Assembly (NCBI RefSeq): GCF_024320785.1
Contig: NZ_JANDBC010000001.1
Location: forward strand, 769,309-833,308
DNA from: Gracilimonas sediminicola
GTDB taxonomy: Bacteria > Bacteroidota > Rhodothermia > Balneolales > Balneolaceae
Length of the DNA stretch: 64,000 nucleotides
Direction: 5' to 3'
Shown here: positions 1 through 64,000 of the stretch, in pieces
Position numbering within the stretch: position 1 is the stretch's first letter
How the letters are laid out: each line of letters begins with the position of its first letter
Notes under the pieces: generated by a model
What the model saw: the letters and a program-made list of their open reading frames with translations, nothing else
What the model was told of the DNA's origin: nothing
Database searches by the model: none
Program-made: the position numbers and the translations under genes

Positions 1-760
1 CACGGAATTTTGTGCCGGCTACCAGCGAGCCCATATCGAGGGCTACAATTCGTTTGGTTTTAAGTCCTTCAGGAACATCCCCACGAACTATTCTCAAAGC
101 CATTCCTTCGGCGATAGCTGTTTTACCTACACCGGGTTCACCAATTAAAACAGGGTTATTCTTTGTTCGCCGTGTAAGAATTTGCATCACGCGCCGGATT
201 TCCTGATCCCGGCCAATAACGGGATCCAGCTTATTCTTCTCAGCCAGATCGTTGAGGTCACGGGCATATTTCTTCAGGGCTCCATACCGACTTTCAGCAT
301 TCGGATCGTCCACGGTTTGATTGCCACGGACATCCTTCAACACTTTCAGAATGTTCTCTTTGGTCACGCCCTGATCTTTCAACAGATTCGCGATCTCCCC
401 TTTCACAGTCGTCATTCCAATCAATATGTGTTCGGAACTGATGTATTCATCCCCGAGCTTATTTCCCTCTTTCTGGGCTACATCAAACAACTCCTTGCTG
501 GTGTTCGACAAATATTGCCCGGATACAGAGGCTCCCTGTACTTTTGGAAGTCGGTCCAGGGTTGTATCCACCACGTTCTCAATAGCCGACGGGTTTGCCC
601 CCAATTTGCTCAACAGTGTATTTACAATGCTCTCTTGGTCACTCAGAAATGCTTTTAAAATATGGGCAGGTTCAACAGCTTGGTTGTTGCCGCTTTGGGC
701 CATCTCAAGTGCTTTTTGAACAGCCTCCTGTGCTTTCAGTGTAAATTTATTCAGATTCAT
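1..760 (-). CDS. clpB: ClpB disaggregase, N-terminal part (runs off window start)
   Basis: This is the first 253 codons of the Hsp100 ATPase ClpB, which with the DnaK system pulls proteins out of cytoplasmic aggregates. The reading frame stays open to base 1, so the gene is cut by the window. The translation begins [17 protein letters not shown], shows the repeated Clp N-domain (about residues 1-145) and then NBD1 with Walker A GEPGVGKT at residues 207-214, almost the position it has in E. coli ClpB. The ATG at 758-760 is preceded by AGGAG eight bases or so upstream. A sigma-54-like element lies about 40 bases upstream. Neighbours on the same strand are htrA and hsp20, so this is a proteostasis cluster. 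Confidence 0.95.
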
Positions 761-796
761 GTCAATCTCCTTTTTTTCTTTTCTACCTGAATAAAA

Positions 797-829
797 ACCA
801 AAATCGTGCCTACGAAATTTTATTGACAG
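797..829 (-). promoter_or_regulatory. weak sigma-54-like element upstream of clpB
   Basis: On the minus strand the sequence AGGCACGATTTTGGT resembles the sigma-54 consensus TGGCACG-N4-TTGC. The -24 half is good (GGCACG), but the -12 half reads GT where GC is expected. A CTGTCA word (824-829) sits just upstream, the same word that is repeated upstream of hsp20. The position, about 38 bases before the clpB start, is reasonable. On its own this would not be convincing; the match at hsp20 is what makes it worth listing. Confidence 0.3.
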
Positions 830-1036
830 AATTGCAGGACGAAAATGAATTTGAAGGGTATTGGCTGCAGTTCATTTTTTTTGAGAAGCTACATATAGAC
901 AGGAACAGAAGATCATCAGTATTAGAAATCTATTCAAACAGGTGATTGCTGTGCGTGCAATAACATCAGCTCTACTTGTCATTTAATGGAAGCTCATATT
1001 CTATTGAAGTAGATGCTATCCCCCTGAAATTGTTTA

Positions 1037-1074
1037 AAATAAAAAACCCCGAACTGTATCAGAGTTCAGGGTTT
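1037..1074 (-). terminator. intrinsic terminator, copy 1 of a duplicated pair
   Basis: Read on the minus strand, AAACCCTGAACT pairs with AGTTCGGGGTTT across a short loop and is followed by a T-run (A-run 1037-1046 on the plus strand). The word TTTGGGTTTTTCGGGGTAC lies next to it (1072-1090) and recurs beside the second copy. No gene ends directly in front of this copy. Confidence 0.6.
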
Positions 1075-1202
1075 GGGTTTTTCGGGGTACAAATTCTTTT
1101 CTAAAATCTTATGCTATAAGATACAAAATGTTAACAAAGTATCCGTGTAATTTTTGGTAAATGGAAAACACGTTTTGAGTCGGTTATAGTTCCCGACCCG
1201 GA

Positions 1203-1237
1203 ATAAAAACCCTGATCCGTATCAGGGATCAAGGTTT
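1203..1237 (-). terminator. intrinsic terminator of htrA, copy 2
   Basis: Minus-strand stem ACCTTGATCC / GGATCAGGGT followed by TTTTTATT, 40 bases past the htrA stop. It shares its loop word and flank (TTTGGGTTTTCGGGGTAC) with the hairpin at 1037-1074, so one is a duplicate of the other with a drifted stem. Confidence 0.7.
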
Positions 1238-1276
1238 GGGTTTTCGGGGTACAAAAAATCTATGCTTCGATTACAT

Positions 1277-2764
1277 TTATATTTCGAAAGCGATGTATTG
1301 TTCCAGGTCATTTCTTTTAATGGTCAAAAGAACAACGTCACTTTCTATTTCTTCAAGCTGTTCGTAAAAATCTTTTGTTGAATCAATAGGTGTTCTGCCT
1401 ACCTCGGTAATAATATCCCGTGACCTAAGTCCCCTTTCGTAAGCATTACTGCCATCTCTAACTTCCAGAACAACAACTCCTTCGGTTTCGTTTTCAATAT
1501 TGAGCTGGCTGCGAATTTCGGATGACAGCTCCCGTACCGTAAAGCCAAGTCGCTCGTCCATCTCTTCTTTATTTTGAGGAGCGATAGAAGCCGTTTGTTC
1601 CTGTGGACGTTTTCCTAACGTAACGTCCAGCGTCATATTATCTTCATCACGGATAATACCCAAGGCAATTTCATCGCCCGGTTTGTAAGCGGCGATTCTG
1701 GTCCTGAAACTGGCCCAGTCTTTAACTTTGTCACCGTTCAAAGATATAATGATATCTTTTTCCTGTAAACCGGCTTTATCAGCAGGGCCGTCTTCTTCAA
1801 CACGACCTACCATGATTCCCCGGATGTCTCCAAGTCCCAGTCCACGCGCCATGGTCTGATCTACTTCTCCGGCCATATACATTCCCAGATACCCTCTGGA
1901 AACTTCGCCATCATCAACCAGGTCGTTCATAATTCGTTTTGCCAGGTTGATGGGGATAGTAAATCCAATGCCGTCATTTCCGCCTGACCTGGATGCTATG
2001 GCCGAGTTAATACCTACTAATTCTCCATTTATATCAATGAGGGCGCCGCCGGAGTTACCCGGATTGATGGCTGCATCCGTCTGAATAAAATCTTCATAAC
2101 CAACCCATTGCTCCTGTCGGTTTTGGATTAATCCAATATTCCGGCCTTTTGCAGAGACGATTCCAAAAGATACCGTGTGTGCTAAATTCTCGCTAAGTGG
2201 ACTTCCAATTGCCAGTACAAATGAGCCTACTTTCAATTCGTCGCTGTTGCCCATTGGAACGGACGGTGGATTATCTACATCTATCCTTAGTACGGCGATG
2301 TCGGTTTGTGGGTCTGTGCCAATCAGTTCGGCATCAACTTCGTTGCCATCAAACAAACGTACCTGTATTTCATCGGCCTGTTCAATTACGTGGTTATTGG
2401 TCAGTATATATCCTTCATCAGATACAATCACTCCTGAACCTAACCCACGCTGAACTCGCTCCCGGGTTTCACCTTCACCTCTGGGATTCCCAAAAAACTG
2501 CGAAAAGGGATTGACAACCCGCACTTCTTCCACTCGCTTGGTGGTTATGGTTACAACAGACGGGTTTGTGTTTTCGGCGATGTCAACAATGGCATCATTA
2601 AAATCTTTAAGTGAAGCAACCGGCTTTTCTTCAGCAGATTCTACCTTATGATTAGTTGTAGAATCCGGAAGAGTAACGGAGTCGCTGTCGATGGCAAGAT
2701 TAAAACCTAACAGCACAACAACCGCTGCGGCCACCCCAAATATATTCTTTACTGTGGTACTCAT
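1277..2764 (-). CDS. htrA: HtrA/Deg-family periplasmic serine protease (Do-like)
   Basis: A 495-residue trypsin-like protease and chaperone of the cell envelope that degrades misfolded periplasmic proteins. An N-terminal hydrophobic segment (about residues 8-24) acts as signal or anchor. The catalytic triad is visible as H125 in TNNHV, D155 in DPQTDIAVL and S238 in GNSGGALI. Two PDZ domains follow (about 285-375 and 405-490), as in DegP/DegQ. The length is normal for the family. It lies between clpB and hsp20 on the same strand but has its own upstream space and terminator, so it is probably an independent transcript. Confidence 0.95.
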   Translation of the reverse strand: MSTTVKNIFGVAAAVVVLLGFNLAIDSDSVTLPDSTTNHKVESAEEKPVASLKDFNDAIVDIAENTNPSVVTITTKRVEEVRVVNPFSQFFGNPRGEGETRERVQRGLGSGVIVSDEGYILTNNHVIEQADEIQVRLFDGNEVDAELIGTDPQTDIAVLRIDVDNPPSVPMGNSDELKVGSFVLAIGSPLSENLAHTVSFGIVSAKGRNIGLIQNRQEQWVGYEDFIQTDAAINPGNSGGALIDINGELVGINSAIASRSGGNDGIGFTIPINLAKRIMNDLVDDGEVSRGYLGMYMAGEVDQTMARGLGLGDIRGIMVGRVEEDGPADKAGLQEKDIIISLNGDKVKDWASFRTRIAAYKPGDEIALGIIRDEDNMTLDVTLGKRPQEQTASIAPQNKEEMDERLGFTVRELSSEIRSQLNIENETEGVVVLEVRDGSNAYERGLRSRDIITEVGRTPIDSTKDFYEQLEEIESDVVLLTIKRNDLEQYIAFEI

Positions 2765-2867
2765 ATTTATTCTGATTTAATTGTTATTCATGGATTGCGG
2801 TATTTATAACGCAGCACGTTTTTAAAATTGTGTGCTTCCACAAACCTTTACAATTCTGTAGATATAA

Positions 2868-2901
2868 ATAAGAAACCGAAGCCCCACTCAAGGGACTTCG
2901 G
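2868..2901 (-). terminator. intrinsic terminator of hsp20
   Basis: Perfect CCGAAG/CTTCGG outer stem with a CCC/GGG inner part (2876-2901), followed on the minus strand by TTTCTTATTTAT. It lies 25 bases beyond the hsp20 stop and separates hsp20 from htrA. Confidence 0.8.
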
Positions 2902-2925
2902 CTCCCTTAACCTAATGGATCAGAT

Positions 2926-3354
2926 TTATGAAATCTCGATCTTCTTCTTAACCTTTTCTTCGCTTTTGGCAATGGTGATATTCAGAATACCATTTTCATA
3001 TTTCGCGGTAATGCTTTCTTCATCAATACTATCGGGTAGCTGGAAAGAACGGCTGAATGAGCCATAACTTGATTCTACCCTGTGAAAGTTTTTACCGTTT
3101 TCTTCGTTCTCGAGTTTACGCTCACCGCTTATTGTAAGGTGTCCGTTGTCGAGATCAACGTTAATATCTTCTTTATTCATACCGGGCAGCGAAACTGAAA
3201 CATCGAACTGATTTTCGGTTTCAGAAATATCTACTGAAGGCATGAACGAATCGTTTCTGTAATTCAGTGATTCATTGAAAAACTCATCTAAGATGTCGCT
3301 GAATCTTTTTGAGTGAAGATCAACATTGGGTCGGGTGTAATTAACAAGTGCCAT
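2926..3354 (-). CDS. Hsp20/alpha-crystallin small heat-shock protein
   Basis: A 142-residue ATP-independent holdase that binds unfolding proteins in the cytoplasm and hands them to DnaK/ClpB. The alpha-crystallin domain spans about residues 38-135: PSVDISETENQF near its start, the VSLPGMNKEDI strand, and the closing motif YENGILNITIAKSE (the A-x-x-x-n-GvL signature). The C-terminal IXI-type anchor is present only as KKIEIS. Length is normal. Its own terminator follows, and a strong sigma-54-type promoter precedes it. Together with clpB it makes a functional disaggregation set. Confidence 0.95.
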   Translation of the reverse strand: MALVNYTRPNVDLHSKRFSDILDEFFNESLNYRNDSFMPSVDISETENQFDVSVSLPGMNKEDINVDLDNGHLTISGERKLENEENGKNFHRVESSYGSFSRSFQLPDSIDEESITAKYENGILNITIAKSEEKVKKKIEIS

Positions 3355-3405
3355 AATTAACCTCGCATTTAAGTTTTCGTTTTTTCGTTAATTCACTTTT
3401 ACTAA

Positions 3406-3422
3406 TGCAAGGCATATGCCAA
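3406..3422 (-). promoter_or_regulatory. sigma-54 (RpoN) promoter of hsp20
   Basis: Minus-strand TTGGCATATGCCTTGCA matches the -24/-12 consensus TGGCACG-N4-TTGCW, with GG and GC separated by exactly ten bases as sigma-54 requires. The -12 GC lies about 53 bases from the hsp20 start codon, giving a leader of roughly 40 bases. Four TGACAG words and two CAGACA words lie 20-150 bases upstream, where an enhancer-binding activator would bind. Confidence 0.7.
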
Positions 3423-3444
3423 CAGAATAAGCAAAGGGATATGC

Positions 3445-3552
3445 TGACAGACGGGCAAACGATCCTGATGAAATTTCAGACAGAATCTATAAAATGGAAA
3501 GGTTGACAGTGAAGCCGTTTCAACAATGACAGACTCCAGACAAAATTGACAG
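3445..3552 (-). promoter_or_regulatory. TGACAG word array upstream of the hsp20 promoter
   Basis: TGACAG occurs at 3445, 3504, 3527 and 3547, all in the same orientation, with CAGACA at 3477 and 3537. Several copies in about 110 bases is more than expected by chance. The placement fits upstream activating sites for a sigma-54 activator, but which protein binds is unknown and no activator gene is in the window. Confidence 0.45.
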
Positions 3553-3553
3553 A

Positions 3554-3721
3554 GGGGGGGGGGTTAGGGATTAGGTGTTAGGGATTAGGTGTTAGGTTTT
3601 AGGTTTTAGGGTCATCTTGAGCGGAAGCGAAAGATCTTTACCCTTAATACTTGGTAATTAAGTAAACAAAGGTTCTTCGCTTTCGCTGAGTGACTAACTA
3701 AAACCTAACACCTAACACCTA
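3554..3721. repeat. REP-like inverted repeat with G10 tract
   Basis: A run of ten G (3554-3563) leads into tandem TTAGGGATTAGGTG-type words. A perfect 16-base inverted repeat AGGTGTTAGGTTTTAG (3587-3602) / CTAAAACCTAACACCT (3698-3713) encloses GTCATCTTGAGCGGAAGCGA (3611-3630) and an imperfect partner TTCTTCGCTTTCGCTGAG (3673-3690). The inner word resembles the GTCATcCTGAGCGaAGCGAAGGATCT-type REP word seen scattered in many Bacteroidota genomes. The element abuts the stop codon of the DAHP synthase gene and could fold into a large hairpin acting as its terminator. Confidence 0.65.
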
Positions 3722-5080
3722 TCAAGAATAACTTTTCTTCCACTCGCGGGCTACGAGGAAGGCCATTTCGAGGCTCTGTTCGTAATTGAGGCGCGGATCA
3801 CAGAAAGTCTCATAATTATGCTGAAGTTCTTTTTCACCTAATCCTTTGGCGCCACCCACACATTCGGTCACATTATCACCGGTAAGCTCCAGGTGAACAC
3901 CGCCGAGGTAACTCCCCTCCGACCGGTGGATAGCAAAAGATGACTGAACCTCACTTAATATATCGTCAAAGTTGCGGGTCTTGATGCCGCCATCGGTGCT
4001 GAATGTATTTCCGTGCATAGGGTCTGAACTCCAAACAACCGGGAATCCTTCCCGACGAACGGCTTGAATCAGTTTAGGAAGTTCTTTCTCAACAGTGTCT
4101 TTTCCAAAACGGGTGATGAGCACAATTTTACCAGCCTCATGATTTGGATTCAGCGTTTCTATCAGCTTCATCGTTTCATCAATTTCATAGGGAGGCCCTA
4201 CTTTAATGCCCACCGGATTATTGATTCCCTTAAAATACTCAACATGTGCCCCGTCAAGATCCCGGGTTCGGTTACCCAGCCACACCATATGTGCACTCAG
4301 GTTAAAATATCCTTTTTTACGTGGAACAGGGCGGGTTTGGGCTGAATCGTAATACAAGTTCAGCGCTTCGTGTGAAGTATAGAAATCTACTTTTTGCAGG
4401 GTTGAGAACGTATCCGGTGCAATAGACTCAACAAAACGCACGGCTTTGGTTATGGAGTTCACCATATCCTCGTATTCGGCGTAATATTCGTTGTTCTGCA
4501 TAAAATCGAGTTCCCATTGTTCGGGATGATGCAAATCGGCAAAACCTTCATCTGCCAGGGCACGCAAAAAATTCAGTGTTAAACCGGCTTTGTGATATCC
4601 TTCCAACAGTCGCTGTGGATCAGGCATACGAATTCCGGATTCAGACTCATAGCCATTGATAAGATCTCCGCGGTAATTGTGAATCTCTTCCCCATTCACC
4701 ATTTCAAAATCATTGGAGCGTGGCTTGGCATACTGCCCGGCAATCCGGCCAACTCTCAACACAGGCACGCCCATCTCGTGAATCAAAATGAAGCTGGTTT
4801 GCAGCAGCACCTTCACCATGTTCACAATCTTAGGTGCTTTAGTAGCATCAAAGCTTTCGGCACAGTCTCCACCCTGTAAAAGAAATGCTTTTCCTGCCGC
4901 AACATTGGCCAGCTTATCCTTTAGGGCTTCAATTTCCCAGGAAGTGACAAGCGGAGGAAGAGACTTCAGGGTTTCAAAACTTTTATCCAGTCGGTCCTGA
5001 TCGGGATATTCCGGCAGTTGCTTTACCGGTTTATCTTTCCACGATGTTGGCGACCAATTTTTATGTGCTACTTCTTGCAT
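3722..5080 (-). CDS. class II 3-deoxy-7-phosphoheptulonate (DAHP) synthase
   Basis: A 452-residue enzyme joining phosphoenolpyruvate and erythrose 4-phosphate, the first step of the shikimate pathway to aromatic amino acids. It belongs to the plant/mycobacterial class II type: the N-terminal WSPTSWKDKPVKQLP block, LLQGGDCAESF (metal-binding Cys), VLRVGRIAGQYAKPRS and the terminal GGVHLELTGDNVTECVGG are all signatures of that class. Length matches plastid-type enzymes. It stands alone between two intergenic spaces. Regulation by feedback cannot be read from the sequence. Confidence 0.95.
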   Translation of the reverse strand: MQEVAHKNWSPTSWKDKPVKQLPEYPDQDRLDKSFETLKSLPPLVTSWEIEALKDKLANVAAGKAFLLQGGDCAESFDATKAPKIVNMVKVLLQTSFILIHEMGVPVLRVGRIAGQYAKPRSNDFEMVNGEEIHNYRGDLINGYESESGIRMPDPQRLLEGYHKAGLTLNFLRALADEGFADLHHPEQWELDFMQNNEYYAEYEDMVNSITKAVRFVESIAPDTFSTLQKVDFYTSHEALNLYYDSAQTRPVPRKKGYFNLSAHMVWLGNRTRDLDGAHVEYFKGINNPVGIKVGPPYEIDETMKLIETLNPNHEAGKIVLITRFGKDTVEKELPKLIQAVRREGFPVVWSSDPMHGNTFSTDGGIKTRNFDDILSEVQSSFAIHRSEGSYLGGVHLELTGDNVTECVGGAKGLGEKELQHNYETFCDPRLNYEQSLEMAFLVAREWKKSYS

Positions 5081-5169
5081 GCGTACAATTTTTGTTGAAT
5101 GAACAGGTAAACTATCGGTTTTTTGGGGTTAATGCTTAAAAAATTCTCACACACATTGTTTTGCCTAAT

Positions 5170-5177
5170 CAAATATA
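5170..5177 (-). promoter_or_regulatory. Bacteroidetes-type -7 box for the DAHP synthase gene
   Basis: Minus-strand TATATTTG is an exact match to the Bacteroidetes sigma-A -7 consensus TAnnTTTG, about 90 bases upstream of the start codon. I do not see a clear TTG -33 element at the right spacing, so support is moderate. Confidence 0.4.
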
Positions 5178-5204
5178 TTACCAGAGAATTCTTAAAGACA
5201 GATC

Positions 5205-6509
5205 ATGTTAGAAACAAAATTGCGGATTTTGGTGGTTGACGACCATCCGGCATTGGTAACACTTACAAGGCATAAATTAATTCAAAAGGGGTACGAGGTG
5301 CTAACCGCTCAAAATGGCGAGGATGCCCTGGAATTAACCCGAACTGAATATCCGGATCTCATCCTCAGTGATGTAGATATGCCGATTATGGATGGGTTCG
5401 AACTTTGTGAGCATATCAAAAAAGATACCCGGCTTAATAAAATCCCGATTATTCTGGTTACTTCTATGGTGACCACCGAACACATTATGAAGGGAATTGA
5501 AGCCGGTGCAGATAATTACCTCACCAAGCCATTTGATGACGAAACCTTGTACAGCAAGATCGATGAGTTAATGCTGAACCCCCCTCCTCCTGTGAAGGAA
5601 GATGACACGGTGAAAGTGGAGATTGAAGGCAAGGAGTATGAGATCAAAGCCGATTATTCGTACCTGGTTAATCTGTTGATTTCTACGTATAAGAATACCC
5701 TTGCTCAAAATAATCAGCTGAGCAGAATGCAAAGCGGGTTAAACGCCGCCAACAAAGAGCTTGAGCTCACCAAAAATGAACATGAGGAACTGATCCATAA
5801 CATTTTCCCGGAAAAGATTGCGGAGAACCTGCTGGCTTATGGAACTGTAACCCCCGAGCGGTATCACGACACAACCATCATGTTTACGGACTTTGAAGGA
5901 TTTACAAAGGTAGTCCCCGAGCTCAGCCCGGAAAAACTCATCGAAAGCCTTTCGTTCTACTTCGACCGGTTTGACGAATACACCCGGCAACACAATCTGA
6001 TTAAGATTAAGACCATTGGCGACAGCTACATGGCAGCGGGCGGAATCCCGGAGCGTAACCAATCGCACCCCATCGATACCATCCTTACAGCTCTTAAAAT
6101 CAGGGATTTTGTTCAATCGTTTGGAGATAAAAATCAATCGGACACTCCATACCTTCCCGTTCGCATTGGTATTCACACCGGAAAAGTAGTAGTGGGTGTG
6201 ATTGGAAAGACCCGCTTTGCCTACGACATCTGGGGAGAAACCGTAAATGTGGCATCGCGATTGGAAGAACATTCCAGAGAAAACTCCATCAATATCTCTG
6301 AATCTACTTACGAGCGGGTTAAAGATTTCTTTGAGTGTGAATCGCGCGGAGAGATTGAAACCAAGTACATTGGCAACCTGAAGATGTATTTTGTGAAGAG
6401 AATTAAACCCGAATTATCTGAAGATGCTGAAGGTATATTCCCGAACCGGCTATTTATCAGAGAATACAACAGCCTGATCAGGACTGCCGGGGAAGATAAC
6501 GACGAATAA
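5205..6509 (+). CDS. response regulator fused to class III adenylate cyclase
   Basis: A 434-residue cytoplasmic signalling protein. Residues 1-125 are a REC domain with acidic pocket D12/D13, phosphoacceptor D56 in LSDVDMP and lysine in YLTKPFD. A linker with coiled-coil character (about 150-195) leads to a class III cyclase domain (about 215-390). Metal-binding Asp are in MFTDFEGFT and IGDSYM; the transition-state Asn and Arg are in VNVASRLEE. The base-recognition residues read K (IKTIGD) and D (YDIWGET), the pattern of ATP rather than GTP cyclases. A phosphorelay therefore probably controls cAMP synthesis. No kinase gene is adjacent; the nearest is at 55.3 kb. It ends one base from the convergent cupin gene. 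Confidence 0.9.
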   Translation: MLETKLRILVVDDHPALVTLTRHKLIQKGYEVLTAQNGEDALELTRTEYPDLILSDVDMPIMDGFELCEHIKKDTRLNKIPIILVTSMVTTEHIMKGIEAGADNYLTKPFDDETLYSKIDELMLNPPPPVKEDDTVKVEIEGKEYEIKADYSYLVNLLISTYKNTLAQNNQLSRMQSGLNAANKELELTKNEHEELIHNIFPEKIAENLLAYGTVTPERYHDTTIMFTDFEGFTKVVPELSPEKLIESLSFYFDRFDEYTRQHNLIKIKTIGDSYMAAGGIPERNQSHPIDTILTALKIRDFVQSFGDKNQSDTPYLPVRIGIHTGKVVVGVIGKTRFAYDIWGETVNVASRLEEHSRENSINISESTYERVKDFFECESRGEIETKYIGNLKMYFVKRIKPELSEDAEGIFPNRLFIREYNSLIRTAGEDNDE

Positions 6510-6510
6510 G

Positions 6511-6861
6511 CTACCCCTTTTCTCCTCCTTTAGGTCCGTAGAAAAAAACCCAGGTGGCAAAGTCTTCGGTAAAATCTTCAAACCGGTGTACCACTCCTGC
6601 AGGTACAAGTAACACCTGGCCGGCTTCAAAAGGATGTCTTTGATCTCCATTTACAAAAAATCCGGAGCCGGATATCACCACATAAATTTCATCCCGTTCA
6701 TGCGGTTGCTGTTTATCGGCTTTATCGGGCTTATAATACTCCACTTCAAGGCTTCCATGCCCAAACAGTTTAATGAATTCTTTATCCGTTTCTTTTAAAC
6801 GTTCGGCTGCTTTTTCAGGGGTGATTTCGGTGGCTGACTGGTTTTGTTCTTCCATGCTCAT
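6511..6861 (-). CDS. small cupin-domain protein
   Basis: A 116-residue single-domain cupin. The metal-binding motif 1 is seen as PHERDEIYVV and motif 2 as PAGVVHRFED, so a divalent metal is probably bound by two or three His and one Glu. The N-terminal 45 residues are charged and helical. Small cupins serve as dioxygenases, isomerases or sugar/antibiotic-binding proteins, and nothing here narrows the substrate. The gene converges on the cyclase gene with a one-base gap and no visible terminator. The start could be M1 or M3. Confidence 0.8.
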   Translation of the reverse strand: MSMEEQNQSATEITPEKAAERLKETDKEFIKLFGHGSLEVEYYKPDKADKQQPHERDEIYVVISGSGFFVNGDQRHPFEAGQVLLVPAGVVHRFEDFTEDFATWVFFYGPKGGEKG

Positions 6862-7014
6862 TTGATTTCCCGCAATTAGTAAAATTCACCCATCAAATTC
6901 CATTTCCTTATCAGCCTTCAGCTTGCATTCAAATTTTTCTAAAAAAGGAATGAAGGAATTCCGGGCTCTGTTTTGTATTTTTCAAAGTTCTGAAATCTAA
7001 AAACACGAGAGACT

Positions 7015-9852
7015 TTGCAACATAATATTGTAGTACGCGGCGCCCGCGAACACAACCTCAAAAATATTGACATCGACATCCCCCGCGATCAGTTGGTCGT
7101 GATTACCGGACTTTCCGGTTCGGGGAAATCATCTCTGGCTTTTGACACAATTTATGCTGAAGGTCAGCGACGGTTTTTGGAGTCCCTTTCAGCTTATGCC
7201 CGCCAGTTTTTGGGGATGATGGAACGCCCTGCCGTAGATTTCATTGACGGCCTCTCTCCCGTAATTTCCATCGATCAGAAAACCACCAATCGAAACCCAC
7301 GCTCTACCGTTGGTACCGTCACCGAAATTTATGACTTCCTCCGCCTGCTCTACGCCCGCGTTGGTATTCCCTATTCTTACAAAACCGGGAATGAGATGAA
7401 AAAACAGTCGGCCGACCAGGTGGTGCAGGCCGTGATGGATATGCCGGAAGGAACCAAAGCTTATTGTCTGGCCCCGGTGGTACGTGGGCGAAAAGGGCAC
7501 TATCGCGAATTATTTGAGCAAACCATAAAACAAGGTTTCGTACAAGCCCGAATTGACGGTGAGTTTAAAGATCTGGAAGATGACATGAAGCTGGACCGTT
7601 ATAAAACTCATAATATTGAGATTGTGGTTGACCGGTTCGTGATTTCAGAAAAAAGTGAGAAACGCATTGCTGACAGTATTCGGTTGGCGCTGGAAATGGC
7701 CGATGGAAATGTGATTCTTGCCATCAAAGATGGAGACGAAACTACAGACCGACTGTTCTCCCAGAAACTATTCGACCCTGAAAGCGGACTCGCTTATGAA
7801 GATCCCGCTCCAAACCTGTTTTCCTTCAACTCCCCCTACGGAAATTGTAAAGAATGTGAAGGACTTGGATATACTTATGATGTAAGCTGGGATTTACTCG
7901 TTCCCAATAAAGACCAAAGCATAGCCGCTGGCGGAATTCGTTTTCTGGGTGCTCCCCGCGATATTTTTGTATTCAAGCAGCTGAAAGCCATTCTCGATTC
8001 TTTTAATCTGGACTTTGAAACCCCCATCAAGGATTACCCTGAAGAGCTGATCGATATCCTGATGAATGGCAGCGGAGATAAGAAATTCTCTGTCAGCTAC
8101 GATTTCAAGGATAACTCGGTGACCTATAAGCACAAGTTTGAAGGCTTACGAAATACCATCATAGATCAATATCACAACAGTAAATCCAACAAACAGCGCG
8201 ACAAAGCCAAAGCCTTTATGGATAAGGTGACTTGTCCGGAATGTGATGGCGGCCGGCTCAATAAAGAGGCTCTCTCCTATAAAATTGACGGCCATACCAT
8301 TCACGATCTCGTGCAAAAAGATATTCAGGAGCTGCGCGATACCTTGTATGGAATTAACCTGAATGAACGCCAGCAGATTATCGGAAATCAGGTGCTAAAA
8401 GAAATTCGTGACAGGCTCGACTTCCTGCTGAATGTAGGGTTGAATTACCTCAGCCTTGACCGCGAAGCACAAACTCTGAGTGGCGGTGAGGCTCAGCGCA
8501 TCAGGCTGGCAACACAAATTGGAACCCAACTGGTGGGTGTACTTTACATTCTGGATGAACCAAGCATCGGTCTTCACCAGCGCGACAACATCAAACTGAT
8601 AAAATCATTAGAAACCCTTCGCGATCTTGGAAACAGCGTGATTGTTGTAGAACATGACCGGGAAACCATTGAGCATGCAGATTTTGTAGCTGATCTTGGT
8701 CCGGGTGCCGGGGTTAATGGCGGACACATTGTAACGGCCGGCAAACCCGATGAGCTCGATCCTGAATCCAGCACAGCTAAATTCCTGAATGATGAGGAAG
8801 TCATTGAAATGCCGGAAACAAGGCGTGAAGGAAACAACATGTCTATCAAAGTGACCAATGCCCGCGGCCATAACCTGAAAAACCAGGATCTGGAAGTTCC
8901 TCTGGGCAAATTCATTTGTGTTACAGGCGTTAGCGGAAGTGGAAAAAGTTCACTGATCAACCAAACACTGGTACCGATTCTTTCCAATTATTTCTACAAG
9001 TCGAAAACCGTGCCACTGACTTATGATGGCATTGAAGGTTTCGACAATGTTGACAAAATCATCTCCATTGATCAGAGCCCGATTGGCCGTACCCCGCGTT
9101 CCAATCCCGGCACTTATACCAAAGTGTTTGATTACATTCGCCGGTTATTTGCCGAGCTGCCCGAATCTAAAATCCGGGGCTATGATCAGGGGCGTTTTTC
9201 TTTTAATGTGAAGGGCGGACGATGTGAGGAATGTGGCGGAGACGGTGTCCGCAAAATCGAAATGAACTTCCTCCCCGACGTGTATGTGACCTGTGAAACT
9301 TGTAATGGAAAACGCTACAACCGGGAAACCCTTGAAATCTATTTTAAAGGCAAAAACATCTCGGATGTATTGAAGATGCCCATCAGAGATGCGGCCGAAT
9401 TTTTTGATGCCCAGCCGGCCATCAGCCGAAAACTGGAAACACTGGTAGATGTCGGGCTCGGATATCTTACCCTTGGCCAATCTTCCACCACGTTATCGGG
9501 CGGGGAGGCTCAGCGCATTAAGCTGGCCCGCGAGCTTTCTAAAGTTGGAACCGGTGATACACTATATGTGATGGACGAACCCACAACCGGACTTCACTTC
9601 CAGGATGTGCGAATGCTCGTAAATGTAATCCAGCAGCTGGTAGAAAAAGGAAATACGGTGATGGTGATTGAGCACAACCTCGACCTCATCAAAGCCGCCG
9701 ACTGGATTATTGACCTCGGCCCCGAAGGTGGAGCCGGAGGCGGTGAAATCATCGCAACCGGAACTCCCGAAGAGGTAGCAGAAGTAGAAAAATCTTACAC
9801 GGGGCAGTTTTTAAACCAGGAATTTGAGCGCTTGAGCAAACAACCGGCATAG
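7015..9852 (+). CDS. uvrA: excinuclease ABC subunit A
   Basis: A 945-residue ATPase that finds bulky DNA lesions and loads UvrB in nucleotide excision repair. The two ABC modules are complete: Walker A GLSGSGKSS near residue 33 and GVSGSGKSS near 643, signature LSGGEAQRIRLA and LSGGEAQRIKLA, and two zinc modules (CKECEG/CPECDG and CEECGG/CETCNG). Length equals the family norm. The start is TTG at 7015: translation from it gives the canonical MQHNIVVRGAREHNLKNI and there is no in-frame ATG nearby. A LexA-type operator is not obvious upstream. Confidence 0.97.
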   Translation: MQHNIVVRGAREHNLKNIDIDIPRDQLVVITGLSGSGKSSLAFDTIYAEGQRRFLESLSAYARQFLGMMERPAVDFIDGLSPVISIDQKTTNRNPRSTVGTVTEIYDFLRLLYARVGIPYSYKTGNEMKKQSADQVVQAVMDMPEGTKAYCLAPVVRGRKGHYRELFEQTIKQGFVQARIDGEFKDLEDDMKLDRYKTHNIEIVVDRFVISEKSEKRIADSIRLALEMADGNVILAIKDGDETTDRLFSQKLFDPESGLAYEDPAPNLFSFNSPYGNCKECEGLGYTYDVSWDLLVPNKDQSIAAGGIRFLGAPRDIFVFKQLKAILDSFNLDFETPIKDYPEELIDILMNGSGDKKFSVSYDFKDNSVTYKHKFEGLRNTIIDQYHNSKSNKQRDKAKAFMDKVTCPECDGGRLNKEALSYKIDGHTIHDLVQKDIQELRDTLYGINLNERQQIIGNQVLKEIRDRLDFLLNVGLNYLSLDREAQTLSGGEAQRIRLATQIGTQLVGVLYILDEPSIGLHQRDNIKLIKSLETLRDLGNSVIVVEHDRETIEHADFVADLGPGAGVNGGHIVTAGKPDELDPESSTAKFLNDEEVIEMPETRREGNNMSIKVTNARGHNLKNQDLEVPLGKFICVTGVSGSGKSSLINQTLVPILSNYFYKSKTVPLTYDGIEGFDNVDKIISIDQSPIGRTPRSNPGTYTKVFDYIRRLFAELPESKIRGYDQGRFSFNVKGGRCEECGGDGVRKIEMNFLPDVYVTCETCNGKRYNRETLEIYFKGKNISDVLKMPIRDAAEFFDAQPAISRKLETLVDVGLGYLTLGQSSTTLSGGEAQRIKLARELSKVGTGDTLYVMDEPTTGLHFQDVRMLVNVIQQLVEKGNTVMVIEHNLDLIKAADWIIDLGPEGGAGGGEIIATGTPEEVAEVEKSYTGQFLNQEFERLSKQPA

Positions 9853-9915
9853 CTTCATTTCTTTTCAACTTTTACTTTCACAATGGGGTATTTGTTGATT
9901 ATATTTTAGGCCTGA

Positions 9916-10470
9916 ATGAACTTTTTCAGAACACATATCATCCGATCGTTTAGCGTTGGCCTGCTGCTTGCCGGAATGGTTTTCTATTTCATGAAACCGG
10001 TAAGTGACAATGCAGAACAAGATGCGTTTACCTCGTGGCTGAAATCCAATTTAAAGTCCGGTGACAATACATCGGTTGTAGATCAGCTCAAAGAACTTTC
10101 TTCCGGCGCTGATGAACTGGAATCTGTGATTCGTCAGGCATCAGCTTTGGTGAAAGCTCATGCAGATGACTTTCAATTTCCTGTGGATGCACAATCCAAA
10201 GATGAAAGTGAAGTTTTCCGTGTTCTTCTGAAAGAATGGACTGCCTATCAGAATTCATCTTCCGGAATGGGCAACGCTGTACTTATTAAACAAGCTCAGC
10301 CTCATTCAGTTTTACCGGTTGATGGATTAGCCTTTTATGGCAAAATGGTTGCAGAACAACAAGCCTTTACTTTTTCTCCTGCGGGGGAAAAGTTTGAGCA
10401 GCAGTCTGTCAGCCAGTACAATTTCCATATCTCTCCCCTTTCCGGCGGCACAGCAATTGGTGCGCCTTAG
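9916..10470 (+). CDS. unknown membrane-anchored protein
   Basis: A 184-residue protein that I do not recognise. Residues 9-27 form one hydrophobic helix that could be a signal anchor, preceded by basic residues. The rest is hydrophilic and probably periplasmic, mostly helical from 35 to 135 (QDAFTSWLKSNLKSGDN, SVVDQLKELSSG), with a polar tail near 165-184. There is no cysteine and no catalytic motif. It starts 63 bases after uvrA and precedes secD on the same strand, separated from it by a hairpin, so it may share the uvrA transcript. Confidence 0.65.
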   Translation: MNFFRTHIIRSFSVGLLLAGMVFYFMKPVSDNAEQDAFTSWLKSNLKSGDNTSVVDQLKELSSGADELESVIRQASALVKAHADDFQFPVDAQSKDESEVFRVLLKEWTAYQNSSSGMGNAVLIKQAQPHSVLPVDGLAFYGKMVAEQQAFTFSPAGEKFEQQSVSQYNFHISPLSGGTAIGAP

Positions 10471-10485
10471 GCGTTTTTTGGTTAA

Positions 10486-10511
10486 TTGTTATTCGTTTTT
10501 TTGAATAACAA
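10486..10511 (+). terminator. hairpin after the unknown gene, terminator-like
   Basis: TTGTTATTC (10486-10494) and GAATAACAA (10503-10511) form a perfect nine-base-pair stem around a T-rich loop. The T-run sits in the loop rather than after the stem, so termination efficiency is doubtful. Confidence 0.35.
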
Positions 10512-10598
10512 TAACTCCCCTCTTTTTTAAGAAATCGGCTCATTAATTATCTCTCAGAGCCACAATTAACTAATTACTAATTTACAAATAACGAAATT

Positions 10599-12413
10599 AT
10601 GCAAGGAAACGGATTTAAAATCGGTTGTATCGTGGCTTTTCTGGCCCTTACAATTTATTACCTCTACCCAACAGTAGTATGGTCGTTAGAACAAAACTAT
10701 ATGGAAGAGCTCAGTCCTTCTGAACGAGCTCAGTACCAGGAAGAAGAACAGCAAAAGCTGGAAGAACTTCGTACCAACACCCTTTCTCTGGGTCTTGACC
10801 TTCAGGGTGGTATGCACGTAACGCTTGAAGTGGGCGTGCCACAGCTGATCAGAGAACTGGCCGGCGAAAATGCCGATCAGCTTCTGAATGACGTGATTGA
10901 TGTAGCTGCTGAACGATCGCTCGAAAACGACACGGATTTCATCGACGAAATGGTTGCTGAATTCGAATCGCGCGACCCCGATGCCCGCCTCAGCCGGTAC
11001 TACCGCAACGACGCAATGGACATTACCCGCCGTTCTACCAACGAAGAAATCGCTACCTTCCTGAAAACACAGCGACAGTCCGCTCTCGACAGGGCCATCG
11101 AAATTATTCGTACCCGTGTTGACCGTTACGGTGTAACCGAGCCCTCTATTGTGAAGCAGGGTAACAACCGTATTGTTGTTGAGCTGCCGGGTGTGGAAGA
11201 CAAAGAGCGTGTACGTAGCCTTCTGAAAGGAACTGCACGACTCGAATTCCGCCTGGCTGCTGATGCCCAGGAGTTCCGTGGTTTTGTAAACTCCGTATAT
11301 GAATATTACGACGACTACACCGAAAGTGCTGATACTGCTGATTCAGCCGCTTCAAACCAATTCAATCCTTTAGAGGAAGTGTTGGTACCGGCTCAAAGTC
11401 CATACCTCGTTGGGTATGCTACTCCTGAAGATACCGCCCGCGTTATGGACCTTTTGACAACTGAAGAAATTCAGCGCATGATGCCAAGAAGCACCACCAT
11501 GATGTGGAGTGCGAATCCTCTTGAAGGACAAGGCGGTTCAGACCTGTACCAACTTATTGGTGTAAGAACACAAGTAGAACTGACCGGAGACGTAATTGAA
11601 GCCGCAAGCGTTCAGTTTGACCCGGCTACCAACGTGCCCGAAGTTTCTATGACTATGAATAGTGAAGGTGCCCGTAAATGGGGCCGAATCACCGGTGCCA
11701 ACATTGGCAAGCCGGTAGCTATTGTTCTGGATGGATTTGTATTCTCTTACCCGAATGTAAATACCAAGATTTCCAATGGCCGATCGTCCATCACCGGATT
11801 AGATGGTGTGGACGAAGCCGAGGATTTGGTAAACATCCTGCTTTCAGGTGCCCTGCCCGCTCCTTTGGAAATTCTTGAAGAGCGTACCGTTGGTGCTACT
11901 CTTGGTGCTGAATCTATTCAAGCCGGTTTAAACTCCATCCTGTTTGGATTGGGCATTGTAGCCATCTTCATGATTATCTATTACCGCACCGGTGGTGGAA
12001 TTGCAGATCTCGCACTATTGCTCAACATTATTTTCATCCTCGGTATTCTGGCGGCATTCAAAGCCACCCTTACCCTGCCGGGAATTGCCGGTATTGTATT
12101 GACAATCGGTATGGCGGTGGATGCCAACGTACTGATATTTGACCGTATCCGTGAAGAGCAAAGAACAGGAAAAACCCTCAAAGCATCTATTGAAGCAGGT
12201 TATGCCAACGCAATGAGTGCCATTGTTGATGCCAACGTAACCACCTTCTTTGTGGCTATCATCCTCTTCAGTTTTGGAGTTGGGCCAATCAAAGGTTTCG
12301 CGGTTACACTGATGGCCGGTATTGTAGCATCATTGTTTAGTGCTATTGTGATTACACGGGTAGTTGTTGATTACCTGACACAGGCCAAAAAATCTGCTGT
12401 AAGCTTCGGCTAA
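10599..12413 (+). CDS. secD: protein translocase subunit SecD
   Basis: A 604-residue inner-membrane subunit that with SecF uses the proton gradient to pull proteins through SecYEG on the periplasmic side. One N-terminal membrane helix (about 8-26) is followed by the large periplasmic P1 region, which opens with LGLDLQGGMHVTLEV (motif D1) and contains the conserved RVDRYGVTEPSI. After GAEATLGAES-type sequence (VGATLGAESIQAG) five membrane helices follow, including the proton-channel motif GMAVDANVLIFDRIREE. Length matches the family. secF starts 40 bases downstream, so both are in one operon. Confidence 0.97.
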   Translation: MQGNGFKIGCIVAFLALTIYYLYPTVVWSLEQNYMEELSPSERAQYQEEEQQKLEELRTNTLSLGLDLQGGMHVTLEVGVPQLIRELAGENADQLLNDVIDVAAERSLENDTDFIDEMVAEFESRDPDARLSRYYRNDAMDITRRSTNEEIATFLKTQRQSALDRAIEIIRTRVDRYGVTEPSIVKQGNNRIVVELPGVEDKERVRSLLKGTARLEFRLAADAQEFRGFVNSVYEYYDDYTESADTADSAASNQFNPLEEVLVPAQSPYLVGYATPEDTARVMDLLTTEEIQRMMPRSTTMMWSANPLEGQGGSDLYQLIGVRTQVELTGDVIEAASVQFDPATNVPEVSMTMNSEGARKWGRITGANIGKPVAIVLDGFVFSYPNVNTKISNGRSSITGLDGVDEAEDLVNILLSGALPAPLEILEERTVGATLGAESIQAGLNSILFGLGIVAIFMIIYYRTGGGIADLALLLNIIFILGILAAFKATLTLPGIAGIVLTIGMAVDANVLIFDRIREEQRTGKTLKASIEAGYANAMSAIVDANVTTFFVAIILFSFGVGPIKGFAVTLMAGIVASLFSAIVITRVVVDYLTQAKKSAVSFG

Positions 12414-12453
12414 TCAGTAAAAAGAAATTTAAAACGACAAAAGGAATAATATT

Positions 12454-13365
12454 ATGAGATGGTTTGAAACCCCTAATTTTGACTTTAACGGAGCACGGAA
12501 GGTGGCCTATATTTTCTCGGCTATTCTGTTCCTCGCTTCGCTTGGAGCAATTCTGACAAAAGGACTCCAGTATGGTATCGACTTTAAAGGCGGTAAGGAG
12601 TTCGTACTGGATTTTGAGAACCCGGTAAGCGTGGTTGACATGAGGTCGGACCTTTCCGTGCCCCTCGGTGCCACACCGGAACTGAAACTGTTCGGTTCTG
12701 ATAGTGAGATCCTCATTCGTACCGACAATGAGCAACCCATCAGCGAGGTACAACAAATTATTACCTCCTCGATGACCGAACTCTACCCCGATAACCCATT
12801 CACGGTGATTAAAACCGATGTAGTAGGCCCGCGTTTTGCCGAAGATTTGAAATCCGGAGCATTACAGGCCATTATATACGCCATTGTGATTATCTTTATC
12901 TACATCCTCATCCGTTTCCGTAACTGGACATTCTCGGCCGGAGCTGTAGCAGCACTAATTCACGATGTAGTCATTGTATTGGGTATATTTACCCTAATGG
13001 CAGACCTGGTTCCATTCAGCCTTCAGGTTGACCAGGCCATTATTGCGGCCTTCCTGACTATTGTGGGTTATTCATTGAACGATACGGTGGTTGTATTTGA
13101 CCGTATCCGTGAAAATTCCAATGTGCACAAAGGGATGGATTTCATGCCCATGGTAAACAAAAGTTTGAACGACACTCTAAGCCGTACCGTCATAACTTCC
13201 ATTACCACCTTGTTTGTGGTAACTGTGCTGTTTATTTTCGGCGGTGAGGTGTTGAAAGGCTTTTCTTTTGCCCTCTTAATCGGTATTGTACTTGGTACAT
13301 ACAGTTCGCTATTTGTAGCCAGTTCGTTGGTAGTTGAACTCGAAGCACGTACAAAAAAATCTTAA
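12454..13365 (+). CDS. secF: protein translocase subunit SecF
   Basis: The 303-residue partner of SecD in the Sec accessory complex. It has the N-terminal helix (about 12-32), a short periplasmic domain starting GIDFKGGKEFVLDF (motif F1), and five C-terminal membrane helices with NDTVVVFDRIRENSN and TSITTLFVV signatures. Length is close to the usual 300-320. It is separate from SecD here, unlike the fused SecDF proteins of several Bacteroidota. The STAS gene follows after 21 bases. Confidence 0.97.
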   Translation: MRWFETPNFDFNGARKVAYIFSAILFLASLGAILTKGLQYGIDFKGGKEFVLDFENPVSVVDMRSDLSVPLGATPELKLFGSDSEILIRTDNEQPISEVQQIITSSMTELYPDNPFTVIKTDVVGPRFAEDLKSGALQAIIYAIVIIFIYILIRFRNWTFSAGAVAALIHDVVIVLGIFTLMADLVPFSLQVDQAIIAAFLTIVGYSLNDTVVVFDRIRENSNVHKGMDFMPMVNKSLNDTLSRTVITSITTLFVVTVLFIFGGEVLKGFSFALLIGIVLGTYSSLFVASSLVVELEARTKKS

Positions 13366-13386
13366 AACATAAACAACAGGAAATCT

Positions 13387-13728
13387 ATGAGCTTTAATAC
13401 ATCAGAACGCTACAACAGCGTTGTTATCGAATTCAAAGGGAACGTTATGGGTGGCCCTGATGCAGTTAGTCTGAATGAAAAATTGCATGAACTCATCGAC
13501 AATGATAAAACCAACATAGTGGTTGATCTTGGAAAAGTGAAATTCATGAATTCATCCGGACTCGGTATGTTGATTGGAGCTCTTACCACTATGCGTAAAG
13601 CCGGTGGTGATCTTAGAATTGCCAACGCAACCGACAAGATCGAAAGCCTGTTGATAGTCACGAAACTGATCACGGTATTCAAACACTACAAGTCTGTAGA
13701 AGAAGCCGCTGAATCATTTGAAGAGTGA
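13387..13728 (+). CDS. STAS-domain anti-sigma-factor antagonist
   Basis: A 113-residue SpoIIAA/RsbV-like protein consisting of one STAS domain. The phosphorylatable serine is S57 in FMNSSGLGML, the site that an anti-sigma kinase would modify. Such proteins release sigma factors or other targets by partner switching. No anti-sigma kinase or phosphatase gene is beside it; its place directly after secDF with a terminator behind it suggests co-transcription rather than a local partner module. Target unknown. Confidence 0.85.
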   Translation: MSFNTSERYNSVVIEFKGNVMGGPDAVSLNEKLHELIDNDKTNIVVDLGKVKFMNSSGLGMLIGALTTMRKAGGDLRIANATDKIESLLIVTKLITVFKHYKSVEEAAESFEE

Positions 13729-13747
13729 TTTTATAACTTAAAACTGA

Positions 13748-15064
<1,317 letters not shown>

Positions 15065-15081
15065 AAAACATCACCTTGTCG

Positions 15082-15154
15082 TCCCGGCATTGAGCCGGGA
15101 TATCCCATAAACAACCGAAAAAGTTTTTGAAGATCGCGGTTCTAAGCCCGCGAT
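15082..15154. repeat. two GC-rich hairpins between convergent genes
   Basis: TCCCGGC/GCCGGGA (15082-15088 / 15094-15100) and ATCGCGG/CCGCGAT (15133-15139 / 15148-15154) are perfect seven-base stems with 5- and 8-base loops. They sit between the ends of purA and the sulfotransferase-like gene. Neither is followed by a clean T-run on either strand; they look like REP-type elements that may still act as bidirectional terminators or RNA-end protectors. Confidence 0.55.
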
Positions 15155-15179
15155 GGCTTTGGGTTATAGCTTAATTTGA

Positions 15180-15908
15180 TTACTTCCCGGCGTATTCCAG
15201 CAGCTCATCATAGGCTTCCTGGCATTCTTCCAGCAGGTCTTCCAATTCCTCAGGAAAAGGCTCATTCTTGGATTTATAAGCCCGGAATCCTGTTGAGCGG
15301 TGAACATTATGGTACCAATATTTGGCCCAAACACCGTCTTCTTTACGTGGACCGGCCGGCCATTTCAGCATGGCTTCATCAAAAGGAATACCCAGTGTAC
15401 CGCATAATTCGCGAAGACGGGATTGCGGATACTGCAGAATATCTTTCGAATCCACAATGAGTGGCTTCTTGCCAATATTGTCCAGGTACTTGACCACTTC
15501 CAGGTGTTTGGCATATCCGACATCCTGCATAGTTGGGTTCTTAACCTGCTTGGCATATGAAGGCAGCATATCCTTGGGGGGACGGGTCAGGATGACGTTA
15601 ATCGTTTCTTCCAGAAAACTCCAATCCAGGTTTACCAGGTGGTGAGTCATATTCTTGAAGAAGGCGATCGGGGTATCGTAATCGCCCAGAATAATTTCAT
15701 CCACCACTTTTTGGCCATCGTTTTCCTGGCTTTTCAGTACTTCATCAGCACCGGGATGATAGTTTTTAGCATCGGTGTTTGCCAGGTAATGAGCATACAA
15801 AGGCTCATCAAAAACTGTGGAATCATCGCGCTGGGCGAAAGAATACATGAGTGCTGTTGAGATATTTCGTGGACCGCTCCACAAACAAATTCGTTTTGTC
15901 TTTAACAT
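15180..15908 (-). CDS. sulfotransferase-like P-loop protein
   Basis: A 242-residue cytoplasmic protein of the sulfotransferase P-loop fold. The 5'-phosphosulfate-binding loop is seen at the start as LWSGPRNISTALMYSF, followed by FDEPLYAHYL and later ILTRPPKDMLPSYAKQV, which fits the 3'-phosphate-binding region (R...S) of PAPS enzymes. I start it at ATG 15908, preceded by GGAG, rather than at the TTG 14 codons earlier, because the fold begins right after it. It lies 83 bases behind a class-IV aminotransferase gene on the same strand. Real sulfotransferase activity is not proven; substrate unknown. Confidence 0.75.
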   Translation of the reverse strand: MLKTKRICLWSGPRNISTALMYSFAQRDDSTVFDEPLYAHYLANTDAKNYHPGADEVLKSQENDGQKVVDEIILGDYDTPIAFFKNMTHHLVNLDWSFLEETINVILTRPPKDMLPSYAKQVKNPTMQDVGYAKHLEVVKYLDNIGKKPLIVDSKDILQYPQSRLRELCGTLGIPFDEAMLKWPAGPRKEDGVWAKYWYHNVHRSTGFRAYKSKNEPFPEELEDLLEECQEAYDELLEYAGK

Positions 15909-15991
15909 TTCTCCATTTTTTACTTTAGCGGTCAGTCCGGTCCTTCTCAAATAATCCTACTCTGCGGACGACCTGTATCTATATTAAAAAA

Positions 15992-16927
15992 TTATACTTT
16001 AACTTCATTCACTTGTGCCTCAATAGCCTGCTCATACAGTTTCTGAAGGCGTTGAGTCATGGTTCCGGGAACAGTTTCCGTAATCGTTCGGCCATCTATC
16101 CCGGTTACGGGAGTGAGTCCGCCAAAACTTCCGGTTACAAAAGCTTCATCTGCTCCATACACATCAAATAAGGAAAAGTTCTTTTGGAAACAGGGGATTC
16201 CTGCTTGTTCACAAACTTCAATCACTTTACCGCGGGTAATTCCATTCATGCAATACTGCCCGGTGGATGTCCATACTTCACCGTCTTTCACCATAAAAAA
16301 GTTGGTGGCGTTACAGGTAGAAACGAAACCGTTTACATCCAGCATCAAAGCTTCATCAGCGCCGGCTTCCAGGGCTTGGACCAGTGCCTGCACTTCATGG
16401 ATCTTGCTATGGCAGTTAAGCCGGGGATCCAGGTAATCGGGCGAACCCCGGCGAATGGTACTGGTGAACAACGTCACTCCTTGGTCTCGGCTCTCCGGGT
16501 CTGCTTTCTTATATTCTGCGATAATCACAAGATTAGGCCCTGATACGGTGAGCCGTGGGTCTTGAGATGGGGTTTTTTTGATTCCCCGGGTAAACATGAG
16601 GCGCACGTGTACGCCACCCTTCATGTCGTTGGCGTCCAGAGTTTTCCAAATGGCTTTGGTAATTTCATCGCGGCTCATGCCCAAATCCATACCCACCGTT
16701 TTGGCGCCCTGAAACAGCCGGTCATAATGTTCTTTCAAAAAGACGAGCACTCCTTTGTGCAGGCGAAATCCTTCCCAAACGCCATCCCCCACTAAATACC
16801 CGCTGTCAAAAACAGATATTTTTGCTTCGTTGCGGGAAAAAAGCTCCCCGTTCACATAAATAAGTACTTCTTCGTTACGCGGATCATAAACCGCATTATG
16901 TGTGCCGTGCGTCATGCTTTTACTCAA
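15992..16927 (-). CDS. class-IV (branched-chain-like) PLP aminotransferase
   Basis: A 311-residue fold-type IV aminotransferase. It shows YVNGELFSRNEAKISVFD at the N-terminus, the YLVGDGVWEGFR segment that contacts the cofactor, the PLP lysine K175 in NCHSKIHEV, and the phosphate-binding region GFVSTCNATNFFMV plus GSFGGLTPV. It is clearly distinct from the true IlvE at 26.8 kb, so a role in D-amino acid, aminodeoxychorismate-like or specialised branched-chain transamination is possible. The downstream neighbour is a sulfotransferase-like gene, and the pair probably functions together. Confidence 0.85.
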   Translation of the reverse strand: MSKSMTHGTHNAVYDPRNEEVLIYVNGELFSRNEAKISVFDSGYLVGDGVWEGFRLHKGVLVFLKEHYDRLFQGAKTVGMDLGMSRDEITKAIWKTLDANDMKGGVHVRLMFTRGIKKTPSQDPRLTVSGPNLVIIAEYKKADPESRDQGVTLFTSTIRRGSPDYLDPRLNCHSKIHEVQALVQALEAGADEALMLDVNGFVSTCNATNFFMVKDGEVWTSTGQYCMNGITRGKVIEVCEQAGIPCFQKNFSLFDVYGADEAFVTGSFGGLTPVTGIDGRTITETVPGTMTQRLQKLYEQAIEAQVNEVKV

Positions 16928-17077
16928 TAATGATTGCCCTCAAATAAAAGAAATATAACGCTCGGTTGCGAATTTCGTTTTTAGAGAGGTTCTGAGTAGG
17001 ATTTTACCCGTTTTCGGGCTCATTCATCAAGCACAACACCTCAAGATTCAGGCAGCCACATAAAGTTGTCGATCTCC

Positions 17078-17752
17078 CTATTCCTCAAAAACAAGAGCAT
17101 CAGGATCGGCACCCAGCTCTTTGAGATATCCCATCACGGCTTCGTTGAAAGGCATCGGACCGCAAACGTAGAATGGCTGATCAAAGTCATCTATTTGAGA
17201 TTCTAAAAACTCCTTATCGATAAAGCCATCCAGGAACAGGTGATCTCCGGAAGGTTCTTCATCCGTGATGGCGTTCACAAAATTATCTCCCAGGATGTTT
17301 TCAAACTCCTCTTTCAGGATGATATCCTCTTCTGTTTTATTGGAAAAGATGAGTTTGTTATCCCCTACTTTCCCCTTCTTATGCAGATCTCTGAAGATGG
17401 CTATAAATGGGGTTACACCAGCTCCACCAGCCAGGAACACACCTTCACCTTTATACTGAATGGTTCCCCATGCATCGTCCACAATCAGGGAATCTCCAAC
17501 TTCCAGCTTACCAAACTGCTCGGTAACCCCGTCATGATCAGGATAGATTTTAATCACAAATTCGAGGTCCGGGTCTTCATTGAGTGAGGTAAAGGTAAAC
17601 GGCCGCTTTTCGTCCCGCCAGCCATCCTTATCGATAGCAACTTCGGTAGCCTGGCCGGGTTGGAATGTGTATCCCTCAGGCTTTTCAAGGGTGAATTGTT
17701 TAACGTCGTGCGTTACGTTTTGAATATCTTTAATCTTGAGTGTATGCGCCAT
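17078..17752 (-). CDS. FAD/NAD(P)-binding oxidoreductase (ferredoxin-reductase fold)
   Basis: A 224-residue flavoprotein of the ferredoxin-NADP reductase superfamily. RPFTFTS (about 51-57) is the FAD-binding RxYS/T motif, GGAGVTPFIAI (about 106-116) binds the nicotinamide nucleotide, and CGPMPF (about 199-204) closes the domain. There is no fused iron-sulfur domain, so it must transfer electrons to or from a separate partner. The gene lies 63 bases behind the SnoaL-like gene on the same strand. Partner and physiological role are not evident. Confidence 0.85.
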   Translation of the reverse strand: MAHTLKIKDIQNVTHDVKQFTLEKPEGYTFQPGQATEVAIDKDGWRDEKRPFTFTSLNEDPDLEFVIKIYPDHDGVTEQFGKLEVGDSLIVDDAWGTIQYKGEGVFLAGGAGVTPFIAIFRDLHKKGKVGDNKLIFSNKTEEDIILKEEFENILGDNFVNAITDEEPSGDHLFLDGFIDKEFLESQIDDFDQPFYVCGPMPFNEAVMGYLKELGADPDALVFEE

Positions 17753-17815
17753 AATTCTATCTTTCTTAATCTTCGATAGTAACTACAATTATGGCTTTAA
17801 AAACATTCGCTGCAC

Positions 17816-18283
17816 TTATTGAGAACTCCGAAAAAGCCTCAGGTTCTTCATGGCTTCGGCCTGAACTTTCTTTTGCAGGAATGGAGACCAGCCCAGAATA
17901 TATCCCGGCACGCCCAATGCCATCGCTGACCATTTCCAGAAATTAAACTCATCGAGGTGGCCTGCAATCAAACCATCCTGAAACTCAAAATGAGCGGTAA
18001 TTTTGTTATGCACTTTTCTACCGGTTTTAGAGAATAAATACGCAGCCTCTATCTGAGCTGAACCTGATGAGTGATCTGCCTGAACGGAATCAAAAGACAG
18101 TTTGAATTCTTTAGCACGGCTGCAAAGCATCGTCCACATTCCGTCAATTTCTTTTTTGGAATGAAGTTCAAAAACAGGATCTCTGAAAGTGGCCTCCTCA
18201 TGATAGCAGCTTAGCATCATGTCTGCATCCAGATTTTTGAGGCCTGTATATAGGCGGGTGATTAGTTTTTCATTCTTATGCAT
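17816..18283 (-). CDS. SnoaL-like/NTF2-fold protein
   Basis: A 155-residue protein with the NTF2-like cone fold: LITRLYTGLKNLDADMML, CYHEEATFRDP and the pattern KVHNKITAHFEFQDGLI followed by HLDEFNFWKW are typical of SnoaL_2 proteins. Members act as isomerases, hydrolases or simple ligand-binding pockets, so function cannot be assigned. Its start overlaps the end of the sodium symporter gene by eight bases, indicating translational coupling. Confidence 0.8.
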   Translation of the reverse strand: MHKNEKLITRLYTGLKNLDADMMLSCYHEEATFRDPVFELHSKKEIDGMWTMLCSRAKEFKLSFDSVQADHSSGSAQIEAAYLFSKTGRKVHNKITAHFEFQDGLIAGHLDEFNFWKWSAMALGVPGYILGWSPFLQKKVQAEAMKNLRLFRSSQ

Positions 18284-19802
18284 GCTTTGATCCTCGTAGT
18301 ATTGCTGAAATTGAACCTGTGATTACAACTATTAAACTACCCACAAGTGTATAAAGTGGCCAGGCGATGGCCAGTCCGTCTCCGGGAAGTAGGTTTTGAA
18401 TCGGCCCCTGAACCATGAAAAGCAATGCGATCAACCCGCAGAAAAAGCCAATTAATGCATCTGTTTTATCCGGCTTGCTGAAAAACATGCCCAGCAGAAA
18501 TGCTCCTAATAATCCGCCATAGGTATAGGATGCTATCCCCAGCCCCAATTCCACAATGGCCGGGCGTTCGCCCCCCTGAAGCTGCAGAATCGCAAAGAAA
18601 ACAGCCGATGCCGTAAGAATTATCCCCCAGCCCATCGTAATTTTACGGGACATGGACAGGTCCTCAGCTTCGGTATTATTCTTTCCAAAGTAGGGTTTAT
18701 ATAAATCGTAGGTGGTTGAGGAAGCCAGTGAGTTCAGAGAGGAGCTCAGGCTGCTCATGGCTGCTGCAAACAGGGCGGCCACAATAAGCCCCGATACCCC
18801 AACCGGTAGCTGCTCTACGATGAATTTAGCAAATACTTCGTCAGTGGTCGCCAATCCTATTTCTGTGGCAGACACTCCCTCATAAAACATGTAAAGCAAC
18901 AACCCAATCCCCATAAAAAGAGCAAACTGAAGCATAGCTACAATTCCACTCCAGATCATCGCTTTTTGGCCGGATTTTAGATTACGAGTAGCCAGCACCC
19001 GCTGCACCAAAAGCTGATCGGTTCCATGAGAAGCCAGCGAGAATACAGCCCCGCCCACAAGTGCTGTGATTAAGGTATATGGTTGGGCGATGAATTCCCT
19101 GAAACTCATATCAAAACCAAGATTGACCAGTTGCAGCTTTTCGGCGGGCAGTTCGAATCCTGCCGGCAAATTCCCCAGTAAAACTCCTACTGCTATTAAT
19201 GCACCACCGATGTACACGATCATCTGCACGAAATCCATCCAAACCACCGCCTTGATGCCCCCAAAGAATGTATAAACCAACGTTATGGCCGTAATCACGC
19301 AAATGGACAGAATGTAGAGTTCAAGATCTCCCCAACCGGAAAAAGCACCACCTAACCGCAGAATAATGGCAAGCGGGATCGCTGTGGCAAATAGTCGGAC
19401 TCCATCGGCCAGCAGACGGGTAATCATAAAAGTGGAACTTGCCGCATTGCGCATGCCGGCACCGAATCGCTTTTCAAGAAAAGTATAAGCCGTGAACAAT
19501 TCACCTTCATAGTATTTGGGGAGAAAGAACAACGCGACGCCGATCCTGCCAATTACATATCCCACCGTTATTTGCAAAAAGGTCAGGTTCCCTCCATAGG
19601 CCACCGCCGGAATACTGATAAAGGTAAGGGTGCTTGTTTCGGTGGCTACAATGGAGAATAATACCGCCCACCATGGAATCCCTTCACCCCCTAAAAAGTA
19701 ATCTTTATTGGAAGTTTGCTTTCCGGATGACTTCAATCCCAAAAAAGCTACACCGACCAGGTAAACAACTATAACTATGTAATCGATAACAGAAAATTGC
19801 AT
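18276..19802 (-). CDS. sodium:solute symporter (SSS family)
   Basis: A 508-residue inner-membrane transporter that couples Na+ entry to solute uptake. The first helix starts FSVIDYIVIVVYLVGVAFLG and is followed by the SSS-typical SGKQTSNKDYFLGG loop, then a dozen further hydrophobic segments; GGIKAVVWMDFVQ and AAAMSSLSSSLNSLAS are family signatures (the latter contains the sodium-site serines). I start at ATG 19802, six bases after the preceding asparaginase gene, rather than 18 codons upstream inside that gene. The solute may be a product of that hydrolase, such as an amino acid or amino sugar; this is inference. Confidence 0.9.
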   Translation of the reverse strand: MQFSVIDYIVIVVYLVGVAFLGLKSSGKQTSNKDYFLGGEGIPWWAVLFSIVATETSTLTFISIPAVAYGGNLTFLQITVGYVIGRIGVALFFLPKYYEGELFTAYTFLEKRFGAGMRNAASSTFMITRLLADGVRLFATAIPLAIILRLGGAFSGWGDLELYILSICVITAITLVYTFFGGIKAVVWMDFVQMIVYIGGALIAVGVLLGNLPAGFELPAEKLQLVNLGFDMSFREFIAQPYTLITALVGGAVFSLASHGTDQLLVQRVLATRNLKSGQKAMIWSGIVAMLQFALFMGIGLLLYMFYEGVSATEIGLATTDEVFAKFIVEQLPVGVSGLIVAALFAAAMSSLSSSLNSLASSTTYDLYKPYFGKNNTEAEDLSMSRKITMGWGIILTASAVFFAILQLQGGERPAIVELGLGIASYTYGGLLGAFLLGMFFSKPDKTDALIGFFCGLIALLFMVQGPIQNLLPGDGLAIAWPLYTLVGSLIVVITGSISAILRGSKHA

Positions 19803-19807
19803 ACAGC

Positions 19808-20770
19808 TCAGATTTGATGAGAAGTCGGTTCTGCCCGGTTTCCATCTGCATTGCAAACTGAAACATCAAAGCCCTTAACAATGCTGTACCCGCCGTAAAC
19901 GCCATCTTTATTCAGAGCTATATATCCAACCTGTATATCTTTCTTGTTCGAGGAATCTCTTTCAATAATTCGCTGAATGGCAATTTTGCATGCTTCTTCC
20001 GGGGAATGACCGGCACGCATCATTTCCACAACCAAATGGCACCCCGCCGTTTTAATAACCTCTTCTCCGGCGCCGGTTGCAACAGCCCCTCCAAATTTGG
20101 GATCGATAAAAAGACCGGCTCCGATTATGGGAGAATCGCCTACACGTCCGTGCATCTTATAAGCAGCGCCACTGGTGGTACAGGCCCCACAAAGCCTGCC
20201 GTTTTTGTCCAGAGCCAGCATCCCTATGGTATCGTGGTTCTCTATATTCACTTCAAGCTTATACTCTGAAGTCTCGAGCCATTTCTTCCATTCTTTTTCC
20301 GCTGCCGGTGTAAGCAGGTTTTCCTTTTCAAATCCCTGAGAAAGAGCAAATTGCCGGGCCCCTTCCCCCACCAGCATAGCATGAGGAGTGTCCGTCATTA
20401 CTTTGCGCGCCACCGATACCGGGTGTTTGATATCCTGCAGAAAAGCTACCGATCCACATTCTCCGTTTTCATCCATCACGCAGGCATCCAGAGTTACATT
20501 TCCGTCTCGGTCGGGCCGGCCTCCATAGCCAACCGTATTATTTTTTGGGTTTGCCTCTTCCACCTTCACCCCGGCTTCCACGGCATCAAGGGCGTAGCCA
20601 CCTTTGTCTAAAATCTGCCAGGCCGCCTCATTTGCCCTTACTCCCGTTTTCCAGGTTGAAACGACCACCGGTTTCTTACCGGTTTGAACCGGTCCCGATT
20701 TTGCTTTTAAAACATTTAGTGGAAGCAACCCCAGTGCTGTGGCCTTTATAAACTCTTTTCTATTGAACAT
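19808..20770 (-). CDS. N-terminal-nucleophile glycosylasparaginase/isoaspartyl peptidase
   Basis: A 320-residue exported Ntn hydrolase that should cleave N4-(GlcNAc)-asparagine or beta-aspartyl bonds. The N-terminus RKEFIKATALGLLPLNVLKA looks like a signal sequence. The alpha chain carries STWKTGVRANEAAW and GYGGRPDRDGNVTLDA; the autocatalytic cleavage site is D180/T181 in NHDTIGMLALD, with T181 as nucleophile. GRVGDSPIIGAG and ATGAGEE complete the substrate pocket. The pattern fits glycosylasparaginases (AspGA type). Six bases separate it from the symporter gene, suggesting uptake of a product. Confidence 0.9.
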   Translation of the reverse strand: MFNRKEFIKATALGLLPLNVLKAKSGPVQTGKKPVVVSTWKTGVRANEAAWQILDKGGYALDAVEAGVKVEEANPKNNTVGYGGRPDRDGNVTLDACVMDENGECGSVAFLQDIKHPVSVARKVMTDTPHAMLVGEGARQFALSQGFEKENLLTPAAEKEWKKWLETSEYKLEVNIENHDTIGMLALDKNGRLCGACTTSGAAYKMHGRVGDSPIIGAGLFIDPKFGGAVATGAGEEVIKTAGCHLVVEMMRAGHSPEEACKIAIQRIIERDSSNKKDIQVGYIALNKDGVYGGYSIVKGFDVSVCNADGNRAEPTSHQI

Positions 20771-20827
20771 GCTATCTCCGTTAAGGTGTGCAACCTGCCC
20801 TTATTTACCCCATATTCGTCAATTCTT

Positions 20828-21412
20828 TTATCTCTTCAAAAAAGAGACAAAATTCTGAACGGCTTTCCCGCGGTGTGAAATATCATTTTTAATAGCTGAA
20901 TCCAGTTCGGCAAAAGTTTTATCGAAGCCTTCCGGCTTAAAAACGGGATCGTACCCAAATCCTTTATCACCTTTTTCTTCGGTAAGTATTTCTCCTTTAC
21001 AAATCCCTTCAAAAACATGTTCCTGATCAGGATACACGAGTGCAACCACGGTTCTGAATTGTGCTTTCCGGTCGGCTATCCCGTCTAATTCGGTCAGCAA
21101 TTTGTTCACGTTATCCTGATAGCTTGCACGCTTTCCGGCATAACGGGCGGAATACACTCCGGGTTCTCCATTCAAGGCATCCACTTCCAGGCCGGTATCA
21201 TCCGACAGAGCAGGAAGCCCGGTTTCTTTGGCCACGTATCGAGCCTTTTTGAGCGCATTCCCCTGCAGGGTAGGCTGATCTTCCACGACCTCTTCCAGCT
21301 CCGGATAGTCTTTTGTGGAAAGAACCTCAATCCCGAGAGGCCTCAGAATTTGTTCGAGTTCCTCAATCTTATGAGGGTTCTGAGATGCTATTACAAGTTT
21401 GGTCAGCTTCAC
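20828..21412 (-). CDS. rdgB: XTP/dITP diphosphatase (RdgB/HAM1)
   Basis: A 194-residue house-cleaning pyrophosphatase removing deaminated purine nucleotides. SQNPHKIEEL near the N-terminus, SDDTGLEVDALNGEPGVYSARYAG, GFGYDPVFKPEGFDKTFAEL and ISHRGKA are the canonical HAM1 blocks in order. Length is typical. Its start codon overlaps the stop of the SemiSWEET gene by four bases (ATGA-type), and the PfkB kinase gene lies just upstream, making a three-gene operon. Confidence 0.95.
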   Translation of the reverse strand: MKLTKLVIASQNPHKIEELEQILRPLGIEVLSTKDYPELEEVVEDQPTLQGNALKKARYVAKETGLPALSDDTGLEVDALNGEPGVYSARYAGKRASYQDNVNKLLTELDGIADRKAQFRTVVALVYPDQEHVFEGICKGEILTEEKGDKGFGYDPVFKPEGFDKTFAELDSAIKNDISHRGKAVQNFVSFLKR

Positions 21413-21669
21413 CCTTTCTTCCTCGGAAAAAGTTTAAAGTACAAGTTAATTCCACTCCCGATGGTAAGCAACGCGTTCAGAGCCGTAAAAACCGTATCGT
21501 CAATTAGCACGGAGTAAACGGTAAGCATCAGGCTTGATGAAAAATACATAATGATGAAGGCGATGTTCATGGAGGTACTGCCCTCTTTAATTGTTTCCCA
21601 GGTTTGAGGTATCCATGCGGCTACTAAAATGCCGAACCCGGCCCATCCTAATAATTCTATTCCTATCAT
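21409..21669 (-). CDS. SemiSWEET-type PQ-loop transporter
   Basis: An 86-residue protein with three hydrophobic helices (about 5-20, 34-54, 58-78), the exact size of bacterial SemiSWEETs that dimerise to carry sugars across the inner membrane. The PQ motif is present as WIPQTWET, and the conserved Asn of the pocket is probably in MNIAFII or ALNALL. It starts eight bases after the PfkB kinase gene, so sugar or nucleoside entry coupled to phosphorylation is plausible but not proved. Confidence 0.8.
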   Translation of the reverse strand: MIGIELLGWAGFGILVAAWIPQTWETIKEGSTSMNIAFIIMYFSSSLMLTVYSVLIDDTVFTALNALLTIGSGINLYFKLFPRKKG

Positions 21670-21677
21670 TTTCTGCC

Positions 21678-22673
21678 TTATTTTAGCTGATGTAAAATTT
21701 CCTGTGCTTCATGCCACTTCAATCGTGGCCCGTATTGTGATACAATCTTAGAGCCTGCTAAACTTGCCAGCTTCCCGGAATTTGCGAACCCAAGGTTGTT
21801 GGTGATCCCATATAGAAAAGCGCCGGCAAACATGTCTCCTGCCCCGTTGCTATCCACGGCTTTTACTTCATATGGCTCGATATCGATAAAAGTATCACCA
21901 TCAAAAATCATGGCTCCATTTCGGCCCTGGGTGATCACAAAGCGTTTGGCTTCCTGCTTCAGGTCTTCACGTGCTTGCAAGAGGTCATCCTTTCCTGTAA
22001 AGGCTTTGGCTTCTTCTTCATTACAGAACATGAGATCTACAGAAGCCCCGATTACATCTTTAAAGTTTTCTTTAAAGGCCTGAACGATAGAGGGATCAGA
22101 AAGGGTGATGGCTGTCTTCACATTATTGTTTTCCGCGATTTTCTTTGCGCGCTTCATCGCTGCCAGCCCTTCTTCTGCTGCAACCAGGTATCCTTCCAGG
22201 TACACGTACTCTGAATCTTTGATTGCCCGCTCGTCTACTTCATTCGTTGATAGTCCGGATGAAATTCCCAGATAGGTATTCATTGTTCGGTCGGCGTCTT
22301 CGGTGATCATCACCAGGCATTTCCCTGTGACTCCCTCTTCCCGCTGCTGCCGATCAAAGTTAGTGGGGATGCCGGCGTCTTCCATGTCTTTAAGGTAGAA
22401 ATCTCCGAATTCATCGGCTGCTACTTTACAGGAATAGAAGGCATTTCCACCAAACTGACTTACCGCAATAACCGTATTCGCCGCCGAACCGCCTGATTTC
22501 TTCTCCGTTTTTTGATGATCAATAGCTCCTATCAGGCGACGCTGGGTTTCTTCATCCACCAGGGTCATCAACCCTTTCTGGACATCGTGTTCCTGAAGAA
22601 AATCGGGTCTTACTTTAAACTCTAAATCTACCAGGGCATTACCAATGCCGTACACATTATACTTTTTACTCAT
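21678..22673 (-). CDS. PfkB-family kinase, adenosine-kinase-like
   Basis: A 331-residue ribokinase-fold kinase. GNALVDLEFKV near the N-terminus, GGSAANTVIAVSQFGG (PfkB signature 1 region) and AVDSNGAGDMFAGAFLYGI (signature 2 with the catalytic Asp of GAGD) are clear. The overall pattern is nearest to adenosine/sugar kinases annotated in Bacteroidota and proteobacteria. It heads the operon pfkB-SemiSWEET-rdgB; substrate adenosine or a sugar cannot be told apart from sequence alone. Confidence 0.88.
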   Translation of the reverse strand: MSKKYNVYGIGNALVDLEFKVRPDFLQEHDVQKGLMTLVDEETQRRLIGAIDHQKTEKKSGGSAANTVIAVSQFGGNAFYSCKVAADEFGDFYLKDMEDAGIPTNFDRQQREEGVTGKCLVMITEDADRTMNTYLGISSGLSTNEVDERAIKDSEYVYLEGYLVAAEEGLAAMKRAKKIAENNNVKTAITLSDPSIVQAFKENFKDVIGASVDLMFCNEEEAKAFTGKDDLLQAREDLKQEAKRFVITQGRNGAMIFDGDTFIDIEPYEVKAVDSNGAGDMFAGAFLYGITNNLGFANSGKLASLAGSKIVSQYGPRLKWHEAQEILHQLK

Positions 22674-22760
22674 GGATAATTTTGTGACTCAATATCAATT
22701 TTTTCAGAGCCCTAAAAGTACGGACATGAGCTAAGCTTTAAAAACCAATTAAGGTCTTGG

Positions 22761-23261
22761 CTACTTGAAACTCTTGCCAAAAGAAATGCCAGCCCAGACC
22801 GGGGCCATCTCAACTTCTTTTCCAATCAGTAGAACCGGGGTAAATGAAATTCGCGCATACGCTCCTCCATTAAATAAATCCTGTTCCCTGACTCCAAAAA
22901 TGGGCCCTATTGCATTTGAAAATGTACCCTCATTAAGAATAAAGGTATTCCCCACGCCCAATTCTATATGTGAGTCTTTATCGGTTGGGAATAGATAAGA
23001 TGTTGACAAAGGTATCGTAAGCATATGACCAAATATGAAGCCATCACCGTTAACATAACTTATGCCACCTCGAAGTGTCCGGTTCTCCCCAATAACCCTT
23101 TCATAGTTTATGGAATAAAGCCCGCCGCTTCCCAGGATTTCAAAAAAGATGGCATGCTTTGCCTGGGTGTTATTGTAAGATTTCGACGAGTCTGATTCCA
23201 GTTGACCAAATACAATACCATACTGAAAGATCAATAAGGTGGTAAGAGCTATTTTCCTCAT
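22761..23261 (-). CDS. small secreted barrel-like protein
   Basis: A 166-residue protein with a clear signal peptide, MRKIALTTLLIFQYGIVFG, followed by QLES. The mature part alternates polar and hydrophobic residues in strands rich in Gly and aromatics (LYSINYERVIGENRTLRGGISY, SHIELGVGNTF, GGAYARISFTPV) and ends with Phe-Lys, consistent with an eight-stranded outer-membrane beta barrel. An upstream ATG at 23273 would add four residues. I do not recognise a named family. It follows the S8 protease gene but a terminator lies between them. Confidence 0.7.
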   Translation of the reverse strand: MRKIALTTLLIFQYGIVFGQLESDSSKSYNNTQAKHAIFFEILGSGGLYSINYERVIGENRTLRGGISYVNGDGFIFGHMLTIPLSTSYLFPTDKDSHIELGVGNTFILNEGTFSNAIGPIFGVREQDLFNGGAYARISFTPVLLIGKEVEMAPVWAGISFGKSFK

Positions 23262-23295
23262 ATTAATAATCATGTTACTAAAATATCATAATATT

Positions 23296-23329
23296 AATAA
23301 AGCCCTCTCTTCTTTCGAAAAGAGGGCTT
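23296..23329 (-). terminator. intrinsic terminator of the S8 protease gene
   Basis: AAGCCCTCT / AGAGGGCTT stem (23300-23329) with a TTCGAAA-type loop, followed on the minus strand by TTATTAATATT. It lies about 20 bases past the protease stop. Confidence 0.8.
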
Positions 23330-23351
23330 GAAATATGTGACTAAACTCTAC

Positions 23352-24566
23352 TTAGTTCACAATAATAGGGTCTGCATTTCCATCCGGATCTCCATTCACA
23401 TTCCCATCTGTGCTGGCATTTCCAAGAAGCAGGACACCTGCTGCATGTGGAGCTGCCATAGAAGTTCCGTTAATGGTATTATACCCACCATCTTTCCAGG
23501 TAGAAGTTACGTTCACACCGGGTGCAGCATAATCAACCGGAGGGTTTCCGTAGTTCGAGAAAGACGCCCAGTTATCATTGCTGTCCATAGCAGAAATAGT
23601 AACAATGTTACTTCCGTTTACTCTGGCAGGAGATGAATTATTGGCATCAGTGCCTTCGTTACCGGCGGCAAGGGAAAATTTAATTCCATTCTGTGAAGCC
23701 GCAAGCACCGCATCATCAAGAGCTTGTGAAGTTGGTCCGCCTAAACTCATGTTAGCAACATCTCCGTTACTTCCGTTTGCTCCAACGTGGTCAACACCGG
23801 CAATTACACCTGAATAAGAACCACTTCCACGGCTGTCCAGAACTTTAACAGGAATTACAGTTGCTCCTGCTGCCACTCCAATCACACCTTCAGAATTATC
23901 AATAGCTGCAATAGTACCTGCTACGTGTGTTCCATGACCGTTTCTATCATCTAAAGATTTTCCATCCCGGCCTGATGTAAAGGCGTTAAAACCTCTGGAA
24001 GCATCTACATTTAAATCCGGGTGATCTAAGTCAATACCTGAATCAATAACCCACGCAACATTACTGCCTGTATAAGTAGCACCGCCATTAACACGGGTAA
24101 TTCCATACGGAGTTTCCTGTGTGGTACTTCCACCACCATCGTCATCACCACCATCTTTACATCCAGGCCATGGGGAGCATGATCCGGGAGGTGCAAAAGA
24201 AACTACACGGTCTTTTTCGATGTATTTTACACCTTTGTTTGCATTCAGGCGTATGAGTTGCTCATCAGTAAGCTGAGCTGTGAATCCTGCAATTGTATTA
24301 TTGTATTTAACTACAACATCCCTTTCCGGAATTTGCGCATCGCTCATAATTGCATCCCGGGCAACTTCAATTTGCGAGGTGTTTCCAAGCTTGTATCGGG
24401 CGGCTTCAGATGCCTGCATGACCACAATATATTGGCCTTCAATAATCTGATCTCCTCCGGGTAAGTCTGAGTTGTTTGTAACATCCGTTACGTTTTGACA
24501 CCCCACTACCATTAACATAAGTACCAATGCCCCAGTAGTTAGTTTAGATATTATTCTACTATTCAT
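23352..24566 (-). CDS. S8 (subtilisin/proteinase K-like) protease lipoprotein
   Basis: A 404-residue surface or periplasmic protease. Residues 1-23 form a lipoprotein signal with lipobox VVGC (C23). Residues 45-125 are an I9 inhibitor propeptide (GQYIVVMQ, YNNTIAGFTAQL). A linker rich in Gly/Asp with two Cys (130, 136) precedes the catalytic domain: D175 in VIDSGIDLDHPDL, H211 in GHGTHVAG, oxyanion N303 in AAGNEG, S369 in NGTSMAAP. The protein ends shortly after the catalytic domain with an Asp/Asn-rich tail and no sorting domain. Lipid anchoring ahead of a cleavable propeptide means the active domain may be released. Confidence 0.92.
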   Translation of the reverse strand: MNSRIISKLTTGALVLMLMVVGCQNVTDVTNNSDLPGGDQIIEGQYIVVMQASEAARYKLGNTSQIEVARDAIMSDAQIPERDVVVKYNNTIAGFTAQLTDEQLIRLNANKGVKYIEKDRVVSFAPPGSCSPWPGCKDGGDDDGGGSTTQETPYGITRVNGGATYTGSNVAWVIDSGIDLDHPDLNVDASRGFNAFTSGRDGKSLDDRNGHGTHVAGTIAAIDNSEGVIGVAAGATVIPVKVLDSRGSGSYSGVIAGVDHVGANGSNGDVANMSLGGPTSQALDDAVLAASQNGIKFSLAAGNEGTDANNSSPARVNGSNIVTISAMDSNDNWASFSNYGNPPVDYAAPGVNVTSTWKDGGYNTINGTSMAAPHAAGVLLLGNASTDGNVNGDPDGNADPIIVN

Positions 24567-24735
24567 ATTAATTTAGGTTTGATTAGTATTCTATTGATTA
24601 CGAGTAAATGAGAATAATCACGGGCTTACAACACTATATTCACTCATAAGAAGAGCAACAATTATAGAGTGATTATTTAAATAAATGGTATGTTGTTTGT
24701 ACCGCATCGTATACAACAGTAATACACCCCCCTTA

Positions 24736-25377
24736 ATGTTACAAGAAAGTTTTAAAAAGTTTTTACAATCTCGATTAAATGGTTCATTACCAGGTAGAAA
24801 TGCCCAGCGAATAATGGCCCCTCACCCCAAAAACGGGAAACCAAATAAAACGCATTACGAACCTGCACATGATGATTTCAGAAACAGCAGCGTCCTGGTT
24901 CCATTTATAGCTTGGAAGGAAGAGTTGGAAATCCTGCTAACCCTGCGCACTGAGTCTATTAATCATGGCGGACAGCTTAGCTTTCCCGGTGGCGGTAAGG
25001 AAGGTGATGAAAGCATAGAAGAAACCGCTCTGCGGGAGGCACAGGAAGAAATTGGGTTACACACCGGTCAGGTTGAAATTATCGGACAACTAACCCCGCT
25101 GTACGTGGGTCACTCGGATAATATGGTAACTCCGGTTATTGCTTTTTTGAGAGAGGAGCAGTCTTTTACCCCCAACCCTAATGAGGTAGACGAAATCATC
25201 ACGGTTCCGGTCTCCAACTTAATCACAGAACATAACCGTGTGGAAGAAGAATGGGATTTACGAGGCACCCCTTATCGAGTTCCCTTCTGGAATATTCATC
25301 GTGTCCCTTTATGGGGAGCCACCGCCATGATGATGAGCGAACTGGTTGAACTGTATAAGGAATTCGTTAATCGTTAA
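24736..25377 (+). CDS. Nudix hydrolase, CoA pyrophosphatase type
   Basis: A 213-residue Nudix enzyme. The Nudix box runs GGGKEGDESIEETALREAQEEIGL (G-x5-E-x7-REUXEEXGU), and just before it LLTLRTES...GGQLSFPGG matches the extra motif of CoA-diphosphatases (NudL/UPF0035 type), which split CoA or acyl-CoA into 4'-phosphopantetheine and 3',5'-ADP. I start at ATG 24736 because the 17 residues encoded upstream look like leader sequence and the family starts near MLQESFKKFLQ. It is divergent from the S8 protease gene. Confidence 0.9.
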   Translation: MLQESFKKFLQSRLNGSLPGRNAQRIMAPHPKNGKPNKTHYEPAHDDFRNSSVLVPFIAWKEELEILLTLRTESINHGGQLSFPGGGKEGDESIEETALREAQEEIGLHTGQVEIIGQLTPLYVGHSDNMVTPVIAFLREEQSFTPNPNEVDEIITVPVSNLITEHNRVEEEWDLRGTPYRVPFWNIHRVPLWGATAMMMSELVELYKEFVNR

Positions 25378-25440
25378 TTCGTTATTCGTTATTAGTTTTT
25401 GGTCATTGGTCATTGGTCATTGGTAGTCACCCATTCACCT
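25369..25440. repeat. short tandem words after the Nudix gene
   Basis: CGTTAAT/CGTTATT words are followed by three copies of the heptamer GGTCATT (about 25401-25422). It resembles the word-repeat style of the element at 3554-3721 but I see no inverted partner. Low-complexity, possibly slippage-prone. Confidence 0.4.
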
Positions 25441-25495
25441 TACAAAACAATCTCCTAATCCCTATCTTTCCGTTCAATAATCAATAAGCAGATTC

Positions 25496-26425
25496 ATGTC
25501 CCTTTTACTGGTAGCCAAAAACCGAGATTTTACTTCCCTGAAAAAAGCTCTTCTGGAAAAAGATCCTAACGTGGATGTAGAAATCTGGCCGCGTGTAGAA
25601 AATAAGGAGCGGGTTCAATTTGCCGTTTGCTGGAACCACCCAAAGCATGTGCTTGACAGCTACCCAAACCTACGGGCAGTGTCTTCGCTGGGCGCCGGGG
25701 TGAACCATTTGCTAAACGATGAGGATCTCTCTGCGGATGTAAATATTTGTCGTTTGATTACAAGCTCCCTGAAAGACCAAATGGCGGAGTATATTATGAA
25801 CGCCATTACCAATTTCCGATTGCATACAATCACCTATGCCGACCAAAGAAAAATAGCTAAATGGGAGCCTCAGAGCTCTATACCTAAAAAGTATGCCGCT
25901 ATAGGAATTATGGGAATGGGAGAAATGGGTTCAGATGTTGCAACATTATTGTTACAACAAGGATATATCGTGAATAGCTGGTCCCGCTCAAAAAAAGATC
26001 TTCAGGGTTTGCAGTCTTTTGCCGGAAATGAAGAACTCGATGACTTTCTGGGTCAAACGAAAATCCTGGTCAACTTGCTGCCTCTTACTGATGAGACGGA
26101 AGGAATCCTGGATCTTGAAGTGTTCAAAAAGCTTCAGAAACCCGGCTATCTGATTAACGTGGGCAGAGGAAGCCATTTGGTGGAAGAAGATTTGATCTAT
26201 GCTTTGGATACCAATCATCTTGAGGGTGCCTGCCTGGATGTTTTTGAAACAGAGCCGTTGCCGGAGAACCATCCCTTTTGGAACCGGGAAAATATCATGA
26301 TCACCCCTCACATTGCGGCTATAACTCCAGCCAAAGAAGCGGCCGAAGTGATCATTGAGAATTACAAACGCGCTTTATCCGGAATGGATTTGTTGTATGA
26401 AGTGGATCGTGATAAGGGATATTAA
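25496..26425 (+). CDS. D-2-hydroxyacid dehydrogenase (GhrA-like)
   Basis: A 309-residue NAD(P)H-dependent enzyme that most resembles glyoxylate/hydroxypyruvate reductase A. The Rossmann motif GIMGMGEMGSDVA (about 137-149) is followed by SRSKKDL for the cofactor ribose; VGRGSHLVEEDL contains the catalytic Arg, the Glu follows in DVFETEPLPENHPFW and the His in TPHIAAIT. Length matches GhrA (about 312). It converges with crcB and overlaps it by four bases at the stop codons. Confidence 0.88.
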   Translation: MSLLLVAKNRDFTSLKKALLEKDPNVDVEIWPRVENKERVQFAVCWNHPKHVLDSYPNLRAVSSLGAGVNHLLNDEDLSADVNICRLITSSLKDQMAEYIMNAITNFRLHTITYADQRKIAKWEPQSSIPKKYAAIGIMGMGEMGSDVATLLLQQGYIVNSWSRSKKDLQGLQSFAGNEELDDFLGQTKILVNLLPLTDETEGILDLEVFKKLQKPGYLINVGRGSHLVEEDLIYALDTNHLEGACLDVFETEPLPENHPFWNRENIMITPHIAAITPAKEAAEVIIENYKRALSGMDLLYEVDRDKGY

Positions 26426-26811
26426 AAAAGCCTGACTACCTGATAACCCAACCATACAAAGAAGAGACCTAACACTACCTGAAGCCCAAGATTCAAGAAA
26501 CTCAGCAGAAGCTTACTGTTTTCCCACAGCAGAAAAGTTTCGTGAGAAAAAGTGGAAAAGGTTGTAAAGCCACCGAGAATTCCCACAAATATAAACAGCC
26601 TGAATTCGGGATTAACCCATGATTTCATTTCGAACAGGCCGGCTAAGAAACCAATCAGAAGACACCCCAGCAGATTCACCAATGCCGTACCATATGGAAA
26701 TGAGCTGTCCGGAAATTGGGATTGGGTAAACAAGGAAAGCAGATAACGGCCAGCCGCTCCGACAAACCCACCGGTGCCTACTGCCAAAACTTTAATCCAG
26801 TCTAAATTCAT
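26422..26811 (-). CDS. crcB: fluoride exporter CrcB/Fluc
   Basis: A 129-residue four-helix membrane protein forming the dual-topology fluoride channel. Key blocks are GGFVGAAGRYLLS, GTALVNLLGCLLIGFLAG (pore Asn) and GGFTTFSTFSHET (the phenylalanine box and central Na+ site). It follows ilvE with a one-base gap, so it is expressed from the ilvE or ppc-ilvE transcript; there is no room for a fluoride riboswitch directly in front of it. Confidence 0.92.
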   Translation of the reverse strand: MNLDWIKVLAVGTGGFVGAAGRYLLSLFTQSQFPDSSFPYGTALVNLLGCLLIGFLAGLFEMKSWVNPEFRLFIFVGILGGFTTFSTFSHETFLLWENSKLLLSFLNLGLQVVLGLFFVWLGYQVVRLF

Positions 26812-26812
26812 C

Positions 26813-27904
26813 CTAAATGCTTACCGGATGTACCCAGCCAAACTGATCTTCTTTACGACCATACTGGATATCGGTAATTTCATCGAAGCATTTCTGGGCA
26901 AATTCGCCGGGCTTCTCGCGATCCAGCTCTATAGTTTTTCCATTATGCTCAATCAGTCCAACCGGAGACACTACCGCTGCGGTACCGGAACCAAAAACTT
27001 CTTTCAGGCTTCCGTCTTCATAGGCCTCAAAAACTTCATCGATTGAAATCTTGCGTTCTTCAACGTTGTAGCCCCATTCTTTGGCTAAAGCAATCACCGA
27101 ACGGCGGGTAACACCGGGGAGAATAGAACCATTGAGTCCCGGAGTAATTAATGTGTCGCCAATCAGGAAGTGAATGTTCATAGTCCCCACTTCCTCAATA
27201 TATTTCTGTTCTTTGGCGTCTAACCAGAGTACTTGTGTAAAGCCTTTTTCTTTGGCTTTTTGAGCCGGAAGAAAACTGGCGGCGTAATTTCCGGCCGTTT
27301 TCACATTTCCGGTTCCGCCTACAACCGCACGTACATATTTTTCGGGTGTGGTCAGCGAAACGGGGTTAAAGCCTTCTGCATAGTATGCACCCACTGGTGA
27401 GGTAATAATCTGGTACGTAAATTTATCGGATGAGCGGGCCGCAAGCAGATTGTCTGAAGCAAAAATAAACGGCCTGATGTATAACGCCGTGCCGTTTTTC
27501 TTAGGCACCCACTGGTGATCTAAGCGAATCAGCGTTTCCAGAGCATCAATAAAAGTCTCGTAACTGGTTTCCGGGATACACATTCTGCGGCAGGAATGAT
27601 TGAACCGTTCATGATGCGTTTCAGGGCGATAGATGTTCACTGTGTTTTCATCCACATAAAAAGCCTTCATCCCTTCAAAAACAGCCTGCCCGTAATGTAA
27701 TACGTTAGAGGCCGGGGTAACTTCAAAAGTCCCAAAAGGTTTAATCACAGGCTCCTGCCAAACGCCTTCCGAAAACTTCATTTCGAACATGTGGTCCGAA
27801 AACTTTTTACCGAACACAAGGTTATTAAAATCAACCTCATGAATGCGGCTTTCTTCCGTTGGGTGTACAGTGATATTGGTACTTGAAATTATCTCGTTCA
27901 TCAT
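26813..27904 (-). CDS. ilvE: branched-chain amino acid aminotransferase
   Basis: A 363-residue fold-IV aminotransferase for the last step of Ile, Leu and Val synthesis. It belongs to the longer eukaryote-like/BCAT-II type: VLHYGQAVFEGMKAF, YIRPFIFASD, GNVKTAGNYAAS with the PLP lysine, QVLWLDAKEQKYIEEVGTMN and GSGTAAVVSPVG. Length is standard for this subtype. It follows ppc by 68 bases and is followed immediately by crcB. Confidence 0.95.
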   Translation of the reverse strand: MMNEIISSTNITVHPTEESRIHEVDFNNLVFGKKFSDHMFEMKFSEGVWQEPVIKPFGTFEVTPASNVLHYGQAVFEGMKAFYVDENTVNIYRPETHHERFNHSCRRMCIPETSYETFIDALETLIRLDHQWVPKKNGTALYIRPFIFASDNLLAARSSDKFTYQIITSPVGAYYAEGFNPVSLTTPEKYVRAVVGGTGNVKTAGNYAASFLPAQKAKEKGFTQVLWLDAKEQKYIEEVGTMNIHFLIGDTLITPGLNGSILPGVTRRSVIALAKEWGYNVEERKISIDEVFEAYEDGSLKEVFGSGTAAVVSPVGLIEHNGKTIELDREKPGEFAQKCFDEITDIQYGRKEDQFGWVHPVSI

Positions 27905-27972
27905 GCTCTTAAAATAACACGTTTCGGGTTAAATAACAGAGCGCCCTGCGTTAATTAATTTTTTAGTAACCT

Positions 27973-30774
27973 TTAACCGGTACTCTGCATTGCAGCGGCA
28001 ATTCCGTTGATGTTCAGGAATAAAACCTCTGTCAGTTCTTCTTTTTGTTCCTTCTCATCCGCTTCCTTCCATCTTGATAACAATTCTGCCTGAATAATAT
28101 TGAGCGGATAGGTAAATGGGTTTCTAAACAATATCGAATTCTGAATCACTTTATTATGATCCAGTATGTTTTCATAACCTGTTATGGAGGTGACCCAATC
28201 TTCTGCTCTTTCGAAATTTTCAATTAAAAGTTTATGGAATTTTGAAGGTTTGGTGTTGTATAAATCTGAAGTTGGCAAATGCGTTCGGGCCATTTCACGC
28301 TGAGAGTTATTCAACACCGTCCGGAAAAACGTCCACTCCTTATTCCATTTTTTCAGGACTTCCAATGCCTGACCATTCTTCTCTTTAGCAGCTTCCAGCC
28401 CTTCTGCTATGCCGTACCAGCCCGGAGTATTATAGCGTACCTGTGTCCACGCAAATACCCAGGGTATAGCTCTCAGGGTATCAAAAGTCATGGAGTCGGA
28501 TGATCCTCGTGATACAGGCCGGGAGGCTATCGGTAATTTACCAATGTGTTCAATCGGGGTGATTCCGGAATACCAATCCCAGAATTCCGGGTCGTCAATC
28601 AGGTTTCGGTATGCTTTCATGGAAGATGCGGCCAGGATCTCGATAATCTCACGTTCCTCTGACTTGTCGGATAAGTAACCGGGTGCCTCAGAATATTGCG
28701 CCATCGTTACTTTGGTCATGGCATTCACAATTTGTTCAAGGTGCCGATGGGTGATCGATGACAACATATACCTGAACGAGATCACTTCGCCCTGTTCCGT
28801 AAAACGAATACGCCCGTTGTTGGCAACTGCCGGCATGGCTACAATGGCCTGGTTCGACTGACCTCCGCCCCGGCCAACAGTTCCTCCCCTTCCATGAAAT
28901 AACCTGAAATCGACTTCATGTTTACGGCAAACGGTTCCAAGTTCATACTGAGCCTTATTCAATGCCCAGTTGGCCATCCAGTAACCACCGTCTTTGTTGC
29001 TGTCAGAATAGCCCAGCATTATTTCCTGGAAGTTTTCCCTTGATTTCAGATGCCGTGCAAAAAGATCGTGCTCGTACATTTGCCCCATCAAGTCTGCACT
29101 GTTTTCGAGATCTTCAATGGTCTCAAAAAGTGGAACAATATCCAGCTTACTGTCAACCTCTCCTTTTGTGAGGCTCCATAATCCTGATTCTTTTGCAATC
29201 AGCATTACTTCCAGCATATCGCTGATGCCATGCGTCATACTGATGATGTAACTGCCAAATGTGTCGGGGTTCAGCGACAGCATATCACCAATTTCTTCAA
29301 ACACCGTCATTACCCGGCTGGCTACTTCCGAGCGTTCACTTTTAATAGGGCTAAGCGGACGGGGATTCGAAAGCTCCTGAACCAAAATATCTATTTTTTC
29401 ATCTTCGCCGAGTTCACCGTATTTCTCAACCACGTTAGCCTGAGAAAGCAGCTCCGCTACTGTTTCTTCATGCAAGCTACTGTGCTGTCGGATATCCAAA
29501 GCACTTAAATGAAACCCGAAGGTTCTGGCGCGGATGATCATATCCTGAAGTTTGCCCTGCTGAGAAAGTCCGGGCAGGCCATTTTCGACCAGGCTTTCTT
29601 TAATCAGCTCCAGGTCTGCTATAAACTCCGATGCAGTGTATTTCTGAGATTTTTCCAGAATGTCTTTCTTATCTCCGTCAAGGGCATCCAGTAAATACTG
29701 AACCTTCTCCATGACATGAACTACCTTCCGGCGATACAGCTCATGAACATAACGGCGACTGATACGCTCAGAAATCGGGAATTCCTTCTCGTCTTCTTTA
29801 AGCGATTCTTTTAGTGCATCAGAAACAGAACCCTGCTTATCAGAAACGCTCAGGTATCTTCGCAGCTCATTCAGATCCTTCAGAAACTTACTCAGCACAG
29901 TTCGTCTCTGCTGAATTACGGTTTCCCAGGTTACGCTTGAGGTCACGTTCGGATTTCCATCTCTGTCGCTTCCAATCCAGGAACGATATTTCAGCACGAT
30001 GGGGACTTCCGGGCGTTCATTGTAATAGGTATCAAATGCCTGGCGAATATCACGGTATAAAATTGGAATTGAATCCCAGATGGAATGCGTAAAATAGAAC
30101 AACCCGTTCTCCACCTCATCCTCTACCGATAAGCGTTCCGCTCGGACTTCATCTGTCAACAGAAGCAGGTTCAACACATTCAAGATCTCGCGTCGCAAAT
30201 CAATTTTCTCGTCCGGGGTGATGTCACTGTCTCCCAATCGTGAAATCATCGAAGCCAGCTCCTGTTGCTTCAGTAAAACACTTCTTCTGCGAGCTTCAGT
30301 GGGGTGCGCCGTAATAGTAGGTTGAATATCCATCTGTTGAAAAACATCCAGGGCTTCTTCGTAGCTATACCCTTCTTCCTTCAGCCTGTACACCGCTTCG
30401 GCAATACTCTCTTTTCGGGGCGACTCCGGCGTTTCCTCAAACTCCCGGCTTCGGTTCACCCTGCTGATTTCGTATTGCTCCAGCGAGTTCACAAGATGGA
30501 AAAAGGTGGTGTACATCCGCAGCACTTCCTTGATTTCCTCCAGTGACATCCCGCTCATTTCTTTCTGAAGGGATTCAAGTGCTTCCTCATCTCCTTCATC
30601 CAGGGCTTTTACACTTTCAAGGGGGAGCCTTCCGAGTGTTTCTACTAACTCCTCGCCATGTTGCCGGGCGGCAATTTCCTCTAAAATCTCTGTGAGGTTA
30701 ATAACTCTCTTTGATAAGCTTTGGCTGATCCCGCTGCTTTCAGCAAGATTACGGACGGTTTCTTTCCAATGCAT
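27973..30774 (-). CDS. ppc: phosphoenolpyruvate carboxylase
   Basis: A 933-residue anaplerotic enzyme converting PEP and bicarbonate to oxaloacetate. The catalytic His lies in QPTITAHPTEARRR, the active-site block in GYSDSNKDGGYWMANWAL, and the glycine/Arg loop in FHGRGGTVGRGGG. The C-terminus ends NGIAAAMQSTG, close to the usual MRNTG that closes the active site. Size is slightly above E. coli Ppc (883). It is divergent from tag and leads the ppc-ilvE-crcB run, supplying carbon for aspartate-family and branched-chain synthesis. Confidence 0.96.
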   Translation of the reverse strand: MHWKETVRNLAESSGISQSLSKRVINLTEILEEIAARQHGEELVETLGRLPLESVKALDEGDEEALESLQKEMSGMSLEEIKEVLRMYTTFFHLVNSLEQYEISRVNRSREFEETPESPRKESIAEAVYRLKEEGYSYEEALDVFQQMDIQPTITAHPTEARRRSVLLKQQELASMISRLGDSDITPDEKIDLRREILNVLNLLLLTDEVRAERLSVEDEVENGLFYFTHSIWDSIPILYRDIRQAFDTYYNERPEVPIVLKYRSWIGSDRDGNPNVTSSVTWETVIQQRRTVLSKFLKDLNELRRYLSVSDKQGSVSDALKESLKEDEKEFPISERISRRYVHELYRRKVVHVMEKVQYLLDALDGDKKDILEKSQKYTASEFIADLELIKESLVENGLPGLSQQGKLQDMIIRARTFGFHLSALDIRQHSSLHEETVAELLSQANVVEKYGELGEDEKIDILVQELSNPRPLSPIKSERSEVASRVMTVFEEIGDMLSLNPDTFGSYIISMTHGISDMLEVMLIAKESGLWSLTKGEVDSKLDIVPLFETIEDLENSADLMGQMYEHDLFARHLKSRENFQEIMLGYSDSNKDGGYWMANWALNKAQYELGTVCRKHEVDFRLFHGRGGTVGRGGGQSNQAIVAMPAVANNGRIRFTEQGEVISFRYMLSSITHRHLEQIVNAMTKVTMAQYSEAPGYLSDKSEEREIIEILAASSMKAYRNLIDDPEFWDWYSGITPIEHIGKLPIASRPVSRGSSDSMTFDTLRAIPWVFAWTQVRYNTPGWYGIAEGLEAAKEKNGQALEVLKKWNKEWTFFRTVLNNSQREMARTHLPTSDLYNTKPSKFHKLLIENFERAEDWVTSITGYENILDHNKVIQNSILFRNPFTYPLNIIQAELLSRWKEADEKEQKEELTEVLFLNINGIAAAMQSTG

Positions 30775-30884
30775 AAATAATAAAAGTTTGAAATGAGTGA
30801 GTGAGTGATTAAATAGTTAAGGTAGAAATAAATAAACTCTTTTATAATTTCTTAAAACTTAACGCAACACTAAATATACATGCA

Positions 30885-31454
30885 ATGAGTGTAAAACGCT
30901 GTGGCTGGGCTGAAGATCAATTCGAAGAATACGTAACCTATCATGACGAGGAGTGGGGTGTTCCGGTTCATGATGATAGAACCCATTTTGAGTTCCTGAT
31001 TCTGGAGGGAGCGCAGGCCGGTTTAAGCTGGTCAACCATTCTTAAAAGACGAGATGGTTACCGGCAGGCATTTGCGGATTTCAACCCGGAGAAAGTCGCC
31101 CGGTTCGATGAAGAAAAAATTCAGGATCTGCTCCGGTTTAAAGGCATCATCCGCAACAAGCTAAAGGTGAGGTCGGCTGTGACTAACGCACAACACTTTC
31201 TTGAAATCCAGGAAGAATTCGGCAGTTTCGATGACTATATCTGGAGTTTTGTTGGGGGTGAACCGATTATCAATCACTGGAAAAGCATGAAAGAAGTGCC
31301 TGCTACTACTAAAGAATCCGATGCTTTGGCTAATGATCTGAAAAAGCGGGGATTCAAGTTTACCGGCAGCACCATTATGTATGCTCACATGCAGGCTTGT
31401 GGCTTGGTAATGGACCACACCGTGGATTGTTTTAGGTACGATGAGCTGAAATAG
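30885..31454 (+). CDS. tag: DNA-3-methyladenine glycosylase I
   Basis: A 189-residue base-excision repair enzyme removing 3-methyladenine. Typical blocks: KRCGWAED at the start (zinc Cys), YHDEEWGVPVHDD, FEFLILEGAQAGLSWSTILKRRDGYRQAF and the C-terminal MDHTVDCFRY with further zinc ligands. The length equals E. coli Tag. It is transcribed alone and ends in a gene-free space with a hairpin. Confidence 0.95.
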   Translation: MSVKRCGWAEDQFEEYVTYHDEEWGVPVHDDRTHFEFLILEGAQAGLSWSTILKRRDGYRQAFADFNPEKVARFDEEKIQDLLRFKGIIRNKLKVRSAVTNAQHFLEIQEEFGSFDDYIWSFVGGEPIINHWKSMKEVPATTKESDALANDLKKRGFKFTGSTIMYAHMQACGLVMDHTVDCFRYDELK

Positions 31455-31522
31455 TTGCGTTAACATAACTCATCACCCGGCTCTCGTATATTCAGTTACC
31501 GAGGCCTACTTTAACCGAGCCG

Positions 31523-31545
31523 AATGATGGTAGGACACCATCATT
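31523..31545. repeat. perfect hairpin between tag and the rhodanese gene
   Basis: AATGATGGT (31523-31531) and ACCATCATT (31537-31545) form a nine-base stem with a five-base loop in the space between two convergent genes. A second, wider pair CGGCTC (about 31479) / GAGCCG (31517) flanks the left side. It probably serves as a bidirectional terminator, although no long T-run follows. Confidence 0.5.
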
Positions 31546-31618
31546 TCGTTTCCCAACTAAAGCTCGAATTGCGTGAATTGAAGCAGAAACGGGGTGATGG
31601 ATGGAAACCTATGCCTTT

Positions 31619-32017
31619 CTAATTCACTTCCAACCCGGAATTGGCAAGTGTACTAAACCCACCGATGTTATACACCTTTTCGAAACCGTTTTCTTTCATC
31701 AGCCGGGTAGCTTGCCCGCTTCGGTTACCTGAGCGGCAGTAAAGATAGTACGTTTCGTTCTTGTCCAGGCTGTCCAGCTTAGATTGGAAATCCCCGTTCA
31801 GCAAATCAAAGTTATGATCTGCCAAGGCAAGGTGTCCGCTCTTGAATTCATCCTTTGTGCGTACATCAATGACTACACCGGGCGTCTCCTGATGCTTTTG
31901 TTTGAAGGACTCAGGTTGCAGTTTCGAATTGTCCGAACCGGCTTTCTTCGAGTTAAAAGTCAAGAATAGTACTACGGCTAAAAAAACTACAGCTAAAACG
32001 GTTATAACTGTCTTCAT
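31619..32017 (-). CDS. membrane-anchored rhodanese-domain protein
   Basis: A 132-residue single-domain rhodanese with one N-terminal hydrophobic helix (about residues 3-21) that anchors or exports it. The active-site loop is CRSGNRSGQAT, where the Cys carries the persulfide sulfur; IDVRTKDEFKSGHL is the CH2A motif. It ends the sulfur operon, 17 bases after the TauE-type gene. A periplasmic position would let it take sulfane sulfur from outside the inner membrane; this is inference. Confidence 0.85.
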   Translation of the reverse strand: MKTVITVLAVVFLAVVLFLTFNSKKAGSDNSKLQPESFKQKHQETPGVVIDVRTKDEFKSGHLALADHNFDLLNGDFQSKLDSLDKNETYYLYCRSGNRSGQATRLMKENGFEKVYNIGGFSTLANSGLEVN

Positions 32018-32034
32018 AATTGATCCTGTTATTA

Positions 32035-32787
32035 TTAAAAATTCGTGTAAATGATATAGGCTCCCATCACCATAAGGAAATAACCAAAACCGGTTTTAAG
32101 TTGTTTTTGGGGAACTTTTTGGCTGATTTTATTCCCCACAAAGCTTCCGGCTATTCCAATCAGGCTGAACACTCCGATCAGCTCCCAGTTCATCTCCAGG
32201 CCTTCCATGGCCAACACATCTATGTACTTGTAGAAGCCCAGGATGCTTTTGAGGGTAATAATCAAAAGGCTGGTCCCAACGGCCACACGCATCGAAAGCC
32301 CACCTATGAGTACCAGCGCCGGGATAATAAGGAATCCTCCCCCAACCCCAACCAAGCCGGTTAACACCCCCACGACTAACCCTTCGATAACCAACACCCA
32401 CTTCGGTATGGATGCCGGTTTCTTGTACGAGACTTTTGTTCTTTCCCTGATCATCATGTACGCGGCAATGATCATCACTCCGGCAAAAATCATCAGCTGC
32501 GTATTCCCGGAAATGTATTGGGAAAGAGAAGCTCCGCCATAAGTACCAATCATGCCCGGGATTCCGAAGAAGATCAGGCTCACCCAGTGAACTTCTTTTT
32601 TTATCACATAAGGGATCGAACCTATAAAGCTGATTGCTGCCACAATCCCTAACGATTCAGCAATGGCCAGCTTTTCGGGCTCACCTACAAGGTAGATGAG
32701 CACCGGAACGGTAAGGATTGAGCCGCCCGAACCAAGCAGTCCAAGTGATATTCCAATAAGTAAGGCCCCGCACCAGGCTAACCACAT
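32035..32787 (-). CDS. TauE/SafE-family sulfite/organosulfur exporter
   Basis: A 250-residue membrane protein with about eight helices in two similar halves; GLLGSGGSILTVPVLIYL and GLVGVGGGFLIIPALVLIG are the paired family motifs. TauE/SafE proteins export sulfite, sulfoacetate or related anions. Its ATG overlaps the stop of the persulfide dioxygenase gene by one base, so the two are translationally coupled, fitting removal of the sulfite made by that enzyme. Confidence 0.9.
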   Translation of the reverse strand: MWLAWCGALLIGISLGLLGSGGSILTVPVLIYLVGEPEKLAIAESLGIVAAISFIGSIPYVIKKEVHWVSLIFFGIPGMIGTYGGASLSQYISGNTQLMIFAGVMIIAAYMMIRERTKVSYKKPASIPKWVLVIEGLVVGVLTGLVGVGGGFLIIPALVLIGGLSMRVAVGTSLLIITLKSILGFYKYIDVLAMEGLEMNWELIGVFSLIGIAGSFVGNKISQKVPQKQLKTGFGYFLMVMGAYIIYTNF

Positions 32788-34217
32788 TAGTTAGCCTCTG
32801 CAGTTGTCCAGTTATTCTTCTCTAACCACGGCTCTACCATGTCATCAATGTATTTCACCGCATAATCGGCTCTTTCAAGCATGGCAGATGCTGCCGATGC
32901 ACGCGCACCTGACTTACAATGAACCATGATTGGTTTGTCGTTCGGGACTTCATCAAGCCTTTCCAGCAGCCTTGTGTGGGCAATGTTCATGGCTTCAGGA
33001 TGATGACCTTCATCAAACTCGGATTTCTTACGAACATCCAGAAGGTTTGCCTCACCTGTTGCCAGGTATTCTTCTGCTTTTTCGAAGTCAATGGTTTCAG
33101 TGGTAAAAAGCTCGCCGCCTTTTTCAGAAAACTCCTGAAGCTGTTCCGGGGTTGCATACCCTTTCACATTATCCAGACCAATGCGGATCAGATCTTTTAC
33201 CGCCTCTTCCACTTTATCCTGCTCAATGATCAGGTAGATGTCTTCATCTTCATTCACGTAAGAACCAACAATGGTGTTGAACTGCTTATTCATGGGTGAA
33301 AGCAATGCTCCCTGAATATGCTTATTCATAAACTCTGTGCGGTTTCGTGTATCTACAATAACCGCGTTATCAAGCCGCACATCACCAATCATTTTTTCAA
33401 CGGAGATGTGTTCCGGATGTGGCATTTCGCCCAGAACTTTGGGCCCTTTTTTGTTATCGCGCTTCATGCGGGCAAAATAGAGCGGTGGTTCCGGCTGTCC
33501 GTCCAGAATATAATCTACAAACTCCTGCTCGCTGATTGCCGCCCGGATGGAACCGTTAAAACGTTGCTCATACCCAACGGTTGATTCCGGCACGGCTCCC
33601 AGTGCTTTACCACAGGCACTTCCGGCTCCGTGTCCCGGCCAAAGCTGTAGATACTCCGGCATTTCCTTAAATCTCTGGAGTGATTGATACAGCACTTTGG
33701 CTGAGCTCTTCATCGCTCCTTTCTGCCCCGCTGCTGATTCGAGCAGATCAGGTCGGCCCACATCTCCTACAAACACAAAGTCACCGGATAGAATCCCCAT
33801 GGGTTCATCGGTGGCAGCACCATCGGTTACCAGGTAGCTGACGTGCTCGGGCGTGTGCCCGGGACTATACACCGTCGTAAATTTGATATTACCTATCGAA
33901 AACTCATCGCCGTCTTTCAATAGCTTGTGGTCGTAATCACTGCCCATGAGCCATTCGTATTTCCAGTCCTTGTCGCCTTCGTCTGAGGCGTACACGGTAA
34001 GGCCTTGCTCGGCAAGTTCGCGTAAGCCGGACAAATAATCGGCATGGATGTGGGTTTCTGCTGCGGCTACCAGTTTAAGGTTGTTTTGCATGGCGAGCTC
34101 CTTATATCGGTCCACATCTCGCATGGGATCAATAATAATGGCTTCACCTGTACGCTGACAACCGATCAGGTAGGCATATTGTGCTAATTTCTCTTCAAAT
34201 ATTTGCTGAAAAAACAT
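32787..34217 (-). CDS. CstB-like persulfide dioxygenase with pseudo-rhodanese and rhodanese domains
   Basis: A 476-residue three-part enzyme. Residues 1-240 are a metallo-beta-lactamase fold of the ETHE1 type with iron ligands in THIHADYLSG, SPGHTPEH and GDVGRPDL plus WPGHGAGSACG. Residues about 260-355 form a first rhodanese-like domain (VDTRNRTEF) whose catalytic loop lacks Cys (LIIEQDK). Residues about 370-470 form a second rhodanese with active C in VHCKSGARA. This order is that of Staphylococcus CstB, which oxidises persulfides to thiosulfate or sulfite. It sits in a matching sulfur operon. Confidence 0.9.
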   Translation of the reverse strand: MFFQQIFEEKLAQYAYLIGCQRTGEAIIIDPMRDVDRYKELAMQNNLKLVAAAETHIHADYLSGLRELAEQGLTVYASDEGDKDWKYEWLMGSDYDHKLLKDGDEFSIGNIKFTTVYSPGHTPEHVSYLVTDGAATDEPMGILSGDFVFVGDVGRPDLLESAAGQKGAMKSSAKVLYQSLQRFKEMPEYLQLWPGHGAGSACGKALGAVPESTVGYEQRFNGSIRAAISEQEFVDYILDGQPEPPLYFARMKRDNKKGPKVLGEMPHPEHISVEKMIGDVRLDNAVIVDTRNRTEFMNKHIQGALLSPMNKQFNTIVGSYVNEDEDIYLIIEQDKVEEAVKDLIRIGLDNVKGYATPEQLQEFSEKGGELFTTETIDFEKAEEYLATGEANLLDVRKKSEFDEGHHPEAMNIAHTRLLERLDEVPNDKPIMVHCKSGARASAASAMLERADYAVKYIDDMVEPWLEKNNWTTAEAN

Positions 34218-34233
34218 AAAGCTTAGTATTAAT

Positions 34234-34641
34234 TTAGTGAGGCAGATTTGGTTTCAGATATCCGTATGCTAATGCGCCAAAGATAGCACTTAAGGTTGGG
34301 ATCAGAAATATTAAATATCCACTCCCGATTAAAGCATACATGGGGCCTGGGCATGCACCCGTAAGTCCCCATCCAAGGCCAAATATGGTTCCGCCTATGA
34401 TGTAGTTTTTAGTTTTAGAATTATCTTTCTCTTTGATGGAAATCGGATCACCGTTCACATCTTTCACATTCCACTTTTTAATAAACATAGTGGCAATCAT
34501 CCCCACCACTACGGCCAATCCAATGATGCCGTACATATGTATGGAATCGAAACGGAACATTTCCTGAATTCTGAACCAGGAAACCACTTCTGATTTCACC
34601 AGAATAAATCCAAATACAATACCTGATAGAATAAATCTCAT
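34234..34641 (-). CDS. YeeE/YedE-type sulfur transport protein, small subunit
   Basis: A 135-residue membrane protein with about four helices. The core signature GLGWGLTGACPGPMYALIG carries the conserved Cys that in YeeE-type channels relays thiosulfate or sulfide through persulfide-like contacts. It is one half of the split YeeE/YedE pair; the other half is encoded 11 bases upstream. It likely moves a reduced sulfur compound across the inner membrane for the dioxygenase encoded next. Confidence 0.85.
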   Translation of the reverse strand: MRFILSGIVFGFILVKSEVVSWFRIQEMFRFDSIHMYGIIGLAVVVGMIATMFIKKWNVKDVNGDPISIKEKDNSKTKNYIIGGTIFGLGWGLTGACPGPMYALIGSGYLIFLIPTLSAIFGALAYGYLKPNLPH

Positions 34642-34651
34642 GATAACCTGC

Positions 34652-35215
34652 TTAATTTAGAATGAGTGGTAGAATGGCATAGGTTGTTATCAACCCACCG
34701 ATAAAGAAACCGATAACGGCAATCAAAGAGGCTTTTTGAAGGGTAGCCAAGCCTGTAATGGCATGGCCGGAAGTACATCCGCCCGCATAACGTGCCCCAA
34801 AGCCAACGAGAAAGCCGCCTAAAATCATCAATACAAAACCGGCCGGACTTACAATATTCGACCAATTAAAGATTTCGAGGGGAATCAAACTGGTGAAGTT
34901 ACTGATGCCCAAAGCTGTGAGTTCTGATTTGGTAGCTTCGGAAATTTGAACGGTGTAATCTCCGGCGTTAGTCAATCCGGCAATTACTCCACCGATTAAC
35001 ACTCCGGCCACGAGTTTCAGATTCCAGGCGCCTTCTTTAATCCAGTCGTAATTAAAATATTCCACCTTAGAAGGAACCATGGATGCACAAGCGTGCCGGA
35101 AGCTGGATGATATTCCAAAAGTTTTGTTTCCAATAACCCAAAGCAGCGGAAGCATCAGGCCTATAAGCGGGCCGGCCACGTACCAGGGAATTGGCTGAGT
35201 GAATAGTTCTGTCAT
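34652..35215 (-). CDS. YeeE/YedE-type sulfur transport protein, large subunit
   Basis: A 187-residue membrane protein with four to five helices. GGFLVGFGARYAGGCTSGHAITGLA contains the conserved Cys of the YeeE/YedE family. It is the first gene of the five-gene sulfur operon and is followed closely by the smaller half. Divergent to it is a HutC-type regulator, separated by 120 bases that hold a candidate operator. Confidence 0.85.
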   Translation of the reverse strand: MTELFTQPIPWYVAGPLIGLMLPLLWVIGNKTFGISSSFRHACASMVPSKVEYFNYDWIKEGAWNLKLVAGVLIGGVIAGLTNAGDYTVQISEATKSELTALGISNFTSLIPLEIFNWSNIVSPAGFVLMILGGFLVGFGARYAGGCTSGHAITGLATLQKASLIAVIGFFIGGLITTYAILPLILN

Positions 35216-35277
35216 TTTTTGATCTTATTTGATGAATGTCTTTTTGATTCGTGACAATGATAAGAAGCTGAATTAAT

Positions 35278-35309
35278 TTGTTACAACATGTTATAACAAG
35301 TATCTTTCG
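35278..35309 (+). promoter_or_regulatory. candidate promoter with overlapping inverted-repeat operator
   Basis: An inverted repeat TGTTACAACATGTTATAACA (35279-35298) with palindromic centre AACATGTT lies in the space between the GntR-type gene and the sulfur operon. A TTG (35278-35280) and a TATCTTTC (35301-35308) box are 20 bases apart, fitting the Bacteroidetes -33/-7 pattern TTG-N19/21-TAnnTTTG with one mismatch. The operator would thus cover the promoter spacer, the layout for autorepression, and could also act on the divergent operon. Confidence 0.5.
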
Positions 35310-35335
35310 TCTCCATTGCAATTCATGAATTCATT

Positions 35336-36121
35336 ATGTCTGACTATAATTCAAAACACGAAAAAGTAGCAACGAAACTGCGTGATGAGATCACCGGAAC
35401 GGAATATGAGCCCGGCGACCAGCTTCCATCAGAAAACCGATTATGTGATTACTTTAAGGTGAGCCGGGTTACCGTTCGCCATGCGTTATCTACCCTGGAA
35501 AATGAAGGCCTGATTTACCGAAAACAGGGAGTCGGAGCTTTTGTAAGCGATCAAAAACTGAAAAGTTCGCTGGTTCGTCTTACTGATTTCTCCGAAGACA
35601 TGAGGCAGGCAGGTTTGCAAAGCAGTTCCCGGCTTATTTCCCTCGATCGGGTAGATCCCATTCCCGAAGTAAATGAAGTGCTTCAGCTGCGTCCCGATAT
35701 GAAACTCATCCAAATAAAGCGGGTGAGGCTTGCCAACGGAAAACCGGTAGCCTTCGATATCACATGGCTGCCACCCGGGTATGGACAGCTGTTGTTTGAT
35801 GAAGACCTCACCACCCAAACCATCTATGATGTGTTTGAAGATAAATACGAAATTCTGATACAAGGAGGCAGCTACCGGATCACGGCAACAAATGCCGATG
35901 AATCCATTGCCAAACACCTGAACCTGGACCCGGGAAGTGCTTTATTGGAAATAGACCGGTGTTCTCGTACAACCGGAGATAAAAAAGTGTATTTCCAAAA
36001 AAGATATTACAATCCGGCTCATGTTTCTTACGTGATGGAATTGTACCGAAATGAGGACGAGAACGGTTCCTATAAAGATGGACTACCGTTAAAAGAATTT
36101 TCTCCTGTATTTGCTAAATAG
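35336..36121 (+). CDS. GntR-family transcriptional regulator, HutC/UTRA type
   Basis: A 261-residue regulator with an N-terminal winged helix (about 8-75: YEPGDQLPSENRLCDYFKVSRVTVRHALSTL is the GntR core, split here by the text limit into its start PGDQLPSENRL and end VSRVTVRHALSTL) and a C-terminal UTRA ligand domain (about 95-235: RVRLANGKPVAFDITWLP, SALLEIDRCS). It is divergent from the sulfur operon and upstream of the M16 genes. The likely role is repressing one or both; the effector is unknown, and UTRA domains usually bind small metabolites rather than persulfides. Confidence 0.9.
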   Translation: MSDYNSKHEKVATKLRDEITGTEYEPGDQLPSENRLCDYFKVSRVTVRHALSTLENEGLIYRKQGVGAFVSDQKLKSSLVRLTDFSEDMRQAGLQSSSRLISLDRVDPIPEVNEVLQLRPDMKLIQIKRVRLANGKPVAFDITWLPPGYGQLLFDEDLTTQTIYDVFEDKYEILIQGGSYRITATNADESIAKHLNLDPGSALLEIDRCSRTTGDKKVYFQKRYYNPAHVSYVMELYRNEDENGSYKDGLPLKEFSPVFAK

Positions 36122-36178
36122 TAATGAAAACATCATTTTCCGAGTATCTAATCACTATTCACTAATTGTATTGATCTA

Positions 36179-37702
36179 ATGAAAATAACAGAGAAAATAT
36201 TGGTAACCTCATTGCTGTTGCTCGCCATTTCGTTTTCGGGTGTACAGGCACAGTACCTTGAGGAGTTTGAAGAGAAAGTAACCGAGTTCACCCTCGATAA
36301 CGGACTTACATTTGTTGTCATAGAACGTCCGGTTGCTCCGGTAGTCAGTTTTGCCACCTATGTAAACGTCGGGGGTGCAAACAACCCACTTGGGAATTCC
36401 GGACTTGCTCACGTTTTTGAGCACATGGCTTTTAAAGGAACTCATGAGGTGGGAACCAGCAACTGGAAAAAAGAAAAGAAAGTACTTCAGAAACTGGATG
36501 CTACCTACCAAAAGTGGCTGGAAGAAAAACATTCCATCAATCCTGATTCTACAAGAATTAATAAGCTGTGGAGCGAGTTTGAAGCCCTTCAGGAAGAAGC
36601 CGGACAGTATGTGGTTAACAATGAATTTTCTGAGATTGTGAATCGCAACGGGGGTACGGGAATGAATGCCACTACCAGTGCCGACCGCACCAACTATTTC
36701 TACAGCCTTCCGGAAAACCGAATTGAGCTTTGGTTTAGCCTGGAATCTGATCGCTTTCTGAATCCGGTGTTCCGCGAGTTCTATAAAGAAAAAGAAGTGG
36801 TTCGTGAAGAACGCCGATCAAGTTATGAATCAAGTCCGGTTGGGAAACTATACGAGGCTTTTCTGACCACTGCTTATAAAGCTCACCCCTACGGAACTCC
36901 AAACATCGGCTGGCATTCTGATATCACCGCAACAACGATGGAAGATGCCCGTGAGTTTTATGAGACCTATTATGTACCCAATAACATCACCATTGCCATT
37001 GCCGGTGATGTGGACCCAAATGAAGTTCGGAAACTGGCAAAAACCTATTTTGGGCGGTTGAAGAAAGGCCCTACCCCTCCTCCGATCTTCACCGAAGAAC
37101 CTGAGCAAATTGCAGAAAAAAGATTCACCATCGAGCAACAATCCCAGCCATTTTTGTTATTGGGATACCATACGGTGAACGATCAGCATCCTGATCACAA
37201 TGCCTTAAATCTGCTTAGTAATATTCTTGTGGGCGGAAGGACTTCCAAATTATACAAGCGACTTGTTGAAAAGGAACAGGTTGCTCTTGGCTTCCAAAAC
37301 CTGAATGGGGTTCCGGGAACCAAATATGAGAGTATGTTCGCCCTGTTGGCCGTACCGAACCGCGGATATGACACCGACACTCTCGAAACTGCCATTTACG
37401 AAGAGCTGGAAAAAATCAAAAACGGTGAAATTACGCAGGAAGAACTTGACCGCGTTCGAACCAATGCACGCGCCGGGTTAATTCGTGGACTTGATTCCAA
37501 CTCAGGCCTCGCTGTACGACTTGGACAGGCTCAATCACTGCAAGGCGACTGGAAAAAAGTATTCACCAACCTTGAAGACCTTGAAGCGGTGACGATTGAA
37601 GATATTCAGCGCGTGGCGAAGAAATATTTAGTGAAAGAAAACCGAACGGTAGGTTCCATTGTGAATGCTCTGGCCGGGGAGGTTGCAGATGCGAATCAAT
37701 AA
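36179..37702 (+). CDS. M16 zinc metallopeptidase, catalytic subunit
   Basis: A 507-residue secreted peptidase of the pitrilysin/processing-peptidase family. Residues 1-25 form a signal peptide ending VQAQ. The inverted zinc motif HxxEH is H78-V-F-E81-H82, and the distal Glu ligand is in the ELWFSLESDRF segment about 75 residues on. Two M16 halves are present. The inactive partner gene overlaps or follows directly, so the two probably make a periplasmic heterodimer that degrades peptides. Confidence 0.92.
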   Translation: MKITEKILVTSLLLLAISFSGVQAQYLEEFEEKVTEFTLDNGLTFVVIERPVAPVVSFATYVNVGGANNPLGNSGLAHVFEHMAFKGTHEVGTSNWKKEKKVLQKLDATYQKWLEEKHSINPDSTRINKLWSEFEALQEEAGQYVVNNEFSEIVNRNGGTGMNATTSADRTNYFYSLPENRIELWFSLESDRFLNPVFREFYKEKEVVREERRSSYESSPVGKLYEAFLTTAYKAHPYGTPNIGWHSDITATTMEDAREFYETYYVPNNITIAIAGDVDPNEVRKLAKTYFGRLKKGPTPPPIFTEEPEQIAEKRFTIEQQSQPFLLLGYHTVNDQHPDHNALNLLSNILVGGRTSKLYKRLVEKEQVALGFQNLNGVPGTKYESMFALLAVPNRGYDTDTLETAIYEELEKIKNGEITQEELDRVRTNARAGLIRGLDSNSGLAVRLGQAQSLQGDWKKVFTNLEDLEAVTIEDIQRVAKKYLVKENRTVGSIVNALAGEVADANQ

Positions 37703-37733
37703 CAGAATTTTTAAAAGAATGGATGCTGGAAAA

Positions 37734-39818
37734 ATGATTACAACTATGAAAAGATTAAGTCTTTTGTGCCTCGCGTTAGCACTCACAAGTTCTGCGCTTT
37801 TTGCACAAAAGAAGTACGATGAGATCAAATACCCGGAGCTGAACAGCTTTCAGGTTCCTGAGGTAGAAACTTCCACGGCCGATAATGGCATCACCTACTA
37901 TTTACTGGAAGACACCGAGCTTCCTCTAATCGAGCTGCGAGTGAATATTAAAACCGGGGGCGTTTTAGTGTCTGCCGAAAAAGAAGGCCTGGCTTCCATT
38001 ACCGGAACCGTTATCCGATCAGGAGGAACACAGTCTATCCCTGCCGATTCCCTCAACGTACTGCTTGAAAACAAAGCAGCGAGTATGGAAACGGGTATTG
38101 GGTTTACATCCGGCAGTGCCTGGATGAATGTGTTGGCAGAAGATTTTGATGAATTGCTTCCCATATTCATCGACCTGCTTACCAACCCGGCTTTTCCGGA
38201 TGACAAGATTGAGCTTGCAAAAACTCAGACCAAAAGCAGCATTTCACGCCGAAATGATAACTCGCAAAGTGTAGGCGTTCGCGAATTTCAGAAGCTGATT
38301 TATGGTCCTGAATCGGTGTATGCCCGAACTACGGAATATGAAACCATCGACAACATAACCCGGGAAGACATCGTCAATTTCCATAAAGATCATTTTGTAT
38401 CTGAGAATATGATGATTGGTGTGGTTGGTGATTTCGATGCTTCCGAAATGAAGCAAAAACTGGAAGAAGCTTTTAGCAACATTCCTTCCGGTGGAGAAAC
38501 CTCACTCAACTTCCCTGAAGTTGATTATGAGCCACAAAGCACTATCAACTTTGCTCACAAGTCGGATGTAAACCAGAGTTTCATCCTGATGGGCCACCTG
38601 GGTGGTATGCGCGACAATCCTGATTATCCGCAAATTCAGGTAATGAACCGTGTACTTAGTGGTGGTTTTTCCGGCCGGTTGATGCAGGTTATCCGAACTG
38701 AAATGGGGCTCGCCTATTCGGCCTTTGGTCAATACAGCATGAACTCCTTCTACCCCGGATTTTTCTTTGCCGGTGTATCTACCAAGAGCTCTACAACCGC
38801 TGAAGCCATCGAAGCAGTCATCGAGCAAATTCGCCGTCTTCAGAATGAACCCATCACCAAAAAAGAATTGCAGGATACCAAAGATCAAATCCTGAACTCA
38901 TCGGTGTTTGAGTACGACAGCTATGAGGAAGTGCTCAGCCAGCAGATGTCGTATGATTACCGTGGCCTGCCCGGGGATGCTTTTGATCAATACATTGAAG
39001 GCGTAAAGAACACAACCATTGAAGATGTTCAGCGCGTTGCCAAAGAATACTTAAATCCTGATTACCTGCAAATCATGGTGGTTGGCAACAAAGATGAAAT
39101 AGGAGATCAGCTGCAGCAATTCGGAGATGTAAATGAAGTTGATATTACCATTCCGGAGCCGGGTTCAGACGAACCGGTGGTTGACGGTGATGCAACCAAA
39201 GGAAAAGAATGGCTCGAAAAAATGGCGAATGCCCTGATAGAACCGGGCAGCGATGTGGTTGCCGTTCAGGAAAAATCGGTAATCACGCAGAAGACACCCA
39301 TGGGTGATATGGACATCCAAAACTCGTCCGTCACCAACTTCGCGGATTACTCCACCGAACGAAACCTTACAACACCACAGGGTCAAATGACCATGAGCTT
39401 CAAAGACGGAGGCGGAACCATGCAGATGGGCGGCCAGCAGCGTCAGCTGCCTCCACAAATGGCTAAGCCTATGCTGAATGAAATGAAGCGTAATTACCTC
39501 TCCATTGCCATCAACCATGAGGATATTCAGGCTGAATACCTTGGTGATGAAACCGCTGACGGAGAAGACTATGCGGTGGTTAGAATGACCAACGATCAGG
39601 TTAAGGTAACTTACCTGCTGGACCAGGAAACCGGTCTCCCTCATATGAGTCGTTATACCGAGATGAATCCACAAACCGGACAGCGACAGGAAGCTAAAAG
39701 CGTGTATTCTGACTGGAACGAAGCCGGCGGGGTTATGTATGCGTATTCCGTCGTCACCTATGTTGACGAGCAGGTAGCTGCAGAGCTGACGGTTGAAAGT
39801 CACTCTATTCCTGAATAG
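37734..39818 (+). CDS. M16 family protein, non-catalytic partner with C-terminal extension
   Basis: A 694-residue secreted M16 homologue. The signal peptide is MITTMKRLSLLCLALALTSSALFA from ATG 37734 (ATGs at 37719 and 37746 are alternatives). Where the catalytic HxxEH should be, the sequence reads GLASITGTVIRSGGT, so zinc is not bound and the protein must be the structural partner of the preceding peptidase. After two M16 halves (to about residue 455) there is an extra region of about 200 residues, rich in Met/Gln/Gly near MQMGGQQRQ, resembling an outer-membrane lipoprotein-carrier-like sheet. Function of that tail is unknown. Confidence 0.88.
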   Translation: MITTMKRLSLLCLALALTSSALFAQKKYDEIKYPELNSFQVPEVETSTADNGITYYLLEDTELPLIELRVNIKTGGVLVSAEKEGLASITGTVIRSGGTQSIPADSLNVLLENKAASMETGIGFTSGSAWMNVLAEDFDELLPIFIDLLTNPAFPDDKIELAKTQTKSSISRRNDNSQSVGVREFQKLIYGPESVYARTTEYETIDNITREDIVNFHKDHFVSENMMIGVVGDFDASEMKQKLEEAFSNIPSGGETSLNFPEVDYEPQSTINFAHKSDVNQSFILMGHLGGMRDNPDYPQIQVMNRVLSGGFSGRLMQVIRTEMGLAYSAFGQYSMNSFYPGFFFAGVSTKSSTTAEAIEAVIEQIRRLQNEPITKKELQDTKDQILNSSVFEYDSYEEVLSQQMSYDYRGLPGDAFDQYIEGVKNTTIEDVQRVAKEYLNPDYLQIMVVGNKDEIGDQLQQFGDVNEVDITIPEPGSDEPVVDGDATKGKEWLEKMANALIEPGSDVVAVQEKSVITQKTPMGDMDIQNSSVTNFADYSTERNLTTPQGQMTMSFKDGGGTMQMGGQQRQLPPQMAKPMLNEMKRNYLSIAINHEDIQAEYLGDETADGEDYAVVRMTNDQVKVTYLLDQETGLPHMSRYTEMNPQTGQRQEAKSVYSDWNEAGGVMYAYSVVTYVDEQVAAELTVESHSIPE

Positions 39819-39840
39819 TCGCTTTCACTGACTAATTTCA

Positions 39841-39876
39841 ATCCCGCATTTCTTAATTGAGATGCGGGATTTTTTT
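39841..39876 (+). terminator. intrinsic terminator after the M16 pair
   Basis: ATCCCGCAT (39841-39849) / ATGCGGGAT (39862-39870) stem with a 12-base loop and TTTTTT tail. Clean factor-independent terminator. Confidence 0.9.
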
Positions 39877-39920
39877 AGCTATATACAATTGGTTGTTAAA
39901 ATTTATAGAGGAGATACATC

Positions 39921-40445
39921 ATGTCAGCCTGGGATAATGAATACCCTTCAAGTTCAGAGTATGCGCATTACTATGCAGGCTACGTTTCTCACGTTCCCAA
40001 GGGGAACATCATCGAAACGCTGAATACTCAAATGCATGAGATGTACACCTTTATCAATGCCATACCCGGGGATAAAGCTTTCCATGCATACGCTGAAGGC
40101 AAATGGACGGTAAAGCAGGTAATCGGCCACATATTAGAAACCGAACGGGTGTTTAGTTATCGCGGGCTGGCCTTTTCCCGCCGAGACCCAAATCCGCTTC
40201 CCTCCATGGAGCAGGATGATTACGTGAAGTATTCCAATTACAACAGCCGGACCATCCACAACCTCGCGAATGAATATTTAGCCGTCCGCATTTCCACCAT
40301 TCACCTTTTCCAGAACATGACCAAAGAGATGATTTCCCTGAAAGGCACTGCCAGCGGTGTGGAGTTTACGGTCCGTTCTATCCCTTTCATCATTGCCGGC
40401 CACGAGCTGCATCATAAAGAGATTATTCGGGAGAAGTATTTGTAA
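39921..40445 (+). CDS. DinB-family four-helix metalloprotein
   Basis: A 174-residue DinB/YfiT-like protein. The three metal His are visible in VIGHILETE, and GHELHHKEI near the C-terminus. A GAGGAG ribosome-binding site precedes the ATG. DinB-like proteins include bacillithiol- or mycothiol-dependent transferases and uncharacterised stress proteins. No function can be assigned from context; it stands between the M16 genes and an esterase-like gene. Confidence 0.85.
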   Translation: MSAWDNEYPSSSEYAHYYAGYVSHVPKGNIIETLNTQMHEMYTFINAIPGDKAFHAYAEGKWTVKQVIGHILETERVFSYRGLAFSRRDPNPLPSMEQDDYVKYSNYNSRTIHNLANEYLAVRISTIHLFQNMTKEMISLKGTASGVEFTVRSIPFIIAGHELHHKEIIREKYL

Positions 40446-40536
40446 GTAACCTTACTGTTACTCCACCGTAATCATGATCAATCTGCCTGTTCGGGCGTGT
40501 ATTAAAATAGCGGTAAACTATAAAACGCATATAATC

Positions 40537-41826
40537 ATGATTACCAGAAGCGTACTATTTTCGGGATCCCTTTTACTAATCGTTATTCTAATTGGGTGTA
40601 GCACCTCTTCTAACAAACCAAGCGAAGAAGAAATCAGAGTCGAGTATTTAGTCAATAATACATCAGACATTTCAATCGATCCTAATAATAAAGACTATGC
40701 TGATCTGGAAATACTTGGCAATTCAATCGGTGATGCAAGAGTTGTAACGCTTGGGGAAGCAACTCATGGTGAAGGGAATATTTTTGAAGCCAAAACGCGG
40801 GTAGCCGAATATCTGATTGAAGAAAAAGGTTTTGAAGTACTGGTTTTTGAATCTCCGCTATATGATATTCACCGGGCCATACAAAACATTGAACAGGGAG
40901 AAAACGCTGAGGACAATCTGAAAAATTCGATTTACTCAATTTGGACGAACGCCAATGAGTTTGCCCCAATGATCGAACTACTTAAGGATAAAATTTCAAC
41001 CGGCTCATTAATTATTGAAGGCATGGATTCTGATTTCTTTTCCTTAGCCCCATTGTCTTTGGTAGATGATCTAAAATCTGCTCTTTCCAACAGCTCTATA
41101 GATTTTCAAAGTAGTAATTGGCAAACATTTGAAGACCTTCTTCAGAACTTAGTTGAATATAAATGGCAACAGACAGCTATAACCGAAGCTGAGAAAGCTA
41201 TATTCGATGACGTACTTCAAGATATCAAATCCGAAGAAATAGACCTGTTCTGGGAGCAGATGATTTTGAGTATTGAAAATGAAGCAGAACGCAGGTGGAT
41301 TGCCAAAAACGGGGGACCCTCCAATTCAACCGGAGGATTAAGGGACCTGCAAATGGGCGAGAACCTGATCTGGATAGCTGAAGAATTACATCCTTCGAAG
41401 AAAATCATTGTTTGGGCTGCAAATGTACACCTTGCACGAGATATGAGTGATATTGTAGCACCTGAAGACCCGGATTTCTCTTTTGCCGATTTTGAAACAG
41501 CGGGAAAAGTAGCCGGACAGTATTTTGAGGATGAGCTATTCACTATAAACTTTACCGGACTAACCGGAAACTGGGCTCGTTGGTTTGATTCAAATCCCTC
41601 TCCGGTAACCTTATCATCAACCGGCAGTATAGAGTACCTGCTTGGTGAAACCGGCAGAGATCATACATTTATTAATCTCAGAGACCTTTCTGACGAAGGT
41701 AATTGGCTTAGCCAGCGCCTTCTCGCCAAGCCATTCGGTTATGTTGAACTTGAAGCCAATTGGCCTGAAGTAACAGATGCGTTTTTCTTCGTTAAAACGA
41801 TTACGCCGGTATCCGGGAATGAATAA
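40537..41826 (+). CDS. erythromycin-esterase-family lipoprotein
   Basis: A 429-residue protein of the EreA/EreB superfamily. The start at 40537 gives a lipoprotein signal with lipobox LIGC (C21), better than the in-frame ATG 63 bases earlier. Active-site blocks are VVTLGEATHGEGNIFE (Glu/His) and VWAANVHLARDM (distal His), plus VLVFESPLYD. Most chromosomal members do not act on macrolides and have unknown substrates, so resistance should not be inferred. It is expressed on the envelope face. Confidence 0.85.
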   Translation: MITRSVLFSGSLLLIVILIGCSTSSNKPSEEEIRVEYLVNNTSDISIDPNNKDYADLEILGNSIGDARVVTLGEATHGEGNIFEAKTRVAEYLIEEKGFEVLVFESPLYDIHRAIQNIEQGENAEDNLKNSIYSIWTNANEFAPMIELLKDKISTGSLIIEGMDSDFFSLAPLSLVDDLKSALSNSSIDFQSSNWQTFEDLLQNLVEYKWQQTAITEAEKAIFDDVLQDIKSEEIDLFWEQMILSIENEAERRWIAKNGGPSNSTGGLRDLQMGENLIWIAEELHPSKKIIVWAANVHLARDMSDIVAPEDPDFSFADFETAGKVAGQYFEDELFTINFTGLTGNWARWFDSNPSPVTLSSTGSIEYLLGETGRDHTFINLRDLSDEGNWLSQRLLAKPFGYVELEANWPEVTDAFFFVKTITPVSGNE

Positions 41827-42029
41827 GCACAACAGGAAATGCAAGAAATTCCTCTAACTACCCTCCGCCAAAAGCTTTAAATAATATTGTGTGAATTTAT
41901 TTCTTCCCTTTATCCTCATCACAGAGCAGAGCGGCGGAACGAGAACAAGTTGCATTCAGCTATCAATATAAAACAGCAGCCAACCGCATAATCTGTGTTC
42001 TAATAGTAATGAGATAGAAACCCTGCTGC

Positions 42030-43067
42030 TTAAACCGCTTCCGCCTTCTCCGTTCGGCGTTTCTTGCTCGATATTCCCTCACCTATTCCAGCGTATAGTA
42101 CTTTTTGGACCAACTCATCCTCATCCGAAATTTCAGGCAGATTCAAAGCCAATCCCTCATCGATCCAACGGGATAAAGTTTGTGGGAAGTGCTGATTTAT
42201 ATGATAAACCACCGTTCCTCCCAGCCGGGTAAGAGCTTCGGCATTGCACAGCTGCTCGTATTGGTTTTTGATGGGAATGGTGAGCAGCTTCTTTCCCAGT
42301 AACATAGCTTCAGCAGTGGTTTCAAATCCGGTAGCAGATACGATCCCCAAGCAGCTTTCAATACTCTCCAGAAAAGTTTCTTTCCCAACCGGATATACTT
42401 TCACATTCCCTTTCGTGTAAATCTCCTCACAATCTGGAGAAAAGACATGCCATTGCACTTTCGGAACCTGATTGAATATGCTGCACAAGCTTTGGTGATC
42501 GAAGGCAGGCAGGTAAACAGTAATATGATTCCCCTGTACAGGGTTCAAATTCCGGATTTGTCGGCGAATGATGGGTGGTTCAATAAAGTCATCGTATCGC
42601 AGGTAATGAGAACCTACCGCTGCCGTACAAGGAGCAAAGTGCTTCATCACCTGCTCGGCCACAATCGATTTCTTAACGGGACGCGGAGCTTTACCTGACA
42701 AAAATGAAGCCTGATGACTGATGGCTACGCAGGGAATTCCGGCTCCATTAGCTGCCCATGCCGACACCGGTTCAAAGTCATTCACCACAAAATCGTACTC
42801 TTCAATCGGGATAGCCTGCATATCCTGTATAAACTTGATAGGATGAAGATTTAGCGCTGTTTCCAGCATATCCACGCTCCCGTTATTGTCATAAGCCAGG
42901 CTGAGTCCGCGGGCTTTGTAGGTAATCTCTCCGTCAATATTCATCTTGTAATTATAACCGCTGACCAGCACATCCACCTCCGCATGTTCTCTAAGTTTAG
43001 GCAACACCACCCGTGCCCGACTTATATGCCCGTGCCCTGTACCCTGAATACCATAAAGTATTTTCAT
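42030..43067 (-). CDS. MurG-like glycosyltransferase (MJ1255/VC2487 type)
   Basis: A 345-residue GT-B-fold protein. The N-terminus MKILYGIQGTGHGHISRARV has the glycine-rich loop of MurG-like enzymes, and the C-terminal half carries SATGFETTAEAMLLGKKLLTIPIKNQYEQ, the nucleotide-sugar pocket. It belongs to the poorly characterised group first seen as MJ1255/VC2487. The gene overlaps the metallophosphoesterase stop by four bases, so the two act in one pathway, perhaps a glycolipid. Confidence 0.85.
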   Translation of the reverse strand: MKILYGIQGTGHGHISRARVVLPKLREHAEVDVLVSGYNYKMNIDGEITYKARGLSLAYDNNGSVDMLETALNLHPIKFIQDMQAIPIEEYDFVVNDFEPVSAWAANGAGIPCVAISHQASFLSGKAPRPVKKSIVAEQVMKHFAPCTAAVGSHYLRYDDFIEPPIIRRQIRNLNPVQGNHITVYLPAFDHQSLCSIFNQVPKVQWHVFSPDCEEIYTKGNVKVYPVGKETFLESIESCLGIVSATGFETTAEAMLLGKKLLTIPIKNQYEQLCNAEALTRLGGTVVYHINQHFPQTLSRWIDEGLALNLPEISDEDELVQKVLYAGIGEGISSKKRRTEKAEAV

Positions 43068-43879
43068 CCAATCATCAGTTTTTTATTAAGCGTATGGCTC
43101 TTCATAAGCTGGTTAATCCTTGGGTTCTCTTGTAAAACCGTATCTTCGGAATAGCGATACAGGTTCCATTCTCCTCCGTCATATTCAAGGCAAGTCAGGT
43201 TTTCCACCCAGTCTCCGGAATTGAGATAAATCACCGACCCTTTCTCATTTTCATACCCGCGTATTTTGGGCTGATGGATATGCCCGCATACCACGTAATC
43301 GTACCCTTCATCAATGGCCAGCTCCATCGCCGTCACTTCAAAGTCATCGATAAAATTGACGGCTGTCTTTACCCCATCTTTAATTTTTTTGGATAATGAG
43401 AACTTCCCATATCCCATTTTCTGAGATATCCAGTTCATCCAGCGGTTTATCAGGATCAACATTTCATATCCTTGTCCGCCCAGCCTGGCAATCCACTTAC
43501 TGTGTTTCATGGTCACATCAAAAATATCCCCGTGGAAAAACCAGACCTTCTCCCCGTTCAACTCAAGCACCAGTTTGTCCCTAATAAACAGCGGACCCAA
43601 CTGCAGGCTGGAGACTTTTCGTAAGGTTTCGTCATGATTGCCCGTCAGGTAATAGATATCCACTCCGTTGGTCATCATGGTGATAAGCATTCGGATGACG
43701 TGCATGTGGGATTCCGGCCAGTAATATTTCCGGAAGTTCCACATATCCACAAAGTCCCCATTTAGAATGACTCGCTTGGGATCGATGGAATTCAGATATT
43801 GGGCCAGTTCGACAGCATGACAGCCAATGGTTCCGAGGTGAACATCAGATATTACAACGGTATCGATTGATCTTTTCAT
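43064..43879 (-). CDS. LpxH-like metallophosphoesterase
   Basis: A 271-residue calcineurin-like phosphoesterase. The metal-binding blocks are SDVHLG, GDFVDMW, GNHDE and CGHIHQP, the spacing of UDP-2,3-diacylglucosamine diphosphatases. A hydrophobic-aromatic helical insert (about 60-130) fits membrane-associated substrates. It is likely a homologue rather than the main LpxH, since it is coupled (ATGA overlap) to a MurG-like glycosyltransferase. The substrate is probably a pyrophosphate-linked lipid or nucleotide sugar. Confidence 0.82.
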   Translation of the reverse strand: MKRSIDTVVISDVHLGTIGCHAVELAQYLNSIDPKRVILNGDFVDMWNFRKYYWPESHMHVIRMLITMMTNGVDIYYLTGNHDETLRKVSSLQLGPLFIRDKLVLELNGEKVWFFHGDIFDVTMKHSKWIARLGGQGYEMLILINRWMNWISQKMGYGKFSLSKKIKDGVKTAVNFIDDFEVTAMELAIDEGYDYVVCGHIHQPKIRGYENEKGSVIYLNSGDWVENLTCLEYDGGEWNLYRYSEDTVLQENPRINQLMKSHTLNKKLMIG

Positions 43880-43983
43880 AGTCTGAGATGATTATTTGAG
43901 ACAAAGATCGCCGGCCTATGTTATCATGGGTTATCCCAAGTGTTATGAATTGATTAGATGATTGTTATGGAATTATGAATCTT

Positions 43984-44044
43984 AAATTTTAAATGCTAAA
44001 TGTTAAGTTCATTCAAGAACGAGACATACTGCCATTTAAAATTT
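43984..44044. repeat. AT-rich inverted repeat in front of the OsmC gene
   Basis: AAATTTTAAATG (43984-43995) is matched perfectly by CATTTAAAATTT (44033-44044), with extra weaker pairing outside and inside (CTAAATGTTAAG / ATTTAACATTT). The element lies 25 bases before the OsmC start and resembles in layout the repeat at 3554-3721, an inverted pair around a central unique segment. Confidence 0.55.
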
Positions 44045-44070
44045 AACATTCATCATTTAACATTTCTGAA

Positions 44071-44520
44071 ATGAGTGAAGAAAACGCAAAGAAGATTTTA
44101 CACGTCCACCTGCCCGAAAATGAAAAGTTTAAAACTACACTTACAGCGGGAAAGCATGAACTCCTCGCCGACGAGCCGGAACATGTAGATGGAGGCGAAG
44201 ATCAGGGCCCCGATCCGTATGATTACCTCTTGATGGGGTTAGGATCATGCACACTTATGACGGTGAAAATGTATGCCGAACGAAAAGGCTGGCCGGTGAA
44301 AGATTTGTATCTGGAACTTCGCCACAACAAACGCCACGACGAAGACTGCCAGAATTGTGAAGACCCCAAAAGTAAGATCGACGTCATCGAAAAAGAGCTG
44401 ATTGTTAAAGGAGATTTAAGCCAGGAACAGCTCGATAAACTTCTGGACATCTCCAGGAAATGCCCGGTTCATCGTACGCTTGAGGCCGACATCCGAATTA
44501 AAAGCTCCGTAACTGAATAA
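44071..44520 (+). CDS. OsmC/Ohr-family peroxide reductase
   Basis: A 149-residue OsmC-fold protein that reduces organic hydroperoxides through two cysteines. The peroxidatic Cys is in GLGSCTLMTVKMYAERKGW, the resolving Cys in RKCPVHRTLEADI. An extra pair, CQNCEDPKS, occurs in a loop near residue 91 and could bind metal. The GPDPYDYLLMGL block is typical. It is followed nine bases on by the DUF1684 gene in one operon. Confidence 0.9.
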   Translation: MSEENAKKILHVHLPENEKFKTTLTAGKHELLADEPEHVDGGEDQGPDPYDYLLMGLGSCTLMTVKMYAERKGWPVKDLYLELRHNKRHDEDCQNCEDPKSKIDVIEKELIVKGDLSQEQLDKLLDISRKCPVHRTLEADIRIKSSVTE

Positions 44521-44529
44521 ATCCTTCCT

Positions 44530-45153
44530 ATGAACATGCGCACCTTATTATTAACTGCTGTTTTAATAGTTAGCGGGATGAGTTATGCTTTGGGGCAGCA
44601 ACCGGATACATACCTAATTAATGAAATTAAATCCTATCAGGATTCTTTAGATCAGGCCTTCCAGAATCGAGATACTTCGCCGTTGAAAGAAGAAGATTTT
44701 GAGCGATTCACCGGGCTGGACTACTTCCCCATCAACCTGGATTATTACATCAAAGCTAAGTTCATCAGAACTCCCAATCAGCCGCCTTTTAAAATGCCGA
44801 CCACCACTTCAGAAGTTAAAACCTATGAGAAGTACGGGGAACTCCATTTCTCCGTTTACGGCCGGCCCGTTTCCCTGGATGTATTTCAAAGTCACGAGCT
44901 GAGGGAAACAGAAAAGTATAAAAACTATCTCTTCTTGCCTTTCAGTGATGAAACCAACGGGGAAGAAACCTACGGCGGTGGTCGTTACCTGGAAATGTGG
45001 ATTCCCGCCGGTGATTCGGTCATCATCGACTTCAACAAAGCTTACAACCCCTATTGTGTGTATAACACCAAATATTCCTGCCCTCTGGTACCCAAACAAA
45101 ACCGAATGGATATACCGGTGTATTCCGGAGTGAAGGATTTTAAAAAAGAATAG
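44530..45153 (+). CDS. DUF1684 secreted protein
   Basis: A 207-residue exported protein with signal peptide MRTLLLTAVLIVSGMSYALG. The C-terminal block NPYCVYNTKYSCPLVPKQNRMDIPV with two Cys is the hallmark of DUF1684, a family of unknown function often beside redox or stress genes. It starts nine bases after the OsmC stop. The DUF1684 fold is beta-rich. Function unknown. Confidence 0.85.
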   Translation: MNMRTLLLTAVLIVSGMSYALGQQPDTYLINEIKSYQDSLDQAFQNRDTSPLKEEDFERFTGLDYFPINLDYYIKAKFIRTPNQPPFKMPTTTSEVKTYEKYGELHFSVYGRPVSLDVFQSHELRETEKYKNYLFLPFSDETNGEETYGGGRYLEMWIPAGDSVIIDFNKAYNPYCVYNTKYSCPLVPKQNRMDIPVYSGVKDFKKE

Positions 45154-45249
45154 GATTTTCGCATCCTTCCAGAGCTTTCGCTCCGACGCAGAGCAATCGA
45201 AGCGAGTAAGGTAGACTTGATTACAACATAGATTTCAGGAATCGTTCCT

Positions 45250-45341
45250 CCAACAAGTTCAAAAAATCCCGGTCATCCTCTAATCCCGAAAATCAAGGTT
45301 CAAAAAACGTTCAACTTTCAACGTTGGAAGTTCCTTGTTGG
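45250..45341. repeat. nested inverted repeat behind gcvP
   Basis: CCAACAAG (45250-45257) and CTTGTTGG (45334-45341) enclose a near-perfect 20-base palindrome AACTTTCAACGTTGGAAGTT (45313-45332). On the minus strand this palindrome is followed by GAACGTTTTTTG, so the inner part can act as the gcvP terminator. Bases 45154-45249 further left hold GCTTTCGCTCC / GAAGCGAG words similar to the REP-like element at 3.6 kb. Confidence 0.55.
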
Positions 45342-45355
45342 ATGTTCAAGCTATT

Positions 45356-48250
45356 CTATACGGCTTCAATCCCTTCTTCATACGCCGACATCGGAATGCA
45401 AGAGCACACCAGGTTACGATCGCCATAGGCATCATCAACACGGGAAACGGACGGCCAGAACTTATCGTATTTGAGGTCTTCCAGCGGGAAGGCTCCTTTT
45501 TCACGGGAGTAGCTTCGGTTCCAGTCATCAGCCATAATCACGCGCTGTGTATGTGGAGCATGCTTAAGTACGTTGTCGTCTTTGTCGGCAATGCCGTCTT
45601 CAATTTCCTGTATCTCTTTTCGGATGGAGATCATGGCATCACAGAAACGATCCAGCTCTTCAACCGACTCACTTTCAGTAGGCTCAATCATCAGCGTCCC
45701 CGGAACCGGGAAGCTCATCGTTGGAGCGTGGAAGCCATAATCCATCAGTCGCTTTGCTACGTCCACGGATTCAATTCCGGCCGATTGCTTAAACGGACGA
45801 AGATCCACGATAAACTCGTGGGCCGAACGGCCGGTTTTGCCGGTATAAAGAATTTCATAATGATCTTTAAGGCGATCTTTCAGATAGTTGGCATTCAGGA
45901 TAGCATATTTCGTAGCATCCGTTAACCCGTTGGCTCCCATCATTCGGATATAAGCGTAGGAAATAGTAAGAATGCTGGCACTACCCCATGGAGCTGCGGA
46001 AATGGCATTAACTCCTTTTTCTCCACCGGTTTTAATTACTGAATGAGAAGGCAGGAATGGAGTAAGGTGTTCAGCTACTCCAATTGGGCCCATTCCGGGT
46101 CCGCCCCCGCCGTGTGGGATACAAAATGTTTTGTGCAGGTTTAAGTGACACACATCTGCACCGATTTCACCGGGGCTGGTTAGTCCAACCTGTGCATTCA
46201 TGTTTGCACCATCCATGTAAACCTGTCCGCCATGCTTGTGAATAATTTCACAGAAATCCTTCACTTTATGTTCAAACACGCCATGCGTTGATGGATAGGT
46301 AATCATGAGCGCAGCCAGGCGGTCGCTGTATTTTTCAGCTTTAGCCTCAAGATCGTCACTTGAGATATTGCCATGGCTGTCGGTATCTACTACAACTACA
46401 TCCATGCCGGCCATTACTGCACTGGCAGGATTGGTTCCATGAGCAGATGAAGGAATCAGTGCTACATTCCGATGATCATCACCGTTGGCTTTGTGGTAAG
46501 CACGAATGGTCATCAATCCGGCATATTCTCCCTGCGCACCGGAATTGGGCTGAAGCGACATCCCCGCAAAACCGGTAATCTCACACAGCCAGTCGTTCAG
46601 TTCATTAAATAATTGCGTATAACCCTCAGCCTGTTCCCGGGGAGCAAAGGGGTGAATTTGACCAAACTCAGGCCAGGTAACAGGAATCATTTCGGCCGTG
46701 GCATTCAACTTCATAGTACAGGATCCCAGTGAAATCATGGAATGTACCAGCGAGAGGTCTTTATTCTCCAGTCGCTTCATGTACCGAAGCATTTCGTGCT
46801 CCGAATGGTACAAGTTAAATACAGGGTGATCCAGGTAATCAGTTTGGCGAGCCAGGTTTTCAGGATAATCCACTTTCACCTGTTGGGATTCAGCCTGAAC
46901 GTCAAAACTGTTCTCTTTACCGAGGGCTTCTGCAAAAATGGTAAGTACCAACTCAGCATCTTCCAGGTTCTTGGCTTCATCAAAAGAAAGGGCGATGGTA
47001 TTTTCGTCCACATAGCGGAAGTTCACCTCATGTTGTTCAGCTACCGCTTTCACTTTGGCGGCATCTGCCTTAACCGTCAGGGTATCAAAATAGGTTTCGG
47101 TTTGAACCTCGACTCCCATCTTTTCCAGTCCGGCTTTAGTCAGTTTGGTTAAGCCGTGAACTTTAGATGCGATGTTCCTGAGGCCTTCCGGTCCGTGATA
47201 AACCGCATACATCCCGGCCATCACCCCAAGCAGCACCTGGGCGGTACAAATATTGGAAGTAGCTTTCTCCCGGCGAATGTGCTGTTCACGGGTTTGCAGC
47301 GCCATTCGATAAGCCGGCTTGCCTTCTGCATCCTGGGTAACACCGATAATTCGTCCCGGAATTTTTCGCTGAAAATCTTCTTTGGTGGCAAAGAAGGCGG
47401 CGTGCGGCCCACCGTATCCCATCGGTACGCCAAATCTTTGAGAAGAACCAACTACCACATCGGCTCCCATTTCACCCGGAGCTTTCAGTAACGTCAGGCT
47501 CAATAAATCTGTAGCTACCACAGCATATACGTCGTGTTCATGTGCTGCCTCAATAATATTCGTGTAATCTTCCACGCTACCATCAGTTGCCGGGTACTGA
47601 AGCAGAATGCCAAATAATTCCGAATCAGTCACATCCAATTCATGATGATCTCCTACTCTCACTTCTACCCCAATCGGTTCAGCTCGGGTTTGCAGAACTT
47701 CGATGGTTTGAGGGTGACACAATTCCGATACAAAAAAAACTTCCGCCTCTTTACGCTTCTTGCCTCGACGCTGTCCGTACAGCATACTCATGGCTTCCGC
47801 GGCCGCTGTTCCCTCATCCAACAAAGAAGCGTTGGCCAGCTCCATTCCGGTCAGGTCGCTGACGGTGGTCTGAAAATTAATGAGTGCCTCCAGCCGGCCC
47901 TGGGCAATTTCAGCCTGATAGGGTGTGTAGGCGGTGTACCAACCCGGATTTTCGAGAATATTTCTTTTGATGACATTGGGAACGAGCGTATCGTAATAGC
48001 CCATGCCAATGAACGACTTATGGATTTTATTTTTAGAAGCCAGTTTTTTGAATTCCGTCAGAAAATCATGTTCACTTAATGCCCCGGGCAGGTCCATCGG
48101 TTTGTCTAAGCGAATACCTTCGGGGATGGTTTCGTCAATCAGCTTATCAACAGAATCGGCTTTGATGACCTCCAGCATTTTTTGGGTTGATTCCTGAGTG
48201 GGTCCGTTATGGCGGCGGGCAAATACTTCTTTCTCGAAATTAATGTCCAT
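45356..48250 (-). CDS. gcvP: glycine dehydrogenase (decarboxylating), P protein
   Basis: A 964-residue PLP enzyme of the glycine cleavage system, a single chain combining the P1 and P2 halves as in E. coli (957). The N-terminus has FARRHNGPT, the first half ends in FEAKN-type helices, and the cofactor lysine is in [16 protein letters not shown] of the second half. It releases CO2 from glycine and passes the aminomethyl group to GcvH. gcvT and gcvH are not nearby. No glycine riboswitch is seen in the 217 bases upstream. Confidence 0.97.
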
Positions 48251-48467
48251 CTATGTAAGAAAAAATGAGTTGGTTTTGGTTGGTAGGAACAACGAATGAC
48301 AAGAATAAAATTCCTTTGTCATATCGAAAAACAGGATTCTGTAAAATAAGGAAAAATGAGCTCAAAAGAGCAGACTTTAGAACGACAAATAGTTCATTTC
48401 TCACTTTTTTTTGATTTATTACAGGTCTTAATAAAAACCACTTATCTATTAACTAATTTTACCTGAC

Positions 48468-50456
48468 ATGGCAAAAGCATTAAAAATTTTAGCCTCCATC
48501 CTGCTTATTGGTAGCACCTCTCTTTTTGCGCAGGATGCAAGCTCTTTAAAAATTGTAATCGAACCCGATCCCGTGGAAGTAAAAGTTGGGGATGAACTTC
48601 AACTTAAAGCCACTTTGATGACCGAAGACGGTGAAGCCCTTCCCGACACCCTTCTATTTTATTCCCGGAACGGCCGGGACCTGGAAGTATCCAGAAGCGG
48701 ACTTGTAAAAGCCAACAAACCGGGCACGTATTCCGCTATTGTTCTGCGCTCCGGCCCGCGGGATCAGCGTGTGATTAAGCAGTTCGAGATCAATGTTCCG
48801 TATCCGCCTATTGCCAAGGTAGAATTTGTGGATGTACCGGAAAACATCTACTCCAAAACAACCATCGATTTGAATGTACATGTGATTGATGCGATGGACC
48901 TGATTCGTGAAAACCCGGATCTGAATATCTCCAGCGACAACCAATCGGTAGCTATGGTAAGCCACGGCAAACTGGTAGCTCAAAAGCCCGGTAAAGCCAA
49001 AATCACGGCTGAGTCGGAAGGTAAAAAAGCCACACTTAATGTAACTGTGAAACAGAATCCTACTGCTTCCATCACCATTGGTAATACCGAAACTGAAGTG
49101 CGGACCGGAGATGTGATCACCTTTGACGCTAAAGCACTCGGCAATAACGGTAAGGAAGTAGATGCTCCGATCACCTATTCTTACACCGCTCAGCCGGATG
49201 ATAACCTGGGACAAGGTGCCGAAGGACAAGTTTCTCAGAATGGAAAATTTGTAGCCAACAAGCCGGGTATTTTTACCCTCACCGCTCGCTCCGGAGATGT
49301 ATTTGAAGAGCAAATTGTTCGGGTTAAAGACCGCAACGTACAGCAAGAAATTGAAGTAGTTGGGCATGGCGAAGTACTTGATGTTCATACATCCGACCTT
49401 TGGGTTTGGGAAGGTGTGGACGGCAGAGACTATGCCATCACAGGAACATGGGGTGCCAACGGCGATGCCTATTTCTGGGATGTAACCGATCCGGCTAATA
49501 TCACACCTATCGATACTGTACGCGTGGATGCCCGCACCGTTAATGACGTGAAAATTTCTGAAGACGGAACCATTGGAGTAATCACCCGTGAAGGTGCTTC
49601 AAATCGTAAGAACGGAATGGTGGTTCTTGATGTAAGTAATCCCCGGGATGTAAAAATCCTCTCCGAGTATAATGAAGGACTGACCGGCGGTGTGCACAAT
49701 GCGTTTATTTACGAAGATCATGTATATGCAGTTAATAATGGTCGCCGTTACGATATCATTAATATTGAAGACCCGGAAAACCCACAGACTGTTGGCCGAT
49801 TTGAGCTTGACACTCCCGGACACTCGATCCACGATGTTTGGATTGAAGACGGAATTGCCTATTCCTCCAACTGGAGCGATGGTGTAGTAGCCGTTGATAT
49901 TGGTGCCCAGGAAGGAGAAATGGGAACCGCCGGTGGATCTCCCGAAAATCCTGTTCAGTTGGGAAGTTATTCTTATCCAAGTGGATGGAATCATGCCGCA
50001 TTCCCATTCAAAAGTAAATCAACAGGTGATTTTTATGTGATTGCCGGAGATGAAGCTTTCCCGAACGGACTTCCTTCCAGAAGCAATCCGGTAGCAGCTG
50101 CCGGCTGGATTCACTTTATTCAATTTGATGGCTGGGACCAACCAACTGAAGTAGCTCGATACCAGGTTCCTGAAGCAGGAACGCATAACTTTTGGGTTGT
50201 TGACGATCTGCTTTTTGTGGCTTACTACAACGCCGGCCTTCGCATCGTTGATATTTCCGGAGAGCTAATGGGTAACCTGTACGATCAGGGACGCGAGATT
50301 GCCAAGTTTGAGCCCACTCACCCCGATGCACTGGTACCAAACGCACCCTTTACCTGGGGACCACAACCATACAAAGGCCATATTTTCATCTCTGACTGGA
50401 ACTCAGGATTATGGTCTATAAAACTGGTTGACAAACCTCAGCAGGGAACCAACTAA
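48468..50456 (+). CDS. secreted LVIVD-repeat beta-propeller with Ig-like domains
   Basis: A 662-residue exported protein. Residues 1-21 are a signal peptide ending SLFAQ. Three BIG2-like Ig modules follow (about 25-112, 114-196, 198-292), each with a DG/NG...ANKPGTYT-like closing strand. From about 300 to 655 a propeller is built from LVIVD-type blades: AITGTWG, VVLDVSNPRDVKIL, YDIINIEDPENPQTVG, LRIVDISG. The structure suggests a binding or scaffolding role outside the cytoplasm. The next gene, 20 bases on, encodes another propeller, so both are likely partners. Confidence 0.85.
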   Translation: MAKALKILASILLIGSTSLFAQDASSLKIVIEPDPVEVKVGDELQLKATLMTEDGEALPDTLLFYSRNGRDLEVSRSGLVKANKPGTYSAIVLRSGPRDQRVIKQFEINVPYPPIAKVEFVDVPENIYSKTTIDLNVHVIDAMDLIRENPDLNISSDNQSVAMVSHGKLVAQKPGKAKITAESEGKKATLNVTVKQNPTASITIGNTETEVRTGDVITFDAKALGNNGKEVDAPITYSYTAQPDDNLGQGAEGQVSQNGKFVANKPGIFTLTARSGDVFEEQIVRVKDRNVQQEIEVVGHGEVLDVHTSDLWVWEGVDGRDYAITGTWGANGDAYFWDVTDPANITPIDTVRVDARTVNDVKISEDGTIGVITREGASNRKNGMVVLDVSNPRDVKILSEYNEGLTGGVHNAFIYEDHVYAVNNGRRYDIINIEDPENPQTVGRFELDTPGHSIHDVWIEDGIAYSSNWSDGVVAVDIGAQEGEMGTAGGSPENPVQLGSYSYPSGWNHAAFPFKSKSTGDFYVIAGDEAFPNGLPSRSNPVAAAGWIHFIQFDGWDQPTEVARYQVPEAGTHNFWVVDDLLFVAYYNAGLRIVDISGELMGNLYDQGREIAKFEPTHPDALVPNAPFTWGPQPYKGHIFISDWNSGLWSIKLVDKPQQGTN

Positions 50457-50476
50457 ACGAAAAAAGCATCAAGACT

Positions 50477-51598
50477 ATGAGTTTTAAGAGAGCTTTATTT
50501 GCATTGTGTGTTGGAGGCTTCCTTTTTTGGGGAACCTCCAATTCCTATGCTCAAGACTATTATGTGTATGTAGCCGCAGAGTCAGATGATGAAGTTCATC
50601 TGGTACATTTCGACGGTGAAACTCAGAAGGGTGAAATTGCAGAAACCATACGGGTGGGTACCTGGCCTCAGGAAAACGAAGGGCCGCACGGTCTCACCAT
50701 CTCCCCGGATGGAGAGCACTGGTTTGTAAGCATTGCCCACGGAATGCCCTATGGTAAACTCTGGAAGTTCGAAACCGGAACCAACGAGTTTATTGGAGAA
50801 GTGGAACTGGGCATGTTTCCTGCCAGTATGGATATTTCCTCAACTACGGGTTTACTTTATGTAGTGAATTTCAACCTCCACGGAGATATGGAGCCCAGTA
50901 CCGTTTCGGTGGTTGAGCCTGAATCAATGACCCGACTCTCCGATATCGAAACCGGCATTATGCCTCATGGTTCACGTATTAACAGTTCAGGGACCCGGCA
51001 GTATCATGTATCTATGATGACTGACGAACTGATTGAAATTGATACCGAAACTCTTGAAGTACAGAGAAAGCTCAAGCTCTCCGGTAAAAAAATGAGTGGA
51101 AAGATGTCGGCCGATATGGATCACTCCGGAATGAATCATGGTGAGATGATGCACAAACCAGTTGAAAAACCCACCTGGGCTGATCCTCACCCCACAAAAC
51201 CCCTGGTATATGTTGCAGCCAACGGTTCTGATGAGGTTCTCGAAATCAACACCGACAAATGGGAAGTAACCAAGCGTTGGAAAACCGGAAAAGCACCGTA
51301 CAACCTCGAAGTCAGCCACGATGGTAAGCTGTTAGTGGTAACATATAAAGGAGAAGGAGCAACCGGTGTTTGGGATTTGAGCTCCGGTAAGGAACTGGCA
51401 AAAATTAAAAACAGCCGAAAGGTAAGCCACGGTGTAGCTATTTCACCCGATAACAACTACGCATTTATTTCAGTTGAAGGCATTGGTGGTGAACCCGGCT
51501 CCGTAGATATCATCAACCTAAAAACCTTAGAGCGCGTTGATGTTGTAGAGACCGGTAAACAAGCCGGAGGCATCATCTTCTGGAAACAGGAAGGTTAG
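50477..51598 (+). CDS. secreted YncE-like beta-propeller with Met/His-rich insert
   Basis: A 373-residue exported protein with signal peptide MSFKRALFALCVGG...SYAQ. Blades of YncE/lactonase type are seen (HGLTISPDGEHWFVSIAHG, GVAISPDNNYAFISVEG). In the middle, residues 206-226 hold M206, M210, M214, H216, M219, H221, M224, M225 and H226 in a DHSGMNHGEMMH context, like the copper-binding repeats of CopA/PcoA-type proteins. Copper or another soft metal could be bound there. It forms an operon with the preceding propeller and ends at a strong terminator. Confidence 0.85.
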   Translation: MSFKRALFALCVGGFLFWGTSNSYAQDYYVYVAAESDDEVHLVHFDGETQKGEIAETIRVGTWPQENEGPHGLTISPDGEHWFVSIAHGMPYGKLWKFETGTNEFIGEVELGMFPASMDISSTTGLLYVVNFNLHGDMEPSTVSVVEPESMTRLSDIETGIMPHGSRINSSGTRQYHVSMMTDELIEIDTETLEVQRKLKLSGKKMSGKMSADMDHSGMNHGEMMHKPVEKPTWADPHPTKPLVYVAANGSDEVLEINTDKWEVTKRWKTGKAPYNLEVSHDGKLLVVTYKGEGATGVWDLSSGKELAKIKNSRKVSHGVAISPDNNYAFISVEGIGGEPGSVDIINLKTLERVDVVETGKQAGGIIFWKQEG

Positions 51599-51627
51599 TA
51601 CTTCAGCTTTCTATTTTGGAGTTTAAG

Positions 51628-51659
51628 CCCGGTGACTCCCCAAAAAGTGCCGGGTTTTT
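51628..51659 (+). terminator. intrinsic terminator after the propeller operon
   Basis: CCCGG (51628-51632) and ACT pair with AGT and CCGGG (51650-51654) around a small loop, followed by TTTTTATT. It overlaps the end of the convergent unknown gene. Confidence 0.85.
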
Positions 51660-52377
51660 ATTGTAAAGAAATAGAATGGCTAACGCTTCTGCCCTTCTCG
51701 CCCTCACGTTCAATCACTTCTTTGTCAAGAGATTTCACGGTGTATCCCAGCTTCTCGGCCATCCCGATGAGCAGCGGTTCCAGGTTTCCTTTTTCGGTAT
51801 TAAACCTGACCAGGGCCTCCTGTGTGCGCATGTCAATTTTTTTGATGGCGCGGCCGAGCATATCGGCACATTTCAGAATTTCCCCCCCTGAGTACACATT
51901 CCGCTCCGATACCGGCGGTGGCGTGAATTTCTTTTTGAAGGTACTCAAAGATCGGATTTCTCCGGATTGGGCGTCCGGTTGCAGCCACTCTATATTGTGT
52001 TCAACATCACGGATGTAGTACGCAAGGTATCGGGGTTTTTCACTCTCAATAAAAAAGCTGAATTCCGTGAGCCATACTTCCTTTACGTTATCCATTTCCA
52101 TATCAAACCAAATACCACCCCCCGGCAAACTCCATACTATCTTGTCCTCTCTGGACTTTCTCTTGTTCAACACCAGCGGGTAACTGTCCATAAAGGCATC
52201 GGTAATATCTTTAAGGTCTGCTTCGGGTGTAATCGTTATGGTAGGGTGATCTTCGAGCGGATCTACGAAGTCAGGCGCATCATTTTCAACTTCACATTCT
52301 ATATCGCCGATTCGCAAAAGTATGCGGATCAACCCATCCCGGATAGGCTCCTTAAAAGCTAAAATATCGTTACTCAT
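51658..52377 (-). CDS. unknown 239-residue protein
   Basis: I do not recognise this family. It has no signal peptide, no membrane helix and one Cys. The N-terminal two thirds look like alternating strands (IRILLRIGDIECEV, KIVWSLPGGGIWFDMEM, EVWLTEFSFFIES) with a Pro-rich hinge KKKFTPPPVSERN near 155, followed by a helical C-terminal part (ILKCADMLGRAIKKID). It appears cytoplasmic. Codon use matches neighbours. It stands alone on the minus strand between the propeller operon and the ZIP gene. Confidence 0.7.
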   Translation of the reverse strand: MSNDILAFKEPIRDGLIRILLRIGDIECEVENDAPDFVDPLEDHPTITITPEADLKDITDAFMDSYPLVLNKRKSREDKIVWSLPGGGIWFDMEMDNVKEVWLTEFSFFIESEKPRYLAYYIRDVEHNIEWLQPDAQSGEIRSLSTFKKKFTPPPVSERNVYSGGEILKCADMLGRAIKKIDMRTQEALVRFNTEKGNLEPLLIGMAEKLGYTVKSLDKEVIEREGEKGRSVSHSISLQ

Positions 52378-52514
52378 GCCTGATTATCATAGTTCAATCG
52401 ATAAGGTAGTAAAATTATGAATCCTTTAATCTGAAAATTATTTAACATAAACATTAGCCTTAACTAAGTTTTTAGTAAGTCGAAGCAAATTGTTATATTC
52501 AAAACAAAAAATTT

Positions 52515-53345
52515 ATGGAATTCTTACCAAACTGGTTTTTTGAACTAAATCCTATTGTACAAGCCTTGATGGGGGGATTATTCACCTGGGGTGTAACATC
52601 GCTTGGAGCGGCTCTTGTCTTTTTTACGAAAGGCATCAACTACAAATTATTGGATGGTATGATGGGTTTCGCTGCCGGTGTTATGATTGCAGCGAGCGTG
52701 TGGTCATTAATTATACCCGGAATTGAACTGGCCGAAGCCCAGGGAATGATTGGCTGGATTCCTGCAGCCATTGGTTTTTTACTTGGCGGGGTCTTCCTGA
52801 GAATTTGTGATGCCTATGTTCCCCACCTGCACATCGGCTTACCACGCGATGAAGCGGAAGGCGTAGACACCAAATGGAAGCGAGCCACCCTGCTTGTATT
52901 AGCCATTACATTGCATAACATACCGGAAGGTTTAGCTATTGGAGTTCTTTTTGGAGCAGCAAGCCTGGGGCTTGATATGGTTGGCGGGGCAACAGTGGCC
53001 GGAGCTATTACGCTGGCTATTGGTATTGGTATTCAAAACTTTCCGGAAGGTATTGCTATCTCTATGCCGCTTCGTCGTGATGGGCTGAGCCGGTTTAAGA
53101 GCTTCAACTATGGACAGCTCTCCGGTATTGTAGAGCCGGTTTCTGCTGTGATAGGAGCTGCGGCCGTAATTTTCATCACGCCTATTCTGCCGTACGCACT
53201 TGCATTTGCCGCCGGCGCCATGATCTATGTGGTGGTTGAGGAATTGATTCCGGAAAGTCAGCTTCACGGAAATGCTGACCTGGCTACTTTAGGCGTTATG
53301 CTTGGCTTTGTGGTGATGATGGTATTAGATGTAGCACTCGGGTAA
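52515..53345 (+). CDS. ZIP-family metal transporter
   Basis: A 276-residue inner-membrane protein with about eight helices. The two metal-site helices read LHNIPEGLAIG and QNFPEGIAISMPL, the canonical HNxPEG/xNxPEG motifs of GufA/ZupT-type ZIPs that import Zn2+, Fe2+ or other divalent ions. The loop between helices 3 and 4 has one HLHIG stretch and is short. It is monocistronic with its own terminator; no Zur site is evident. Confidence 0.92.
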   Translation: MEFLPNWFFELNPIVQALMGGLFTWGVTSLGAALVFFTKGINYKLLDGMMGFAAGVMIAASVWSLIIPGIELAEAQGMIGWIPAAIGFLLGGVFLRICDAYVPHLHIGLPRDEAEGVDTKWKRATLLVLAITLHNIPEGLAIGVLFGAASLGLDMVGGATVAGAITLAIGIGIQNFPEGIAISMPLRRDGLSRFKSFNYGQLSGIVEPVSAVIGAAAVIFITPILPYALAFAAGAMIYVVVEELIPESQLHGNADLATLGVMLGFVVMMVLDVALG

Positions 53346-53371
53346 AATTTTTTGCTAAAGTATTTTCCAGG

Positions 53372-53401
53372 GGCATCGATAAGAAAGTCGATGCCTCTTT
53401 C
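53372..53401 (+). terminator. intrinsic terminator of the ZIP gene
   Basis: GGCATCGA (53372-53379) / TCGATGCC (53388-53395) perfect stem, then TCTTTCCTTT. Confidence 0.75.
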
Positions 53402-53523
53402 CTTTGGTACCATTCCAAAATTTTCGGGTTTTCAGCAAAAACTTAATTTCGAAAGGTGTTCAAAAAATCAATGCGCATTTCGTACCTTCAACATCTTGTT
53501 AATCCTAATAAATACGTATTTCA

Positions 53524-55194
53524 TTGAGCGACAATAAGATCATTTTTTCTATGGTTGGGGTAAGCAAAACTTACAAACCCAACAAAACGGTACTTAAAGA
53601 TATTTACCTCTCCTTTTTCTACGGAGCTAAAATTGGTGTGCTGGGTTTAAACGGTGCGGGTAAATCTACCCTGCTGCGAATTATTGCCGGAGAAGACCAG
53701 AACTACCAGGGCGATATCAGCATTCAGAAAGGAATCACTTTCGGGTATCTGTCGCAGGAGCCCAAGCTCGATCCTTCTAAAACCGTGAAGGAAATTGTAG
53801 AAGAAGGCGTGCAGGAAACCATAGACCTGCTGAAAGAATATGAAGAAGTGAATGCTGCTTTCAGTGATCCGGATGCTGACTTTGAGAAATTGATTGAAAG
53901 GCAATCTAAGCTGCAGGAAAAAATTGATCAGGTTGAAGCCTGGGATATCGACAGCAAGCTGGAGCAAGCGATGAATGCCCTTCGGTGCCCTCCCGGCGAT
54001 ACTTCCGTTAAGGTGCTCTCCGGTGGTGAAGCCCGCCGTGTTGCCCTTTGTCGTTTACTGCTCAAAAAACCCGATGTTTTGTTGCTGGATGAACCGACCA
54101 ACCACCTGGATGCTGAATCTGTTGGCTGGCTGGAACAACATCTGGATCGCTATGAAGGAACTGTTATTGCCGTAACTCACGACCGTTACTTCCTCGACAA
54201 TGTGGCCGGCTGGATTCTTGAACTGGATCATGGCGAAGGGATTCCGTTTGAAGGCAACTACAGCTCATGGCTGGAACAAAAATCCAAACGACTGGAGCAG
54301 GAAGAGAAAGAAGAATCCAAACGTCAAAAAACACTTAAGCAGGAGCTGGACTGGATTCGTCAGAACCCTAAAGGACGACGTGCCAAGAGTAAGGCCCGTA
54401 TCAACAAATACGAGGAATTGCTTTCTGAGGAGCACGATAAACGTCGTGACGACATGGAGATTTTCATCCCCGCCGGTCCACGCCTTGGCGATAAGGTGAT
54501 TGTTGCCGACCAGGTGACCAAAGGTTTTGAAGAACGCCTGCTGATTGAAGACATGAACTTCAAGCTGCCTCCCGGGGGCATTGTTGGGGTGATCGGGCCA
54601 AACGGTGCCGGTAAAACCACCCTATTTAAAATGATAACCGGTCAGGAAGAACCCGACAGCGGAGAGTTGGTAACCGGAGACACCGTAAATCTTGGCTATA
54701 TAGATCAGAAGCGACCTCTTGATCCTTCCAAAACAATTTGGGAAGAAATCTCAGGCGGGCAAGACACTATTCAGCTGGGCAACCGGGAAGTGAATTCACG
54801 TGCCTATGTAGCCCGTTTTAATTTCAGCGGTAGCGATCAACAGAAAAAAGTAACCGAACTTTCCGGTGGTGAACGCAACCGGGTTCACCTTGCAAAAATG
54901 CTGAAAGAAGGCGCTAACGTGCTGCTTCTTGATGAGCCTACTAATGATCTCGATGTAAATACATTGCGAGCCCTGGAAGAAGCCTTACTGGAATTTGCCG
55001 GCTGTGCTGTCGTCATATCTCACGATAGATGGTTCCTCGACCGAATTGCTACTCATATTTTAGCCTTTGAAGGAAACAGCCAGGTGTATTGGTTTGAAGG
55101 AAATTATGAAGAGTACGAAGAGAATCGTAAACAGAGGCTCGGCATAACTGATGACCAACCCCACCGCATTAAGTACAAAAAACTGATGCGATAG
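53524..55194 (+). CDS. ettA: energy-dependent translational throttle EttA (ABC-F)
   Basis: A 556-residue soluble ABC-F ATPase that binds the ribosomal E site and gates elongation by ADP/ATP ratio. Two ABC cassettes are complete: Walker [10 protein letters not shown] and GPNGAGKTT, signatures [12 protein letters not shown] and [12 protein letters not shown], with the EttA arm between helices of cassette 1 and the charged linker [13 protein letters not shown]. The N-terminal [14 protein letters not shown] is EttA-specific. Start codon is TTG at 53524; no in-frame ATG precedes the conserved N-terminus. Length matches E. coli (555). Confidence 0.95.
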
Positions 55195-55260
55195 TTTGCG
55201 AACACATTGTTTTACTCCATTGTTTAGGGCATTTTCCTAACACACTAAAATTTAGCACAT

Positions 55261-57009
55261 ATGGCTTTAGAGAATGTTAAAGAGCGCCCGGATGTAGATC
55301 AGAAAGTTGTTGCCCTTTTTGCGTTCGGTATTGTCTGTGCTTTATTGCTAATCCTTATTGTAAACATTTCTATTAATACCACATCGGGTATACGCGGGTA
55401 TGTTGGCGGAGAAGGTATGTGGACCAAGGCTCAGAAAGAGTCAGTAATCCATCTCACTAATTACATCATCACGGGCAATGATGAGGAATTCGATCACTTC
55501 AAAAGTGTGCTTAGGGTTAATATCGGCGATCGCGTAGCAAGAGAAGAATTACTTAAAAACGATTACGACTACCAGAAAGCGTATGAAGGATTTTTGATGG
55601 GCAAGAACCACCCGGAAGATATCCCCCATATGATTAATGTATTCCGAAGATTCAGCTGGACTCCACAAGTTCAGACTGCCATCGACGTGTGGACTGAGGC
55701 TGATGAAAAAATTACCGATCTCATACACTTTGGAGATTCCATTCGAACTCAGAGACAGTCATCTGAAATTAGTTTAGAACAAAAAACAGAATGGGTTACC
55801 CGGATCGAAAAAATAGACCATGAATTCACCGATCTGGAAGTTCGGTTCTCGGCGGCAATGGGAAACCTGGCTCGTCTTGTCAATTCTGTTTTACGCTGGA
55901 GCGTGATAACCCTTGGACTTATGCTTATTGGAATCGGTATTTGGCTGGTATACCGCTTTCTGAACAGTACAAGGGTTTGGATGAAAACTCTCAGGGAAAG
56001 TGAGGAGCGATTCAAGCAAGTGCTTTCCAACTCCAAAGACGTGCTCTACAAAATGAATTTGGATGACAGACAGTACAAATATGTGAGCCCGGCCATCACC
56101 TCCATGTTGGGTTATAAACCTGAGGAATTTCTGGATGGCGGAATCTCGTTCATTTTTTCAAAAATGCACCCCAAAGATCGGGAGCGTCTTCAGCAGGTAG
56201 TAGAAAAGTATGACCATATCGAAGACAACGAATTCCTCCCCTTTGTTGAATTCCGGCTTAAAGACAGCTCTGGAAACTGGAAGTGGGTGAATAATGTACG
56301 AACGCTGGTTCGGAACTCAGAAGGCAAGCCCGAGGCTATTATAGGAAGCGTGCGGGATATTTCAACCCAAAAGAAACAGGACAAACAAATTAAGGAGTCC
56401 CTTAAAGAGAAGGAGATTCTGTTGCAGGAAATTCATCACAGGGTAAAAAATAACCTGGCTATTATTTCGAGCCTGCTGGAGCTTCAAAAAGATAACGTAA
56501 GCCAGGAAGTCGAAGATTTATTGTCTTCCAGCCAGTCTCGCATCAAATCAATTGCCAAGGTGCATGAGAAGCTGTATGAGTCATCAACTTTGTCCAACAT
56601 TCCTCTCGACACTTATATACGGGAGTTATCAGATGAGATAAAAAATGCTTACACCAGCGGCAAGAAGAATATAGAGATTCAGCTGGATGTGGTTCCTTTT
56701 GAAATTGATCTTGATGAAGCAATACCTATCGGGCTCATTCTCAATGAGCTAATTAATAATGCTTTCAAGCATGCTTTTAAAGAACACAAAGAAGGCATCA
56801 TCAGGATCTCCCTGGAGAAAAGCGGAGAGGGAATGGAGTTAGTAGTTGAGAATAATGGCAACAGCATAGCTGAAGATTTTGATCCGGACCAAAGCGATTC
56901 ACTCGGCATGACACTGATCAGAGTCTTAATTAAGAGAGTAAACGGCACACTGAAGATCGAAAGCGGAGAATGGACACGCTTTATTATTCAGTTTGAGCTG
57001 GGCGACTGA
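55261..57009 (+). CDS. PAS sensor histidine kinase, HisKA_2 type
   Basis: A 582-residue membrane kinase. TM1 lies at about 17-37 and TM2 at about 206-231, bounding a helical periplasmic sensor of about 170 residues resembling CHASE3-like bundles. A PAS domain with PAC follows (about 245-370: YVSPAITSMLGYKPEEF, SVRDISTQKK). The HisKA_2 dimerisation region holds the phosphoacceptor in EIHHRVKNN (H392/H393), followed by a HATPase domain (NELINNAFKHAF). No response-regulator gene is adjacent, so it is an orphan in this window. It overlaps the convergent PH-domain gene by 26 bases. Confidence 0.92.
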   Translation: MALENVKERPDVDQKVVALFAFGIVCALLLILIVNISINTTSGIRGYVGGEGMWTKAQKESVIHLTNYIITGNDEEFDHFKSVLRVNIGDRVAREELLKNDYDYQKAYEGFLMGKNHPEDIPHMINVFRRFSWTPQVQTAIDVWTEADEKITDLIHFGDSIRTQRQSSEISLEQKTEWVTRIEKIDHEFTDLEVRFSAAMGNLARLVNSVLRWSVITLGLMLIGIGIWLVYRFLNSTRVWMKTLRESEERFKQVLSNSKDVLYKMNLDDRQYKYVSPAITSMLGYKPEEFLDGGISFIFSKMHPKDRERLQQVVEKYDHIEDNEFLPFVEFRLKDSSGNWKWVNNVRTLVRNSEGKPEAIIGSVRDISTQKKQDKQIKESLKEKEILLQEIHHRVKNNLAIISSLLELQKDNVSQEVEDLLSSSQSRIKSIAKVHEKLYESSTLSNIPLDTYIRELSDEIKNAYTSGKKNIEIQLDVVPFEIDLDEAIPIGLILNELINNAFKHAFKEHKEGIIRISLEKSGEGMELVVENNGNSIAEDFDPDQSDSLGMTLIRVLIKRVNGTLKIESGEWTRFIIQFELGD

Positions 57010-58459
57010 CCTCGCCTTCTTCTTCCTCTAAAGGTTCATTCATGAGCCATTTTAACACCTTAGAAGTATCCGGCGAACTGAGGTCAGCCGTCTCAAAACC
57101 CATACCTCCTGCCCCTGATGCCGCCGTTACCGTCAGGTTTCGAATGTCTTTATTCTCCTGAAAAGGATTTTGACTGGTCTCCGCATTTTGAATCCGGTTC
57201 CTTTTCACAATAGCGGTTGTGCGTGACACCACCCGGTAGCGCATTCTCAGGATTTTATCTCCAAGCCCAAGAGCTGCATCCTGATATCTCATCCACCCTA
57301 AATATCCCAAAAGCGGTATTATCAGCAACGAAAGCCATCCATACTCCATCAGGTACCAGGCAATCGGAATAAGCGGCAACACAAAATAATTGGGGCGCCG
57401 GATGTATCTCCATAATGTTCTTCGGGGAGGCCTGATTTGGTATTCCGGCTCTTTGTATTCTTCAAGAAATTCTGCCAGAAAACTGCTGATATTCGAAGAT
57501 GCGATAAAAGGGACCAGCACAATAGATCGCCCTTTCTGGGTTTGATCGAAGCCGGCACTTTCCACGTACAGCATTCCATATCCAAAAGGCTGACGAATAA
57601 CGCCCTCTACAAACCGCACGGCCTGGATGCGGTCAAAAGGCACGGTAATGTGTTTCCTCTCTACCAACCCACTGGTGATGATGAGTTCCTTGGATGTTTT
57701 TTCGAGCTGAAAGTCTGAATACTTAAAAATCACCCCAAGAAACGACAGCGCCCACGATATCACGATAATAGCTATGACGATACCAACGATCAGGGTGACA
57801 TCACTATATCCGGGAAGAGCTTCATATACGTACTCTATGGTCTCCTCGTTTATAAACTCATCCATCTGACCAGAAACCGCACCCAGTATGGAAGCAATCA
57901 GGCCAAAATTGCCGGAGGTAAAAGCAGCAAAAACCAAATCCTTGGTGGATAGCTTCCACTGCCCCAACACTTCCTCTTCTTCATAAACCTCTTCGGCTTC
58001 TTCCTCTCCTTCACCATTGGCGGACCGTTTTTTACGAAGTTCAGACCGCAAAGCTTCTGCATCACCACGCGAAATAGCACTGATTGTAGCCGTTTCCGTA
58101 CCTCCACCGGCTGTCTTTACTTCCACTTTCACCAACCCAAACATTCGTTGCAGTAAGCCCTCTGTAATATCGATCACCTGTATGCGGTCTTTAGAGAGGT
58201 ACATATTACTTTTTACGAGCACTCCTTTTTTGATCTGAAGCTCATCTTCGTGTACCCGATACCGAAAAACCACCCAACTCAACACCCCGCTTACAAGCGT
58301 AATGGCAATACCAGCCAGCAAGAAGTAAATAAAATATCCTTCGGTATTAGAGGTACCGATGAAAAGCAGAATAACAATGGTGATGAAATTCTGTTTTATG
58401 CTTTCCATCACCCTTGTTACCGCTGCAATGGGATGTTGCCGCTTAAACTCAGACATCAT
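56984..58459 (-). CDS. bacterial PH-domain membrane protein, YdbT-like
   Basis: A 491-residue inner-membrane protein with paired hydrophobic helices followed by bacterial PH (bPH2) domains in three units. The repeated RVHEDELQIKKGVL, DRIQVIDITEG and later ITVPFDRIQAVRFVEGV, NRIQNAETSQNPFQ mark three PH modules. A charged acidic insert EGEEEAEEVYEEEEV lies near residue 150. It overlaps the YdbS-like gene by 11 bases; the two are the conserved YdbS-YdbT pair, role unknown. Confidence 0.88.
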   Translation of the reverse strand: MMSEFKRQHPIAAVTRVMESIKQNFITIVILLFIGTSNTEGYFIYFLLAGIAITLVSGVLSWVVFRYRVHEDELQIKKGVLVKSNMYLSKDRIQVIDITEGLLQRMFGLVKVEVKTAGGGTETATISAISRGDAEALRSELRKKRSANGEGEEEAEEVYEEEEVLGQWKLSTKDLVFAAFTSGNFGLIASILGAVSGQMDEFINEETIEYVYEALPGYSDVTLIVGIVIAIIVISWALSFLGVIFKYSDFQLEKTSKELIITSGLVERKHITVPFDRIQAVRFVEGVIRQPFGYGMLYVESAGFDQTQKGRSIVLVPFIASSNISSFLAEFLEEYKEPEYQIRPPRRTLWRYIRRPNYFVLPLIPIAWYLMEYGWLSLLIIPLLGYLGWMRYQDAALGLGDKILRMRYRVVSRTTAIVKRNRIQNAETSQNPFQENKDIRNLTVTAASGAGGMGFETADLSSPDTSKVLKWLMNEPLEEEEGEVSRPAQTE

Positions 58460-58958
58460 CTTTCACCTTACGTACAAGTGTAGAAATCGTGGTGCGGAGC
58501 TCGTCTGCAGTATCATCGTCAAGAGCGGGAATTTCATGCGTGGTTGCTGCAGTAGATATGGTGACGGACGACAACCCGAATTTCCGGTAAATAGGTCCTT
58601 GCTTGGTATCCACGTGCTGAACCCGGTTAATAGGAACGAGCGTTCTTTTCTTGATGATAATGCCCCGCAGCATATCTATTTCTTTTTCGGAAACATCATA
58701 CTTCCAACGTTTCCATCGAATATTGGGTAGCAGCACTCCGGTTAACAAATAAAAGATAAGGGAAGCAAGAAATATAGAACCAAACAGAAGCCAGTCCATA
58801 CCATGGTACCATGGCGTGCCGATGCCTGAGTTGTGATTTATAGCAAGGGCCATTTGAATAATAGAGGGGGTAAACCAAAACAATCCAAATAGCAAAGCAT
58901 TTACCGTCCAGGCTTTGATGGCATTTTTATGGATTCGGGTAGCGGGCTCTTGATTCAT
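58449..58958 (-). CDS. PH-domain membrane protein, YdbS-like
   Basis: A 169-residue protein with two N-terminal membrane helices (about 15-35 and 52-74) and one bPH2 domain (RYD-like KYDVSEKEIDMLRGII, PINRVQHVDTKQGPIYRKFGLSSVTIST). It is the small member of the YdbS/YdbT pair and is translated first. The C-terminus ends with a short helix. Membrane-associated function unknown. Confidence 0.88.
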   Translation of the reverse strand: MNQEPATRIHKNAIKAWTVNALLFGLFWFTPSIIQMALAINHNSGIGTPWYHGMDWLLFGSIFLASLIFYLLTGVLLPNIRWKRWKYDVSEKEIDMLRGIIIKKRTLVPINRVQHVDTKQGPIYRKFGLSSVTISTAATTHEIPALDDDTADELRTTISTLVRKVKDDV

Positions 58959-59025
58959 GCACTGAATGATTGAAGCATTAATTTCAGCCTGATAATAAAA
59001 AAGATAAATGGATAAATGTTCCTAA

Positions 59026-59056
59026 AAATAGAAAAAGCCACACAATGGTGGCTTTT
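59026..59056 (-). terminator. intrinsic terminator of the histone-like gene
   Basis: AAAAGCCAC (59033-59041) / GTGGCTTTT (59048-59056) stem; on the minus strand it continues into TTTTTCTATTTTTAGG. It lies just beyond the small gene. Confidence 0.8.
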
Positions 59057-59078
59057 CTTTTAAAATTGGTAAAGGAAA

Positions 59079-59255
59079 TTACATAGCGTTTTTCTTTTCC
59101 TGAATTTCCTGACGGATTTCATGAGAAAGCTTCTTTAGAGTCATTAGACTCTTGCGGGCACGTGTTCCGGCAGCTTTATTTCCTTTCTCATAAAATTTCT
59201 TCATGTCAACTTGCAGTTCTTCTACTACGTTGTTGATATCGTCCATTCTACTCAT
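59079..59255 (-). CDS. histone H1-like (Hc1-type) small basic protein
   Basis: A 58-residue gene, MSRMDDINNVVEELQVDMKK at the start and ending EIQEKKNAM. The central motif FYEKGNKAAGTRARKSL is the hallmark of Bacteroidota histone H1-like Hc1 proteins (KFYxKGNxAAGTRxRK). AAGGAG lies seven bases upstream of the ATG, and a clean terminator follows, so this is a real gene. It should bind and compact DNA; a similar short size is normal in Bacteroidota. It is monocistronic. Confidence 0.9.
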   Translation of the reverse strand: MSRMDDINNVVEELQVDMKKFYEKGNKAAGTRARKSLMTLKKLSHEIRQEIQEKKNAM

Positions 59256-59404
59256 GTGTTGTACTCCTTAAGATTTAGTTTCGATTAACGGTGCTTATAA
59301 AAAATTAGTTAAACACCTGCTTTTTTAAATAGTACTGCTTAGTTCTATACAGTATTAAAATCTGCATTAATTTAATAAATAAGCAGATAAATACATTGTT
59401 TTCT

Positions 59405-60697
59405 TTAACTCTGGATTATAGGTACTTCTTCCCGGGTTGTTCCCTTAACCTCATCCACACCTATCATTAACGCTAATCCCACAACCAAAAGCAACAAAAT
59501 AGCACTCATTCCCCACCGCTGGTTATCCATCAACAAGGTGATCCAACCTACCATAATAGGACCGGCAAAAGTGGTTACTTTTCCGGACAAGGCAAACAGC
59601 CCATACATTTGATTTCGTTTATCTTGCGGGGCCAACCTTCCCATAAATGTCCGGCTTGATGCCTGCACGGGACCTACAAATATTCCAAGCAGCAATCCCC
59701 ACACCCAAAACCAGATCTCCGCTTCCACAAAAAGAACGGCCACCACCGGCACAATCAACCCCACCAGCGACCACACGATTGTGTTTTTACTGCCGCTGAT
59801 ATCATCCAGCCAGGAAAACCCGAATGCACCCAGTCCGGCCGTCACATTGAGAGCGATACCAAACATAAAGATCTGCCCGGTATCAAAACCGAAGGTTCCG
59901 GCTGCATACACTCCCCCCATCGCAAAAATGGTTGCCAAGCCATCATTATAAAACAGGCGAGCCAGTAAAAACTTCCAGATATTCGGCTCCTCTTTAAGCA
60001 TGGCAATTCCGTTTTTGAGCTCCTTCATGCCATCCTTTACCGCCACCGACATACTTTTATTTTTTGAAGGAACGTCTTCCGTCTTAAAAAACATGGGAAG
60101 ACTAAAAACGGCATACCACAAGCCGGTGAACAGAAAAGTGATTCTTACATTCTGCAAAGAGCCCTCATCCAACCCGAATACATCGGCACCGTACTCCACA
60201 AAACCGAAGTACCCGATGATCAGGCAAACCAGTCCGCCGGCGTACCCCATGGCCCAGCCCCAGCCCGACCATTTGCCAATGGTTAAACTGGTGGTTAAAT
60301 CAGGCAACATGGCATTATAAAAAATGAATGAGAGCTCAGCTCCAAGCGTAGCAATGAAAGCCATTGAAAGGGCAAACCAGATGAAATCAGAACTGGGCTC
60401 GGCAAACCATAACATGCTGCAACCGATTACACAAAGGGTGGTAAAAAAAGCAATCCAGGGCTTACGTCGTCCCCCCTCATCAGCAATAGATCCTAAAAAA
60501 GGAGCTGAAATAGCTATGACAAAACCCGCCAGCCCGATCATATTTCCCCACAAGGCCGTACCTGAGGTTTCATTTTCGGCTATGGATTGGGCAAAATAGG
60601 CGGCAAACACAAAGGTTTGAATCATCACGAAATAAGCCGAATTGGCCCAGTCGTACATAGCCCATGCTAAAAGTCCTTTTGAAGATTTCTCAGGCAT
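59405..60697 (-). CDS. MFS transporter of the UMF1 type
   Basis: A 430-residue membrane protein with about 12 helices. LAWAMYDWANSAYFVMIQTFVF is the N-terminal signature of the UMF1/Atg22-like MFS branch, with LGSIADEGGRRKPW as the A-motif loop and SSRTFMGRLAPQDKRNQMYG in the second half. Substrates in bacteria are unknown; in yeast Atg22 exports amino acids from vacuoles. A TAATTTTG -7-like box precedes it. Confidence 0.9.
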   Translation of the reverse strand: MPEKSSKGLLAWAMYDWANSAYFVMIQTFVFAAYFAQSIAENETSGTALWGNMIGLAGFVIAISAPFLGSIADEGGRRKPWIAFFTTLCVIGCSMLWFAEPSSDFIWFALSMAFIATLGAELSFIFYNAMLPDLTTSLTIGKWSGWGWAMGYAGGLVCLIIGYFGFVEYGADVFGLDEGSLQNVRITFLFTGLWYAVFSLPMFFKTEDVPSKNKSMSVAVKDGMKELKNGIAMLKEEPNIWKFLLARLFYNDGLATIFAMGGVYAAGTFGFDTGQIFMFGIALNVTAGLGAFGFSWLDDISGSKNTIVWSLVGLIVPVVAVLFVEAEIWFWVWGLLLGIFVGPVQASSRTFMGRLAPQDKRNQMYGLFALSGKVTTFAGPIMVGWITLLMDNQRWGMSAILLLLVVGLALMIGVDEVKGTTREEVPIIQS

Positions 60698-60752
60698 AAA
60701 AATGTTTTTAAGTGGTTGAAGAGCCCGAATATCGGTTTTGGAGGCGGGAATG

Positions 60753-60760
60753 CAAAATTA
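60753..60760 (-). promoter_or_regulatory. Bacteroidetes-type -7 box for the UMF1 gene
   Basis: Minus-strand TAATTTTG fits TAnnTTTG and lies about 56 bases before the start codon. No clear TTG -33 is seen at the expected spacing, so this is a tentative call. Confidence 0.3.
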
Positions 60761-60879
60761 AATAACCGTACTTTACCTATACCTGAGTTCTTTAGCTCAG
60801 ATGTTGATCCTCACAATTCCATCACAAACTTTAAAAGTTCCATAACATTAAAACCCCTACCATCTTATCAAAAAAAGAT

Positions 60880-61863
60880 ATGCGCCTGCTTTTACTGATA
60901 CTCATTCTTATTACTTCAGCTTGTACCATTCAACAGCAAAAAGAAGAGCCTGCCCCTCACTCATTTTCTCAAGCACTGGCCACACCAGCCTGGTATCAGG
61001 CTTCCGATTTTGATACGGTAAAAGTATTGTCCTGGAATGTGGAGCATTTTGTTGATGATATTGATAATCCTTACATAGACAACGGGCGGGAGAATAATCC
61101 ACCTGAGAATATGGAAGAGCGGCGGAAATTATTCGTTGAGATCATTAAAAAAGCGAATGCCGATATTGTGATTCTTCAGGAATTTGAAAGTGACAGCTAT
61201 GCTCAACAATTAGCTGAAGAACGTTTTCCTGAGTTAGGATATCAGGTTTTTGCCGGCCACGAGAGCAACGATTGGTATATGAATGTAGTGGTGATGAGCC
61301 GGATCCCTTTAGGGCTGTTTCACAGCTATACTGCAACAAATACGCCGATTATTGAACAAGTAGATGATGAGGGCAATCCTGCCTCACAGGCATTCACCAA
61401 CAATCGTATGTGGACCACAGAAGTGTTGGTGAACCCGGATTATTCATTTTATTTAACCGGTGTACACCTTAAAGCCGGCCGTGGTGACCGAAATGAGAAT
61501 TGGCGACTCGGACAAATCAATCTTCTTCGCGCTCACTACGATCAACTGTTGGCGCTGAATCCCAACGAGAATATTCTGACTGTGGGTGATTTCAACAGCA
61601 CACCAGACAGCGATGAATTCCAAGCTTTTCTGGGAACCGGTTCATCTATAGAATTCGTAGACCTTTTGGGCGGAACCGGAGTGTTCTCTCACCCAGCTGA
61701 TTCTGCCTTCTGGCGCATTGATCACATCCTTCCCAATAACAACATGAAGAGTGAAGTTGCCAGGGATACCGTGATTGTGAATTACTACTTTTCGCCTGAC
61801 TCAATGAATATGGCAGCAGACCACCTGCCAATGAGCATAGAGATCATTCCAAAAGATTTATAA
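60880..61863 (+). CDS. endonuclease/exonuclease/phosphatase-family lipoprotein
   Basis: A 327-residue exported protein with lipoprotein-like signal MRLLLLILILITSAC (Cys15). The EEP blocks are LSWNVEHFVDD (metal Asn), VILQEFESDS (Glu), TGVHLKAGRG, VGDFNSTPDSDEF (Asp/Asn) and AADHLPM (catalytic Asp-His). The envelope position argues for an extracellular nuclease or phosphodiesterase. Divergent from the UMF1 gene and convergent with hemG. Confidence 0.88.
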   Translation: MRLLLLILILITSACTIQQQKEEPAPHSFSQALATPAWYQASDFDTVKVLSWNVEHFVDDIDNPYIDNGRENNPPENMEERRKLFVEIIKKANADIVILQEFESDSYAQQLAEERFPELGYQVFAGHESNDWYMNVVVMSRIPLGLFHSYTATNTPIIEQVDDEGNPASQAFTNNRMWTTEVLVNPDYSFYLTGVHLKAGRGDRNENWRLGQINLLRAHYDQLLALNPNENILTVGDFNSTPDSDEFQAFLGTGSSIEFVDLLGGTGVFSHPADSAFWRIDHILPNNNMKSEVARDTVIVNYYFSPDSMNMAADHLPMSIEIIPKDL

Positions 61864-63204
61864 CTAAGCGGTAACTTCTTCAACCAATTCTTCCGCTCCC
61901 TGAATGCAATCCGGCACGGAGACGCCCCAGCGGTAATTACCGCCTAAATGCAGGCCGGGATTTTCAGATTCAAATTGTTGAAGCTTCTGTTTTTTCTGTT
62001 CGTAGCCAACATTAAATTGGGGAATGGCTTTTTTCCAGAGGTGAGATTTAATGAATGCCGGGGAAGCATCTGTCCCCATCAGCTCACGAAATTCTTTCAG
62101 AATCTCTTCTTCCACCTCTTCTGCCGGCTCGGTTAATATTCCCCGGTCGTGAGCTCCACCGGTCATCAGCGTAGCATGAAAATATCCGTCGGCCGTCAGT
62201 TCGGGGAAGATGCTTGATTTCCAAATGGCACCCAGCAGCCTGATGCGCTCTTTTCTTGGCACCAAAAATCCGAAGCCTTCTGGTTTTGTATTGATATCAG
62301 ATGCTTTGAAGAGTACTTGGGTAGAAAGCATTGGGGCATAATCAATGTCAACAAGTTCGGCAGAAAGCTCCGGTTCAAATCCAGTCAGCATATGCCCCAA
62401 ACTATACGCAGGGATACAAGAAATAATATTTTTTGAAGTGTATTCATCTTCCTCCGTTACCACCCTGTATCCTGATTCGGTCTTCTCCAACGCCTTCACT
62501 TCATCATAGATGATATGATCTGAAATTCTTTCGGTGATCGCGTCCGTCAGCTGCTGTATTCCTTCTTTGAAGGAAAGCACCATCGGTTTTACCGCTTTTC
62601 TCTGTTTTTTTGAACGGATGGCTCCCCAGGCAATGGAGCCGTAATCCTGCTCATATTCCGCAAGTTTGGGCAGCACCGATTTTTTACTCATCCGATAGAT
62701 ATTGCCGGCATAGATGCCCGAAAACACCGGGTCCACCAGGTAATCCACGGCTTCTTTGCCGATTCTCCGCTCCAGAAAATCCCCGATACTTTCATCCCCA
62801 CCTGATCTTTCCCCGATAAACGGCTCTTTAAGCAGCCGAAGCTTTCCTTTAGGAGATAAAATCTTTGTAGAAATAAGAGAGCTTAAACTTGGCGACAATG
62901 CTTCAAGCGCCCGATCTCTAACTATAAAGCGCGTTTTAAATGCTTCTGAAATTTGGATCAGGTCATCTGAAAGCTCTAACTGTTTAGCCAATTTTCGAAT
63001 TTGGCCGTTTCGATCGCGCAGGGAATTAGGCCCGAAATCCAATACCGAACCATGAGCTATTTTGGAGGTTATGGCGCCGCCGGTTTCAGCCTGCTTTTCG
63101 AATAGCTTGAACGGAATTCCTTTTTGGTGAAGAAACCAGGCCACAGAAAGCCCCGAAATGCCTCCACCCTGAATAATAACTTCCTGTGAAGTTAAATCAC
63201 TCAA
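61864..63204 (-). CDS. hemG: protoporphyrinogen oxidase (FAD, HemY/PPOX type)
   Basis: A 446-residue FAD enzyme oxidising protoporphyrinogen (or coproporphyrinogen) in late haem synthesis. The FAD-binding GGGISGLSVAWFLHQKG is at the N-terminus, followed by FEKQAETGGAI, and the C-terminal LGGNYRWGVSVPDCIQGAEE block is typical. The start overlaps the hemH stop by four bases, so the two are coupled. Whether the product is proto- or coproporphyrin depends on the pathway used by this organism. Confidence 0.92.
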   Translation of the reverse strand: MSDLTSQEVIIQGGGISGLSVAWFLHQKGIPFKLFEKQAETGGAITSKIAHGSVLDFGPNSLRDRNGQIRKLAKQLELSDDLIQISEAFKTRFIVRDRALEALSPSLSSLISTKILSPKGKLRLLKEPFIGERSGGDESIGDFLERRIGKEAVDYLVDPVFSGIYAGNIYRMSKKSVLPKLAEYEQDYGSIAWGAIRSKKQRKAVKPMVLSFKEGIQQLTDAITERISDHIIYDEVKALEKTESGYRVVTEEDEYTSKNIISCIPAYSLGHMLTGFEPELSAELVDIDYAPMLSTQVLFKASDINTKPEGFGFLVPRKERIRLLGAIWKSSIFPELTADGYFHATLMTGGAHDRGILTEPAEEVEEEILKEFRELMGTDASPAFIKSHLWKKAIPQFNVGYEQKKQKLQQFESENPGLHLGGNYRWGVSVPDCIQGAEELVEEVTA

Positions 63205-64000
63205 GCCGCCTCAACCTTTTTCACCTTAAGCTTTTCTGCGCACCATTTTTCAAGTGTGTCTATCCAGAGGTCACTATCGTTTACACAAGGAATCAGGATT
63301 AAATCTTCTCCTCCGGCTTCCACAAAGTCTTCCTTACCGCGGATACCGATCTCCTCCAGCGTCTCGATACAGTCTGAAATAAAAGCCGGACAGCAAACCG
63401 CTACTTTCTTCACGCCTTCTTCCTCTGCAAGTCGTACCAGTTCGGCATCGGTGGCCGGAGTAAGCCAGGGGTCGATTCCCAATTTCGACTGAAAAGCCGT
63501 GCTATAAGTAAAGTCCCTGCTATCCAAATCCAGATACTCGGCAGCATTCTTCGTAGTCATTAAATCCTGATGGCGGTAACAAAAGGTATGCGCCGGTGAA
63601 TTGACGTTACAACAGTCTTCGCACTTCAGGCAATGGTCTCCGGTGATGTCCCGTTTCTTAATTTGCCGCTCTGGAACCCCGTGATAGGAAAACAGCAGGT
63701 GATCGATATCATGCTCATCAATATATGGACGAATACTTTCACCCAGCGCTTTCACATAATCCGGATCGTCATAGAAAGCATCCTTAAACTCTACCTGCAG
63801 GTTGGGATACTTACTCTGCCAAACTTCCTTGGCTTTTTCGATCACGGTTTCGGTGGTGGCCATCGCATATTGCGGATAAAGCGGAATCAGGAACACGCGA
63901 TCCAGATTGGGGTTCTTTTCCATCAATTCATCAAAACCTGCTTCTATGGATGGATTTCCATATCTCATTCCCATCGAAACAGGGACATCATCACCCAGCC
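63201..64000 (-). CDS. hemH: ferrochelatase, C-terminal part (runs off window end)
   Basis: About 266 residues of ferrochelatase, which inserts Fe2+ into the porphyrin. The frame stays open past 63974 to the edge and reads LGDDVPVSMGMRYGNPS, so the ATG at 63974 is internal and the true start lies beyond the window. The metal-site His is in FSYHGVPER, with LIPLYPQYAMATTET and CLKCEDCCNVNS (cysteines common in this group) and a conserved VEAGGEDLILIPCVND C-terminal block. Operon partner is hemG. Confidence 0.95.
   Translation of the reverse strand, partial: LGDDVPVSMGMRYGNPSIEAGFDELMEKNPNLDRVFLIPLYPQYAMATTETVIEKAKEVWQSKYPNLQVEFKDAFYDDPDYVKALGESIRPYIDEHDIDHLLFSYHGVPERQIKKRDITGDHCLKCEDCCNVNSPAHTFCYRHQDLMTTKNAAEYLDLDSRDFTYSTAFQSKLGIDPWLTPATDAELVRLAEEEGVKKVAVCCPAFISDCIETLEEIGIRGKEDFVEAGGEDLILIPCVNDSDLWIDTLEKWCAEKLKVKKVEAA

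Follow-up and report, generated by a model that had tools for sequence, protein, structure and literature searches.

The window analysed here, a stretch of 64,000 nucleotides from a contig of Gracilimonas sediminicola, contains two neighbouring genes on its minus strand (all positions are those of the window). The upstream gene, AT (15992–16915), encodes an aminotransferase-like protein with the pyridoxal phosphate (PLP) fold type IV but no catalytic lysine, 307 residues long from its likely ATG; the downstream gene, ST (15180–15908), encodes a PF19798 sulfotransferase of 242 residues, likewise counted from the likely ATG, and 83 nt lie between the two. The AT open reading frame covers 15992–16927 and is open to a TTG at 16927, from which AT residue numbers (Asn171, Thr204, Arg70 etc.) are counted; its likely start is the ATG at 16915, the place where relatives start (M-x-HGTHNA). 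The ST frame occupies 15180–15950, with the likely ATG at 15908 preceded by GGAGAA. A first-pass annotation of this DNA had described the pair as adjacent and co-oriented, which it is, both genes lying on the minus strand with AT first; they are two separate genes in this genome, not one polypeptide. Seven terminator-like matches were found against a shuffled mean of 3.3 (sd 1.8), none of them between AT and ST, and the promoter-like count matches that of shuffled sequence. A search of 14000–22000 with Rfam at the gathering threshold gave no match.

ST has the fold and the binding motifs of 3′-phosphoadenosine 5′-phosphosulfate (PAPS)-dependent sulfotransferases. It matches the Pfam profile PF19798 (Sulfotransfer_5) with E 1e-46 and 159.6 bits (cut-off 23.2), and its best profile matches are to curacin and olefin-synthase sulfotransferase domains. 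The loop WSGPRNIST (15855–15881, minus strand) stands at the place of the 5′-phosphosulfate loop, which we take it to be; P13-R14-N15 and S17-T18 are invariant in 46 aligned rows, and in a larger alignment each is found in 86/86 rows except P13 (85/86). The sequence R109-x-P111-x5-S117 (15558–15584, minus strand), presumably the 3′-phosphate-binding motif of PAPS sulfotransferases, is invariant in 46/46 rows and, in the second alignment, in 86/86. For the predicted model of ST (pLDDT 95.3), VIA ranks TPST structures and the olefin-synthase and curacin domains highest, with Z 14.1–14.8 and with PAP bound in several (PAP-bound TPST1 14.8, 4gox 14.8, 4gbm 14.7), values which describe a fold-level fit with a predicted PAP site. 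In Foldseek the first 15 rows are sulfotransferases, as are all 50 of the VIA matches listed.

The genome itself encodes an APS kinase (E 5.4e-59), and the same association is seen in a sample of 296 genomes of the window's phylum, each at least 90% complete. At better than 1e-30, a limit chosen after viewing the list (106/296 genomes, as against 162 at E up to 0.001), APS kinase is present in 40 of the 41 genomes with ST and in 66 of the 255 others; at the looser limit of E up to 0.001 the counts are 40/41 and 122/255. A single ST genome, G036, lacks it. From its motifs and predicted structure, ST looks intact and PAPS-dependent.

AT matches the Pfam profile PF01063 (Aminotran_4) with E 1.2e-40 and 140.2 bits (cut-off 28.5), and has both the fold and the family profile of class IV PLP-dependent aminotransferases. 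Each of the 50 structures listed as VIA matches of its predicted model (pLDDT 84.6) has a Z of about 30 or higher. The PLP-phosphate cup is kept: Arg70 (16718–16720, minus strand) aligns with the PLP-phosphate arginine, which we take to be R59 in E. coli BCAT, and is invariant in 53 alignment rows, whilst G229 and T231 of the G-I-T motif occur, with R70, in every row of both clades described below.

The catalytic residues are not kept. Asn171 (codon AAC, 16415–16417, minus strand) aligns with the lysine that forms the PLP Schiff base in class IV transaminases, and Thr204 (codon ACC, 16316–16318, minus strand) falls in the column of the glutamate in contact with the ring nitrogen of PLP, presumably E193 in E. 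coli BCAT. A scan of named genomes returned at least 569 relatives, the best 80 of which were kept as named loci, so that counts over these speak for the nearest relatives; all 80 have Asn at the lysine position and all 80 have Thr in place of the glutamate. In the alignment, Thr204 is found in 28/28 rows of the ST-linked Asn clade and Glu in 14/14 rows of the His clade. The motif N-C-H-S-K is likewise present in 28/28 rows of the ST-linked Asn clade, one of which (L096) comes from a genome without ST. The residue two before the lost lysine, 169, is Lys in 14/14 His-clade rows and Arg (33/37) or Lys (4/37) in the Asn clade; residue 175 is Lys, Arg or Leu. The lysine itself is retained in a class IV gene on another contig of the same genome and in the comparison genes L145, L146, L190 and L191. 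Since the Schiff-base lysine is lost, the internal aldimine by which ordinary transaminases hold PLP cannot arise at this position of AT.

AT falls below the NCBIfam equivalog cut-offs (ilvE_I 200.6 against 245.55; PRK08320 subfamily 244.8 against 363). As no equivalog cut-off is reached and the lysine is absent, assignments of AT as IlvE, D-amino-acid transaminase or PabC were ruled out. The genome has three class IV genes: AT, the lysine-bearing gene on the other contig, which scores best with BCAT and PabC profiles but below their cut-offs, and an ordinary ilvE (26813–27904, minus strand), which lies outside the AT–ST module and passes the ilvE_II profile with 374.3 bits (cut-off 250.05). 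The first-pass annotation had noted this separate ilvE and considered a plain branched-chain role for AT unlikely; both points stand, the second because ilvE is found elsewhere, no NCBIfam equivalog cut-off is reached, and the catalytic lysine is missing. Its description of AT as a class IV aminotransferase is right as to fold and family, but not in the functional sense, the catalytic lysine and glutamate having been replaced. That the lysine is missing had been overlooked there, and the AT side of the pair is more unusual than was then held. Public records label AT relatives as aminotransferase class IV, D-amino acid aminotransferase or branched-chain aminotransferase; judged by their active-site residues, these proteins are very probably not the aminotransferases that their records name.

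A decaying pseudogene was rejected for either gene on the calculable dN/dS ratios, which are 0.024–0.052 for AT in six of seven comparisons and 0.014–0.064 for ST in four of seven (the remaining one and three, respectively, being incalculable through saturation), although most dS values are saturated and most of the calculable comparisons have dS above 1, the sole low value being that for L033 (0.13).

The pair is not a peculiarity of this strain; AT and ST are inherited together and mostly lie side by side. Full-length ST was found in 41/296 genomes of the phylum sample, leaving out G027 (a fragment) and G217 (below the cut-off), and AT in 45/296 at E up to 1e-60. Every one of the 41 ST genomes carries AT, compared with 4 of the 255 others (G166, G250, G299 and G302), giving a Fisher p of 4e-46 when shared ancestry is ignored. 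The matched parts lie less than 300 bp apart in 38 of the 41; in the others they are separated by 1 kb (G282) or 330 kb (G292), or lie on different contigs (G049). Among 96 relatives, 33 gave an ST match, which in G027 is just a 61-residue fragment. Forty-four of these relatives, including all 33, were searched for AT: genomes with full-length ST were positive throughout (32/32), and the 12 lacking AT were G027 and the 11 without any ST match (0/11).

A second phylum behaves in the same way. The Chloroflexota sample comprised 301 genomes from the phylum of G356 (the genome of the named Chloroflexi MAG L133), of which four have full-length ST (G569 and G637 were left out as weak or partial) and nine have an AT match. 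Two of the nine AT proteins have the lysine, three are of an NSHSR type without ST, and the four of the ST-linked type are found in exactly the four ST genomes. The genes are adjacent in two of these four and on different contigs in two; G356 and G583 keep both although the genes are apart.

Across the best 80 of the at least 569 relatives, ST lies on the same strand just downstream of AT in 70 loci and divergently beside it in two, whilst eight loci contain none; L095 and L097, in which ST is cut by contig ends, were both counted as neighbours. Of the eight genomes without ST in the AT locus, seven carry it at another site; in the remaining one, L096, AT is of the ST-linked type and the search for ST gave no match. 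Chance adjacency was rejected, given 72/80 loci with ST beside AT and the co-occurrence in both the phylum and the Chloroflexota samples. By their record titles, carriers of the pair belong to Balneolota, Bacteroidota, Chloroflexota, Gemmatimonadota and Neomarinimicrobiota, with two Pseudomonadota MAGs (L079, L131). Inheritance of AT and ST together across several bacterial phyla points to what is probably an unstudied two-step pathway; in the portions of the literature that our searches returned, no description of an ST paired with a lysine-less AT was found.

AT proteins linked to ST fall into more than one group. A sister clade, with 41–44% identity, has His at the lysine position and retains the glutamate; when a His-clade protein is aligned with the branched-chain transaminase 5mqz, the lysine of 5mqz falls on that His. 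A tree of 58 chosen AT rows places the Asn (39 rows), His (15) and lysine (4) groups each on one side of a branch with starred support, although the lysine rows form very long branches and their grouping calls for caution. Where the genes are adjacent, the order is AT–ST for the Asn type, except in L123 and L128, where an Asn-type AT stands beside a divergent ST, and ST–AT for the His type. The ST tree (46 rows) is not split as the AT tree is: the STs of L123 and L128 group with that of L150, which belongs to a His-type pair (100/94 support). The differing gene orders and the grouping of STs across AT types indicate that AT and ST have stayed linked while partners were exchanged and genes rearranged, and the pair has been put together more than once.

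Lysine-less relatives of AT also occur without ST. In a related Asn clade, eight proteobacterial plasmid loci (L142–L144 and L174–L178) have no ST annotated beside the AT relative. In L142 and L174–L177 the relative stands beside polar amino-acid ABC transporters, with a ClC channel nearby in L142, L175 and L176 and a ProC-like gene in L142 and L175; in L143, L144 and L178 it lies near other transporters. Further relatives of this kind are the Asn-type L159 and a His subclade comprising L158, L160 and L161. The proteobacterial Asn clade suggests that the AT-like fold can work without ST. One scan of viral contigs gave 52 pattern matches, none of which is a relative.

The structure nearest to the AT model is 7z79, an ‘aminotransferase-like protein’ of Variovorax paradoxus (VIA Z 37.5), which is 52% identical to AT and also has Asn at the lysine position, followed by 9j32, the same Variovorax protein as ‘mutant N174K’ (known here by its title). 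Where the ST-linked clade has NCHSK, the motif of 7z79 reads NSHSR; none of the NSHS-bearing relatives had an ST, neither in the eight plasmid loci (none annotated nearby) nor in the three Chloroflexota genomes (no match). That 9j32 carries an introduced lysine suggests that the natural Variovorax protein is no ordinary transaminase. No paper on 7z79 was found in the literature searched. Branched-chain transaminases, that is IlvE and the archaeal BCAT structures 5mqz, 5cm0 and 5e25, have the fold and phosphate cup in common with AT at 36–38% identity; 5mqz has the Schiff-base lysine, as presumably do 5cm0, 5e25 and IlvE, in contrast to the Asn of AT.

Clustering of the neighbourhoods of the named loci revealed no conserved third partner gene and none that points to a substrate. 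Recurring flanking genes (clusters 2–8, 26 to 29 loci each) are present in about one third of the 80 loci and are, by eye, housekeeping genes, mainly of Flavobacteriaceae. In five related Anaerolineales loci (L070, L073, L074, L076, L086) the pair is situated inside a glycan-type cluster with NeuB, a cytidylyltransferase, an SDR and a further sulfotransferase (Pfam assignments on the L070 copies only). Three of the five also contain an ATP sulfurylase/APS kinase fusion, again with Pfam run on L070 only, and a piece in L074 reads like one.

We tentatively favour a reading, to which we would give somewhat less than an even chance, in which the pair is an autonomous two-protein sulfonation module whose AT-like partner works without transamination. 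ST would transfer the sulfuryl group of PAPS to a small metabolite resembling an amino or hydroxy acid, at a hydroxyl (or amine). That metabolite would be bound, before or after sulfonation, in the old cofactor/substrate pocket of the AT-like protein, which would carry out a non-transamination step, most likely of a lyase or isomerising type, with non-covalently held PLP or PMP or cofactor-free. Points against this reading are the four AT-only genomes of the phylum sample, the L096 genome, the proteobacterial Asn clade with no ST annotated beside the AT relative, and the neighbourhood clustering, which brought out no third gene hinting at a substrate. The earlier proposal of a joint, undescribed role is retained in this form, as its expectation that the pair is conserved together beyond this strain agrees with the finding of AT in 41/41 ST genomes in the genome-neighbourhood survey, whilst the functional aminotransferase label that accompanied it is not. 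Two clades of the type IV PLP fold lack the lysine, having Asn in one and His in the other, and each includes members linked to one and the same sulfotransferase family, so that the reuse of a transaminase fold for other chemistry can be tested on this pair. It also suggests a biological context in which the lysine-less Variovorax structure could be examined.

The main rival is that the AT-like protein is a pseudoenzyme without chemistry of its own, its role being to hold or regulate ST as a structural or ligand-sensing subunit. The loss of both lysine and glutamate in the Asn clade would fit this role, as would the near-perfect co-occurrence with frequent tight spacing, and adjacency in both gene orders is expected for a complex. 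Nonetheless, the pocket-side residues are conserved as in an enzyme (the phosphate arginine, the G and T of G-I-T, and N-C-H-S-K in 28/28 rows), the His clade keeps the glutamate, a few pairs are widely separated or split between contigs (G292, G049, G356 and G583), and lysine-less AT relatives exist without ST; on this evidence we regard the pseudoenzyme as rather unlikely, though a serious competitor.

An improbable alternative is that AT is a genuine, if unconventional, amino-group transferase, in which another residue or a substrate amine replaces the lysine and ST sulfonates the amino or keto acid product. The fold, the phosphate cup and the substrate-side residues are indeed kept, a basic residue is conserved two positions before the lost lysine (Lys169 in the His clade, Arg/Lys in the Asn clade), and 5mqz (E 2.1e-56) is nearly as close to the His-clade protein as 7z79 is (E 1.7e-58). 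Against this, no single substitute lysine is present in both clades, as the Asn clade mostly has Arg at residue 169 and residue 175 varies between Lys, Arg and Leu, and the depositors of 9j32, going by its title, put a lysine at the position in question.

A more specific scheme, and one to which we assign a still smaller probability, is that ST converts a hydroxyl on a metabolite of amino- or hydroxy-acid type into a sulfate leaving group, which the type IV PLP-fold protein with His or Asn in place of its lysine would expel; the same module would then be fused in plant plastids. Its precedent is the curacin CurM and olefin-synthase domains (4gbm, 4gox), which head the profile matches of ST and rank among its closest folds and where, in the text available, a sulfated β-hydroxyl becomes the leaving group for a later elimination (PMC3903477, PMC5577590). 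Those domains belong to polyketide synthases and act on carrier-bound acyl chains, whereas ST stands alone with an AT-like partner. Fold type I PLP enzymes with a lysine-to-histidine change are also known, for example the PMP-dependent sugar 3-dehydratase ColD. The working principle is similar in that the lysine is lost with His instead, as in the His clade, but these enzymes have a different fold and sugar-nucleotide substrates, and no homology to AT is claimed. If sulfonation followed by elimination were true, AT would be a fold-type-IV counterpart of the lysine-less PMP dehydratases, and, were the module indeed fused in plants, the bacterial pair would show what the uncharacterised plant BCAL proteins considered below do.

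It is very improbable that the P-loop protein is some other nucleotide-binding enzyme and no sulfotransferase. The classical SULT 5′ loop has a lysine, which WSGPRNIST lacks, and adenylate kinases appear in the Foldseek list of ST from rank 16 on; the invariant R-x-P-x5-S motif, the sulfotransferases in the first 15 Foldseek and all 50 listed VIA rows, and the co-occurrence of APS kinase argue against it. That the two genes are stable chromosomal neighbours without joint function, as the recurrence of the same housekeeping-like flanking genes in about one third of the 80 loci might suggest, is close to refuted by their co-occurrence where they lie apart (G049, G282, G292, G356, G583 and seven of the eight loci without a neighbouring ST) and by the different gene orders in which the pair is kept.

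In plants, the chloroplast branched-chain aminotransferase-like (BCAL) protein is presumably a fusion of a P-loop sulfotransferase-like domain and a class-IV aminotransferase domain. It would have the two kinds of domain in the ST–AT order of the bacterial His clade, but as one fused polypeptide, whereas the bacterial ST and AT are two genes. The AT-then-ST order in the window, which the first-pass annotation had not remarked on, is the reverse of that presumed fusion, in which the ST domain would be N-terminal. No bacterial ST/AT fusion was seen among the relatives, the phylum and Chloroflexota samples or the named loci: among the matches listed, the open frames reach at most 347 residues for ST and 385 for AT, and the longest called frames in the named loci are 346 (ST) and 391 (AT), so that with maxima of 347 and 391 residues they are too short for such a fusion.

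The plant side of the comparison is unproven. The name BCAL2 is in print (PMC11477356), the domain make-up of BCAL not being given in the portions of the literature found, and a Chlamydomonas ‘D-amino acid aminotransferase-like’ gene is listed among photosynthesis-mutant candidates in the text available (PMC8448359). A survey of plant sulfotransferases with nine profiles, PF19798 included, describes land plants as having SULT, TPST and NFST classes only; in its available text no aminotransferase-fused class is reported for land plants and the word ‘aminotransferase’ is absent (PMC12506393). Within the limits of that partial text, this is mildly against an ST–AT plant fusion, or such a fusion was filtered out there. 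If the homology holds, the bacterial pair would be a tractable system for the uncharacterised plant proteins.

Matches to ST also occur on four plasmids, at 25–31% identity. The best of these, from Dolichospermum, is located near an APS kinase within a natural-product cluster, which we take to resemble a saxitoxin-type cluster.

In two Saprospiraceae loci the PF19798 sulfotransferase gene (ST) is divergent from that of the lysine-less aminotransferase-like protein (AT), at L123:8926-9651 and L128:9101-9823. Both STs cluster with an ST from the His clade, and the neighbouring ATs are of the Asn type (Asn at the Schiff-base lysine position), which points to partner exchange within an Asn-type pairing. 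The two genes also look to have been lost together in genome G027, since this AT-less genome retains an ST remnant of 61 residues (G027:C2:970150-970332) and other members of its genus carry both genes.

In an alignment of 104 rows, two of them lysine-bearing, the short N-terminal stretch of AT (window 16860-16915) shows D15 and R17 in 99 rows each and N18 in 103. Alignment of the BCAT structures 5mqz, 5cm0 and 5e25 to AT starts only at residue 20-22.

Immediately 3′ of the AT/ST pair in L079 lies another class IV aminotransferase gene (PF01063; L079:9030-9884), which groups with the lysine rows in the AT tree. The branched-chain-transaminase-like stretch at L145:8001-8843, lysine present, opens an ilv operon carried by a plasmid of Alkalihalophilus; the PLSDB gene table, which is incomplete, has no entry there.

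On plasmids of Agrobacterium (L142), Paracoccus (L175) and Pseudomonas (L176), a lysine-less AT of the Asn type is grouped, in an operon-like arrangement, with genes for a ClC-type channel and a polar amino-acid ABC transporter; L142 and L175 add a ProC-like gene. No sulfotransferase is annotated at these three loci.

Upstream of the pair in the window, same-strand genes (17078-20770, minus strand; Pfam) encode an FAD/NAD-binding reductase, a SnoaL-like protein, a sodium:solute symporter and an asparaginase-type protein. A SnoaL-like-looking gene, the likeness judged by eye, recurs in five loci (cluster 24 of the neighbourhood clustering). In Anaerolineales loci (L070:2587-17073; similar in L073, L074, L076 and L086), the pair is enclosed by a gene cluster with an ATP sulfurylase/APS kinase fusion, NeuB, a cytidylyltransferase, a PF00685 sulfotransferase and a capsule-type gene, a content suggestive of nearby surface glycans bearing sulfate.
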